In this document: one piece after another, positions 1 through 64,000 of the stretch
Layout of the letters: every line of letters begins with the position of its first letter
Position numbering within the stretch: position 1 is the first letter of the stretch
Assembly: GCF_026210795.1 (NCBI RefSeq)
Contig: NC_089443.1
Span: 930,001 to 994,000, forward strand
Length of the DNA: 64,000 nucleotides
Direction: 5' to 3'
Source of the DNA: Rhizophagus irregularis
Taxonomy: Eukaryota; Glomeromycota; Glomeromycetes; Glomerales; Glomeraceae
Notes under the pieces: model-generated
Databases searched by the model: none
What the model was told of the DNA's origin: nothing
The model's input: only the letters and a program-made list of their open reading frames with translations
Program-made: the position numbers and the translations under genes

Positions 1-823
1 CTGTGGATTTGTACAACATCATGATATTGTTATCGTCAGTTCTTTAATTGCTTAGATATTAAGCGATATATAACTTAGAGTTATATTAAGCGAATCTGAA
101 AAAAAAATAACAATACGGTCTAAAAAAAAAGATCGAAAAAAAATTAATATAAAAAAAATCGGTCTTAAAAGACCGAAACAATAGCAGATAGGATTATTTA
201 ATAAAAAAAAAAATTTTTTCAGTTTGGTAAACGGGAAAAGAATGAGAAAAGCTAAAAATATTTGAAAAAAGTCACGGGTTTTAATTATGGGATTTCAAGT
301 TACACAATTCAAACTATTTATACATGCTAGTCTAAACGTTACCTGGCCGGAGTTAGGATAAAATCGGATAATGCGAATAAATAAATATGGTTGGTTTATA
401 TTGCGAAATATATAATAAAATCGTACATTGTGATAAAATTAATTATAAGTGGATTTGGTTTACGTTAAGAGTCAATCCCGAATCGTTATAACTAACAAAA
501 TAAACCATTCTATTGGTGAAACACGTTCGACTGAAAAATCAAAACCCCAAAAAACTTTATGGGTCAAAATGTTGGTCATTCATTTGTTACATAAAAATCA
601 GACAACCGAACAAAAAAATGCAACCGACCGGGCTAACGGTTCCCATTTGTTACATGCATGGCAAATTTTTTAAAAATTCAGCACAATCAAAAAAATTCAA
701 AAAAATGGTTTTACCCAAAAGATAACGATCTTGTAACTATAACTACATCTGCATCGTACCTATACCAATTAAATGTATAATAAAGAGGGACAAATGGAGA
801 GTGACGCTAAGGAATAAAAAAGT

Positions 824-837
824 TGATCACGTGATCA
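824..837. promoter_or_regulatory. 14-bp palindrome with CACGTG core
   Basis: TGATCACGTGATCA is a perfect palindrome with a CACGTG (bHLH-type E-box) core. It is followed by a T-rich stretch and GGTGCGC at 841-854. The ATCACGTGAT core recurs at 5553-5562, just upstream of the large gene starting at 5662, and at 18237-18246, upstream of the Crinkler-like exon. Both of those sites also lie beside a T-run plus GCAC-type motif. A factor-binding site is inferred. No gene clearly starts just downstream of this copy. Confidence 0.4.
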
Positions 838-966
838 TGATTTTCTTGGTGCGCTTTGGATTAGTAGAATAATCCCCGGGCTAAAAGGAATATACTGTTA
901 TGGAGTCAGTTGTTAATAATTACTGTATATTATTCTTTTAGACATTTCAATACGATTTTTAGGTCT

Positions 967-1114
967 ATTAAACTCAAATTTGTCATACAGAAATACAGAT
1001 GAATACACCCTTCGGAACAGCTTTTTTATTATTAATAATAATTAAACTCAAATTTGTCATACAGAAATACAGATGAATACACCCATCGGAACAGCTTTTT
1101 TATTATTAATAATA
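967..1114 (+). repeat. 74-bp perfect-register tandem duplication
   Basis: Bases 967-1040 and 1041-1114 are adjacent copies of the same 74-bp unit. They begin ATTAAACTCAAATTTGTC and end ATTATTAATAATA. I see a single difference, T at 1011 versus A at 1085. This is a recent duplication with no evident coding role. Confidence 0.9.
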
Positions 1115-1562
1115 AAATGGCAAATAACATGAATAAATATATCGAAAAAAAATTATATAATTTATCTTTTATTATCACTAACTATGACGCGAAGAGAGCA
1201 TCACGTAATTCGCATGTTATTAGGATACGATGTAAAGTACTATTTAATATATTGTAAAAGATTATCTTTAAAAAAACACCAGAAGTTCGTTTTACTAGTT
1301 TTAGTATTTTTAGGATACCACCCTACAGAACTATTTAAAAATTATATTGACAATATCCCCCATTTATCATAATAACTAGGTATTGAATCAAAAAATGTGT
1401 TTAAAGAATACAAAGTGTTTCTTTTTGCAGAAATAAGAAGTAAATTTGTATCTTTATATAAAAAGTGAATATTCTGAACCCTTCTTGGCCCTAACAAAGT
1501 TATACGGCACGCTGCTACGCTTGTGATAAAAATATAAAACCCTAATAAAGTCGAAGTAAATC

Positions 1563-3078
1563 TTACGTTCGTTCAAGACTCTTCTTATGATCTTTCAGGA
1601 AATTTCTCAGTAGCGTATTCTTACTTGATCTCGATCGAACAACTGTAGTTGTAGTGGCTTTTGATTTTTCATCTTCAATTTCTAATAAACAATCTAATGA
1701 ACTGCATAACGATGAATTAGTTGTCGAGTAATTGCTAGTTGATGTTGATGAGTAACTACTTGACGAACTATCTGATGAAGTATTATAGTCATTATTAATA
1801 GCGTTTGTATTATTCCAGGGGTTTTGTTCATTTGCTAAATTAATTGATTTTAATTCGGAAAATACTTGTCGCATATCTGGTCTATTATCTGGATTGCCCT
1901 GCCAACATTCTAGAAATTTTTGAAAAAAAAAAATTAATATATAAAAATGTGTATTTGTATTATAAATTAAAGAAAATAACGAATCGAATAAATGAATTAA
2001 GGTTCATACTTGTGTAGATTTTAACATATTCATCTGGTGTACCAGCAACTGGAATTTCTCTTTTACCATCTATAATTTGTAATGTTAGTGTTATTTCATC
2101 AAAAGCACTTTGGCAAGATTTAAATGGTCTTTTTCCTGATGATATTTCCCATAGAAGAACGCCAACACTATACACATCTGATTTTTTATTCGGATGATTA
2201 TTATTATCATCGTTTGCTTTCTTTTTGAAATGATGTGGATCAACATAAGGTAACATCCCAAAAATATTTTTTATGGAATTTGATACTTCGGCTCTACGTG
2301 AAAGACCAAAATCCGCTAATTTGATATTATCTTTATGAACTAATATATTATTAGAATGCTGAATTTATAATCAATAATCAGTATGTTGACATATACGTTT
2401 GTTATATGCAAATTTTTTTTTGAAAAAAAATAAAAAAAAAATACTTACTAGGTCACGGTGAACAATATTTTTGTGATGTATACACGAGACAGCATCAGTA
2501 ATTTGAATTGCAAATCGTAATTTAATATCCCAATCTAATTTATCGAAATTATTTTTTAAATAATCTCTCAATGTACCACTATCTGCATATTCAAGAACGA
2601 ATAGATAATCTGAATCAACATTATCTGTACGTTTTACAGAAGGAAAATTAGTAAATAAATTTATCGACGTAAATATATTCAATTTTTTATATAATGATAT
2701 GCTTACTCTTCTTTTTAGTAATACCAAAAAATTGTATAATATTCGTATGTAAATTAACTTTACGCATTAATCTTATCTAAAAAATATATATTTTTTAGTA
2801 ATTAATATAAAAATATTAGAGCTAGTAATAATTAGTTTCAATACCTCATTAACAATTTCTTTCATGTTATTATTACCACTTGTCAAAGATTTTAATGCGA
2901 CAACGGTATTTGAACTCTCCAAATTAGCTCGATAAACTTCACCAAATCCTCCAGTACCAATACGCTCCATATCATGAAATTCATTATAATCATGGTAATT
3001 TATATATTCGCCAGCAATTCCATCTTCAATCCATTGAATCCATTCATTATTAATTGTGTTATTGGAACTGGTCGTCAT
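1563..3078 (-). CDS. TKL-type protein kinase, five exons
   Basis: A protein kinase of the tyrosine-kinase-like family expanded in Rhizophagus; it phosphorylates unknown targets. Inferred exons: complement 2845-3078, 2707-2776, 2449-2624, 2010-2358 and 1563-1909, giving about 391 aa. Introns are 68-100 nt with GTATTG, GTAAGC, GTAAGT and GTATGA donors and phases 0, 1, 0, 1. The ATG is at 3078. The glycine loop GTGGFGEVY lies near residue 41 and the VAIK-type lysine is in VVALKS. The catalytic loop is HRDLHSNNIL, followed by DFGLS, VDPHHF in place of APE, and DVYSVGVLLWE. The CW..NPDNRP segment closes the domain. The tail after about residue 310 is Ser/Thr/Asn-rich with runs of serine. All catalytic residues are present, so an active kinase is likely. 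Exon joins are inferred from splice motifs and from matching intron positions in the other kinases here. Confidence 0.85.
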
Positions 3079-4461
3079 TTTTTTAAAGATTTTGACAAGG
3101 ATTAAATAAAAAAAATAAATTTGAAAAAAATGGGATTCTTATCAGTTATGTTTGTATTACCAATATGATATCATGATTGGCATAACGATCATCAATCTAC
3201 GCATTTGATTAATGCATTCATTTCTAAATTTCCATATATATACTAGTTTTATGTTGTGCATTTCCCCAATCTTTTCTATTTTATGACTTTTCAACCAAGT
3301 AGGGCTAGAATTATGTAATCAATAATTCTATGAATGAACATTGCGGACGAGCTTGTAAGTGAAACTTCCGAAATCTCCGAACTTCCAAACCCAAAAAGGA
3401 GTGATTTACACACACAGTACGCGCAGTAACTGTGTGAATTAGCATAATATTCAAATGTAGATGGATCCAAAAAATGAAATTATCATAGTTTGGTGGATTC
3501 AGCTACTGAAGTTTATGAAATAATTGATGCTATGTAAATTTTATTATAAGCATTTTAGCTAAATTTTGTGTGTATTTTATTATTTTTTTTTTAAAAAAAA
3601 AATAAATTTGGACAGTCTTAATTTATTCTTTAAAGTTTCGGGGATTATGGAAGTTTGGCCAACTTTGGGCCAAAATTTCGTAATTTGACCTCAAAAGGCG
3701 AAATATTTAGCCAATCTCAAAAACAGTTTCGCTCGTTAACATCACTTTGAAATCATTCCTGTAACAAACGCAGATAACGATGGGAAATTTTTTGGTATAA
3801 TACAGTAAAATATAGGAATCATCATTTAATAAAATGGATAAAGCAACGTGAAATTACTAATTTGAGAAATATTTCATGAAATGCCAACGTCAAATTGTCG
3901 CATAAAAAGGCCAACTGGCAACTGTATAACTTTCACAACGCGTGGCGCAATATCTTGTTTAAAAAAAAAGGTTTTTGTCGTGAAAAAAATAAATTCAAGT
4001 TTATAGTTATTTTCGTTATATTATGTAGTTAATGACTGTGGAAAAAAAAAGACCATAATAATTTCGCCATAACACTAATATAAGTAAATCATTATACACA
4101 TTTTTATTTTAAAAAAAACGCTAATTTGAAATTACATTTATTACGAATAGTTTAAATAATTTGAATTGTGTAACATTAATGATGGCCGTCACCTATAAAT
4201 TATGTGACTTAAATTGGTTATACTATCGGGTTATTTTAGCTGTAATTTTTATGGATATTTTACAAAAATTCCATGGAAATCCACAAGAATTCCACGTAAT
4301 ATGGCAAAAAAAAATTTTGCCGCTTACGCGGCATTTTAGGAATAACAAATTTCAGACTATTGTTTACTTTTTTAATTTGACTTTTTGACTTTTTAATCAT
4401 ATTTCTTGGGATGGTATAATCGGCCGCAGCAGATCGCAATTTTCGCTAGATATCCGGTAAC

Positions 4462-4760
4462 CTTTATTTATTTATTTATTTTTTTAAAACCCTTTTTTTA
4501 CCGAATATTTTTTTTTTTGGTTCTTTTTTTTCAAACCGAAAAAAAATTTATTTTTTTATTTTTTGTTTTAGTTCATTACCGAAAAATCAAATTTTTTTTG
4601 ATTTATATTTTTTCTTTGGTTCCAAAAAAATTTATTTTTTATTTTAATTTTTTAGTTCAATATCGAAAAGAATTTTTTTTTTGATTTTTTTAGTCAATAC
4701 CGAAAAATAAATTTTTTTAATCATTTTTCTTATTTATTTTTTTTCTGTTCAAACCGAAAC
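4462..4760. repeat. Pyrimidine-rich low-complexity tract
   Basis: Long T-runs are interrupted at irregular spacing by ACCGAAA/ATACCGAAAA blocks. This is strand-asymmetric DNA (T-rich on plus). A similar tract, purine-rich on plus with GAAAAA and ACCGAAA blocks, lies at 48.44-48.95 kb. No protein-like signal is seen on either strand. Confidence 0.6.
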
Positions 4761-5552
4761 ATAAATTTATTAATTATTAATAATTAACTAACGCCAGTAA
4801 AAAGACTTTTTTTTGCTATTGTTTTTTTTTATTGTTCATTTTTTATTGTAATTTTTTTTCCTTTCAGGAAATATTTGAAGTTAAAGGTTATGTAAAGAAA
4901 AACAAGCCTGTAACAAAAATCCATGGGGTATAAATTTTGTAGATAAGCAACATATTATAATTCTGTTGCAACACAACAGGCTACAGCTAGTTCGCTCTAA
5001 ATATATATATAAAAACATTATATGAAAGAAGACTTAATTATAAAGAAGGGGGAAGTGAGGAAAAAATCCTTTCTTTTCTATCTAGATTTTGTGAAACTAA
5101 CGCAGTACGTTTAGAAGAATTCTTTATTATGAATTGAAAATATCTATTTTTAATATATTAACATATGATCTATACGCAATTATGCACTATATAACAAGTC
5201 GTATAATAAAAAAATTTTGAATTTAGAATATCAGATAATCTTTCGCAGCATGTGCAAGTGATAATCTCGTTACAGAAATTACAAATTCGAACTTTATTTT
5301 AATTTTTTACTGATAAGGTGATATTGTTAATATTATTCATTGTTCTAACTTTCCAAAAATGTACCATTCAAAGACAATTATGACATATGTGATTACATAG
5401 TTTTTAAGTCTATTCTTTTTTTGTTAAGTATAACTCTCCATTATAATTCTTCCCAAAATTGTATCATATGAAAGATCATCGCATGCAGTAAATGAACCTG
5501 TTTAAAGTGATTAAAATGAGCATTCGTTTTTTTTTTGTCGCACGGATGATAC

Positions 5553-5562
5553 ATCACGTGAT
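5553..5562. promoter_or_regulatory. ATCACGTGAT site upstream of the large pseudokinase gene
   Basis: A palindromic ATCACGTGAT lies 100 bp before the ATG at 5662, with TTTTTGTCGCAC at 5532-5543 on its left. The same pairing of CACGTG palindrome, T-run and GCAC motif occurs at 824-854 and 18237-18265. It is probably a promoter element; function is inferred from position and recurrence. Confidence 0.4.
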
Positions 5563-5661
5563 AATAGAGAAATTTTAAAATCTCGTTTGTAAACAATAAT
5601 TTGTAACGTCTTTCATCCTAAATTACTGTGTTCTAAATTCCTACTAATTGATATACTTTCG

Positions 5662-8600
5662 ATGGAACAACGTATTAAGAAAGCCAATATAAATTATTAT
5701 GATCGTAACGAATTTGTTAACATAGAAGAGATAGGTGAATTATACAAAGCGAATTGGAAAAAGGATGGAAAACTTGTAACATTAAAGTCATTTAAATTAG
5801 ATGACGATAATGTCAGGGAAATTGCACATGAGGTATTTAGATTTTTTTTTCTAAAAATTCGTGTAGAATAATTATTCCATTAATCCATTTCAACAAAAAA
5901 AAAAAGTACGCATTGTAAAAGTCTGGCGCGTTTAATAATTTTACAAGTCTCACATGATCACTAAAAATTTTATTTTTTTTTACAGATAAAACTACGTGCG
6001 AATAATGATATCAATGACGTAATGATGGAATTATATGGAATAACCAAGAATAGTTCAGGTAAATAATTTTTTTCACGGGACGTCTTACTTAAACCACCAA
6101 AGTATCATATATGTATTCTAAAATAATATTATATTATATTATGTTTTAGATAATTATTTATTGGTAGTAGAATATGCGGAAGGAGGCACACTTCGTAATT
6201 ATTTGGAAAAGAATTTTCTTTCGTTAAAATGGAGAGACAAATATGAATTAGTCATTCAATTATCAGGAGCAATAGAATTTTTGCACGAGGGGGGAATCGT
6301 ACATAAAGATTTACATTCAGGCAGTATACTTGTACATCAAAATTCCATTAAGTTGGCAGATTCTGGATTAAATAAACGTATTAAAGATTCTAGTCAAGCT
6401 TGGTTAGATACAATTCCTTATACTGATCCACGAAGATTTGATATTGAAGAAATGTCTTCGGGTGCATTTGAGTTAAACGAGAAAAGCGACGTTTACAGCG
6501 TTGGAGTATTATTATGGGAATTATCTAGTGGGAAAAAACCTTTTTCTGATAAAGAATATAATTTATTTTTGGCAAGAGAAATTACGCAAGGATTAAGAGA
6601 AGCCATGGTAGATGGTACGCCCAATGATTATTATACTCTTTATGAAAGTAAGTAATAATTTTTCTTACATTAATTATATTATGTTAATTGTACATAATCT
6701 AAAATTAACAAATGGTAATCTTTTTAGGATGCTGGAATGGTGATCCAGATAAGAGACCGACTATTCGGAAAGTTATTACAGCTTTAAAATTGATGATATC
6801 ATCGCTAGATCCGGAATATTCGGAGTCATCATTATCTAAACAAAAGCAAATAATTCAACAATTTAATTTGAATCATGGATTATTCTTGAATGGGTACAAC
6901 ATAGAACCAAGTAAACAAGCTGTATTTACTGAAGATGGTGAATTAAATATGAGTTTATATGAGGGTCAACCTTTAGTGTATACTTCCATAAACGATCGTA
7001 ACTCACGTATAAATTTATTAGATTTTAATTCAGATGATAATGACGTTCAACTTGACGAATCTCTACAACCATCGGATATATGTATTAATTTTCCTGTTGC
7101 CGAAATTACTTATACTGCCGATTTATCAAAGACGTTTTCAAATTTTATAAATGACGATAGAGGAAAGTTGTACGAAATGTATGGTCATCATTTTCCAAGA
7201 AAGATTTTCATTGGTGGAAAATTATTTATCGATGGCCTTAAATCGTTTACTTCAACACAAATCGACATTTTTATCACTTACTTAACTTGGATATATAATA
7301 CAGCAAAATATGAAAAAGAAATTCCTTTTAATAATTTATCCGCTTTGAATTTCTTTCCAAAAATATTGACGCCGGATGGAATAAATTTGGATAATCATAA
7401 AAAATTAACCAAATGGATGAATGATTTATATCAAGATGATACGGTTGAAATAATTTCTTATAACAATCTCGTTCCAATTTATCAATTAAAATCCGATACA
7501 ATATCATTAGTAGACGAGATACAACCTGGAGTTGCTAATTTTAAAGAGAAATTGACTTTAGAAAATTGGGTTAAAAATACAAAATATATAAGATGGGTTA
7601 AAGAATTTCAACTTCATCGAGGTTTAATAATTGATAAAAAGCTTAAATTAAAAATTAGCAAGGAAAATGCTATTGATTTAATTAATATTCCTAATGTAAA
7701 TTCAAGTAATAAATTTTGTTTAAGTATAGTTAAACCGACAACTACCTTAGATGATATGTTAATAGATAACAACGTTTTTTCAGATAATGAAGATATAAGC
7801 TCCTTTCCGTTTATTAAAGTATCAGATGATCTAAGTCATGAGGATTATGCACATTTTCTGGTAAAATGTGAGCAATATAAAGTTTTGTTAAATAGGGATA
7901 ACATTAAACCTTCAGAGAAATTTAAACTAATTATAGAAAGAGCGCTTGAAAATATGAAACCACATATATTTTTACAAGAAATTTTTGAAAACTATGGACA
8001 TTTTATTCCATTAAGCATTATATTAGGAAAATCTCTTAAGAATACCATAGAAAATTCATCTTACATTTCAAAAAGGATTGATTTAGAATCACCAGTATTC
8101 GAATCTTTAAAATCACATTTAGCAGATTTCAGTATTCCGTGTCTTTTAACGCAAAAAGGAGATATTATTGAAAAAAATGGTTTATCTGAATGGATTCAAA
8201 ATATAAATAATGACTTAGAAATTATTGAATTTAATAATATAATTCCTTTATATGATATTCTTGAAGTAGAGCAAAAGAAGGAAATAGATATAATTTTAAA
8301 TAAGCGAAATAATTTTAGAATTATAATGACCGGAAGTATTGATTTAAAGTATTCGGATATTACCAAGCAATTGATTGTAGGTATAAGACCACCAGTAGAA
8401 AAGAAAAATTACGAGATTTTTGGATCAATCGTTTCAAAAAATAATTCAAAGTTAAAAGATATATTTGTTACATTTGGATCATATGAAATTGATCAATTTA
8501 CTGCTACGATAAGAACTTCAAAGAAAATAAATATAAAGGATTATTATATCTTATGGATGATGATTGGAAATCCTTCAGAATTATCAGTATTTGGTCCAAA

Positions 8601-11600
8601 TAATCGAGAAATACAAGTTGAATATGTCAAGCAATCCATTAAATTACAACGCAACAATTCTTATTCTATTACAACACACCAGTTATCGCAAGGATATGAT
8701 ATCTCTATTAAATGTTTTAAACCTATAGAAATTAAATTTGCTGGGTGGTCAAAAAATTGTGTTCATTTAAATATTTCAAACCCTAAATCTATTAAATCTG
8801 ATATAGAAAATGTTGAAATAGCTATTTGTGTTTTAAATTCAGGTCATGAAAAATCATGGATTGATATTAACGCAAAGAAGTATTCAATTGGATGTATTTT
8901 AACTGAAAATAATTATTTGGATATTGTATCAAACGCACAAAAATATTTAAAAACGACTTATCCAACAAAAAATGAAAGAGAAAAGGAAACAATGTTAGTT
9001 ATTAGTAAGAAAAATTTAGAAAATCATTTAGATTTATCAGAGTTTGTTAATTTAGAGAAATTAAACTGTTCTGGAAATGATTTAACTAGTTTAGATATTA
9101 GTAAAAATAAACATTTAACTGAGATTGATTGTTCTCAAAACAAAATAATTAGTTTGGATTTAAGTAATTGTTTATATATTAAATCTATCACAGCTAATTG
9201 TAATCAACTTATTGATATAAGACTACCTATTGTAAATAGTGAAAAATTAGAATATCTAAATTTGCTCGATAATTCATTTTCTCAAAATTTAAATTATTTC
9301 AGTCGATTTGTTAATTTAAAGGAATTACTTATTGGAAGCATTGATGGAGATAGAATACAGCAAGGCAAATTTAACAAGTTTTATGGTAGTATGAAACCTT
9401 TAAAAAGTATGATTAAATTAAAGAGTTTAAGTATTAATAATACTGATATAGATTCTGGTTTGGAGTTCTTACCTGATTGTATTACAAATTTTCGATGCTT
9501 AGCTGATAAGAGATCAGAAGCTAAAGTGAAAAAAATATATGATCAACTTGGGATTTATACATTGAATTCTGTTGATGCCTTTCAAGGTAGATATAATTTG
9601 AAAGCATGGAAAGAAAATTGGAAAACAGTTAAAGAAAAAGAAGCTCTCCTAAATCAAATTAAACAGATTGAAGAGCTAACGTCAAGTGATAAACTTAATG
9701 AACTTGAAAAAGAAGAAAGTAACTTGATTGCAAAAGAAGTGGAGTTAGTAGAAAAAAATAATCATTTGGAAGTAGAAATAAAAAATTTGGAGCAAGTAAC
9801 AAATAATTTGAAACAATTGGTCAATGAATTAAATGCAAAATTAGAACAAAAAGAAGTTGCTTACCAACAAACTAAGGAGCAATTAGAAGAAAAAGAGGAG
9901 AAACTAAAATCCTTTACTGGAGAGAAGCTAGAAAATTTTACTACCGAAAAATTAATGGAAAAAGAAGAATTGAATAAAGAAATAGGGAACTTAAAAAAAA
10001 TGTTATTAGATAAAGAGAAAGATGTAGAACAATCGGAAAAACAACTGGAAGAAATCAATACGGAGCTAGAAACGAAAGAAAAAGAATCTGACAACTTGAA
10101 AAATGAATTAGATAACATTAAATCATCATTAACTGAAATTCAAAATAAAAAAGCGGAATTAAGCAAACTCAAAAAGAAATTAGAACACGAAAAAAAATTT
10201 TCTAAAACTGGTACATCTGGACTTAGAAAGCAAATGGATGACTTGAAAAAAGAATTGCAGTCGTTAAAAAATCAAGAAATAAAAGCTAAGGAATTAAAAA
10301 ATGAACTTGAAGAGATCAGAAGAAACAAGAATAGACTTCAAAATGAGAAAGCTCAACAACAGGACATTGTAGAAGACCTTCAGAAAGAACAGACAAATTT
10401 ACAAGAAAATCTTAAAAACCTTAATAACAAATTAAAAGAGAAAGAAGGTCTTATTAATAAGCTTGAGCAACAAAAAGAGCAACAAATTAAAGATTTACAA
10501 AACAAGTTGGAGGATTGTTTGGATAAATTAAAAAATAAAGAGGAACTTATTGAGGAATTACAAAATAAATTTGATGAAGAAATCAGAAAACATCAGGAGA
10601 ATCTGTCTTTCCTTAATAGCAAATTAAAAAATAAGGAGAAACTTATTGAGGAATTACAAAATAAATTGGATGAGGAAACCAAAAAATATCATATTTCTCA
10701 AGAGGATCTCGCTTCCCTTAATAACAAACTAAAAAATAAGGAGAAATTTATTGAAGAATTACAAAGTAAATTGGATGAGGAAACCAAAAAATATCAAATT
10801 TCTCAAGAGAATCTTGCTTCCCTTAATAACGAATTGAAAAATAAAGAGGAAATAATTGAAGAATTACAAAATAATTTGAATGAAGAAACCAGAAAATATC
10901 AAATTTCCCAAGAGAATCTTGCTTCTCTTAATGACGAATTGAAAAATAAAGGGGAAATTATTGAAGAATTACAAAATAATTTGAATGAAGAAATTAGAAA
11001 ATATCAAATTTCCCAAGAGAATCTTTCTTCCCTTAATAACGAATTGAAAAATAAAGAGGAAATTATTGAAGAATTACAAAATAAATTGGACGAAGAAACC
11101 AAAAAATATCAGGAGAACCTCGCTTCCCTTAATAGTAAATTAAAAAATAAAGAAAAACTTATTGAGGAATTACAAAATAATTTGAATGAAGAAACCAAAA
11201 AATATCAAATTTCCCAAGAGAACCTTATTTCCCTTAACAACGAACTAGAAAATAGAGAGGAGCTTATTGAGAAATTACAAAGTAATTTGGATGAAGAAAC
11301 CAGGAAATATCAAGTTTCTCAGGAGAATATTACTTCCCTCAATAATCAATTAAAAAATAAGGAAGGTCTCATTAATGAACTTCAACAACAAGGTGAAGTG
11401 ATAAAAAATCGAATAAGAGAGACCAATATTTTGCTTCCTCAAATACAGACTAAAAATACCAAACTGAAAGAATTAATTGATACTGTTAAAAAAAAAGATC
11501 TTGGTAAAAAAGGCAAGCTTTTAATAGATAATATGTTGGAAAAACACAAAAATTTTATATTAGGTGATAATGATTCTGCTTCTAAAGAATTAGAAAAAAT

Positions 11601-11727
11601 TAATCAGAAATTAATCGAAGATTATGAATTAACTAATAAAGAAATTAATGAAATTTTAAATACGCATGAAGAAGTAATTAGATTTGATATACAACTCACG
11701 TCCTTGCTAAATCCGGAAAGTGAGTAA
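5662..11727 (+). CDS. Large pseudokinase, LRR and coiled-coil protein
   Basis: Exons 5662-5832, 5986-6058, 6150-6647 and 6728-11727 give about 1,913 aa. The N-terminal 280 residues are a TKL kinase fold that looks inactive: the glycine loop is deleted (IEEIGELYKANW), HRD is HKD and DFG is DSG, though the LKS lysine and DVYSVGVLLWE remain. Residues about 350-1000 are unfamiliar. They hold two similar motifs, YGHHFPRKIFIGGK near 399 and YGHFIPLSIILGK near 670, faintly like the MACPF YGTH signature; that link is tentative. Leucine-rich repeats (LNCSGNDLTSLDIS and relatives) start near residue 1020. From about 1205 to 1830 comes a coiled coil ending in eight 31-35-aa tandem repeats. The intron present after HRDL in the other kinases here is absent. 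A kinase-less paralogue begins at 61227. A scaffold role is inferred. Confidence 0.8.
10531..11372 (+). repeat. In-frame 105-bp coding tandem repeats (coiled coil)
   Basis: Eight consecutive units of mostly 35 codons share the pattern KNKEELIEELQNKLDEETKK followed by YQISQENLASLNNEL. Units 1 and 6 lack four residues around YQIS. The units are acidic and lysine-rich with heptad spacing, as expected for a long coiled-coil rod. High nucleotide identity between units suggests recent expansion by unequal exchange. Confidence 0.9.
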
Positions 11728-12073
11728 CGGTATTATTGTGCAATTTGTGGGTCAAATATTCTGTTTACAAAGGTTAACTTGAATATTATTGTTAATTTTA
11801 TACTATTTTTTAGCTCATTAATTATTTAATTCTAAATCAGATGGCATTTGCCTTTCTTTTTATAATAATTATGTTTTTTTGTTGTAATAGTATCTCTCTT
11901 TAGAGTAAATGTAATAAATAATATATGTTTTTTTAAGATAAGACTATAATGCGTTTATTGTTGTGCATTGTGTACATTTTCAGTTAAAGTTTGATAATAA
12001 TTAATTAATCCTAAAAATCCTAAAAGACTGTATATCATAAATCAATAATTCTTTAATCTGTCTCATTTTTGAT
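11728..12073. other. 3' flank of the large gene
   Basis: AT-rich non-coding DNA following the TAA at 11725-11727. It probably includes the 3' UTR. No other gene or repeat is seen before the hAT element at 12082. Confidence 0.5.
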
Positions 12074-12081
12074 ATTTCATC

Positions 12082-12278
12082 TAGGGATGGAAAAAGTTTG
12101 GATTGAGCGACCTGAGTCGGTTCGTTTCATTTGGTTTGGTATACTGACTCAGTTCTGGACCGAAGTGTCAAAAACCGATTATGGAACCGAACCGAGCGAG
12201 CCATCCCATTCGCCTGATCGGCAAAGGATATAATCCATCGTGTCTCAAATGCATAGGGAGCGAGTTGTTCCATCCCTA
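12082..12278. mobile_element. hAT-type miniature element, 197 bp, with perfect 8-bp TSD
   Basis: The ends are inverted: TAGGGATGGAA at 12082 and TTCCATCCCTA ending at 12278. The 8-bp direct repeat ATTTCATC flanks it exactly, at 12074-12081 and 12279-12286. An 8-bp duplication and TIRs starting TAG are hallmarks of hAT transposons. The interior is GC-richer than its surroundings and has no coding capacity, so it is non-autonomous. Confidence 0.9.
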
Positions 12279-12381
12279 ATTTCATCCCTGGTTTGTACAA
12301 CAAATGAAAAATTTTAAATTTCTCATATATCTATCAAATTTTAAGTACAAGATCATCTATTTTATAAGTTTGTATAATTTA

Positions 12382-12415
12382 GGCGAGACAAAGTTAAAAA
12401 TTCGGTTCTCATATC
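12382..12415 (+). repeat. Left terminal inverted repeat core
   Basis: Begins GGCGAGACAAAGTTAAAAAT and ends TTCGGTTCTCATATC. It pairs with 16636-16669 on the opposite strand with two mismatches. It belongs to the 4.4-kb DDE element. Confidence 0.8.
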
Positions 12416-12634
12416 CCGCCCGCATCGATAAAGTGACACTCCGAACTTTTAATTTTTTTTATGATAACCAATCAAATTTAACTCACGTGAATGTACCAAT
12501 AAAATTGAAAATTAAAACTTTTTTAAAACTGTTTTTAAATTTAAGCTTAAAATATTAAATGTTTTATCAAAATGTTTAATATACATGCTGCGCTGCTAAA
12601 CGCGAAATCAAAAAAAAATAAAAAATTGTCTAAA

Positions 12635-15600
12635 TCAAATCTTTGTACGCTTTCCCTTATCTTTACCACCTTGTTTCCACTTTAGACGTTTCTTTGAAAT
12701 GGCAGTATTATCACTGCAACTACTGCAATGTGGGAATTTGTCTTCTGCTGTTTCGTTAATATCTAAGCTTCCACACTCAATGCAAACGTCCGGATAGATT
12801 CCAGCTGAATAATATGGTTTTTTAATCTGTGACGTACAAGACCAAGAATCATTAACAAAAACTCTTGAAAAAAGTTCACGAATAGAATCCTTCATATTGT
12901 TATCAGATTCATTCTCATCATCTGAGTTTTCAGGTTCGTCTTCATTACAATCATCTCCCTCATCCAAATTTTCTATTTCATCATGTTGCTTTGATGGTAC
13001 GGGTGTGGTTATTGCCAAATCGCATGTATTATGAAATGACATGCCGCAGGTATAGAAGATTGTGTCTAAGAAACTTTGTAGTCTTGTCCTATCCTTTTTG
13101 GACAATTTTCTGGCGCTGAATAATAGACGTGGTTTCTCACACTCAGCACAATTTACAACAACACCAACATTTTTTGCACGTACAGCAGAAGGGCAGAAGG
13201 GCATACTGTGTTTCACTTTTGTGGTTGTCATATTTTCTTTTTTTTGCTTTAGCATCCCTAAACGAAGGTCTATGATCTTCTGTTGTTGGTGTACCATATA
13301 GCTTTTCAAATGATATGTAATGCAAGTCTTCACCAGGTACTGGATCTGGAAGATGATGCAATTGTTCAAAATCTTCTGTTGAACAACGAATAGGACGGCA
13401 AATAGTACAAGTTGATTCACCACATTTCTTGATTGAAAAAAAGTAATGCCTTGACTTACAACAGTGCTCTAAGAATTCTTGCATATATTCCTATAATAAA
13501 GTTACATTAATGAAAGTTTTTTTACGCGAAAATTAATCAATTTTATTTACCTTTCATTTTATATGTTCTGCAGTACGATCTTCATGAGTAACACTATCAT
13601 CTACAATCTGAATTGTTTTCCAAAATCTTTCTATTTCCGTTTCTGATGCTGCTGGAAATGTTTTGAAAGGCTCACCTTTAAGAGCTTGATGACTAAACAC
13701 ATCACGAATCAAATGAATTGGAACTTGAAGGCTTGTAATTAGATCTTCCTTCAGGTTAGGATTCTCCTCTGCAATTTTGCGGATTTCATTCATTGTACCA
13801 CACTTACTCATTAGATTTTCAGACTGATCATTCATTTCAGCTCGCATCAAACCAACACTTTGAAGTCCTAGATTCAGGATTGACATGATGCACTCAACAA
13901 GATTTTTCCATGAATGTTGTGGTGGAGTTCGGACTGCAACAAGATAATCAAGATCTAATGCAAGAAAAAGACAAATATACGAGAGTTGGACTCAGGTATA
14001 TGTACAACGATAGTCTGGACCACCATCCGTATAGAAACATAACACAGGCTTGTTATAAAGATTTTCATCAAGTAGTATATTGAACAATTCTGTTGCATGT
14101 CGGAGAGGTGAGGAAGGTTGAAAAATTGGATCCTTTAATCCAATGCGTACTTTTCCCACATAGAAATCACCATTGATCGATTCTGGAATGTCACATATCA
14201 TCACTACACTTGGTATAATTCCCGTTTTTGTAAAATCATGGTCGGCTACTGTGAATGTGGTGTCTTTACTAACAACTACTTTCTTTCCCCTCTCTATTGC
14301 AGCAACAGGAAATCCAGGTTCACCAACTTTGCAACGATGCTTATCATCTAGAAAAATCATATTTGTGATCTCACGGAATTTCACTGCAAATTCCTTCTCA
14401 TATCGAAATAATGCTGATGCATAATGGGCATCTTGATGATTAGCTCGTAGTTGTCGTGTCTGAACCATAAATTTCAGAGGTAAACGACCGGTAAATTGCA
14501 GGCTACTAAGCCATGTTGGATTCTTTGGCCAAAATTGTAATCGTAACCATTGTGCACTAGGAATCAATATTTCAGGTGAACACTCATGTTTAATTTGGTG
14601 CAAAAGGTCATTCACTGAGATTGCAGTTGCAAGATGTACGACTGTGTCATGCCTGCGTTCATCTACAGCAGTTACAGTGTCTGCTGCTTTTCCTGCAAGA
14701 AACTGAGCTGTAATTTTCCAAAAATCATTATATTTGCCAGGCTGCCCATCGTTATGTTCACGTAAATCTATGGTAATCTCCGGGTCTCCAAGTTCCAAAG
14801 CGAGTCTAACACGTTCATCAACTTTTGCTTCAATTGCATTCTCAGCCGCAGAAATGTCACCTGTTAGCATTCGGTAAATTGTTCGGAGTGCTGATGGCTT
14901 GGCCTTTGGGAGGAGAAGATCACATGTACGTAGATAGTTTATCCGCATTGCTCTTGTGTGATAACGAGGTGCATCAGCCTGCAATTCCATTACAATCCGT
15001 GTGTTTTCTTGAATTATCAAGTCTTCATTAACATGTTCGTCAACTTTCCAGATTGAAATTGCATTAAAAGCATTATTTCCAGAACTAAATCGATATTCTC
15101 CAATTTTGAAAGAAAATGCGTGAGGTAAACCTTGAATGTAACGCATTCTTTGCCTACAATATGGATTTTGCATTAGAATTTTAAACCAGAAACAAGATTT
15201 AATATTTTTTTCTCATGCATACACAGGATCATTTGGCAAGTATTCTTCAAGATCAACTGGTTTCCATGGTGGTAAATTGCTAAGCAACTGTTCAAGACGG
15301 TAATATTTGGTCTTATCGATAGGTGTAACCCAAATGTTACACTTGTGGACTTTGATCGTTGTTGCTTGATCGATGGATCGTATGGGGATTCTGATGCATG
15401 ATTCACAGCAGTAACATTACGATGACATTGAAGATATCCAGTATAATTCGAAATGGCAACAATGAAATTGTCAAATGCACCACGGAGCCAGTCAAAATTC
15501 GCCATTAGCATCCATGACGATGTAGCGCATGGAGCAAGAGATTGGCAATGTAAGTTTAATTCATTTGCATCAAAGAGTTTTCGGGAATGCTTATGTGATT

Positions 15601-16204
15601 CAGGATTTGCACGGTCAAAAAACTCAAGGAAAATATTAGGTATATGAAAACTACGTTCTTCAAGTTTCTTGTGACTACGCATATCAATATACCAAATTGC
15701 TTCAGTTAAGCTAACAATAAATTCCTTTCCTTGTGTATTAGCATATGATTGAGTAGACCATCCTCCACCATTATTGTGAATCCAATCAACAAGATCATTA
15801 CGCAGTGTTTGCTTACGATTTCCTGATTGTGGGAATGTTGGCAAATACAATTTAGATTTGCGTGCATTTTGCATCAAGATCGCAAAGCCATTTTGTGATG
15901 CTGGAGTGGCTGTTGTAATATCAGTTTTGAGTCGGTAATGTATATATATTCCTACACCCTTCGTAAGTTCTATGATATTACAGTTAAGACTGGCTTGGGT
16001 TGCAGAAGCAGCTAGTGCCTCACTTAACTCAATACGTTCTATTTCTTCAGAACTTGTCACAGCAATATTGCATTCAGGAGATATTTCTTTATTAACAAGC
16101 TTCATAAAAAAATCTTTTAATGACATTTCATAGGGAAGAGGATGGATATACCAGCCATGGAGTACTCGTGACCCTTTAGAGATGCGAATATTTGCAAATG
16201 GCAT
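12635..16204 (-). pseudogene. Decayed DDE-type transposase with Cys-rich tail
   Basis: Coding relics run from ATG 16204 (MPFANIRIS) down to 12635. Conserved blocks include FLDDKHRCKVGEP (first acidic residue), YTDGGPDYR near 14010 (second) and SWKNLVECIMSILN near 13890 (likely E), the expected RNase-H-fold triad. A Cys-rich C-terminus follows (CAECEKPR, TCGMSFHNTC, CIECGS, HCSSCSD; probable zinc ribbons), ending in a basic tail. I know similar TDGGPDHR proteins from glomeromycete and sponge genomes but cannot name the superfamily. Damage: a frameshift near 15340; in-frame TGA near 15215, at 13992-13994 and at 13554-13556; a frameshift in an A-run near 13235. A 60-nt intron (13491-13550) seems intact. 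Not functional as written. Confidence 0.75.
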
Positions 16205-16635
16205 ATTCAAGAAAAAAATGAATTCATACAAGGTTGAAGAAAGTATATCTTAACGCGTTTTTTAAAATTTTCCATTTATGCAATTTTCTATAAGGGGCGC
16301 AGTCAAAAAAGGAAACCAGAACGATTGTTTAATTTCTAATATCATAATACATGCAAGATGCATATTTGCTTTATAAATTCGTTTGAGTATTTTTTTTTTC
16401 GCCAAAGATCTTTATGACTTATATATTTAAAAAATGATTCCCACGCTTAATTCGTATTGTATTTATTAAATTGTTCATGAAAATCGAACTAAAAACTTGA
16501 ATTAACTTGATATGTAAATCAATACATAATAAATACGTAATACAATTTACAATAAATCTCGAATTTTATTGGTTTAAAATTTTTTGTTCTATAAAATTAA
16601 AATCCGCGCGCCCGCATCAAATTGAGGCAAATTTT

Positions 16636-16669
16636 GATATGAGAACCGAATTTTTAACTTTATGTCGCC
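16636..16669 (-). repeat. Right terminal inverted repeat core
   Basis: Inverted partner of 12382-12415 (32 of 34 positions), marking the right end region of the 4.4-kb DDE element. Confidence 0.8.
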
Positions 16670-16744
16670 TTATTAATACGGAAGCGAAATTTTTTTATCT
16701 TTTTCGTACATTCAATAGATTCCTTAAATAATTTAAAATTTTTT

Positions 16745-18236
16745 CTTTTAGAAAAAAGATTTCTGAATTTTCGGTTTTTCTACTTAGAGCAGCCATGCCA
16801 CCCTTTGTAGAAAAGAACTATAAGTGAAACAAGTCGCTAAGATAGTAACAGGGGAGTGAATTAATATACAAAAGTAGAAACGGATAAGAAAAAAGATTAA
16901 AGGAAGTAAAATTGAAAAACAAAAAAGAAACCTACAGACCACTATGTAAAAATTTGATAAATAGAATTCAGAAGGAATTTCTGTCACCTCTTGGACGAAT
17001 GGATTTGAATATCCAGTAACACATGATTAGCCTGTAATGGTGATTTAGTAGTCGATGATGATGAATCTCGACGGCGATGTTTATAATTTTTGAAAGAACT
17101 CTTCGTTATGTTATAATGTTGTTTGATTTCTTTAAACTTGGTGTTTCTCGCTTTCCATATAGTAATTTATGTGTCTAAATGTAAATTATAAAGAAAAGAG
17201 AATAAGAGTTTTTTGATAATTTGAGATTTGGTGTGCACTGTAAATGTTTTGTATAATTCTTCCAGAATCAGATAATAAATTAATTGCGATCTATCGATGA
17301 AAAGTTTGATCTACTCCATTTGAAAATCTTATATCAATCATCATCAAATAATCGAAGAAAATAAATCTTTTCTTTTGTATTTTTCAAACAATTAAGAAAT
17401 TTTTTTTTCGGGATTAAACAAGAAAAAGATCGTTTAACCGTGTCTGGTACGACGATACTTATCGATTTATAATATAGTTGTAAGGTTTAATTCGTGTTTT
17501 TCAAAAATAAGAGATAAAAGGTTTGAAGCAAAAGGACATGACCATAAATGATCGTTGGTTTCTAATGAGTCTTCATATAAAAAGCAATTGGAGAGATTAG
17601 AAAATAGGTTGAGGAATTTTCTGCTTAAATTATCCAATGTTGGAAGAGAGAAAGTGGTGTTTTTATTTTTTCAACTTACAAATTCAACTTACAAATTTTC
17701 TCAGAGAGGAGCTTGTCAGTTGATCGGTCAGATTATAACTGGCTTAATCCTCTGTCCATTTCAACTGATTAGATTCTGTAATGAAAAGTGTTGTAATCGT
17801 TATTGAAGCAGACAGGAAAAGTGATTCGTCTAAAAAAAATAATGGATATTGATTATTCTTGTTTCTAAATCAGAAGTGAAACAGGTATTACTATGTTTCT
17901 TTAATAAGTTGATGAGGGTTTCTTATAATTGGGGAGTATCTCTTTAAGTATGAGATTGATGACAGTATGAGGAAAAAATTTTCATCTTACATACGTTCTA
18001 TGCCTTATTAAGAGGAATAATGTAGTCATGCGATTTTTCACGTATTTTAAATGTCCCCAGCATCACCAGAAAGTGATCACAAAGATCATTATGTAATCAA
18101 TGCAGATCTTAAATCCCACAGCATTTTCTTTATTTGTCTGAAATGTAGCTGGGAATATCTTCAGTTAGAAACATTGTAATGCAAGGTATATCTGTCCGCA
18201 TGCGTGATTAACCAATAAGATGTATACTTGATCGTT
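16745..18236. other. Intergenic DNA
   Basis: Slightly less AT-rich than average. Open frames here, such as one read from 17555, start at TTG, lack motifs and are not supported as genes. No repeat structure was recognised. Confidence 0.45.
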
Positions 18237-18265
18237 ATCACGTGATCAGATTTTTTGTGACGCAC
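18237..18265 (+). promoter_or_regulatory. ATCACGTGAT plus T-run and GACGCAC, putative promoter module
   Basis: ATCACGTGAT at 18237-18246 is followed by TTTTTTGTGACGCAC at 18251-18265. The arrangement resembles 824-854. It lies 200 bp before a 3' exon with a clear reading frame, so it may have driven that gene. Inference from pattern and position. Confidence 0.35.
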
Positions 18266-18467
18266 CTGACACGTAATTTTAAACGAGTGCTTTAGACATT
18301 ATAACAGATCCCATTACTCAAATTATTCTTCACTATTTTTACAAACTAAATTCAAGAAAAATTCCATACCCGCTAGGTTTAACGTTATATTCAAAATGTC
18401 TTACTTGTGATTACTTTTTTAAACTTTTTTTAAACTTTATTTCTAACTATAAATTTTCATTTTGCAG

Positions 18468-18647
18468 ATAGTCACTGTTGCTGAAAGACATGGAGTCAAA
18501 CAAGAAGGGTTAAGGAAGTTTGAAAAAATCTTAAATCATTTTGAAAAAATTCGGTTGTATTTTGTAGTGCCAAAGGAAAGGTTTGAAACATACAAAAAAC
18601 AAAACTACTTAGATGGAAATAAGAAAGCAGAAAATGTTATTCGATAG
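18468..18647 (+). pseudogene. C-terminal exon resembling Crinkler/RHS-type proteins
   Basis: After a good acceptor (ATTTTGCAG ending at 18467), a frame of 59 residues runs to TAG at 18645. It contains HGVKQEGLRKFEKILNHFEK and RLYFVVPKERFETYKKQNY. The LYFVVP..F..Y..Q.Y pattern is familiar from the C-terminal end of fungal and oomycete Crinkler-type effector-like proteins, but this is recalled family knowledge, not a search result. The bulk of such a protein is not found upstream: only about 100 bp of non-coding sequence separates the acceptor from a short ATG read (18399) that stops after four codons. It is therefore most likely a truncated relic. It could also be a gene with an unrecognised short first exon. 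Confidence 0.4.
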
Positions 18648-21249
18648 ATTAAGCAAATAGAGCAGTATGCATTATGTATAGTAGTTTGTAACTAATAAAA
18701 CGGTTTTTACATTATGTAACTTTTGCAAACAAAAAAATTTATTGTGAATATGTTTCATCGTCATCCATTAATCACAACCCTTGTTAGAATAAATTAACTT
18801 TTCTCCTTAAATTGTTGTTATTAGTGATAACCATTGATTTATATATATTTTTTTATTTTCTTTCAATTAAACTCAGTCATAAAAGTGTCTTTACGCATAT
18901 ATTACTTAAATTATTTGCCTTTTAGCTTATTGAGATAATAAAGGTTTTTTATAGATATACAACTTACAGGGGTTATTAATGCCTACTATTTGTTTCAAAA
19001 GCGTATCTTATCTTTGATCTTATAAATAATTTTTAACTATATACGCTATTATACTATGTACAATACGTGGTATAACATTTTGTTCATATTGAGCGACTTT
19101 ATGCGTGGATTGTGTAAAGTCTATGTATCATGATGTACTAAAGGTTTAGATGACTGTTGGAAATCTGAATGAAAATATGACATTACTAATAGCTAAGTGA
19201 AGAATTAGTAGTAAATAAAATAAATCGGAAATAAAGTGAAAAATGCTTAACGTCAACAAAATATTCTTTTTTTACTACTCTTAAGTTTATCTTTATTATG
19301 AAATAGTTAATGAAATCGATATAAAATAGAATGATTTTTTTTAAAAAATAAATAATTTTTATTGCGATTAAATTTTATTTATTTATTTATTTTTTTTTTA
19401 ATCAACTAATAAAAATTAATGTAAAACATTTAGATGAATCAAATAATTATTTATTTTCCTTAAAAAAATACGCAATCATTCTAATTTAACAAATATTGTT
19501 TAGACGAAAAAAAAAAATAATGTTGTAATTTTATTTTATTTTATTGAAGTAGGTCAATTTGGTTAAATACATGGAGAATCGAGTATAAAGAAACTATCCA
19601 GAATTCTAGATTAACATCCTACTGAAATTGCTCGTCCATGAAAACATCAGGACCGCCTTTCGTTAAAAAAAGAAACCTAAATCTAGTCACTAGAATAGGC
19701 AACGAAAAGGAATTACAAATTAAGTAAAGCAATCTAAATTAAAAAGCTCAGATCCGTATTTTTCAAGGGAACTGTCATATATAAATGCTGTCAGTACTAA
19801 GGCAGGATGTTAATAACAATGACTAAAAAAGTAAAAAAATAAATTAAAAGGGCGCATGGTTGAAGGATGAAACTTCTTAGGGAAATACGGTATCGTGGTA
19901 GGTTGATGAAAGATCCGTCATCATAGGACGTGCGTAACAATTGTTTGGTGTCATCTGAAAGAACCATCTGCATCAGATGATTCGTATGCTAGTGAAAATT
20001 TTTTCCATTCTTTTTCTTAATGAATTTATAATTTATCAGCTTAAAACATTTCGAATTTTGCTTACTCTGTTACGAAATTTCTCGTTATGTAGACGTTCTA
20101 CATATTTGTATTTACTTGTGTGCCTTTGAGAGTATCGATTTTGTCTTGTTCAAGGAATTTCTGGTTTGCAATTCTTTTACACTTTTTCGCTGACTTTTTT
20201 AATGTGACGTTGCCACATATCGGAATTGGGATATTTTTATAACAGGGGCTGGTGGAGTTTAAATATGAGCTTGCATTTTTCAATAGAAGGAATGATATTA
20301 GGAGGAGGTTGAGGGGTTTATTAATGTTACTTTGTGTCGCATTATTAATAGGATTTGTGAGTCAGTGCTAGAAGTAGAAGTGTGTTGTCTAATTTTGGTT
20401 ATATCGATATGTTTTGCGTCTAAAAAAAAAAAGGAAACCAGCTAGCCCCTATAAAAAATTTATTCTGTATTTTTTTATTCCATGTAAATGTATCATATTC
20501 ACGGAGTTTTACAGAAATTTTTTACAGGAATAGGGATAATTCTCTGGTTCTGGAATTTGTTTCTTTTTGTATGAAAGATGACAGATAGGTTTTCGTATGA
20601 ATTGTGTAGGATAGGTACTTTGTATGTGTATAATACAGGGTTGAATTCTTTAAACAACATGGGTATATACAGTAATAATCTACCTAAAATTAAAAAATCA
20701 GGATTGAAGATCAATGTTTTCTGTAAACTAAAAAGTGAGCGCGCATTTTTACTAATTCTGATTGTGCGGAGTATTTCATTGGTGCTTGATTGTTGATCAG
20801 CTAACTCAAAGAAGATAAACATTTACTCCTCCGTTTTGGTTTCATAAATCTACGGTCACATGAATTTGTCGAAATGAATTTTTGAAGTAACGGGCTTTGA
20901 TAATGACATGGTAAAGTAACATAAAAAATGTATGTTTTTTTATTAATAAAGATGTTTTATATTTGCGGAAATGTGTTTTGAGGACGAAGTGTACGTTAAA
21001 AAATTTTTGAAAGGCGATAATAAAATAAGAATCACGTGACCACCTTGATTCTCGGGCCGAATGATTTTCCGAACAAGTATATTAAAGTTAGCGTACTGTT
21101 GGCGTTTAGCAATTTTTGCATTTTATTTCTTAAGTACGAAATTTACTTGAAATTTTAGAAGATAATAAATTTTATAATAATAAACTATTGGGTTCGTTAC
21201 GACCATTACGTAAAAATTTTCCATGCACGTATGGTCATTTTAAATTATC
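18648..21249. other. Intergenic DNA
   Basis: About 2.6 kb with no supported gene. It contains A/T-runs and short unsupported open frames (for example around 20.1 and 20.6 kb, both strands). No inverted repeat or target duplication was recognised. Confidence 0.45.
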
Positions 21250-21800
21250 GTTCCTCTTTATTTTATAAAGAGTTTTATCAACTGATGAACATATTAAATT
21301 ACCAAACAATTTGTCCTGAAATATTTCGATTATTATTGAGGTAAGGAGAATTGAAATAATAAATTCTTTTTTTTTAAAAAAAAAATATATATATGTATAT
21401 TAAATACTTATATGGAAATATTCATTTTAGATATCTATGGAGGAAGACTCTCTTTAGAAGAGTATGATACATTTAAAATTTTTAATTGCATCAAGTGAAC
21501 TTGGTCTTAATGAACTAATCTCTCATTTGGTGTCATTCTTGATTTAAAACAAAGAAAAAAAAAATTGGATGCGAACAAAATTTTACCATGATATATAAAA
21601 CAAGTTTTAAGAATGATTCTTTCTTTCTTAAATTACGTCGAGAGAACCAGAGAAAAATTTTCGATTTTTTACTTTACTTTTAATAAAATGTCTGGTTTCT
21701 CTACTTCAACATGACAATGTTCAATTGAATGCTTTTAAAGTTTGGGAAAATGTACTTAAATGGATTAATGAAGCTTATTATTTTCGTGATTAACATATTA
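21250..21800 (+). pseudogene. BTB/BACK protein relic (N-terminal half)
   Basis: Block one reads LPNNLSPEIFRLLLR and ends at a GTAAGG donor near 21340. Block two starts after an AG at 21430 and reads YGGRLSLEEYDTFKILNLL, then ASSELGLNELISHLVSFLI. It continues in shifted frames with LLQHDNVQLNAFKVWENVLKW near 21750. This is the order of a BTB domain end, its conserved intron and a BACK domain in the BTB-Kelch/TLDc family expanded in Rhizophagus. Stops and frame changes interrupt it. The matching TLDc C-terminus lies 2.6 kb downstream (24390-24830), with transposons in between. Confidence 0.65.
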
Positions 21801-22715
21801 AGCTATTGTTACGGGATATATTTTTTTCTTTTTTTTTTATTTATATTTATATTTATTTATTATTTGTTATTAGTTTATTTTTAGTTATGTTACATAGAGA
21901 TATTTTTAGTTATTTAATGATTAGACGTCACTTTGGCCGGGAGGCGAGATTTTTAACGATATAGAAAGGACCGATGGTGGAGGAGTAGTTAGAGAAGTTC
22001 GTGTAGGTTTTATTTTCAATAGATAGATATTACGGATATTACAGAACGTCGATAGAGTAGAGGCAGTAATATCGTATTTTATTCAAGTGTTAATAAACCC
22101 GCCTTGTTTCCGATTTATTACAACTCGTTTATTTCTTTAAAGTTTTATCTTTTATTGACCTTTTGTTACATATCGTTTTATTACTTTTATATAATTTAAG
22201 TCAGATTATAAACAGATTAATATATACACGTTTCACATCGTTATCATTTACTTATCGTTATCAATTGCTTATCGTTTGCACATACATTAACCGATTTGCT
22301 TTAACGCCTGATATCTAACGTCATAATATCTATCATTTGTTAACCGATTTTATATTTCTTTCTGTTACTACCTGACTGAACGTCAAAAACCGGTGGCAAC
22401 ACACTATTAAATTAGTTTTCTATAATAAATTTTCTATTAAAATTTGATGTTTTTTAAACTTTCACAACTTTGGATTCTTCTCGTCATTTTTCATTCTGAA
22501 TTCTGCAAAAACATTCTAAAACACCGTCTCTTTTATGAAATAGTAGAGTTCGATTTTCTTAAAAAAAACTGCAACAAGCATTTGGTAAGCTTTCTAACTG
22601 CTTCTCTATAGGAATTTTTTTTTTTTTATCTTGAGCAATTTCAAAAAAAAAGCTTTCTATTTTCATTTTCTTCAAGTTATTGTGTATCTGTTTGTATTTT
22701 TATTATTACTTAAAA
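21801..22715. other. Intergenic/transposon-disrupted DNA
   Basis: AT-rich DNA between the BACK relic and the foldback element. Nothing coding is seen. It probably belonged to the disrupted BTB gene or to inserted elements. Confidence 0.4.
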
Positions 22716-23736
22716 GTTATCGCCGTTTTCAAATTAGTGCGACCCCCGCGTGTCAAACAGGGCGGACATCCTTATATCACCTTGCCGATCATTTGCCGAT
22801 CTTATAGTAAATTGGGTGATATCAGACTTTAAAGCTTCGGCCGAAGTCACAGAAGTTTGGCCGAAACTTGAAACTTTTATGGGTCATAGTTTAACTGATT
22901 TAAAATCAATGGCCGAAGTAATCATTCCTAATTTTAGGTAATCAAGAAGTTATGGCTAAATTTATACTTGCAATTATATTTGTTATAATCTATATAATAA
23001 ATAGAAATTTTCAAAATGCAATTTCTCAATCAATTTAGTGTAAAAATTTTATGAAATTACTATCAAAATGTTTGTCTTGACGAGATGAATCTAAAAAACT
23101 AACAAAAATTATATTTTAATCACTGGTTGTCACAATATCATTAAAATAATTTAATTTTCTGATTATTATTAAAATTCAGCCCATTTTTGGGTTTTAGTTA
23201 ATTTTTGGATTTGAAAACATTAATTTTCGGACTTTGGATGAATTTTGATAACAAATAAAATTTATATAGTTAAATTTGCAAAAAAATGGTATTTTTTATG
23301 TGATAATATTAAAATAGATGATCGGCAAAATGATCGGCAATAATGTGATAATATGAGGATGTCCGCCCTGTTCGCGTGTCACCCTCTAAGGAAATCGATT
23401 TCCAAAAATTTGCGAAAACCCAGAATTTTCCTGAATAACTACGTAGGAAAGGGTCAATTATTAGCGATTTCCAGAGGAAATCTTGCGAAATTCTCAGTTA
23501 TAAAGGTAGTTTGCTTATAAAAAAGTGTTTACGTTATACAAAGTTTTATCACTCACTTATAAGCAAACTATTTGAATAATTGAAAATTTCCTGAGATTTC
23601 CTCCAGAAATCACTAGCAATCGGACCTTTTCTACAAAGTTATTCAGAAAAATTCCGGGTTTTCCACATTTGCGAAAACCGATTTCCTTAGGGGGTGACAT
23701 GCAGGGGGTCGCACTAATTTGAAAACAGCGATAATA
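22716..23736. mobile_element. Foldback MITE with long inverted arms, split by a MULE
   Basis: Outer arms: TTTTCAAATTAGTGCGACCC near 22730 and its inverted counterpart near 23705-23722. After removing the 617-bp insertion, about 400 bp remain that fold back along nearly their whole length. Left blocks AAGGAAATCGATTTCC, TTTGCGAAAACCC, GAATTTTCCTGAATAAC and AGTTTGCTTATAA each recur inverted on the right between 23560 and 23700. Ends are approximate and no clear target duplication was resolved. Confidence 0.75.
22756..23372. mobile_element. Mutator-like non-autonomous element, 617 bp, 9-bp TSD
   Basis: Inverted ends AACAGGGCGGACATCCT and AGGATGTCCGCCCTGTT. The 9-bp direct repeat CGCGTGTCA flanks it exactly, at 22747-22755 and 23373-23381. 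A 9-bp duplication is typical of Mutator-like elements. Subterminal TGCCGATC motifs occur at both ends. No transposase frame is present. It is inserted in the left arm of the foldback element, so it is the younger of the two. A relative with similar ends lies at 48981-49601. Confidence 0.9.
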
Positions 23737-24389
23737 AAACATGATTTCTCGAAAGATTTTCAGATTTTTAATGGGCAAATGATTATCACAAAAAAGCCCA
23801 CCATTTGTAAAGTAATACCATCAATAAATAATTTATAATTTAAATATAATATCCAAAAATCCGGATATAATATACCCTGTATAATTTTCCTAACACTATT
23901 CCGAATTCGTAAAAACTAGTGAAAAAAAAAAATCTGAATTATAAGGACTATACATATATTTGATTTAATAAGTATATCTACCCCAACGTGTCAACGATAA
24001 TGAAGAAGAGTACAGTAATGGTTTTTAGTCATAGAAAAAAAAGGCGTAATTCCGTATTAGACTCTCACTGTTTTGTATGAGATTATTTCATCATGACTTA
24101 AATTTAATAAGAAGAATTATCGTTATAAAATAAGAATTGATTATACAGTGTATATTATAACGAATAGAATAAGTTATTAGTATTAATGTAATGGGAATTT
24201 ATTTCAGTTAAATTTAATTTTGTGTATTCATTCATGACTTAAAATTTAATAAGTGAAAATAGATTATATTATATTTTCCTTAAGAGATATTTTGCATCAT
24301 TTTATTCCTTTTATTAAATTCTTTAAACTTCTAGAGAGTATTTGGATAAAGTCTATTTGTATAAAAAAAAATTATATCAAAAGACTTGC
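23737..24389. other. Intergenic DNA
   Basis: AT-rich stretch with no supported gene, repeat or RNA. It lies between the foldback element and the TLDc relic. Confidence 0.4.
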
Positions 24390-24830
24390 GTGAAAATTTA
24401 TCTAGACATTTTATTGAATAACCAAAATAACCAATTCAAAAAAGTATTGGTTCAAAAATCATTACATTTCTATATGCTGAAATAATCTATGGATTCCATG
24501 AGATTTATAATAATCAATCTCATGCATACTAATATCAATTGTTAAAGTGAAAGATAGTGACAAGATTCTTGGGGAATATAATCCAATAATATTGGAAATC
24601 TGATGTTAACTTTAGCACTACTAAAGATAGTTTAATATTTTCTTTTAAGAATAAGGAAAATATTAAAGATTATGTTTTGGGTAACGATAACCTTTGAATT
24701 GGAGTTATTGTTATTCCGATTATTATGACAATGAAGTCAATATGGGTTATATGGGTTTGAAATATTTCAAATTATGAAAGATTGATTGATTAAAGATATC
24801 AGTGTAATCTTCATATATATATAATTATAA
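24390..24830 (+). pseudogene. TLDc-domain relic (C-terminal half of a BTB gene)
   Basis: Readable blocks in shifting frames are YGFHEIYNNQSHA near 24490, VKVKDSDKILGEYNPI near 24550, and DVNFSTTKDSLIFSFKNKEN then IKDYVLG near 24605-24685. This is the order and wording of TLDc domains in Rhizophagus BTB proteins. Stops and frameshifts are frequent, so no protein is made. It is probably the tail of the gene whose head lies at 21250-21800. Confidence 0.6.
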
Positions 24831-25272
24831 CAGTTTATAATATGTAATTATATCAGTTATTACAAATATTACAAAATAAACATCTGATGTTTATTTATTT
24901 ATCATTTAGTTGCAATAAAAAAAATTTCTTTCTTAGGTTTCTTCTATTTCATTGTCCACGAAAGTGAATATTATAGTGAATTCGTTTTATAATAATAAAT
25001 TTCTTTAATTACAAGGTCACCGATATTCAAATTATTGCTAATGTATGAATTAAAAATTATTATTTAATTTGATAATCATATTCTTTCTTCAAAACCTTAT
25101 AGTTCAATCGTTGTTACCTCACACGCTCAATAATATTTGATTTGTAAAAAATGCGTAGAATTAATGTCCAACGAACCAGGATAGATATATCGACAAGTCC
25201 GCAGTAATTAAATATCTATAAATAAGGAACCAACACCAAACTCTGATTTTCTTATTATTTATATCACAACAA
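24831..25272. other. Intergenic DNA
   Basis: AT-rich with short tandem TTACAAATATTACAAAATA-like runs. Nothing coding is supported. Confidence 0.4.
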
Positions 25273-27024
25273 TGACATCAAAATTAGTTATCTGGCGACT
25301 ATGAAAATTTTTTTTGAAACATTGAAACAGAATCTGGTATGATGTTTTATTTATTCCGGAGAAGATCTAAATGTCAAAGAAATTCATGCTCATTCAAATA
25401 TTTTATGTACCTAGGTCTCGATCTTTTCGTTCTACATTTTCTAATGAATGGACTGAGAAAGAAAGTGAAAAGACTGTATAACAAAATTTATTATTTTCAG
25501 ATTCTAACTACAATTTATGTTATGTTTATTTGGAAATATTGAATTATAGAATTTACAAAGTCATGATGTACTATTAAAATTATTGATAGCAGTTGATGAG
25601 ATTAAAGAGTTTTTGATCAAGCATCAAACTGAATTTTTGCGTCAAGATCCAACTGCAATTCTTGAGACTATTTATCAATATGAAACATTTGAAAATTTTA
25701 TCAATATAAAAGCCCCTTTAATAGAATAATTATTAAAAGGAGAAGATTTGACTATGAATGAAATTGAAAGAAGAATTTCCACCTAATCATAGAAAACTAG
25801 TATATAAATTATTGAAATGGCGTTTTGCTCAATAAAATGTACAGAATTATCCAACATGATGGAATAAAGATGATATTACAAATATTGAAAGTGTATTATA
25901 CTAATTCATTCCTTTAATTCGATTTTATGATATTGAACCCACTGATTTTCCTTCATGAAGTTATTGCTACATGGAATTTTACAAGATTTATTCATGACCT
26001 TTTTGAATATAGTGTTCTGAAAGGGCCGAATTGGGTCAGGTTTGAGGATATATTCGAACTCGACCCGACTATAAAAATCAACCCGCACAAATACTTGGGT
26101 TAATATTTATATAACCCGACCTCTGACCCGACCCGTTATAGTTTAACCCTCGGATGACCCGGGTCAAATAAAATTTTTAACAAATTTGTTCATGATTGCA
26201 AGACAATAATAATGTATGTCGCACAACTTTTACAAAAAACGATTTTGATAAGTTTTATTTAAATTTTTATTATAAAATTATAAAATACAAACTCATACAA
26301 GTACAAATTGTATTTGTTTTGAGATTGCTTCTTTTTACTGCTGTTACTGCTGTTATCAAATCAGCTCCACCGGAAAAGATCCGTTCTATTGGCAAAATCA
26401 TTTAATTAGTTAATATTTAGCAATATTAAAAATAGCTAAATTATTTTTTACACAGTAGAGCATCTTTGATTTCAAGGATTTTTAAATATTACCAAAAACA
26501 TGATCTAAGAATATACCATGTTTTCTCGTTTTATACACAAGACTCATAACGTGGACATATTACTCTAAAATATCTTAAATATCTTATTAAAACCCGGGAC
26601 AACCTGGGTCAAGCAAAGGCATGACCCTGACCCGACGAGTCGGGTTGAATACAGGACTTGTGTCAAATAATGATGAACCCGATTCGGATTTTAAACACGA
26701 GTCGGGTCAAATGACCCGGGTTTGGCCCGACCCTTTCGGAACACTAAGAATATCAAACAGTTCCTACATAAAGTTAATTTACCACCTTAAAGTAAGATTA
26801 AACCTTGATTGAATCGAATCATACTCCACATTTTACTTCGTGGATTGATTGCTTGGAGAGATTCTTCAATTATCGTTATGATAGAAAAAATAATCCTTAT
26901 GAAGTCAGGATGGAATGGACCAACTATGAGTAATTTATACCGTTTTATTAATATCGGATATGGAGACATTTATGCTAAAATAAGGATTCCAGAAAAATTC
27001 GAAGATTATGAAGTATTTCTATAA
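25273..27024 (+). pseudogene. Second BTB/BACK(/TLDc) relic, interrupted by a hAT element
   Basis: It starts near an ATG at 25273. BTB text YSGEDLNVKEIHAHSNILC appears near 25350, followed by SRSFRSTFSNEWTEKE in another frame. BACK text follows: LLKLLIAVDEIKEFLIKHQ, EFLRQDPTAILETIYQYE near 25650, then WNKDDITNIESVLY and FIPLIRFYDIEPTDF near 25910. The hAT insertion occupies 26011-26745. Beyond it, FTSWIDCLERFFNYRYDR and LYRFINIGYGD look like the start of a TLDc-type domain. Frames shift and stops occur, so it is dead. The hAT insertion lies within the coding relic. Confidence 0.55.
26011..26745 (-). mobile_element. hAT element relic, 735 bp, in the BTB pseudogene
   Basis: Inverted ends AGTGTTCTGAAAGGGCCG at the left and, complemented, AGTGTTCCGAAAGGGTCG at the right, with repeated CGGGTC/GACCCG blocks inside. 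Flanks TTGAATAT and AAGAATAT match at 6 of 8 positions, as expected of an old 8-bp hAT target duplication. On the minus strand at about 26401-26275 a frame reads LPIERIFSGGADLITA and later NLKTNTICTCMSLYF. This is the signature of the hAT C-terminal dimerisation domain (compare P.SERVFS.GG.LI...R..L). The rest of the transposase is gone. Confidence 0.75.
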
Positions 27025-28632
27025 TTAAAAAGTATTCATCTTCATTATTATTTAAAAAGCGTAGTCTTCTAAAAATTGTTTCATTATCAATAATTTTTGT
27101 GTATCCTAAGCAATACAACTTTAAGCAAATATTTTAAAATATGAATGATAAAAGTGTACGTGATGACTTACGACGGATGATCGTGTAACTATAGATTTTA
27201 TAATGGGAACTAGAAATCATCCATTAAAAACTTATAATCCTGTAAGACGAGAGAAATCAATACATTATTTATTAATTCGTAGACAAGATGCTGAAATTCT
27301 TTCTAAAGCATTACTTAACTATTATACAGAAAATCATATTTTGTGTAACAAGAAATACGAAAACAATGTGTTATTTGGATATTTTGTAGAAATAAAATAC
27401 TAAGGGTCATAAACATAATAACAGATAATGAATGTTCATGATTTATTGTGAATTTTATGAATCATTTTAATTTTAGTAGTATAAATTAAAGTTACTTATT
27501 AAATTTCATATAGTAATTTGTTAATGAAACTGGCGCAGAATTTACTTACGTCACTATTTCGGGCGAAATTATTGTAATTCCGATTGAAGTTATAATGTTG
27601 ACCCAAATTTAGTTAGCAGTCTTTTCAGTTTAATCTGAGATTCTTCATTATACTATGTTAATCTCTTGTTTTGATTATTTTGGTAAGTAACCTTTGATTG
27701 ACATCCAAATTTAGTGATTAATAAGTAATTTATTTTATTGTATAGCAGATGGTACTGCATACTATGATCCATACGCATGTTAACTGTTAAAGCCAGTTAA
27801 AAAAATTATTAGCAGCTTTTAGTAAGTCAGTTAATTGATCTATTCGAAAATAATAAATAATATTGTTATACAAACGCTTGAATATAATAAATATATTTTA
27901 GCATGTGTATTGTATTTTATTGACAGATTAGTTTATAAATGAATACTCTACGCCAAACATTTTTCCATGATGTTCTAAATTACGTGTATTTGTAATTTTC
28001 AAAACAAGTCGTAAATTGTCCTTTTTATCAAAGGTTTTAAGGTATAATTTTATATTTATTTTGGTTAGATTTTACTAAAAGTTTTGATATTAAAAAATCA
28101 AAATCTCATTTACATACGAATTTCGTAGAAAATCTTACAAAGGATCAATTATTATAATAATGCCAAATCGATTTGTAAATGAAAGTTAGTTGATCAACAC
28201 GGGGGAAATTTACATTTAATTACGCATCATAAAATTTCCAAAAACGCGTTATAATGGTCCAATTTATAATAACAAATCATTTAACCAAAAAAAAGGAGGT
28301 TTATTTGAAGTCAAAATGTTCTCAATTATATGATTCTTTATTAAATTTCTCATTAGTTTCATAATATTAACTATTCGTAAGGCAGAAATATTTATTGATA
28401 ATATGCCAAATTAGATTGTAAATGAGTTCAGAAATTTAATAATCGAATGTCAAGAGAATTTGATTGTAAATGGGTTTTAGAAATTTAATAATAAAATTTC
28501 ACTTATTTATACCCCCTCATATTTCCCTGATTCGTACCTAAAACTCTGTATTCGTTTCAGAATATACCCTTTACTAATTCAAAAGTAACAAAAATATCCA
28601 AAAAGTAATATCGATTTTTTACAATTCATAAG
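27025..28632. other. Intergenic DNA with a small degenerate duplication
   Basis: An ATG-started frame at 27203-27403 (66 codons, MGTRNHPLKTYNPVRR...) has no recognisable motif and is left as uncertain. Near 28413-28492 the block GATTGTAAATGGGTTTTAG with its following AAATTTAATAAT is duplicated imperfectly. Nothing else is supported. Confidence 0.4.
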
Positions 28633-28998
28633 ATGTCTGGTCCAAGCAGCAATTGTTCATTTGACTTTGATGGTTCATCTGCACGTGCAAAGTTTGATAC
28701 TTCGTTACTTAACTTACGTGATGAAAATGTAAATTTTAAGTTGTTTAGCACCTCAGCGGAAACGAAAGCTGGATTAACCGGTCTTGGGATGAAGGCAGGT
28801 GTTAATTTGGCAGAAGTTGAAACTTCTGATGGTATTAAAGCAAAGGTTGGGCTTAATTTTGATTCAGGTACATCAATTAGCAGCGATGGTGTAGAAACTA
28901 AGGTTGGAGGTTTAGGTGTTAAAGTCGGAAAAGTAACAGGTGTCAGCACACCTTTTGGAGAGGTTGAAATCGATTTTGGAAAATTTCTTGGTTTATAA
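28633..28998 (+). CDS. Unrecognised 121-aa glycine/valine-patterned protein
   Basis: A clean single-exon frame from ATG 28633 to TAA 28996. The N-terminus is MSGPSSNCSFDFDGSSARAK. From residue 50 onward the sequence alternates small, charged and hydrophobic residues in short glycine-rich strands: GLTGLGMKAGVNLAE, GIKAKVGLNFDSG, VGGLGVKVGKVTGVSTPFG, EVEIDFGKF. This suggests a repetitive beta structure. No signal peptide or membrane helix is seen. Base composition is more balanced than its flanks and no stop interrupts it, arguing for a real gene. An AATAAA-type signal (TAAATAAAGTTATTT) lies near 29145. I do not recognise the family well enough to give a function. Confidence 0.65.
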   Translation: MSGPSSNCSFDFDGSSARAKFDTSLLNLRDENVNFKLFSTSAETKAGLTGLGMKAGVNLAEVETSDGIKAKVGLNFDSGTSISSDGVETKVGGLGVKVGKVTGVSTPFGEVEIDFGKFLGL

Positions 28999-30245
28999 TT
29001 GTCCACATTTTAAACTGATCAATAGATAATAATTTATCTCGATATTTCTATTTATTTCGTGATATCTTCAATTATTTGATAACAGCGTTAAATTCTATCA
29101 ATATAAACATAGTATAGTTCTTTCATATTTGTATTTTGTTTTATAAATAAAGTTATTTACTTATTATTATATTGTGATTTAAACATTTGTAAATTGTGAT
29201 TTATAAGAAAAGTCATCACATATATTTTACTATTTGATTTTAAGTGAAGTGTAGTTCAGATTTTTACTTTTACATAAATTCACTCTTTGATTGTTTGTGA
29301 GATGAAGAAATAAAGCACAAATTATTGTGAATCAATTCAAAGCCAATAGTAAAACTTTAAAGTTATACTCCATTATGTTCATCTCTTTATTTTGGCCTAT
29401 AGATAATGTGATCAAACAAATTTGATTGAACCCGTCGTTGACACATGATTACATTTAAATACTTGTAAAAAAAAATTTGCAAACGTATTTAGGTTTAAAC
29501 AATAAGACCATAAGACCATAAATATTTTTTATAATAATAATACTAATTACTTTGTTATTATTTATTTATTATATTAACATAATAATTTCATTATTTTATT
29601 TTTATAAATAAAGCCATACTCTCAGTAAAAGTTCTACCTGTTAACTATTGTATCAAATACTTTTTTTAATGTAAAGTACATATAAAAATTATTAGATGAT
29701 TAACTTGTTAAATCACTAGTTCTGAATAATTTAGTTTTATTAATAAAAACATAAATGTAACTAGTTGTTGCTCTTCATGTTTTCAACGATATTATCAGTT
29801 ATAAATATTATTATAATTTTTCTTGTAAAGAAATTTACTCATTAATTCCTATATAAATATTTTTTAGGTACTTTTCTGTTGAATAACTTTTAAGAATGGA
29901 GATTTTAAACATTATTATGAAAATTCTAAAATATGATCTAACTGAAATTGTTTTATCACAAAAACTTTTAGTAGTGTACTAGTATTGATTAATAAATACG
30001 AGGTTATAAATAAACCAAATTAGTAATTGCTTGTTAAAAATGAAAAATCATAAACTTCCGGAATATATACGTTATACCTCAGGTGTCGCTTTGCGTCAGT
30101 TGATAGCTGACATGCGTCAGATGTAGATTGATACCTGACGCTCGTCACTTGTCACATAAAACTAAGGTAAATTTTCCAGTCTTAATAACTTTGCAGAAAC
30201 TTTTAAAATCGAAACCATATCGTAACTATATCAAAACTTTATCAT
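28999..30245. other. Intergenic DNA
   Basis: 3' flank of the 121-aa gene, including a likely polyadenylation signal near 29145, followed by about 1 kb of AT-rich DNA with no supported gene or repeat. Confidence 0.45.
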
Positions 30246-30846
30246 AGTGCTCCGCAAAATTCGGGTCTAACCCGGATAATTCAACCTGAGTGAATTTTAA
30301 ATCGGGTCGGTATTAACAATTTTAATAACCCGTGACCCGCATGACCCAACCCGTCAGGTCGGGTCATTCATTTCCTTGACTCGAGTTTTGACCTGAATTA
30401 GACCCGAATGTCCATTAAAATCACTGATCTTATATTGATTATGCGTTAACATTGATTACGTTTATATAATTTTGTTAGACGAATGAGGTAGTATATCCTC
30501 ACTTAGCGAAAATGGCTAATGTATATGAATTATTATTATTAATTATTAACATTACATTAACTAATAAGTTGATTTTGATGATTAATAAAGCAACTAGCAT
30601 TCGAGTATTTTCTGGTGGAACCGATTTGATAGCTGCAAAAATATGTAGTCTTAAAGCAGATACACGTGATTTAATAAAGTTTCTAATTTTTAATCTGGCC
30701 AACTTTTTTGATTTTGGCCTACATGTGTTTAAAGTCTTGGCAGACATAAAATATAGTCAAATTTCTGTTAAAGCAAGTGATACAATTTCGATTTTATAGT
30801 TCAAATATAAAGCAAGTAATAGTGCAATGAAACTCTAGCCGGCACT
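30246..30846 (+). mobile_element. Second hAT relic with dimerisation-domain remnant
   Basis: The left end AGTGCTCCGCAAAATTCGGG resembles the end of the element at 26011, and the same CGGGTC/GACCCG blocks follow (30260-30370). The right end near 30846 (CCGGCACT) is only weakly complementary. On the plus strand at about 30590-30690 a frame reads KATSIRVFSGGTDLIAAK then ICSLKADTRDLIKFL. This is clearly the hAT C-terminal dimerisation motif and homologous to the minus-strand remnant in 26011-26745. No target duplication was found. Confidence 0.6.
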
Positions 30847-31118
30847 ATCTAAAAAAGTAAAGATCTACATAATTTTTTTTTTTTTACTACGCAAACCTTT
30901 TTATGTATTTTTCGGGATCCTTTCATACTCATACAAGGAAATTAATTAAAATAAAAGAATAGAAATATAGAATCTAAATAATTATATTATCTGTTATTAT
31001 CTTTTTCTCTATATTTTTGTTATGCAACAATGATTGACACACATTTCGAATATTTCCAGATGTGCAAAATTTGTTTAGTACAAATAAATTATTTGTACTA
31101 ACCAAATTTTGCCACAAT

Positions 31119-31293
31119 GTGCACATGTGCACATTTTAATTTTTATGTGCACAATTTTTAAAATTTAATGTGCACTATTGTGCACAAAATTTCTCAAAGA
31201 AAATATTAATAAAATTAATAAAAATGTGCACTATTATGCACAAAAATCTTTTGATTGTGCACAAAAAAAAATGCTTTATGTGCACATGTGCAC
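31119..31293. promoter_or_regulatory. Cluster of nine GTGCAC palindromes upstream of the microexon kinase
   Basis: GTGCAC occurs at 31119, 31127, 31147, 31170, 31180, 31226, 31257, 31280 and 31288, nine times in 175 bp of otherwise AT-only DNA. The outermost copies are doublets spaced 8 bp (GTGCACATGTGCAC), giving a roughly symmetric cluster. It ends 150 bp before the ATG at 31444. A multi-site promoter element or a small palindromic insertion are both possible. Confidence 0.5.
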
Positions 31294-31443
31294 ATATAAT
31301 TTTTTTTTAGATTTTATAAACTGAGTACAATGCTTGTACTTGTGATCAATATTTTGCATATAATGCATTTTGCATAAATATTATAAATAAAAAGAAAAAA
31401 ATTATTACTTTTATCTTTTCTGGTTAGAAAGAATATAGTAATA

Positions 31444-34400
31444 ATGGCTCACAGCAATGATAAAGGTATAAATCATATATAGCAAAAACATTTATTAATA
31501 CAATTAGAATTCTAAAATTTTTAAACAAATTTGCAATATAAAAAAAACTAGTTTCCGATTGTTTTGAAGAAAGTGGCATTGGAGAATTTGAGGAAAGTGG
31601 CACTGAAAAATTTAAATTTAGTATTGAGGAAGAATTTGAAGAAAGTATTATTCAGGAATTTAAAGGATGTAGTATCAAGGAGTCTAAAGGTATATCAAAC
31701 AAGCTGAAATATTAAATTTTTATTTGTAAATAATTAACTGCTATCTATAATTATGCCTTATGTAATATGCAAATATAATTTAAACTGACTATATTATGTA
31801 AAATTATATAGCTCGTAAGTTAATAAGTTATTTTATCATGGAATTTCCTATTAATTTTGTTATATTATATGTACTAAATATTTCATTTAATGATTAATAA
31901 TACTATAGTTAGTAAGTTATCAGTTATTTAAATCTTTAGTTTTTTACTTTACTTATTTTACATAATATTCAGATAACTAAATTCTTTGTTTAAATAACTT
32001 CTAAATAATTGATTATATTGCAGATGGTAAGTTACAATATATATTATATTTATTTGTTTAATATATAGTATAATTCAACTAATTATATTCTATAAATAAC
32101 TAGATTGTAAGTGATTTAATTTGCAATAAATACTTCTGTTTATATCTATATCCAACTAATTAATATTAATAACACTACAGGGTGTAAGTAATATCTATGC
32201 TACTATTATTTGTATAATTTAAGCTAATAAATCTTTATTTAAAAAATTATTTTTTTTAGTTGGTAAGTTATAAATTATTTATTTAATTATATTATTACTT
32301 ATTTATATAATATTTACATATAATTTAAACTAAATTCTTTATTTAAAAATCATTAATAACATAGAGCGTAAGTTATTTATTTAATTCTATTATTACTTAT
32401 TTTATATAATAATTTAAACTAACTAAATTTTTTATTAAAAAATCATTTAATAATATAGTGCGTAAGTCATTTATTTAATTCTATTATTAGTTATTTATAT
32501 AATATTTAAATATAATTTAAATGAACTAAATTCTTTATTTAAAAACTTATTTTGTAATTTTTTTAGCTGGTATGTTATAAATTATTTAATTATATTATTA
32601 CTTATTTATATAATATTTAAATATAATTTAAACTAACTAAATTCTTTATTTAAAAATTATTTAATAATATAGAGCGTAAGTTATTTATTTAATTCTATTA
32701 TTACTTATTTATATAATAATTTAAACTAACTAAATTCTTTACTAATAAATTATTTAATAATATAGTGCGTAAGTTATATTTATTTAATTCTATTATTACT
32801 TATTTATATAATATTTGCATAATTTAAACTAACTAAATTCTTTATTTAAAAAATTATTTAATAATATAGTGCGTAAGTTATTTATTTAATTCTATAATTA
32901 CTTATTTACATAATATTTGCATAATTTAAACTAACTAAATTCTTTATTTAAAAAATTATTTAATAATATTATAAGAGTGTAAGTTATTTATTTAATTCTA
33001 TTATTACTTATTTATATAATAATTTAAAACTAACTAAATTTAAAAAATTATTTAATAATATAGGGAGTAAGTTGTTTATTTAATTCTATTATTACTTACT
33101 TATATAATATTTACATATAATTTAAACTAACTAAATTCTTTATTTAAAAAATTATTTATAATTTCTCTAGTTGGTAAGTTATAAGTTATTTATTTAATTC
33201 TATTATTAGTTTATTACTTATTTGTATAATATTTACATATAATTTAAACTAACTAAATTCTATATTTTAAAAATTATTTAATAATATAGGGAGTAAGTTA
33301 TTTATTTAATTCTATTATTACTTATTTATATAATATATACATATAATTTAAACTAACTAAATTCTTTATTTTAAAAATTATTTAATAATATAGGGAGTAA
33401 GTTATTTATTTAATTCTATTTTTACTAATGAATATGTATAATTTAAACTAAATAAATTCTTTATTTTAAAAATTATTTAATAATATAGCTTGCAAGTTAT
33501 TTATTTAATTACTTACTTATATAATATTTAAATATAATTTAAACTAACTAAACTAACTAAATTTAAAAAATAATTTTGTAATTTTTTAGTTAGTAAGTTA
33601 TAAGTTATTTATTTAATTAATTACTTATTTATATAATATTTAAATATAATTTAAACTAACTAAATTCAAATTATTTTGTAATTTCTTTAGTTGGTAAGTT
33701 ATAAATTATTTATTTAATTCTATTATTACCTATTTATATAATATTTAAATATAACTAAATTCTTTATTTAAAAAATTATTTAATAATATAGGGAGTAAGT
33801 TGTTTATTTAATTCTATTACTATTACTTATTTATATAATAATCACATATAATTTAAACTAACTAATTTCTTTATCAATAAATTATTTAATAATTTAGGGA
33901 GTAAGTTATTTATTTAATTCTATTATTACTTGTTTATACAATATTTACATATAATTTAAACTAACTAAATTCTTTTATTTAATAAATTATTTGATAATAT
34001 AGAGCGTAAGTTATTTATTTTATTCTATTACTTATTTATATAATATTTACATATAATATAAACTAACTAATTTCTTTATTTAAAAAATACTTAATGATAT
34101 AGAACGTAATTTATTTATTTAATTCTATTATTACTTATTTTATATAACATTCACATCTGACTAAATTTTTTATTTATAAAATTATTTAATAATATAGGGA
34201 GTAAGTTATTTATTTAATTCTATTATTACTTAATTGTATTTGCATATTATTTAAACTAACTAAATTCTTTATTTAAAAATTATTTAATAATAGAGAGTAA
34301 GTTATTCACTTAATTCTATTATTATTTATTTATATAATATTTACATATAATTTAAACTACTAAATTTTTTATTTAAAAAATTATTTAAATAATGTAGAGA

Positions 34401-37400
34401 GTAAGTTATTTATTTAATTCTATTATTACTTATTTATATAAATATTTACATATAATTAAACTAACTAAATTCTTTATTTAAAAAATTATTTTATAATTTC
34501 TCTAGTTGGTAAGTTATAAGTTATTTGTTTAATTTTATTATTACTTATTTATATAATATTTACATATAATTTAAACTAACTAAATTCAAATTATTTTGTA
34601 ATTTCTTTAGTTGGTAAGTTATAAATTATTTATTTAATTCTATTATTACCTATTTATATAATAATCACATATAATTTAAACTAACCAATTTCTTTATTTA
34701 AAAATTATTTAATAATATAGGGAGTAAGTTATTTATTTAATTCTAATATTATTTATTTATATAATATTTACATATAATTTAAACTAACTAAATTCTTTAT
34801 TTAAAAAATTATTTAAATAATATAGAGAGTAAGTTATTTATTTATACTATTATTACTTATTTATATAATATTTTTAATATAATTTAAACTAACTTAAATT
34901 CACATTATTTTGTAATTTCTTTAGTTGGTAAGTTGTAAATTATTTATTTAATTCTATTATTATTTATTTATATAATAATCACATATAATTTAAACTAACT
35001 AATTTCTTTATTTAAAAAATTGTTTAATAATATAGGGCGTAAGTTATTTATTTAATTCTATTATTAGTTATTTATATTATATTTAATTACATATAATTTA
35101 AACTAGTAACTAAATTCTTTATCTAAAAAATAATTTAATAATATAGAGAGTAAGTTATTCATTTAATTCTATTATTATTTATTTATACAATATTTACATA
35201 TAATTTAAACTAACTAATTTCTTTATTTAAAAAATTATTTAAATAATATAGGGAGTAAGTTATTCATCTAATTCTATTATTAATTATTTATATAATATTT
35301 AACCTAACTAATTCTTTATTTAAAAAATTATTTAAATAATATAGGGAGTAAGTTATTTATTTATTTAATTCTATTACTACTTATTTATATAATATTTACT
35401 ATATAATTTATATAATTTAAAATAACTAAATTCTTTATTTAAAAAATTATTTTATAATTTCTCTAGTTGGTAAGTTATAAGTTATTTATTTAATTCTATT
35501 ATTACTTATTTGTATAATATTTACATATAATTTAAACTAACTAAATTCCTTATTTAAAAAATTATTTTGCAATTTCTTTAGTTGGTAAGTCATAAGTTAT
35601 TTATTTTATAATATTTACATATAATTCAAACTAACTAAACTCTTTATTTAAAAATTATTTAAATAATATAGCTTGTAAGTTATTTATTTAATTCTATTAT
35701 CACTTTATTTATATAATATTTACATATAATTTAAACTAACTAAATTCTTTATAATTTCTCTAGTTGGTAAGTTATAAGTTATTTATTTAAGAAAAAATTT
35801 ATTTCTTCACCGGTGATTTACGTCATACCGATCATTTGCCGATCATTTCAAAAAATGTAATTTTTGACGAAAAAAATTTATAGCTTTGTATACCCTTCAA
35901 AATCATAATTTATGAGTAATTTTGCCTGTTCAACAAATTTACTTAATACCTTAAGAAAGATTATAAATACCATTTTTGATATTTTTAACAATTTATGACT
36001 TGTGGTGAGGAATATCGAATCTCACCCAGGGTGAGATTACTTATTTATATAATATTTACATATAATTCAAACTAACTAAATTTTTTATTTAAAAAATATT
36101 TAATAATATAGAACGTAAGTTATTTATTTAATTCTATTATTACTTATTTATATAATATTCACATCTCTTTATTTATAAAATTATTTAATAATATAGCTTG
36201 TAAGTCATTTGTTGTTTTTGTTGTTATATATTTTATACAACATTTTACTTGTAACTGAATTCTTTCATTTAATAATTCCCATTTTTTAGTTGGTAAGTTG
36301 TAAATTATAGATTATTATTATATATATTTATACAAAAGCTAAACCATCTGTTATATTGAATTCCCTATTTAAATTTTAGAGTAAGTGTTAATTCTAATTT
36401 TAAATTTTATATGAATTTTAATATAAACTTTAATATAATTCTAATTATTTAATATTTATAGATTTGGAAAAAGTGGAAATTCAATTATAGATGATTTTAT
36501 TTTGAAAAGACACTTAAAATGGATTCCTTATAATAAATTTAAAAATGTTGAATATCTCAATGAAGGAGGATTTGGTATTATATTTAAAGCTAATCGGTTA
36601 AATGATGCAGATGAAGAAGTAATTCTTAAATGTCACAAGAATTTAAACGAAAATTTATATGAATTTTTAAATGAAGTATGATAGTATGTTATTAAATTTT
36701 TTAATTTAAATCATAATTTAACTATATTAATATATTATTATTATTTTTTTCATAGTGGGAATATCATGAAAAGTGTTTGGATTCAGATAATATTATTAAT
36801 TTTTATGGATTTACAAAAGATCCAAATACTTCAAAATATATGGTAGTAATGGATTATGCAAACAAGGGTAATTTAAGAGGAAATTTAACAGGAATAATCA
36901 AAAATAATTGGAATCAAAAATTATATATGTTGTATGAAATTATTTCTGGACTTAATGAGATACATGGAAATAAACTTATTCATTGTGATTTTCATGATGG
37001 CAATATTTTAAATCACAATTATGAGAATAACGATAAAATTTATATTAGTGATTTAGGATTATGTCAACCTGTAAAATCATTCTTGCAAAAGTATGATATT
37101 TATGGTGTTATACCATTTATGGCACCTGAAGTTTTAAGAGGCAAATCTTATACTCCAGCTAGTGATATATATAGTTTTTCTATGATTATGTGGGAATTTA
37201 CATCTGGAGTGCCGCCATTTAATGATAAAGCACATGATCTTCATCTTAGTTTAAGTATTTGTAAAGGTGAACGTCCTGGAATTATTGAAAATACTCCACA
37301 ATGTTATGTAAATTTGATGAAAAAATGTTGGAATGAAGATCCATTAAAAAGGCCATCTGCATCAGAAGTGAGATATGTTATTAAAAATTGGATTTTCCGT

Positions 37401-37646
37401 CCTTATAATGAAGAATTAAAAAGTAACATTATGGAATTTATAAATGCACCGATTAGGAAGCACAACAATCTTGCTACTGAATCTCATCCACAAGCATGTT
37501 ATACAAGTCGCTTACTTGATTTTACTAGTAAAAAATTGAATGAAATTCTTGTAAGTGAAGATTCACAAGCTTATAATGCAAGTTATTCTTCTACTGGTAT
37601 AACTGAAGATTTAAATGATTGCATAATTAAAGTTATGAATAATTAG
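31444..37646 (+). CDS. TKL kinase with a 44-microexon linker (48 predicted exons)
   Basis: A kinase of the Rhizophagus TKL type, about 464 aa if spliced as predicted. Exons 31444-31465 (MAHSNDK) and 31552-31689 encode an acidic head with EESGIGEFEESG-like repeats, leaving in phase 1. Then come 43 exons of exactly 3 nt (31812 to 36292) and one of 1 nt (A, 36380). Finally 36462-36675 and 36756-37646 encode the kinase: NEGGFG near residue 130, VILKCHK lysine, HCDFHDGNIL near 244 (HRD replaced by HCD), SDLGL near 267, MAPEVL, DIYSFSMIMWE and the closing RP. The kinase exon must be entered in phase 2, which 43 triplets plus one base supply; skipping the array shifts the frame into a stop. The predicted linker of 44 codons (residues 54-97) has no stop and is rich in Arg/Lys. 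Splicing is inferred from motifs. Confidence 0.75.
31690..36461 (+). repeat. Tandem array of introns separated by 3-nt exons
   Basis: About 44 degenerate units of roughly 107 bp. Each carries GTAAGT near its start, the motif AAACTAACTAA (CTAAC branch-type) about 40-50 nt before its end, and TAG or similar at its end. Between each AG and the next GTAAGT lie exactly three bases. Triplets begin at 31812, 31909, 32024, 32104, 32181, 32260, 32365, 32459, 32567, 32673, 32766, 32870, 32976, 33064, 33171, 33290, 33394, 33489, 33590, 33691, 33792, 33898, 34003, 34103, 34198, 34294, 34398, 34506, 34611, 34721, 34826, 34925, 35036, 35147, 35252, 35345, 35467, 35582, 35672, 35764, 36112, 36197 and 36290. 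Counts: TTG 10, GGA 9, AGA 4, AGC, TGC and CTT 3 each, TTA and AAC 2 each, seven singletons. A single A at 36380 follows. Confidence 0.85.
35791..36034. mobile_element. Small insertion inside one intron of the array
   Basis: The repeat unit after the triplet at 35764 is interrupted after TTATTTATTTAA and resumes at ACTTATTTATATAATATT. About 244 bp are inserted. The insert carries TTCACCGGTGATTTACG near its left end and CTCACCCAGGGTGAGATT near its right end (partly inverted). It also has GATCATTTGCCGATCATTT, a motif shared with the Mutator-like elements at 22756 and 48981. Without it the spacing to the next triplet would be about 104 nt, the array norm. Boundaries are approximate. Confidence 0.6.
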
Positions 37647-39400
37647 GTATGTTAATATAATGTATAATCAAAAATTAATCTTGCAAATTACTGTACTTAT
37701 GTAAAATTAATTAATTTATTTAATTATTTAGATATTAAAACAAATAAAATTAACTAATTATTGTGTTTTAAAGAAGATTTATTGTAGTTTTAAGTAATAT
37801 TTAATATCATGTATTCAACAAAAATTGTTCTTTATTTTATTCTTTTTAGATTTATTTAAACACTAAGGCAGAGTAGTGAAATATTTTAAAGATTCTTAGT
37901 TTGTAATTTAAATAATTCATTTTTTTTTAAATATTAAATATATATGTTCTCTTAGAATTATTTAAACACTAGGGATAGATTAGTAAATATTTTACAAATT
38001 TCTTAGTTTGTAATTTAAATAAATATTTCTTTTTATAACTTTCAATGTAAATATCAGAATAATAATAAGTGTATAAAACCATTTTCAATGTAAAAGTAAA
38101 TAATATAAAATTTATTATATAGCCGATTGTATTTATTTTATATTTATTTTTAATATTGATTATTTAAAGCCTGCAAGAAATCATATTATTAAGACAAGAC
38201 ATTTTTGTTATGCATAACTATACATAATTATTTTGACTTTATAATCATTGACAGATAATTCAAATGGTCAAATTGAAAATATTTTTTAGAACTTTTTCGT
38301 TTAACAATATTTGTAAAATAGTCATTTACGAATTTATTATTGATTTTTTCTTTCAGATCATATTAACATTTCCTAATAAGATGCATATTAAAAATATTCA
38401 GCACGACCAGGAAAATGACAAAAAGCATTTATATTTGCCTATTCAATTTGGAAGGTTATTTTATCTTGTAAGCTAATTTCAAATAAATCTTTTTAATAAT
38501 CTTGAGTTCTTGACATTTTACATTTGGTAATTGATCAAAAAATTTTTTTTTAACACTAAGATTGTAAGTCAATTTATTAAAGTAATAAAGTAAGCAGTAC
38601 ATAACCATTGATACAAAAAATTTACAAACTAAAAAGAACTACTGACTCCCTTATCTACCATGATAGTAAACTACCCAGACAGAATGGGTGGCAAGTATAA
38701 TTGTAAAAATAACGTAGGCATATAAATTATAATGAGCAATAAAAGTAAAGAAAGAAATTAAGTATTAAAGAACACAAAAAATTTTTCAACCTGATATCAG
38801 TGTATAATTTTAAAATTCCAACTGAATGGAAATCATAATTGGAATAAAATAAATGAAAATATTAAAAAAAATTATAAGTGTTACTATTTCTAAGCAAAAT
38901 AAAAAATATAAATACTATCAAAATTTCTATAAATCTAGGAAAGACACTCCAAATATAGTCAAGTTCCTCGTAAACAATTTACTATAATTTGTCAGAAAAG
39001 ATTCCCATTCGATGTATGTTAGCATCTCATGGACTGCGCCAGAAAAAAATAAAGACGAATTTCAAATTCTTCAAACTCCTTATTATTATGGCTTGGAAGC
39101 ATATACTGTAAATTGATGATAAAAGCCATAAAACTATGGAGATTAACCCTTGTATAACAGCTTTCATTATTTTACCTTCTAATAATATGGAATATAACAG
39201 ATAAAGTTTGTTCACATTTTAATTTCACTTCCTTTTTTCTTTTTTCTTTACGTGTTCCTCCTATTCTTTAGCTCGACTTTATCTATTCTTTATAAGTAAA
39301 GCAACCAAATATATTAATCATTTTATCAAACACCACAAAATCATCAAAAGCCAAATAAACTGATATAACGTGATGAATAATGATATTCTCCTTATGACAT
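37647..39400. other. 3' flank and intergenic DNA
   Basis: Following the TAG at 37644-37646, two similar blocks (TTATTTAAACACTAAGGCAGA near 37852 and TTATTTAAACACTAGGGATAGA near 37960) with shared downstream text indicate a small degenerate duplication. Nothing coding is supported in the rest. Confidence 0.45.
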
Positions 39401-39408
39401 CTGGAAAT

Positions 39409-39619
39409 TAAGGTTGGTTGCCGTAAGTAACTATTTTTATATATCGAAATCGAATAATCGAATTACAACCTTTAGCAATTGTAATATTATAAACGTAAGC
39501 TGTAAATTGGCTGTAAATACTACACCATCGTGGTTAGCTAAAAGATGGTAATTCTGATTTACAACTGTTATATTTACTTGACTTTTGGACTTACAACTAT
39601 TTACGGAGACCAACACTAC
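39409..39619. mobile_element. hAT-type MITE, 211 bp, with 8-bp TSD
   Basis: Ends TAAGGTTGGTTGCCGTAA at the left and, complemented, TAGTGTTGGTCTCCGTAA at the right (14 of 18 match). The 8-bp repeat CTGGAAAT lies directly outside both ends (39401-39408 and 39620-39627). These are hAT features. No coding capacity. Confidence 0.75.
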
Positions 39620-39627
39620 TGGAAATA

Positions 39628-41040
39628 GTAATTACGAAAGGAATTACAATTGGTCAATGGTAGAATTATTTCTTATTAAGCTCTTAATTAACTCCAAAGA
39701 TTAAAAAGAAATTTGGCACCCTTTGAATTTGTTTTGTCAAATCCAAAAAATTTACTGTATCGTCAAATTTAATTTGATTGGAGAAGATATTTTAGCATTC
39801 TTAAAAGTTTCATGTAAATTATTGGTTTGTTCGATTAAGGTGAAGCTGAGCTTATGTTGTTTCTTGTGTCATAATAATCATGTCAAAAAAAAAAAATTAA
39901 TTTATTGAAAAAAAAAAACTTGTTAATTTGGCATATGCTGTATTTCACTTTTTAGGCTTGCAAAAGTCTATCGCGGTACTTGGATATAAATACAGTATTT
40001 CATACTTCTAATAAATACTGTGCATCAAAATAAAAATATTTTTATTGAAAATTATTTTGCAGAATATAAACCATTGAAATTATCAATTATTAAATAATAA
40101 GTTTAGTACTTTAAGAAATTGTAGCAATTAAACGTGTAAGTGAATATACTGTATATGTACAGTATATATAAGTATGAATAATTATGAATAATTATAATTT
40201 AATAAGCTGTATAGAATGAGTACATAGTAAAGTAGTATGGTACGATATGATATAATAAGTAAGGTATATTAATTATGTACAGGTACGATACCAATCGTAT
40301 CGAAATTCCATAGGAATTACAATATCATATGGGTATGATTAATCACATTACAGTCGTATTATAGTAGACAAAATAAATACTAATTTATACAAAATTCCCT
40401 TTTTAAAATTTTTAATGGTAAGTTTTAAATTAAATTAATAAAAAAGAAAAAATGTTATAGGTATTATATTTTATTAGGTGACTTCGTACCGTACCTGTAA
40501 GTTTAGTTGTTAATAATCAATAATTTTATTTTAAACGTAACTAGTTAACGGTAATGATGAAATTTTTATATAACTAGCCAGTATTTTTTTTTGTTTCAGT
40601 ACCCACCACAGAACACGGGACTGACGGGGACAAAATTTGAGCGTATTAATTAATAGCATCACGGGATCAACGATCAGGGATTGGAGCATATTATTTTTTA
40701 ATATTAAAATAATTAAAGATCGTAAATTTTAGAAATGTAAGAATGCATTTGTTTATACGAGATTATCATAAATGTTGTAAATCATCATTAGAATAATGAA
40801 GAAAAATAAATTGTTTCATTTGATGTATTGTTTTAATTTTATTTATTATTTAAAAAAAAATACAATAAATTAAAAATTAATGTGAAAAATTTTATATATT
40901 TAATAAAGGAAAATAAGTTTAATGCAATCTCCGATACCTTTTTTGTTTATTATTGACTTTTTTATGCTCAGCAATTATATGGTTAAAAATATATATATAT
41001 ATATATTTTTAAAAAAGAATAAGAAAATAAATTTTATTAT
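39628..41040. other. Intergenic DNA with a short palindrome
   Basis: Contains a hairpin-forming palindrome at 40144-40167 (ATATACTGTA, four-base loop, TACAGTATAT), GTACG/CGTAC-rich stretches around 40.24-40.50 kb, and an AT microsatellite near 40990. No gene is supported. Confidence 0.45.
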
Positions 41041-41844
41041 TTAAGTTTCACTAGAGGTTTCGTTTTGGGTCATGGTTGGAAGGGGGTTTTCTTGTAATGC
41101 GGATGCTAGTGATTGGCTTCGAGTCTTCCTGGTGGAAGATAGTTGTGAAAGTGTAACACGACCTCTTTTTAAACGTGGTGTAGATCCTCTTGGTGTACGA
41201 GGTGTGTTCCTTGAACTTGTTGACTCTTGGTTCAACCATGGTAGATTAATGGATTGAGCAGACGTATTAGGTCGGTTGCTAGAAATTAGTGATATATCAT
41301 CTAATTTCAAGATATGTTTCCCAGGTATAGACTCTTCAGTTGTGCTGGTATCTATGATGGATTCTTGATAATAGAGTAGGCCTGATAAAATTGCCATCGT
41401 AGATCTCATGGTTTGATTGATAGAATTAGTTTTATTGGCCAAATAATTAATATTTGAATTATGTCTCATCTCTAACCAAAAATCCTTTGGTTCTCTATTT
41501 CCAAGATTTTCTTCCACGTGAAAGTCAAGAACAGATTCGTCACATACATTTTTAACAGTTTGAGTGGTCAAACCCGTCACCATTATGTTTATGCCTACAG
41601 CTGGCATCATATCAAAATCAAGACTTGGCATAGGTTTAATGGATGTAGCGTTGACCTATTAATTCAATTTTTTCAAAATTAATAATTTGATACTAATTTT
41701 TATTTTATTTTAATTTTTGTTTTTTGAACTAAAAATAAGTAACATTACCGTGTACCATCCATTGCAGGCAATAAATTTACCTCTCAAGTAAATTACCTGG
41801 CCATTTTCAAATTCTTCGATTTGTGTATCAATTTCTTTATCCAT
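41041..41844 (-). CDS. Unrecognised 236-aa protein, possible OB-fold N-terminus
   Basis: Two exons: complement 41749-41844 (ATG at 41844, GTAATG donor, phase 0) and 41041-41655 after a 93-nt intron. The N-terminal 110 residues (QVIYLRGKFIACNGWYT, MPAVGINIMVTGLTTQTVK, LGNREPKDFWLEMRH) look like a compact mostly-beta domain. The pattern resembles small OB-fold-like proteins repeated in Rhizophagus, but that is only an impression. The C-terminal 70 residues are basic and Ser/Thr/Pro-rich with TP-R motifs (RNTPRTPRGSTPRLKRGR), suggesting a phosphorylated, possibly nuclear or nucleic-acid-binding tail. Frame, intron and codon use look intact. The function is unknown. Confidence 0.65.
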
Positions 41845-43760
41845 AGAACAGTCAAATAAAAGTCACGAAAAAAAAATTTGTTTTTATACCAGTTTTTTTA
41901 CATGAATTTATTCGATTTATTTATTTATGTAAATGTAAAAATTATGAAATTATGAAATTTGATTGAGTAAATGAGTAAAAAAAAAGAGATAGGAAACAAA
42001 TAAAGATCAGTTTTTTTTCTTTGATTTAAATTATTTTTTTTATGAATAAATAAATTTTATACTGGAAAATATATTGATTGATTGAGTAATGTGTAAAATT
42101 TTTATGAAGAAAAAATAATTTTTACGAAATATATTTTTCGTAATAATTTTTGTAATAAGTTAATTTTGAAAAATTTTTATGAAAAAAATAAATTTTATAT
42201 TGCAGTAATATATGGGTTTATTTATTTTTACATAAATTGACAAATTTTATATTATATAATACAGTATATATTGAGTAATACGTAAAATTTTCTTTATTTT
42301 ATTTTTTGTAAATATTGCATAATACATTGAGTAATTTTTTATATATGAAGACAATGAAGAAAATTTTTTTGATTTGTTGAATAAATTGATAAATTATATT
42401 AGGTATAAAATAAAATTTTTTTTTTTGCGTAAGTAAATATTGCGTAATACGTAGAGTAACCCAAAATTTTTTTTTTTTAAAATGAAAAAAAATGAAGGAA
42501 AAAAAATATATATAGCCCATCGGTTCATAAGGAGGGAGGGTGGGCGTTATACTCTTAGATTTAGGATTCATTATTCTTATTATTAAATCTATAATCTAAA
42601 ATCTAAGATATTAAATTCGCAGGCAAACTTTTCGTGTTGATCACAACCAAAAAAGAGTATACTTTGCAAGTGTTTTGATGATCGTTTGACCGGGAGTCTA
42701 TGGGGCACATTATTTTAAAAAATATAAAAAAAAATTGTACCACTATATTTCAGAGAGTACGACAGATTACCGAATAGGAAAAGGCTATTGTCTGTTTTTT
42801 ACTCTACGATAAAGATAATATATGACGATAAAAAAACTACGGTAAATATTTTTGTAATTCGTAAACATGTTTAATTTATGATCAAATAACCTACTTGGAA
42901 CACTTCTATATCATCAGTATCAAAATTTCATATCAGGATAATCATTTGGATATGACCAAATTGTAATCTATCGTTAGAACACCACATTGCATATTGTGGA
43001 TTAATAACCCTACCAATTATGCCTATATTAATATTTTATAAACTATATGTTGTCGACCTAAATGTGTTCCTCATATTCCAATCTAACCTCCAATTATCTG
43101 ATTGAATTTCTCCTTTACCATCACATTTTGAATAAAGTTCTTTACAATGATAACTGCGTTTTGTACTTGATAACGGCTTCCATTTCCTAGTTATTATTCA
43201 ATTTTTAATTTTCACAAATGTATTAATAATATGATTCCAAATACAATTGCGAGCTAATTTATGATCATTAATTTTTATTTTATTTTATTTTATGTATATT
43301 GAATTCAGTTTATTTCATAATTACTATTGTTAGCTTATACGATTAGGGAAGTCAATTGGCGAAGGACTTGTTACGGCACAAAGATAAATTGTCCAAATAC
43401 AAGTTGATCCATGGCCAAGTTGACGCTTAATCAAATTGCCCATTGGAATTTCATATTATAAATAGCCTTCAAGATTGAGGAAGACAGGTTTTTCTTTTGA
43501 GAAGAGTATTAAATTTTTTGATTAAAAATTTTATAGAAAGTATTTGATAATATTGGGATTTACTACCGACAGAACGCTGGGTGAGAAACCTAGCTTAATA
43601 CATTTAAACTATTATCTTATATTTGTAAATTATTCTCTCAAATAATAATGTATGAAGAAATTAGCTTATATATATTTAATAAATATTGGCCAAAATTATA
43701 TTATTTTACGGTTAGATAGTCATTTATTTGATACAAATGATAAAAAATTTATGATTCACT
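41845..43760. other. Intergenic DNA
   Basis: Very AT-rich up to about 42.5 kb, then more mixed composition. ORFs here are low complexity. A partial inverted repeat of TCTTAGATTTAGGATT against AATCTAAAATCTAAGA lies at 42556-42608. Nothing else is recognised. Confidence 0.45.
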
Positions 43761-43775
43761 AATCTTTGTAATTTT

Positions 43776-44834
43776 GGGGAACTCTTTTTGCTCATGTCCA
43801 AAAATTTTAGGATGGAAAAAAAGGTGGAAGAGTTCACAAAGTGTATAGGAAAATTTGTTTTTAGGCACATTTCAACATCACCAACTATTTATTCACTACT
43901 TTATGAACCTTTTGATATAAGTTTTATTGGGTCCCGCTTAGTAGTTTTCAATTTTCTTGTTCACAAATATTATTTCTTTCTGTTGGCCAAAGGTAGTGAC
44001 CAAAAAAGGGCCAAGTAGGGTGAGGTGTTTGCTCCATAAAGGTATCAATGAGGTAATTGTTGTGGTCCAAATTTGCTGGCCATTTGCGACACCGCAGCAA
44101 GCAACGTGGAGATTGAGTAGATGATGAGATAGAGCCTTTTTCTCAAGTCATGTGAATTCACGTAAAAAGTTTTGAGATTAAAATATAAGGTTTCTTCGTA
44201 ATGATAGCTGTATTATTGGTTAGAGGTAACTGGACAAGCTGTTATGTTTTAAAAGGTTGGTGGTAAAACCGGAAAACTGTGAGCAGATATAAACTATGGG
44301 GAAGAAGATCTATCTGGATAAAGCTTTAGAGGAATTTCTCTATACAGCTGGCATATTTGTTCGGTAGGGTGGTTACTAAAGGTGGTGGATATGCACCGAA
44401 TGAGTGTATAAAGTCACTAGAGAAGATCGATACTGGATATTAGGAGTAATCTGTCGCTTAGCGGGATTCTTTTGGGGATTTTAAATAAATCGGTAACTAG
44501 TTTGTAGACTAATTTTTATTTTGTAGGATGGTCAATGAATGTTTGTTTGAGTTTAGTTTAGGCTAGTTTAGACTAGTGTCTGATGGCTCACTGTTTAGAA
44601 TGTGTCATATAGGTAGAAGGTTTTAGCTCTGTGGTCCTTTATTCTTTATTATTCTTTATTTATTGTTTATGGGTTCATTACGTAGCAGATAGTGGTACTA
44701 CAACTTTGTCGTATGGGACGAAGGTGAGGTAAAGTGGGAGGTACATGGTATGCACCAAATATAATGTTTTTTTTTCTGTTTGTATATTCTCTATCATATA
44801 AATAATAAAGTTATTCCTTTTATCCAAAAAAAAA
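43776..44834 (+). mobile_element. Poly(A)-tailed retroposon with 15-bp target duplication
   Basis: AATCTTTGTAATTTT stands directly before the element (43761-43775) and directly after its A-tail (44835-44849). The 1.06-kb insert starts GGGGAACTCTTTTTGCTC, is GC-richer than its surroundings, and ends TTATCCAAAAAAAAAA after an AATAATAAAG polyadenylation-like signal. A long target duplication plus a 3' A-tail is the signature of LINE-type reverse transcription. No reverse transcriptase motif is visible, so this is a 5'-truncated LINE, a SINE-like element or a retrocopy of a non-coding transcript. An open frame at 43788-44018 is not recognisable. Confidence 0.8.
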
Positions 44835-45066
44835 AATCTTTGTAATTTTAGACTTCCAGTTTTAAAATAAGCAAAACTCTAATATTAAATTTTTTTTCTA
44901 AAGTTGACTGAATATATACAGTTATTCATTGAGTAAAACGATTTTCAGTCAAAACTTTTGTATTAATTGACATGGGTATTAATTCACTAATTACGAAATA
45001 CTATTAAAAAAAATCGACTTAGTAAATTTTAATTTGGAATTACGAATCATATGATATGCATATTAT

Positions 45067-45467
45067 AGCGTAACCACCAAAAAAATTACCGGCACGTGAC
45101 CAAAATTTTGCGAAAATTAGATGATAAAATTTACCGAAAAAATTTCACGTTCTTGTTTTTCAAATAAAACTTATCAAAGCAATATGTAGTTTTTAAAATC
45201 AAATCCTACATGTATTTGCTTTTTCTACAAGCTTTACTTAGAGAAAAAATGGAGTTTTTGAATACCAATTTCTTAATAATGTCAACTTTTACAAAATCAA
45301 TAAAGTTAAAAATGGTATTTATAATCAATCAAACTTGCAAACATTCTTATATAAACAATGATTTTTTTAAAAAAAAAAAAACCAAAAATTTTAAGTTGCT
45401 CTAGACATTTTTAGTTATGATCGGCAAAATTTTTTATCACGTGCCAGTAATCTTACGTGGTTACGCT
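45067..45467. mobile_element. 401-bp inverted-repeat element in a kinase promoter
   Basis: Ends AGCGTAACCACC at the left and, complemented, AGCGTAACCACG at the right; both are followed inward by a CACGTG-containing block (GGCACGTGA and its inverse). The paralogous promoter upstream of 53145 has the flanking blocks (TTACGAATCATATGATATGC then TTTGTTTGTATTACATTACC) almost adjacent and lacks this DNA. That shows it was inserted after the gene duplication. It has no coding capacity; the superfamily is not clear because no target duplication is resolved. Confidence 0.75.
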
Positions 45468-45593
45468 GGGGATATTTGTTTGTTTGTATTACATTACCAA
45501 GAATTTATATATATTTAGTAAGTCCATAATAGAATTATTTTTTCTCTTAATTTTCTTTCTTGTACTTTATGATTACCAATATTAATATCAAAA

Positions 45594-47902
45594 ATGCAAA
45601 ACACAATAAATACAAATGAATGGATTAATTATATTGAAGAATCTATTTCTAGTGAATATTTTAAACTTTATGAACAAAAACATTTTAGTAATATTCAAAA
45701 AGTTGGAACTGGAAGATTAGGAGAAGTTTACCGTGCAAGTTGGAAAAATTCACAATATTTTGCGTTGAAATCTTTTTTTAATCTTGATGACGTTACTGCA
45801 AAAGAAATCGTTCATGAGGTATAAATTATGAAATAATTATAATATAACGTCTTTTATATTCATAATATACAGTATATATGTACTCAATGAGTTTATATTT
45901 ATTATATTGATATTCTAGTTTAAACTTCAAAATGATATACAATTTCATAATAATATTATTAAATTTTATGGAATTATAAAATTTGATTCAGGTATAATAA
46001 ATTTAAATATTCTATATGTTTAATATGTGATTTTATAAAAATATACTTTAATAAAAAAAAATGATTATTTCTTTATTTTTATAATTAGAAAATCAAAATT
46101 CTCAATCAAATAATTATTTATTAGTGATGGAGTATGCTGATTCTGGTCCTCTTAAAAATTATTTAAAGGAAAATTTCAATAGTCTTACATGGAATGTTAA
46201 ATATAATTTTGCGTATCAATTAGCCTGTGCCGTGTCATGTTTACATAATGAAGGAATAGTGCACTGTGATTTGGTAATTTACTTTATTAATTATAAGAGT
46301 AGTATTTTTGTGAATTCTTTGTCATATTTTTAACATCATAACGAATTTACATTTTAAAGCACTCCGGTAATGTATTGGTCCATCAAAACATTATCAAGTT
46401 ATCTGACTTTGGGTTATCAAAGAGAATTGAATCATCATCTAACACGCAATCAAAACTTTTTGGAATAATTCCTTACGTTGATCCAAAAAGATTTAGTGAA
46501 CAAATATTTTCGTTAAATGAAAAAAGTGATATCTATAGTGTTGGTGTATTATTCTGGGAGATATCTAGTGGTCAACCTCCCTTTTATTCTAAAGGCAAAC
46601 AATATGATATTGATTTGGCTTTAGAAATTTCACAGGGCCTTAGAGAAGAACTTATTCCCGATACACCTGAAGATTATGTTAATATTTATACCGGTATGTA
46701 ATTTATTTTTTGAAAAAAAAAAAAAATTTCAACAAACTCTCATTATTTTACAATATGCTATTATATGTTTTTTTTTAGAATGTTGGAATGGCGAACCAGA
46801 TAAACGTCCAACCATAAATCAAATAGTAGAAGTATTAAAGGCAATTATGACAAAGACAAATATAATAACAGAAAATTATCAAACAGAATTAATTCTTCAT
46901 TCAACATCAACAGAAGGATTAAATTTTATTCCAACTAATATTGATACTTTATTAAATATTGATAATTCATTACATGGAGAAATGATACAAAATTTTGATA
47001 AAATGGATATAAGAGAAATAGTACCTAGATCATTGAATGAAAAAAATTTAAATAAAACAGTTAATGATACAGTAAATTATATTTTCAAAATAATTAATAA
47101 GGGAAAAGAATCAACGCGTGTCAAGTATAATAAGGATATTCTTGATTATTTTGATAATAATATAAATTTACAAGAAATTTACTATTTACTATTAACCAAT
47201 CAAAATGATTTAAATTCCAAATTCTTACTTGGATATTTTAATTATTTAGGGATTGAAACAAGTGAAAATAATAAGGAAGCATTTGATTTATTTATTAATG
47301 CATCAGAGCAAGGTCATATATTAGCACAATTTTACGTTGGATTATGTTATCAATCTGGTTGTGGAACTGTAAAAGATGAAAATTTGGCTTTTAAATATTA
47401 CGAAAAAATAGCCAATATGGGATATGCATCAGGATTGTTAAAAATTGGTTATTTCTATGATCATGGTATTGGAACTATAATTGATAAGCAAAAAGCAATT
47501 GAATTATATCAACAAGCAGCGAATTTAGGAAATAGTGTGGCTCAATATAATCTTGCCCTTACGTATTATAATGGAGATGGTGTTGATAAAGATTATGAAA
47601 AAGCTTTTGAATTATGTTACAAGGCAGCAAATTCAGAAAATAGTGATGCTCAATACAATCTTGCTCTTATGTATTATAATGGAGAAGGTACTGAGAAAGA
47701 TTATGAAAAAGCTTTTGAATTATATTACAAAGTAGCAAATTTAGGAGATAGTGATGCTCAATACAATCTTGGTATTATGTATGAATATGGAAAAGGAATT
47801 GACAAGGATATAAATCAAGCAATTTATTGGTATGAAGAATCTGCTAAACAAGGAGATCAAGATGCTCAGAATAAATTAAAAAAATTTAAGAATATACAGT
47901 AA
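45594..47902 (+). CDS. TKL kinase with six Sel1 repeats (copy 1)
   Basis: Five exons: 45594-45818, 45919-45991, 46089-46273, 46360-46693 and 46779-47902, giving 646 aa. Intron phases 0, 1, 0, 1 match the kinase at 1563-3078. The kinase domain spans residues about 30-290: GTGRLGEVY loop, FALKSF lysine, DFGLSKR, DIYSVGVLFWE, CWNGEPDKRP. The catalytic loop reads HCDLHSGNVL, with Cys replacing the usual Arg of HRD; the Asp and Asn remain. A linker follows, then six Sel1-like repeats from about residue 420 (NSDAQYNLALMYYNGEGTEK and relatives, 36 aa each), a helical protein-binding solenoid. Kinase-Sel1 fusions are typical of this fungal lineage. A near-identical inverted copy lies at 50983-53145. 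Confidence 0.88.
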
Positions 47903-48440
47903 ATAATTTTATTTGAATATATAAATTGATAGTATTTTAATATAATGTAGTACAACTAGGCGTAACGCGCCGGGATAATACCTGCCAATCAAATAAGAGA
48001 GTAATAATAACACATTTATATTTTATTTGCAATGCAGTGTGAATATGTCTAGTTTTTTACTGATTAGTAGGAAATAAATGTAATAAATTACACAATTTAT
48101 ATGATTATACAAATATCAATGAATTGTGTGCAAGTGTTATACAGTATATGAAATATTATTATTAAATGCAAATTTTATTTATCACACGAAACAAATGTTG
48201 CAGTACTGTGAAATTTACAAATTTATTACAAAAAAAGAAGTTTATTGTTACATTGTTATAAAAAAAATCTTTTTTTTTATCTTAAAAAATTCCATTGTAG
48301 CATTAAAAAAATTACATCCTCTAGAAAAAAAAAATATCTCACTAATTAATATCAGAAAATTAATTATAACGATCTATTACAAAAAATAAATAAATGTAAT
48401 TATGTTAGTCTATTATTGAGCTTGATACAATTATTATTAA
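47903..48440. other. 3' flank of kinase copy 1
   Basis: AT-rich non-coding DNA. Open frames here are low complexity. Nothing is recognised. Confidence 0.45.
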
Positions 48441-48950
48441 TAATGAGAATCGGGAAAATAGGAAGAAAAAAAGCCAACCCGAAAAGGAAAAGGGGAAAAA
48501 AATTTTCGGATTGGAAAAAGTCTACCGGAAAAAAAATAAAAAAAAAATAAAAAAATTCGAAAAAATAAAAACGAAAAAAAAAATTTGTGGGGAGGGACAA
48601 AGAGAAAAATCGGGTTGAAAAAAGAAACCGAAAGGGAAAAAGAAAGAAAAAATAAAAAAAAATTCAAAGAAAAAGAAAAAAAAATTTGGGGAAAGAAAAA
48701 GGATAAAGAAAGAAATCGGCTTTTTTAAAAAAAAATAAGTACCGAAAAAAATTCTGAAAAAAAAGGATAATAATTTGATCCAAATTGGAAAAAAAACCAA
48801 ATCTAAACGGTGAAAAGAATGAAAAAAAAAATAAAAAAAAATAAAAAAGGAAAAAAAACGAAAAATTTTTAAAATAAGAAAAAAAAGGAAAAGAAAAAGG
48901 TGTTTCGAAAGAGAAAAGAGGAAATTTGAAAAAAAAAGAAAGAACCACCG
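48441..48950. repeat. Purine-rich, strand-asymmetric low-complexity tract
   Basis: About 500 bp almost entirely A and G on the plus strand: GAAAAA runs broken by GGGAAA, CCGAAA and CGGGA blocks. Reverse-strand reads give only phenylalanine/serine-rich open frames, which are composition artefacts. It resembles the opposite-strand tract at 4462-4760. It lies in the spacer between the two inverted kinase genes. Confidence 0.75.
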
Positions 48951-48980
48951 ATTATAATAAAATTGTATATCGTATATTGC

Positions 48981-49601
48981 AGCATAGCGGACATCCCTAT
49001 TTTATCACAATACTGACTGATCATTTGTCGATCATTTGCCGATCATTTTTCAATTATCACATAATATAAATACCGTTGCTAAAAAAATTTACATAATAAT
49101 TAATATGTTCAAATTTCACAAATAACTTAAATTTAGTTTTAATTTATTGTGTATTAAATTTCATTAGATTTTATTAGTATTTGGCATATATTTATTCATT
49201 TTACGAAATTATTCACTAATTATGTTACTAATAAAAAACCTGCATTATGAATCAGATCACTGCATTATTTTTTTTATAGATTCTACATAATATAAAGAAT
49301 ATTTGTGCAAATTCTTAAGTTTCGCACTCACATATTCATCTTCGCACTTCAATTTTTGTCTGATGATCGGCAATAATTAGTGAATTACCATATACAAATA
49401 ATATTTTTATGATATTATTAAAAATTGTCTAATAATTACATAATTAAAGTCATATGATAATTTAGTGGTTTTACTTAGATTTCCATTATTTTTTTGCCAC
49501 AAAATTTGAAAAATATTTGTGATTTTGCAATAAGTTTTTAAAATCCGGAATTAGTGATCAGCAAATGATCGGCAAGGTGATATGAGCATGTCCGCTATGC
49601 T
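48981..49601. mobile_element. Mutator-like non-autonomous element, 621 bp, 9-bp TSD
   Basis: Inverted ends AGCATAGCGGACAT and ATGTCCGCTATGCT. The 9-bp direct repeat GTATATTGC lies at 48972-48980 and 49602-49610. Subterminal GATCATTTGCCGATCATTT on the left and GATCAGCAAATGATCGGCAA on the right. Same family as 22756-23372 (shared GCGGACAT and TGCCGATC motifs, nearly equal length). No transposase frame. Confidence 0.9.
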
Positions 49602-49610
49602 GTATATTGC

Positions 49611-50982
49611 GGGGTATGATACAAATTTCGGGGTTGACCTTGTATTACCACGTCTATAAATCAAATTTATTATAACGCATTATTTCAAAAGCTTGTATAA
49701 TAATCGGAAAATTTTTCACCTATAACTTCTGGGCAAGATTTGATTCTCTAAATAATAAAATTGATAGAAAAAGTAACTTTTTCACATAAAAAAAGGAAGG
49801 GATATTATACATAAGGGGTGCTACTATGGCCCACAATATATGATGAATCCATAGCTAACTCCAAATTCATCAGTATTCAGAAATGACATAGTCATTTAAT
49901 GACTTAAAGAAAATCAAGAGAATAGGGTTAGCATAGATATCATAACTTTTAACTCCTAATTTCATTTTTTGATCGGTTGATATTTTATCATATCATAATA
50001 AGGAACTTATTTTAATAATAATTAAATTTATTGTTTCTTTTATATATTTATTATTTATATATACAGTATATTGCATTGCAGAAATCCCATATTTTTGAAC
50101 GTCGTAACTGCGCCAAAATCACATAATTACTGCGCGTCATTATTGAACGGTCGACGCGTTGCAAAAGTGAAAAGATGTATTATCACTAGTATGCACCTTT
50201 TATGTTATTGTAAACATACAAAGTGAACGAAGCAATAGTGGAGATTACATAGGTAAAAGTAATTAATTTGGCTATCAGATATTTCTTACCTCACACCTAT
50301 CAAAAATTATTACTTTTTGTCAGTGAACCAGCACCTAATTTTAATCGTATTAAAGTAGCAATTACTAAATATTAATTTTACTTTTCAGATAATATACTTC
50401 TTATTCGATATTAACTTATTTTGATTAATAAGCAAAAATTTTTATATGGGTATAAAATTTCATATAAGTTCTAAGAATTGTGTAAATGAGAAATATTTTG
50501 GCATTTCCTTTTTTTGGTTAAATTTTGTTTTTAACCATTTGACAATTTTATGATGAGTAATTGTGTCGCACAAAAAGTTTAAAAATTTCTCTCATGTTGA
50601 TTACCAATTTTCAGTTAAAATTCAATTTAACATTATTATAATTATTTCTTTGCGGAATTTTTCGTAAAATTCATGTATAAATGAGATTTTGATATCTATT
50701 TTTAGCAAAATCTAGTCAAAATAGATGTCAATTATGCATTAAAATGATAAAAATGATCATTTACAATATGAAGAGCATCGTGAAAAAAAAAATTGATACA
50801 AAGAATTCACAAACTAAAATATTTTCACTTAATTATAAAACAATAATCTTTATATATAAAAAATAATTTGGATTATTTAACCATTTTGTACTGGGTTACA
50901 ACAAAAAAATAATTTATTTGCTTGTACTTTATATTAGTTATGTATTATAATCTTAGTTATTTTATTTACATGATTCATTTTC
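49611..50982. other. Spacer between inverted kinase copies
   Basis: No gene, RNA or repeat was recognised in this AT-rich stretch. Confidence 0.45.
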
Positions 50983-53145
50983 TTAATGTTTTGATTTATT
51001 TTGAGCTTGTTGATCTCCTTGTTTAGCAGATTGCTCATACCAATAAATTGCTTGATTTATATCCTTGTCAATTCCTTTTCCATATTCATACATAAGACCA
51101 AGATTATATTGAGCATCACTATCTCCTAAATTTGCTAACTTGTAAAATAATTCAAAAGCTTTGACATAATCTACCTCAGTCCCTTTTCCATTATAATACA
51201 TAAGAGCAAGATGGAATTGAGCCATACTATTTTCTAAATTTGCTGCTTCTTGATAAAATTTAACTGCTCTTTGCTCATCAACTGTGGTTCCAATACCATG
51301 CTCATAGAAATAACCCATTTTTGATAATCCTGATGCATATCCCATATATGCTATTTGTTTGTAATATTTAAGAGATAATTTTTCATCTTTTACAGTTCCA
51401 TAACCAGATTGATAACATAATCCAACAAAATATCGTGCTAATATATGGCCTTGCTCTGATGCATTAAAAAATAAATCAAATGCTTCCTTATTATTTTCAC
51501 TTGTTTCAATCCCTGCATAATTAAAATATCCAAGTAAGAATATAGAATTTAAATCATTTTGATTAGTTACTAATAAATAGTAAATTTCTTGTGAATTTAC
51601 ATTATTATCAAAATAATCAAGAATATTCTTACTATTTTTAATACGTGGTGCTAATTTTGCTTCATTAATCATTTTGAAAATATAATTTACTGTATCATTA
51701 ACTATTTTATTTAAATTTTTTTCATTCAATGATCTAGGTACTATTTCTCTTATGTTCATTTTATCAAAATTTTGTATAATTTGAGACATTTCTCCATATA
51801 GTAATGAATTATCAATATTTGATAAAGTATCAATAATATTAGTTGGATTAAAATTTAGTCCTTCTGTTGATGTTGAATGAAGACTTAATTCTGGTTGATA
51901 ATTTTCTGTTAATAGAATGTTTGTTTTTGTCATAATTGCCTTTAATCCTTCTACTACTTGATTTATGGTTGGGCGTTTATCTGGTTCACCATTCCAACAT
52001 GCTAAAAAAAAATCATATAATAGAATAATGAGAGTTTGCTGAAAAATTTTTTTTTCAAAAAATAAATATATTACATACCGGTATAAATATCAACATAATC
52101 TTCAGGTGTATCGGGAATGGGTTCTTCTCTAAGGCCCTGTGAAATTTCTAAAGCCAAATCAATATCATATTGTTCGCCTTTAGAATAAAAGGGAGGTTGA
52201 CCACTAGATATCTCCCAGAATAATACACCAACACTATAGATATCACTTTTTTTATTTAACGAAAATATTTGTCCGCTAAATCTTTTTGGATCAACGTAAG
52301 GAATCATTCCAAAAAGTTTTGATTGTGCGTTAGATGAAGATTCAATTCTCTTTGACCACCCAAAGTCAGATAATTTGATAATATTTTGATGGACCAATAC
52401 ATTACCGGAGTGCTGTAAAATATAAATACGTTATGATGTTAAAAATATGACAAAATATTCACATTATAGTATAAATTAATAAAGTAAATTACCAAATCAC
52501 GATGCACTATTCCTTCATTATGTAAATATGACCCGGCACAGGCTAATTGGCTTGCAAAGTTATATTTATCATTCCATGTAAGACTATTGAAGTTTTCCTT
52601 TAAATAATTTTTAAGAGGACCAGAATCAGCATACTCCATCACTAGCAAATAATTATTTGATTGAGAATTTTGGTTTTCTAATTATAAATAATAAAAATCA
52701 AGAAATAATCATTTTTTATTAAAATATATTTTTATAAAATCACATATAAATATAAATTTATTATACCTGGATCAAAATTTGCAATTCCATAAAATTTAAT
52801 AATGTTATTATGAAATTGTATATTACGTTGAAGCTTGAGCTAGAATTATCAATATTATTATAAATATAAACTTTAAGTAAGCACATATACATATATTATA
52901 AATATATAGTTAATTTATACCTCATGAACGATTTCTTTTGCAGTAACGTCATCAAGATTAAAAAAAGATTTCAACGCAAAATATTGTGAATTTTTCCAAC
53001 TTGCACGATAAACTTTTCCTAATCCTCCAGTCCCAACTTTTTGAATATTACTAAAATGTTTTTGTTCATAAAGTCTATAATATTCTCCAGAAATAGATTT
53101 CTCAATCCAATTAATCCATTCATTTGTATTTTTTGTGTTTTGCAT
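50983..53145 (-). CDS. TKL kinase with five Sel1 repeats (copy 2)
   Basis: Five exons on the complement: 52921-53145, 52767-52839, 52493-52677, 52079-52412 and 50983-52001, giving 611 aa. The first four exons have exactly the lengths of copy 1 (225, 73, 185, 334 nt). I chose the ATG at 53145 (MQNTKNTNEW) because it matches copy 1. Features: GTGGLGKVY loop, FALKSF lysine, HRDLHSGNVL (canonical HRD, unlike copy 1), DFGWSKR, DIYSVGVLFWE. The C-terminal solenoid has five Sel1 repeats; the missing 36-residue unit corresponds to the fourth repeat of copy 1 and explains the length difference. Promoter homology to copy 1 extends about 230 bp upstream once the insertion at 45067-45467 is removed. The two genes converge. 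Confidence 0.88.
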
Positions 53146-53500
53146 TTTAATATTAGTAATCGTAAAGTACAAGAAAGAATAAAGAGAAAAAATATTCTAT
53201 TATGGACTTTGCTAAATATATAAATTCTTGGTAATGTAATACAAACAAACAAACAAGCCAATGTGCATATCATATGATTCGTAATTTAAATTTACCAAAA
53301 TTTCTAATTTTGGCCCAAAATATAAAATTTGTTTCATAAATTAGTAGCTGCTAGCTGTGTTGCAACAGGATTAAATGAGTTTAGATCAATATAACTAAAT
53401 TTTTGTTTTATATTTAGATACTTTGCTGATTTTGAAACATATGTTTAAAATATGATTAACATATTGCATGTACTGTTAACTCGATATATATTAGCAACTA
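53146..53500. other. Promoter region of kinase copy 2
   Basis: The first 120 bp upstream of 53145 match the region before 45594 closely (CATTACCAAGAATTTATATA, AAGTCCATAATAGAAT). Homology resumes with CGAATCATATGATATGC beyond the position where copy 1 carries its insertion. Confidence 0.6.
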
Positions 53501-53503
53501 GAG

Positions 53504-53546
53504 TCATACCCTAGGGCCGGTGACCGGCCCTTTCTTAGAGTATGAT
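53504..53546. repeat. GC-rich hairpin palindrome
   Basis: AGGGCCGG-TGA-CCGGCCCT (53513-53531) is a perfect inverted repeat with a 3-nt loop. The arms extend outward as TCATACCCT and, on the right after a bulge, AGAGTATGA. It stands out sharply in AT-rich DNA, about 360 bp upstream of the start of kinase copy 2. It may be a tiny mobile-element footprint or an RNA/DNA hairpin. Confidence 0.75.
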
Positions 53547-53799
53547 ATATACCATAAATTTTAACACTTATTTGCAGAAACAAAAGTATTGGTAAGATAT
53601 AATTTAATTTTGTTTGAAATAAATAAATAATTTATTTTATTTTTTTTTTCATCTAAAATATTTTAATTTGTTTTTTACGTTTTGATTTAATAATCTTGTA
53701 ATTGGCCTTAAAAGAAGAATTTATAAAAAACAATTTTTTTTAAAAAAAATTTTTCGGTTCTAACCAAAATATAATAATTCAATAAATTTATTTCACATG

Positions 53800-54400
53800 A
53801 TTAAAAACTTAATATTGTAGGATATTTCAAATCAAATTTGGACGATTCTATGTCCACATATTATGTTTTTAATAAATCAATTCATGTAATATATAATTTT
53901 TTTTAATAAATTAATTCTGTAATACTGTATATATTTTAATAAGTAAATTCATATAATTTTTCTTTAATAATTAAATTCATTTTAATAATTAAGTTTGTAT
54001 TATGTTTTTTAATTATAATTTTTTACTAATAAATATTTTTTTAATAAATAAATTTAATAAATTCGGATATATAATTTTTCTTAATAAATCAATCCATGTA
54101 ATATATATTTTAATAATTAAATTTGTATAATGTTTTTTAATAATTACTAAATTTGTATAATGCTTTTTTTTAATAAATAAACTCATAATGTTTTTTAATA
54201 AATAAATTTAATAAATTCGGGGTTATATATTATTTTTAATAAAATTCTGATATATATATATATATTTTAATAAAATAAAATTCGGATATATATTTTTTAA
54301 TAAAATAAAATTCATATATATATATATTTTTGGATATATATATTTTTTATATAATTTGGATATTTTAATAAAATTCAGACATTTTTTTTTTTATATTTGA
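53800..54400. repeat. AT-only degenerate tandem repeat tract
   Basis: Repeated TTTTAATAAATAAATT/TTCATATAAT-like blocks of about 35-45 bp and TATATATA runs. Almost no G or C. Diverged simple-sequence expansion; no coding potential. Confidence 0.65.
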
Positions 54401-54574
54401 TCAGGTTCATTTAAGAATGTTATTCGCTTTATATTTAATTTCCTTCAATTCCTATTATAGTTAATTACCTGAACAATGTATACGAATAAAAAATATTTCC
54501 TTGATGTTAATAGTATGTAGTCAGATCATGATCAATTTTTTTTATATAAATGACCATTGTTCGTAATATTGAAC

Positions 54575-54615
54575 TCAATATCAACTCAATATCAATATCA
54601 ATATCAATATCAATA
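54575..54615. repeat. (ATATCA)n microsatellite
   Basis: About six copies of the hexamer ATATCA, the first two interrupted by CTCA. Simple sequence. Confidence 0.85.
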
Positions 54616-56161
54616 ATATAATAATATATAAAAACGTACCCTATACTTAGCGCATAAGAGCTAACCAAATTAGTAAAATTTTCCTTCCTTTCCAGGATAG
54701 CACGATTAGCATAACAACCAATTACAAGGACTATCACTATTAAAATGAAGATCACCTGATATCGTTAACTATATAGCGTGATCTGTATATAGTGTCAATA
54801 TGCCAAGCATATGTTAGGAAATGCGAGGTCAAAATATGTTTAGAGTATGTTGGACATCTTTCAAAAATATGTAAAAAATATAAAACAATATAATGGGGAT
54901 ATTTTTATTATATATCGAAATTACGTTTAATATGTCATAAATAATGTAATTTATTATATTAAAAATGCAATATTATATTGGAAACATGCAAAATTATAAA
55001 TGAATATTAATTTTGTATGAATATTGTTATGAAACTTGCAATCTCTATTGCCCACCCGAAACCACCTAAAACCTAACTTTACAATAGTTTTAGTCGTATA
55101 ACTTTGTCTTGATTTATTAGGCCATTAGGGACAGTATTAGGACTATTATTTTGGGCATTATTGTAAATCTTTTGGAAATTTTGGACTCCTGCCAATTTTT
55201 TTCATACTTTATTAATTCTTCCATTGCCTTATCTTTCTTGGAAAAATTTGTTCTTTTCTTTGATAGGAATGTCCTGCAAATTTGTGAAATTTGGTTGATT
55301 CTTTTCAATTCAAAATTTTCTTTGGTATTGAATTATATGATTTATTGGTTAAAAGAAAATATCGCTTTTCTCTAGTTTTAGGACTATAAACGTAATTTTT
55401 GGTGAGTTTTTTTCTTTTTAATTTCTATCTTTTAACGAAACTTCACTTACATTTCATTTTTTTTTATTTTTTAGGTGGCCGGTTCTTGACGCGTGAGAAA
55501 TTAGGTTGATTTTTCAATTTCTTTTTAAAAATAAAGGGAATAAAGTGCTCAAATTTATTAGAATTTATAGAATAGAATTAACTCTGAAATAGAAGTAGTA
55601 AAATTAAACCTGAACTCATTCCGCGCCCAGACCTTTATATATAGTTTGATTAGGTATAATTGTTTCATCTAATTACTTTAAAAGAGAGATATGAATAACC
55701 GTTCATTAAAATAAAATTCAAGAAAAAAATTAGTAAACTCACCAAAATATAGTGTCCTAAAGAGATTCAAAGATCAATGAAATCCTATAAGTCCATAAGT
55801 TCTGAAAAGTAACAATCTAAAAAAAGTAAAAAAATGAAATGTTTAAAATAAAAAAAGAAGCAGAAACTTATCCTTCCACCAAAATTCTATGCGTCCAAAG
55901 ACCTAAAAAATTAGCCGTCAAAAATATGAAAAATGAATTATTAGAAAAGTCCATTAAAATCATTAAAAATTGAAATTAAAAAGAAAAAAAATTAACAAAA
56001 TCCTATATGTTCAAAAAGCTCAGTCTGAAAAAAAAAATCACAAAAAAAAAATACTTAAATTTGTTTACGATAGTATAAATTTTTTCAATTTATTGCGCAC
56101 GAGTTTTGATTCTAGCAAAATTTGACATGAATGAGCTGGCTAACGCCAATAGAAAGAATAA
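54616..56161. other. Intergenic DNA
   Basis: No gene is supported. Open frames at 55.1-55.4 kb on both strands overlap each other and lack motifs. Confidence 0.45.
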
Positions 56162-56223
56162 TACACAGTGAAATTCGATAAACCGGATTTGGGCCCAAAC
56201 CGGACTTTTTTGCTGGACGTATA

Positions 56224-56414
56224 TTACAGCTGTTTTCATAAGACCTGGGACAAAATGACTGCTGACCCGCCGATCTGGTTCAGTTGTTATTTATTTTACA
56301 AATCAAACTATCAAATCTGGATCACGTGCCCAGCTAAAAATACTGGATCGGTGGGTCAGCGGTCAGGTTCAAAAATTTATTTTGTCCCAGGTCTTAGTAT
56401 GAAAACAGCTGTAA
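56224..56414. repeat. 191-bp foldback within the pogo-like element
   Basis: Arms TTACAGCTGTTTTCATAAGA-CCTGGGACAAAAT and the inverse at 56381-56414, with three extra bases in the right arm. A second inner pair follows (CTGACCCGCCGATC against GATCGGTGGGTCAG). Together they can form a long imperfect hairpin, as in foldback-type MITEs. Confidence 0.8.
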
Positions 56415-57756
56415 AATAGTTTCGATATACCGATGTAAGACCTAAGCCCGCGATAAGTCACGTTGCCACCTTAGGCTTAACAAAATAATGCTTTATTAAT
56501 AATATAAATATTAAATAAATACAAATATATGCTTGGTTTAATATAACTAAAAATAAATAAATATAACCGAAAATAAAATCTCAAAATTAGTATTCCTGAT
56601 TTTTATCAAACTCAAAATTTACCACAATCTAAAAATACTTTCTCCAAGAATCATTTTCAACATTTTATCTCTTTTAATGTCAAACCCTTATAATTTTAAA
56701 TCCCTCAAATTTTATACTCAATCAAACCACTCATTTTGAAACATATCAGTTACTGGAAATGTCACAAAAAAAGAAGGCAAATTTTTTTCACTAAAGTTGG
56801 TAAAAAAAATTTGTGGTACAATATTCTCTTTAAGTATACAATATATGTATATAATTAAAGTTGGCCAAAATTAATTAAATCAGGATAAATTTGCAAATCG
56901 ATAATTTATAATTCTGGCCAAAATTTTGTTAATTCTGGCCAGATTCATAATGCCGGCCTAAATTTAGTTAAAATGAAAAAATTTAGGTTATATATCACAT
57001 CATATTTATACAATATAATTAGATTAATTGAAAAAAAATTTTAAACTTATTGACCACTTCTACAATTTTATTAAAATTAAAAAATATTCACATAATCTTT
57101 ATTATTCAACTTGAATCTTTATTTAAAGTTAATGTATTTTTTATATTAATTGCCGATTCGCCACTCAGCGATACAAAATGATCGGCAATCTATAATTAAT
57201 CTTGTTGGACATTTTTATATTAAATACTATTGCTTCTGAATGGTGTTTGCACAAGTTTGAAAACGTTTTGTTGTAATATAAATGCCCTAAAAATACATTA
57301 ATAAAAGGTGTTACATTACTTAGGTATAGTTTTATAAAACTGGTAAAACTAAAACATTGCCAAAAAAAAAAAATTTTTATTTTCTTTTTTTTAAAAATAT
57401 TATTTTGTTAATCTGAGCAAGAATATAATGTATATTATATAATAGTACAAAAAAACCTTGTAAAATTTGCAAAATTCGCGAATAATTGGTGTAAAGTTAC
57501 CTAAAATATGAGCTGGAATGGTGACTTCCCCCAAAGTAAACTCTTTAAATTTTATAGCAAACGAAAAAAATTTTTTTTTTGTGACATATTCACGTTTGTC
57601 ATTATTGATTGGTAAATTATGGTTGCATTAAGCATGACTTATGTAGGACAAATCGGAGTTGAAATGTGCCGATCAACGTCATTCATATAAGAACTTGCGA
57701 CGGATCTACTAATCAATTTGAGTGGCGGATTGGCAATTAAAAATAAAAAAAAACAA

Positions 57757-58450
57757 AGATCAAAAATTAGTACTATTACGAACAATGACAATTGCGCCAT
57801 GAGTATTAATCAAAAATTCATAAAATTTAAAATACAAATATTTTCGACATTGCTGAACATTTTATACTTAATTTACAAAGTTGATTTGCTTAGAGCCAAA
57901 GTGCCGAAATTACGCTTTGAAGTTTAGCTCAGGTGTATAAAACATAAACACTAATTACGCCATAAGCATCTATCAAAATTCATGATAATTAAGATGTGAG
58001 TAGATTCGACAATGCTGAACAATTTTCACTTAATTTATTAAGACGATTTACTTAGATCAAAAGTGCCAAAAATACGCTCTGAAGTTGTTGATCAGGTGTA
58101 AAAAAATTTAAAGATCGAAAATTAGTACTGTTACGAATAATGACAGTTGCGTCATGGGTATTAATAAAAATTAAAATACAAGTATTTTCGACCTTACCGA
58201 ACATTTTTCACTTAATTTACAAAGTCGATTTACTTAGGTCCAAAGTGCCGAAATACGCTCTGAAGTTGCTGAATGGAAATTAAAGTTAGTTTAATTATAA
58301 AAATTAAAGTAGTTACTCCAGTATTATTAATAAACTTACAAAATTTGAGGTTTAGGTAGTTTTGATCTTGCTGAACAATATTCACTTAATTTACAAAGGT
58401 GATTTACTTAGAACTAAAATGGAGAAATTATGCTCCAAAAGTTTAATAAT
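57757..58450 (+). repeat. Four degenerate tandem repeats of about 165-190 bp
   Basis: Four direct units share CTGAACA..TT(C/A)ACTTAATTTA, then GATTT(A)CTTAGA..AAAGTGCC and GAAAT(T)ACGCTCTGAAGTT. Units 1 and 3 also share TTAGTACTGTTACGAA and AATGACA.TTGCG.CATG. Divergence of roughly one base in six indicates an old duplication. It lies inside the pogo-like element. Non-coding. Confidence 0.8.
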
Positions 58451-59454
58451 ATTAAGAAATAATGTAATTTTTCTATATTTTCGTATTTTATGTAAAACCT
58501 ACCCAAATAACCTCCATTACAAGCTTAGAAAATCTTTTTCTACTCATAAAATTGCATATATTTTTGCTTTTAAAACTGCATATTTTTTTATACTTCAACT
58601 TCAATCTTGAAAAAAGTGCGTTTTTAAGGGGAGTTTTTTGTGAATTATAAAAAAAAAAATTGTTATTAAAGATCGGAAAATAAGGATAGAAATTGATAGA
58701 ACACATGATAATCTATTAATTTTTTAACTTGTATAAATATAGTATATTGGAATTTAGCATTTAACTATAAAATAACATAATTTGCTCAATGTTACACAAA
58801 ATAATTTTAATATGAAAATGATCTGCATGTGACATTTCCAGTGACTTTTCATGATTTTGAAATTTCGAATTTTTCCTTCTTTTGATCTTCAAATTCCCTT
58901 CTTAAAATGTGATTTTAGTTCCTCCTCCCAAATCTAATTATATATTGTTTCACAAGTCCCTTATTCTCTTTAACGTCATCTCGGAAGTTACATTTGTAAT
59001 ATTACACAATTCTAATCATTATAATTTTATACACTAATTCTAAACATATTAATACTACGCCCCATAATTAATAAATTTTCTAACCAGCTATAGTAAAAAC
59101 GATTCGATAAACCGGATATGTGATCATGAACCAATAAAATTTAAGTAACGTGATGCGGTAAAAACTTAATTTTGGCCTGAATTATAAAAATCTTAATTCT
59201 GGCTGAAGTTATATATTACTTATATATTCAATTAAAAATATTTTATATTCATTTTCATGACCTCTATGACTTAAACTAAGATAAAAAAATTAAAATATAG
59301 TGTATATTAGTTTTATTAGCATGAAAAATTTTTATAAAAATTCAGTATAATAGATTTTCAATATGTCGAAATTTTTTCGTTATACCGGATATCCCGATAA
59401 GCCGGATATTTTTAGTGGAACCGATAGATCTGGTTTATCGAATTTCACTGTGTA

Positions 59455-61226
59455 GATGAATTTTATTAAAGATAAAAAACACTCATGATGAGATGATGAT
59501 CCGGAATTATTAAATTTCTCCTGTTGAGTGGCGATCACGTTTCTTCTAGCGCTCATAATCTTTTATCTATTTCTATCATTTCTTTTTGTTCACTAATATC
59601 ATTAAACATATTTTCAAATCCTCCCATCCTTTATGACCTATATAATACTTATATACGTTAGAACAATAGAAAAAATAATAACAAAAACTCCTTTTTTTTT
59701 ATTGGCATTAATTATTAACAATTAATAAATAAAAGTTCAACAAAATGTATAAATTTATTTAACAATAAGAAAAAAAAATCATACAATCAAAACAAGTTTT
59801 ATTTTCGGTAACCGAAAATAAAAAAACTAATCATATCGGCTGATCAGAAAAGCCTCCCATAATTTTATATGCTAAATGACAATAAGTAACCCATCAGTTA
59901 TATAATGAACCCATCAACTGAGCTTAAATATTAATTGGCTTGATTTTTCCAATCAGCCGATATGTTATAAAAAAAAAATTTATTCTTCGATTTGAACTGA
60001 AAAATAAAAAAAAAACTAAAAAAATTATTTTCGGTATTGATTTTCGGCTTGAGAAAAAAAAAAATCATAAGAACCGGTAAAAAGAAAGCCGATTGGATGA
60101 AAATGAAATATCTATCATCAACACATGAAACACATGATCTGACATCTAATCACCATAATAAATATGGAATAGATCGGGCGCAAAAAATCACGCGTTTTCG
60201 TGTTATACGATTAATTATTTATACAAAGGGTAATCTAATATATAAAAATAAATAAATAAACTTATTCTTTTTTTAAAATAGCGGTAATAGTGACATATAC
60301 AATTTTAATCGAGAAGAAAAATGATAGCGTTCGTAAACGTACTGTATTAGCTTTAATGTAACACTAGATAATATGTAAATGATAGGGCGTTTTTGTAATA
60401 TGAGGTGGTCAAATAGTCAATAAAGAATTTTTTTAAAAAGAAAAAAAAAAAGAACAAAGAATTTTTTTTTAAAAAGAAAAAAAAACATCTTGCAGTAATT
60501 TTTTTTTTATCTTTTTTTTATCTGACTTTTGCTCCTGCATTCGTTTTATAATATAACTCAAACTTTTTAAAAAAAAATAATAGCGACATTTTAAATTAAT
60601 AATTATTGTAATGAAACATTATCTGTAATTTCCCCAAAAATTAAAACCTTCAAGATTGATAATTTTAAGCCTTTTTTTTCAGATTTTAAATTACTTTCCT
60701 ATCATTCATGAAGTCACATTCATAATCCATTCAGGCAATTCCCAATTAGGCTACGATACGCAACCTGCAATTTCCCCCAAAAAATAAGCCTCAAAAATTG
60801 ATTACATAATTTAATTAATTAAAATTGTTATTATTCTTTTAAATCCAAAAATGTAAATGTACAATGATCATCGTACACAATAGTCGCATCTGTAATACAT
60901 TTAGACAATAAAAAAAAACAATGATACTATTATGGCAGCATTATTAGATTACTATTGTTGTAAGATCTACTTAGAATTATTTATTACACAAAAGATTATT
61001 GTACGTAATAATCGCATGAAGTCATGGCACACTTCTTATTATGGTTAGATTATTCATTGTTGACATAATTTCCCGCCGACAATGATACCGTCTGGTGATG
61101 CAATTTTAATGTAAACAATAAAATTGTTGGAATCTCATTTTATTTATCGTCATTATTTACAAATAATATTTGTTTGTTTTCCTCGTCCTAAAAACTATTT
61201 TATAAATACATACTAAAATATTTTAT
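59455..61226. other. Intergenic DNA upstream of the truncated paralogue
   Basis: AT-rich DNA with A/T homopolymer tracts around 59.7-60.0 and 60.4 kb and one small inverted-repeat element (separate entry). Open frames lack motifs. The last 150 bp, rich in CTCGTCC and TATTTATAAATAC-like text, may hold the promoter of the gene at 61227. Confidence 0.45.
59832..59964. mobile_element. 133-bp inverted-repeat (MITE-like) sequence
   Basis: CATATCGGCTGAT at 59832-59844 pairs with ATCAGCCGATATG at 59952-59964. Inner GAAAAGCC/GGCTTGATTTTTC blocks are also inverted. No clear target duplication and no coding content. Confidence 0.55.
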
Positions 61227-64000
61227 ATGGAACATATAAAAAAAGCTAATATATTCCGGAATAGGGATCCAGTCGAGAGGGCTGCAATTCAAAAATTTTT
61301 AGCTATATTAAAATCGAAGAAATTGAAAGAAACGGAATTACTATCTAACCAACAAGCGTTATTCCAACAATTTAAGTTAAATCATGGATTATTCTTGAAT
61401 GGTTGTAGGATAGAACCAAGTAAACAAGCTGTATTAATTGAAGGTGACAAATGGAATATTAATTTATATGAGGGTCAACCTTTTGTGTATACTTCCGTAA
61501 ACGATCACACCTCTCATGTAAATTTATTGAGTTTTAATTCTGACGATGACGACGTTGAACTTGACGAATCTCTACAACCATCAGATTTATGTATTAATTT
61601 TCCCGTTATCGAAATTACTTATACTGCCGATTTATCAAAATCTTTTTCAAATTTTATAAATGACGATGAAGGAAAATTATACGGTCATCTACTTCCAAGA
61701 AAGATTTTAATTGGTGGAAAATTATTTATCCGTGACCTTAAATCGGCTACTTGTACACAAATCGACATTTTTAGCTCTTACTTAAATTGGGCATATGATT
61801 TAACAAAATCCAAAAAAGAAATTCCATTTGATAATTTATCCGCCTTGAATTTTTTTCCAAAAATATTAACACCAGACGGAACAAATTTGGACACTCATGA
61901 AAAATTATCCGATTGGATGAATAATTTATACCAAAATGATACGGTTGAAATAATTTCTTATAATAACCTCGTTCCAATTTCTCAATTAAAATTCGATAAA
62001 ATATCATTTGTAGATGAAATACAACCTGGAGTTGCTAATTTTAAAGAGAAATTAACTTTAGAAAATTGGGTTAAAAATTCAAAATACGCAAGATGGGTTG
62101 AAGAATTTCAACTTCGAGGTTTAATAATTAATCAAAATTTGGAATTAAGAACTAGCAAGGAAAATGCTATTGATTTAATTAATATTCCTAATGTGGAATC
62201 AAGTGATAAATTTTATTTAAGAATAATGAAACCGACGACTATCTTAGAAGAAGTTTTAATACATAACAACATCTTTTTAGCTAATAGCGATGAAGATATA
62301 AGCTCTTTTCCGTTTATTAAAATATCGGATGGTCTAAGTCATGAAGATTATGCACATTTTCTGGTAAAGTGTGAACAATATGAAGTTCTGTTAACTATGG
62401 ATAATATTAAACCTTCAGAAAAATTTAAACAAGCTGTAGAAAAAGCACTCGAAAATATGAAACCACTCATACGTTTGCAAGAAGTTTTTGACGAATATGG
62501 TCATCTTATTCCATTAAATATCGTATTAGGAAAATCTCTTAAAAATACAATAGAAAATTCACACTACATTTCGACAAAGATTAATTTAGAACCGCCAGTA
62601 TTCGAATCTTTAAAATCACATTTAGCAGATTTCAGTATTCCGTGTCTTTTAACGCCAAAAGGAGATGATATTATTGAAGAAAATGGTTTATCTGAATGGG
62701 TTCAAAATATGAATAATGACTTAGAAATTATTGAATTTAATAATATAATTCCTTTATATGATATTCTTGAAGTAGATCAAAAGAAGAAAATAGATATAAT
62801 TTTAAATAAAGAAAATAATTTTAAGATTATAATGACCGGAAGTATTGATTTAAAGGATACAAATATTACCAAGCAGATAATTGTAAGTATAGAACCATCA
62901 TTAGAAAATAAAAATTACGAGGTTTTTGGATCAATTATCTCAAAATCTAACTCAAGATTGAAAGATATATTCGTTACATTTGGATCATATGAAATTAATA
63001 AATTTACTGCGACGATAAGTACTTCAAAGAATACAAGTATAAATATAAAGGAATGTTATATCATATGGATGATGATTGGAAATCCTTCAAAATTATCAGT
63101 ATTTAGTCCGAATAATCGAAAAGTACAAGTTGATTGTATCAAGGAATCTATTAAATTACAACGAAACAATTCTTCCTATTCAATTAAAACTTCTCACCAG
63201 TTATCTCAAGGATATGATATCTCTTTTAATTGTTTTAAGCCTATAAATATTGAGCTAACCGGATGGTCAAAGAATTGTGTTTATTTGAATATTACAAATA
63301 CAATGATGAATAATAGAAATGTTAAACCTGATATAGATAATGTTGAAATAGCTATTTGTGTTTTAAATTCAGGTCATGAAAAATCAAAGATTGATATTAG
63401 CGGAAAAAGGTATTCTATGGGATATATTTTAACTGAAAAAAATTATTTAGATTCTATATCAAACGCACAAAAATATTTAAGAAATACTTATCCAACAAAA
63501 AAAGAAAGAGAAAAAGTAACAAGGTTAATTATTAATAAGAAAAAGTTAGAATATCATTTGGATTTATCAGACTTTGTTAATTTAGAGAAATTAAATTGTT
63601 CTGAAAATGAATTAACTAGTCTAGATATTAGTAAAAATAAGCAGTTAACTGAGATTGATTGTTCTCAAAACAAATTAATTAGTTTAGATTTAAGTAATTG
63701 TTTAAATATTAAATTAGTCACAGCTAATTGCAATCAACTTAATGAATTGAAATTACCTGTTTCAAATGATTTAAAATTAGAATATTTAAATTTACTTGAT
63801 AATTCATTTTCTCAAAATTTAGATTGTTTTAACCAGTTATTTAATTTAAAGGAATTACTTATAGGAAATATTGATGGAGATAGAATTCAACTAGGCATAT
63901 ATAACCAATTTCATGGTAGTTTGAAACCTTTAAAAAATTTAATTAAATTAGAGAGTTTAAGTATTAATAATACTGATATAGAATTTGGTTTGGAATTCTT
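61227..64000 (+). CDS. Kinase-less paralogue of the 5.7-kb gene (runs off window)
   Basis: An uninterrupted frame from ATG 61227 to the window end (924 codons and 2 nt), so the stop and any coiled-coil tail are unseen. The first residues, MEHIKKANI, match the start of the large gene at 5662 (MEQRIKKANI). After eight residues the text jumps to RDPVERAAIQKFLAIL, the counterpart of GDPDKRPTIRKVITAL at the very end of that gene's kinase domain. Thus about 240 kinase residues are absent while start codon and frame are kept, in one exon. Downstream it is collinear with the large gene: NHGLFLNG, EITYTADLSKSFSNF, YGHLLPRKILIGGK near residue 152 (three residues shorter than its partner), YGHLIPLNIVLGK near 424, and leucine-rich repeats NCSENELTSLDIS from about residue 790. 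Function unknown, as for the paralogue. Confidence 0.85.
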   Translation, partial: MEHIKKANIFRNRDPVERAAIQKFLAILKSKKLKETELLSNQQALFQQFKLNHGLFLNGCRIEPSKQAVLIEGDKWNINLYEGQPFVYTSVNDHTSHVNLLSFNSDDDDVELDESLQPSDLCINFPVIEITYTADLSKSFSNFINDDEGKLYGHLLPRKILIGGKLFIRDLKSATCTQIDIFSSYLNWAYDLTKSKKEIPFDNLSALNFFPKILTPDGTNLDTHEKLSDWMNNLYQNDTVEIISYNNLVPISQLKFDKISFVDEIQPGVANFKEKLTLENWVKNSKYARWVEEFQLRGLIINQNLELRTSKENAIDLINIPNVESSDKFYLRIMKPTTILEEVLIHNNIFLANSDEDISSFPFIKISDGLSHEDYAHFLVKCEQYEVLLTMDNIKPSEKFKQAVEKALENMKPLIRLQEVFDEYGHLIPLNIVLGKSLKNTIENSHYISTKINLEPPVFESLKSHLADFSIPCLLTPKGDDIIEENGLSEWVQNMNNDLEIIEFNNIIPLYDILEVDQKKKIDIILNKENNFKIIMTGSIDLKDTNITKQIIVSIEPSLENKNYEVFGSIISKSNSRLKDIFVTFGSYEINKFTATISTSKNTSINIKECYIIWMMIGNPSKLSVFSPNNRKVQVDCIKESIKLQRNNSSYSIKTSHQLSQGYDISFNCFKPINIELTGWSKNCVYLNITNTMMNNRNVKPDIDNVEIAICVLNSGHEKSKIDISGKRYSMGYILTEKNYLDSISNAQKYLRNTYPTKKEREKVTRLIINKKKLEYHLDLSDFVNLEKLNCSENELTSLDISKNKQLTEIDCSQNKLISLDLSNCLNIKLVTANCNQLNELKLPVSNDLKLEYLNLLDNSFSQNLDCFNQLFNLKELLIGNIDGDRIQLGIYNQFHGSLKPLKNLIKLESLSINNTDIEFGLEF

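Follow-up and report, generated by a model that had tools for sequence, protein, structure and literature searches.

Schistosome micro-exon genes (MEGs) carry many very small symmetrical exons in series, which are described as most of the coding region and as used for alternative splicing (PMC4350168). Micro-exons of 3 nt or 1 nt are spliceable according to reports on Drosophila homothorax and Arabidopsis APC11 (PMC7392893, PMC4674806). The predicted kinase gene of Rhizophagus irregularis analysed here resembles MEGs in its run of very small multiple-of-three exons (43 units of 3 nt). It differs from them in that the micro-exons supply only 130 of 1395 coding bases, stop included, and so do not form most of the coding region, and in that its units measure 3 nt, apart from a single 1-nt exon, repeat in tandem with introns resembling one another, and lie in fungal kinases. 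The homothorax and APC11 micro-exons are isolated, whereas in the present gene tens of them run in succession, with the 1-nt exon after the last. In our literature search, no description was found of dozens of 3-nt, one-codon exons between tandemly repeated introns.

Two other systems share features with the locus. In recursive splicing the ratchet points keep zero exonic bases, with an acceptor placed directly before a strong donor, repeatedly. The R. irregularis array likewise repeats an acceptor close to a strong donor within one transcript region, but three coding-looking bases are kept at each step. Introner elements are near-identical introns at dispersed, unrelated genes. As with introners and with intron gain by tandem duplication, there are many near-identical introns in one genome; a difference is that here the repeat consists of an intron plus one codon and the arrays examined lie within one gene family.

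R. irregularis is a soil fungus living in association with plant roots. The window, the 64-kb stretch analysed, corresponds to NC_089443.1 (GCF_026210795.1) 930,001-994,000, and coordinates are positions within it. In its kinase gene, 43 consecutive 3-nt exons and a 1-nt exon, separated by short introns, very probably encode a stretch of about 43 residues lying after the acidic N-terminal exon and before the kinase domain. The predicted gene model, all on the + strand, is as follows.

31444..31465 (+), exon 1, ATG GCT CAC AGC AAT GAT AAA G = MAHSNDK; ends in phase 1
31552..31689 (+), exon 2, 8-aa acidic repeats of EFEESG type; phase 1 to phase 1
31690..36461 (+), 45 introns in total from exon 2 to kinase exon A; the final one is 36381-36461
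31812..36292 (+), array of 43 micro-exons of 3 nt; phase-1 peptide ALNDWFELPELLQWIGRTFIGRKQRKKIVGKIGQRRIVAFEPF
Micro-exons 1-9 (+): 31812-31814, 31909-11, 32024-26, 32104-06, 32181-83, 32260-62, 32365-67, 32459-61, 32567-69
Micro-exons 10-18 (+): 32673-75, 32766-68, 32870-72, 32976-78, 33064-66, 33171-73, 33290-92, 33394-96, 33489-91
Micro-exons 19-27 (+): 33590-92, 33691-93, 33792-94, 33898-900, 34003-05, 34103-05, 34198-200, 34294-96, 34398-400
Micro-exons 28-36 (+): 34506-08, 34611-13, 34721-23, 34826-28, 34925-27, 35036-38, 35147-49, 35252-54, 35345-47
Micro-exons 37-43 (+): 35467-69, 35582-84, 35672-74, 35764-66, 36112-14, 36197-99, 36290-92
~35790..36040 (+), non-array stretch in the intron between units 40 and 41; limits approximate, by eye
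36380..36380 (+), 44th micro-exon, a single A, AG|A|GTAAGT
36462..36675 (+), kinase exon A, entered in phase 2: FGKSGNSIIDDFIL...GGFGIIFKAN...
36756..37646 (+), kinase exon B, runs to the stop codon

The predicted spliced reading places 130 nt between ...KESK and FGKSGN: GCTCTTAATGATTGG... The triplets and the single base keep the frame, and the predicted product is an intact 464-aa kinase. When the whole model was compared with the protein kinase profiles (PF07714/PF00069), the kinase domain was recognised as PF07714 with an E-value of 6.5e-39 and a score of 134.2 bits against a gathering score of 23.1.

The first-pass annotation had described 43 places where an acceptor AG is followed by three bases and a donor, and all 43 were found where it had put them. 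Its description of the donor as GTAAGT in nearly all units was confirmed for 40 of the 43, with GTATGT (32570), GCAAGT (33492) and GTAATT (34106) as the exceptions, and its 15 kinds of triplet were recounted as 15. The spacing of 77-122 bp held donor to donor for all units but one, which measures 348 bp (35767-36115) because the foreign stretch sits inside its intron. The array is a tandem repeat with a period of about 104, and the introns are about 70-120 nt long, AT-rich and strongly marked. On the + strand of the window GTAAGT occurs 41 times within 31690-36461 versus 15 times across the rest of the 64 kb, and the pattern is therefore far above chance. A chance origin was also rejected with reversed-pattern controls, which gave 0 throughout.

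The array itself is real, but the role of a 44th, 1-nt exon, the gene family and the variability of the triplets had been missed, and the pattern is not local. The array's conserved 3' end (the last TTG unit plus the 1-nt exon) gave 100 matches in the 147-Mb genome, and the unit pattern AATATAG-N3-GTAAGTTATTTA gave 1264; the reversed-pattern controls run with these searches all gave 0. The same flanks with 4-9 bases between them were matched 14 times and with 0-2 bases 10 times. Genome-wide, 1264 of the 1288 flank-matched units (98%) thus have a spacing of exactly 3 nt, and one has 0 nt. Among the first 20 match clusters fetched, 19 had arrays of the window type and one (L010) was a lone unit fragment. 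One scan of viral contigs gave no match. The detailed family set comprised 22 arrays with 863 units, one of which, the first of L011, stands 801 bp upstream of the second and is probably spurious. These arrays are 16 to 84 codons long, and in 20 of the 22 all micro-exon lengths are multiples of three. The donor was GTAAGT in 754 of 863 units and a branch-type CTRAY was present in 607 of 804 introns of 60-140 nt; with a canonical acceptor and donor on both sides and a branch-type motif, the units have the sequence features expected of spliceosomal micro-exons. The first units are conserved (CTC-TTA-ATG-ATT-GGT type), as are the last (CTT-TTG, then the 1-nt exon). The GC content was 38% in the triplets and 9% in the introns. 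The placing of AG closely before GTAAGT resembles zero-nucleotide ratchet points, and the sites could thus serve to remove one long intron recursively, with the three bases as a by-product. We consider this extremely improbable: ratchet points leave no sequence, whereas the spacing of 3 nt, the frame kept from unit to unit and the composition of the triplets look like products of selection.

The exon reading could be tested by sequence, as the array is one of a large family. Each junction codon tested joins the third base of a triplet to bases 1 and 2 of the triplet that follows. Across consecutive triplets of the 22 arrays, stops were found at 3 of 826 junctions, compared with 29.2 expected (Fisher P 3.8e-12). 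With the triplet order reversed there were 33 stops in 826 and no depletion, and depletion was also absent between triplets 3-6 units apart. With one unit skipped (lag +2) it was weak, with 17 stops versus 27.4 expected (P 0.013). T followed by GG (Trp) across junctions was not depleted (66 versus 48.9 expected). Genome-wide, adjacent units gave counts of 133 for AR then NNT, 145 for GG then T and 192 for T then GG. It is difficult to account for such stop avoidance without supposing that neighbouring triplets are spliced together in their order, in phase 1, and translated. Together with the consistent frame of the family, the avoidance supports the proposal of the first-pass annotation that each triplet is an exon and each unit adds a codon, and on these sequence comparisons the splicing and coding reading of the array is strongly supported. 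Reading the triplets in phase 2 was rejected, as it gave 6 stops in the window and 128 in 787 units.

The units are clearly tandem, with the period given above, and could instead be a non-coding minisatellite in one long intron, exon 2 being joined to the kinase exon directly or via the single base. The OCT59 gene models seen do not use the triplets, and the frame survives joining via the single base alone. Direct joining, however, meets a stop after 9 codons, and in either form a minisatellite leaves the single-phase stop avoidance at consecutive triplets, the near-exact 3-nt spacing and the GC content of the triplets unexplained; we regard it as very unlikely.

The 1-nt exon at 36380 provides the change of frame needed from exon 2 to the kinase exon: its single A completes a codon G-A-A (Glu) assembled from three exons and takes phase 1 to phase 2. 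Of the 22 arrays, 21 have a 1-nt exon after the last triplet (A in 19, G in 1 and C in 1); the kinase exon sits behind it in 21 of 21, and the donor of the kinase exon is GTATGA in 20 of 20. In 12 of 12 family genes, the window's among them, the length of exon 2 is divisible by 3. The alternative that the triplets are exons read in phase 0, with a last micro-exon AGTAA of 5 nt, agrees with several GenBank models (P0004, P0012, P0013, P0024) that end ...LSKFGKSGN or similar, and phase 0 has just two stops in 787 units. Against it, all 16 family genes in which a script found an exon 1 (the window's own exon 1 not being among them) have that exon ending in phase 1, L028 carries two TGA triplets yet is open in phase 1, and the stop depletion falls in phase 1. 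As for the 5-nt exon, a GTAAGT donor follows the single base in 18 of 21 arrays, and in L017 and L021 AGTAA (or GGTAA) is not followed by GT. A phase-0 reading thus has very little probability.

In the phase-1 reading with a 1-nt exon, each unit is frame-neutral alone, and skipping of symmetrical one-codon exons could give very many isoforms per gene. Such variable inclusion would be compatible with the preferred reading and would fit the lag +2 deficit of stops. The GenBank model of the window gene, P0001, already uses 18 of the 43 triplets, though it is a gene model. The lag +2 effect is, however, weak beside that at lag +1 and could be produced by block structure, and the strong splice signals of most units suit constitutive use, which makes variable inclusion rather unlikely. 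No annotated protein was found for residues 1-90 of a second family member (L015), and no runs from the 22 arrays (at least 9 residues in phase 0, at least 8 in phase 1) were found in the first 150 residues of 120 proteins. The one-codon architecture, if true, would account for the confused annotation of this kinase family.

Additionally, we compared triplets between similar units. Among 40 groups of units sharing identical 96-base flanks, 5 contain units that differ in the triplet alone, often at 2-3 positions; counted by pairs, 188 of 321 with identical 96-nt flanks differ in the triplet, one class of 22 units dominating the pair count. These differences between identical flanks suggest codon-by-codon diversification. 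In a crude, gap-free comparison within arrays, co-variation was higher between the two flanks of an exon (0.38) than between the two ends of an intron (0.115). This does not suggest that introns move singly, and their movement one by one was set aside as not supported. A tentative possibility, which we rate at somewhat below even, is that the array is a device for codon-by-codon diversification, in which units would be swapped and made alike both within and across genes and the codon would change far faster than its surroundings, through strong diversifying selection or a process aimed at the 3-nt exons. This would give about 100 kinases different, freely extendable recognition segments, and skipping might add isoforms.

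In the model we favour, the spliceosome would remove each intron separately by intron definition, the near-perfect GTAAGT donors compensating for the missing exon context, and all units would normally be included. The array would expand and contract through unequal exchange of intron-plus-codon units, and gain or loss of a unit would stay in frame and spliceable because each unit is one codon. The segment encoded in the 22 arrays is rich in R, D, N, W, F and Y and is probably, as a guess, a fast-evolving recognition or regulatory segment before the kinase.

If borne out, this would be a gene architecture in which a run of tens of one-codon exons is spliced and translated. It would bear on the minimum exon size under intron definition, provide about 100 natural test genes for micro-exon splicing and show a route by which protein segments evolve through tandem duplication of introns. 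Should the introns indeed be homogenised and the triplets diversify, the array would offer a way of generating protein diversity in a fungus in which genetic work is difficult.

The window was placed at C15:930001-994000, on contig C15 of a 146.7-Mb genome in 32 contigs. Its features, including exon 2 of the kinase gene on the + strand, are as follows:

Exon 2 of the kinase gene, 31552-31689, the last exon ahead of the array
1672-aa open frame, 6709-11727, with a weak LRR_4 match
105-bp repeat, 10593-11360, within the 1672-aa open frame
Sel1-repeat reading frame, 46625-47902 (PF08238, E 1.1e-56), in the orientation opposite to the next
Sel1-repeat reading frame, 50983-52089 (PF08238, E 3e-43), in the orientation opposite to the previous one

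Both Sel1-repeat frames open with a kinase-like C-terminal stretch.

The first-pass annotation had described 43 AG-NNN-donor units between exon 2 and the kinase exon at 36462, each an intron plus one codon, and all of them were found. The donor, claimed to be GTAAGT in nearly all units, was so in 40 of the 43; the other three were GTATGT, GCAAGT and GTAATT. A 44th site, AG-A-GTAAGT, leaves a single base at 36380. Exon 1 (ATG at 31444) and exon 2 both end in phase 1, and the kinase exon needs entry in phase 2. Joining exon 2 straight to the kinase exon leads to a stop, as does joining them via the 43 triplets without the single base. The frame is open when the single base is added to the 43 triplets (130 nt in total). 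Translated in full, the gene model yields 464 aa and includes a kinase domain (PF07714, E 6.5e-39). Since the single base without any triplets also keeps the frame open, frame bookkeeping alone does not prove the triplets; what proof the sequence offers comes from the family.

The genome had 1305 matches, with at most two mismatches, to a 26-base segment from a single unit, and none to the reversed control. The first 100 places listed (contigs C1 to C9) formed about 33 clusters, of which 22 were fetched. Arrays were present in 19 of the first 20 fetched clusters, the exception being locus L010, and also at L030 and L031; one further fetched stretch lengthened the L014 array. With the window this gave 22 arrays, comprising 863 units under a relaxed parser. 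A pattern for the conserved 3' end, in which the 1-nt exon comes after a final TTG unit, had 100 genome matches and none in the control; a minority of these loci were read.

Array starts tend to read CTC-TTA/TCA/TCG/TTG-ATG-ATT-GGT, whole or in part, and 18 of the 22 arrays encode D-W close to their start. The final unit encodes F in 19 of the 21 arrays with a visible tail, which is absent in L022. The 1-nt exon was found in 21 of 22 arrays (19 A, 1 G, 1 C), each time followed by a kinase exon. Exon 1 ended in phase 1 in all 16 cases found, and the length of exon 2 was divisible by three in all 12. Automatic gene models could be built for 14 members, 10 of them open from the ATG into the kinase. 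Among the four that were not, L012 has one stop, at a unit called by a weak donor, L023 has one stop, L019 has two 4-nt exons and L024 three exons with lengths of 2, 0 and 2 nt. Some of these odd lengths suggest the loss or gain of a single base within a run, for which assembly errors or decay may be responsible. L027 has one stop within the array, and its exon 1 was not found. At least one member seems dead, as the kinase exon of L017 is broken by an insertion, though its array is open. The first exons of L016, L025, L026 and L028 encode MGQCISK or MDQCI(D/G)K. MGxC resembles a lipidation signal, and some kinases of this type may be membrane-anchored.

In phase 1, a codon is formed by the last base of one triplet and the first two bases of the next. 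Across the 22 arrays, stops occurred at only 3 of 826 consecutive junctions, as compared to 33 of 826 in reverse order, 26-32 of 717-781 at junctions three to six units apart, and 19-25 of 717-804 at minus two to minus six. Pooled composition predicts 29.2 stops (Fisher P 3.8e-12, a value too small owing to block duplications and paralogy); per locus, 15 of the 17 with an expectation above 0.3 fell below it (P 0.002). Against within-array expectations, TAA was seen 2 times vs 6.5, TAG 1 vs 15.1 and TGA 0 vs 5.0, whereas TGG was not depleted (66 vs 48.9). Ahead of stop-type dinucleotides A or G was enriched, and C was low without reaching significance (15 vs 22.1, P 0.075). Reading in phase 2 gave 128 stops vs 107 expected. 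With a strict parser, stops stood at 4 of 771 junctions; two of these disappeared once a weaker-donor unit was recognised between the triplets (L011, L014), and one added weaker-donor unit created a new stop (L012).

Junctions two units apart, as made if one unit is skipped, had 17 stops in 804, and this mild deficit is possibly a trace of exon skipping. T departed from expectation at that distance (17 vs 27.4, P 0.013), as did G in reverse order (24 vs 35.3, P 0.017). These departures are far weaker, but they mean that the order of units is itself structured to some degree.

Composition and splice sites were also compared. GC content was 38.5% in triplets, 9.4% in intron bodies and 26.7% in the kinase exons of the window gene. 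GTAAGT was the donor of 754 of 863 units (a count favoured by the search rule) and of 18 of 21 1-nt exons, in comparison to none of 16 exon-1 and none of 12 exon-2 ends; the kinase exon donor was GTATGA in 20 of 20. Of 804 normal-sized introns, 607 contained CTRAY. Genome-wide, between the fixed flanks AATATAG ahead and GTAAGTTATTTA behind, exactly 3 bases were found in 1264 units, 4-9 bases in 14 (6 bases in nine of them, 4 in two, 7 in two and 9 in one) and 0-2 bases in 10. Departures from 3 bases are rare, and of the 14 units with longer spacing 10 stay in frame. Triplets starting with AG (for example TAG-AGA-GTAAGT, in the 22 arrays) offer two acceptors, for a 3-nt or a 1-nt exon; this NAGNAG-like ambiguity could shift the frame.

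The GenBank model P0001 (R. irregularis DAOM 181602=DAOM 197198, 404 aa) is 100% identical to the window model over the aligning 44% of residues 1-120. Its 18 residues between exon 2 and kinase are an ordered subset of the window triplets in phase 1, after which the model resumes inside the kinase exon. This match was not reproduced by the other 21 arrays, 5000 shuffled orders or 5000 shuffled peptides. Other GenBank models, including P0024 of R. diaphanus, resemble a phase-0 translation of triplets followed by AGTAA; none of them matches any of the 22 arrays over 9 residues. In the R. irregularis genome paper, at least one step in the mapping of long RNA reads capped introns at 3000 (PMC10234402); such mapping would fail to span the arrays if micro-exons were unplaced. 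In the literature searched, largely without subscription papers, no title or abstract described arrays of one-codon exons, and the claim of novelty is limited to that literature.

Array introns seem to tolerate insertions, because units go on at both sides of foreign stretches. One such stretch of about 250 bp lies within a single intron of the window array (35790-36040), and unrelated stretches also interrupt L012, L018 and L021, where they leave neighbouring units 496, 564 and 507 bp apart. In L010, a lone unit fragment of about 100 bp lies in unrelated sequence outside any array (about 4832; G000:C1:7918332), as if captured during repair.

Units were also grouped into classes in which the 50 bases preceding the acceptor AG, and the 46 that start with the donor, are identical. 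Of 40 classes with at least two members, 35 were uniform in triplet and five mixed. The mixed classes held 13 extra triplet kinds, and 20 kind pairs differed at two or three positions. In control 3-nt windows in the flanks, the extra kinds averaged 0.84 and never exceeded 4, with no more than one multi-position pair. In L030, units 6, 9, 12, 16 and 21 share identical 96-nt flanks around GGA, CTC, GGT, TTC and GGT. Point mutation alone cannot easily account for such differences. They could arise if flanks are homogenised while selection favours different codons, or if some process targets the triplet itself; five classes carry the signal. Units 38-71 of L014 contain a head-to-tail duplicated block of about 16-17 units, with the same triplets save for one extra GGG unit, so array growth also proceeds by whole codon blocks. 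The original proposal of one-codon exons was essentially right: judged from sequence, consecutive triplets are very likely joined and translated.
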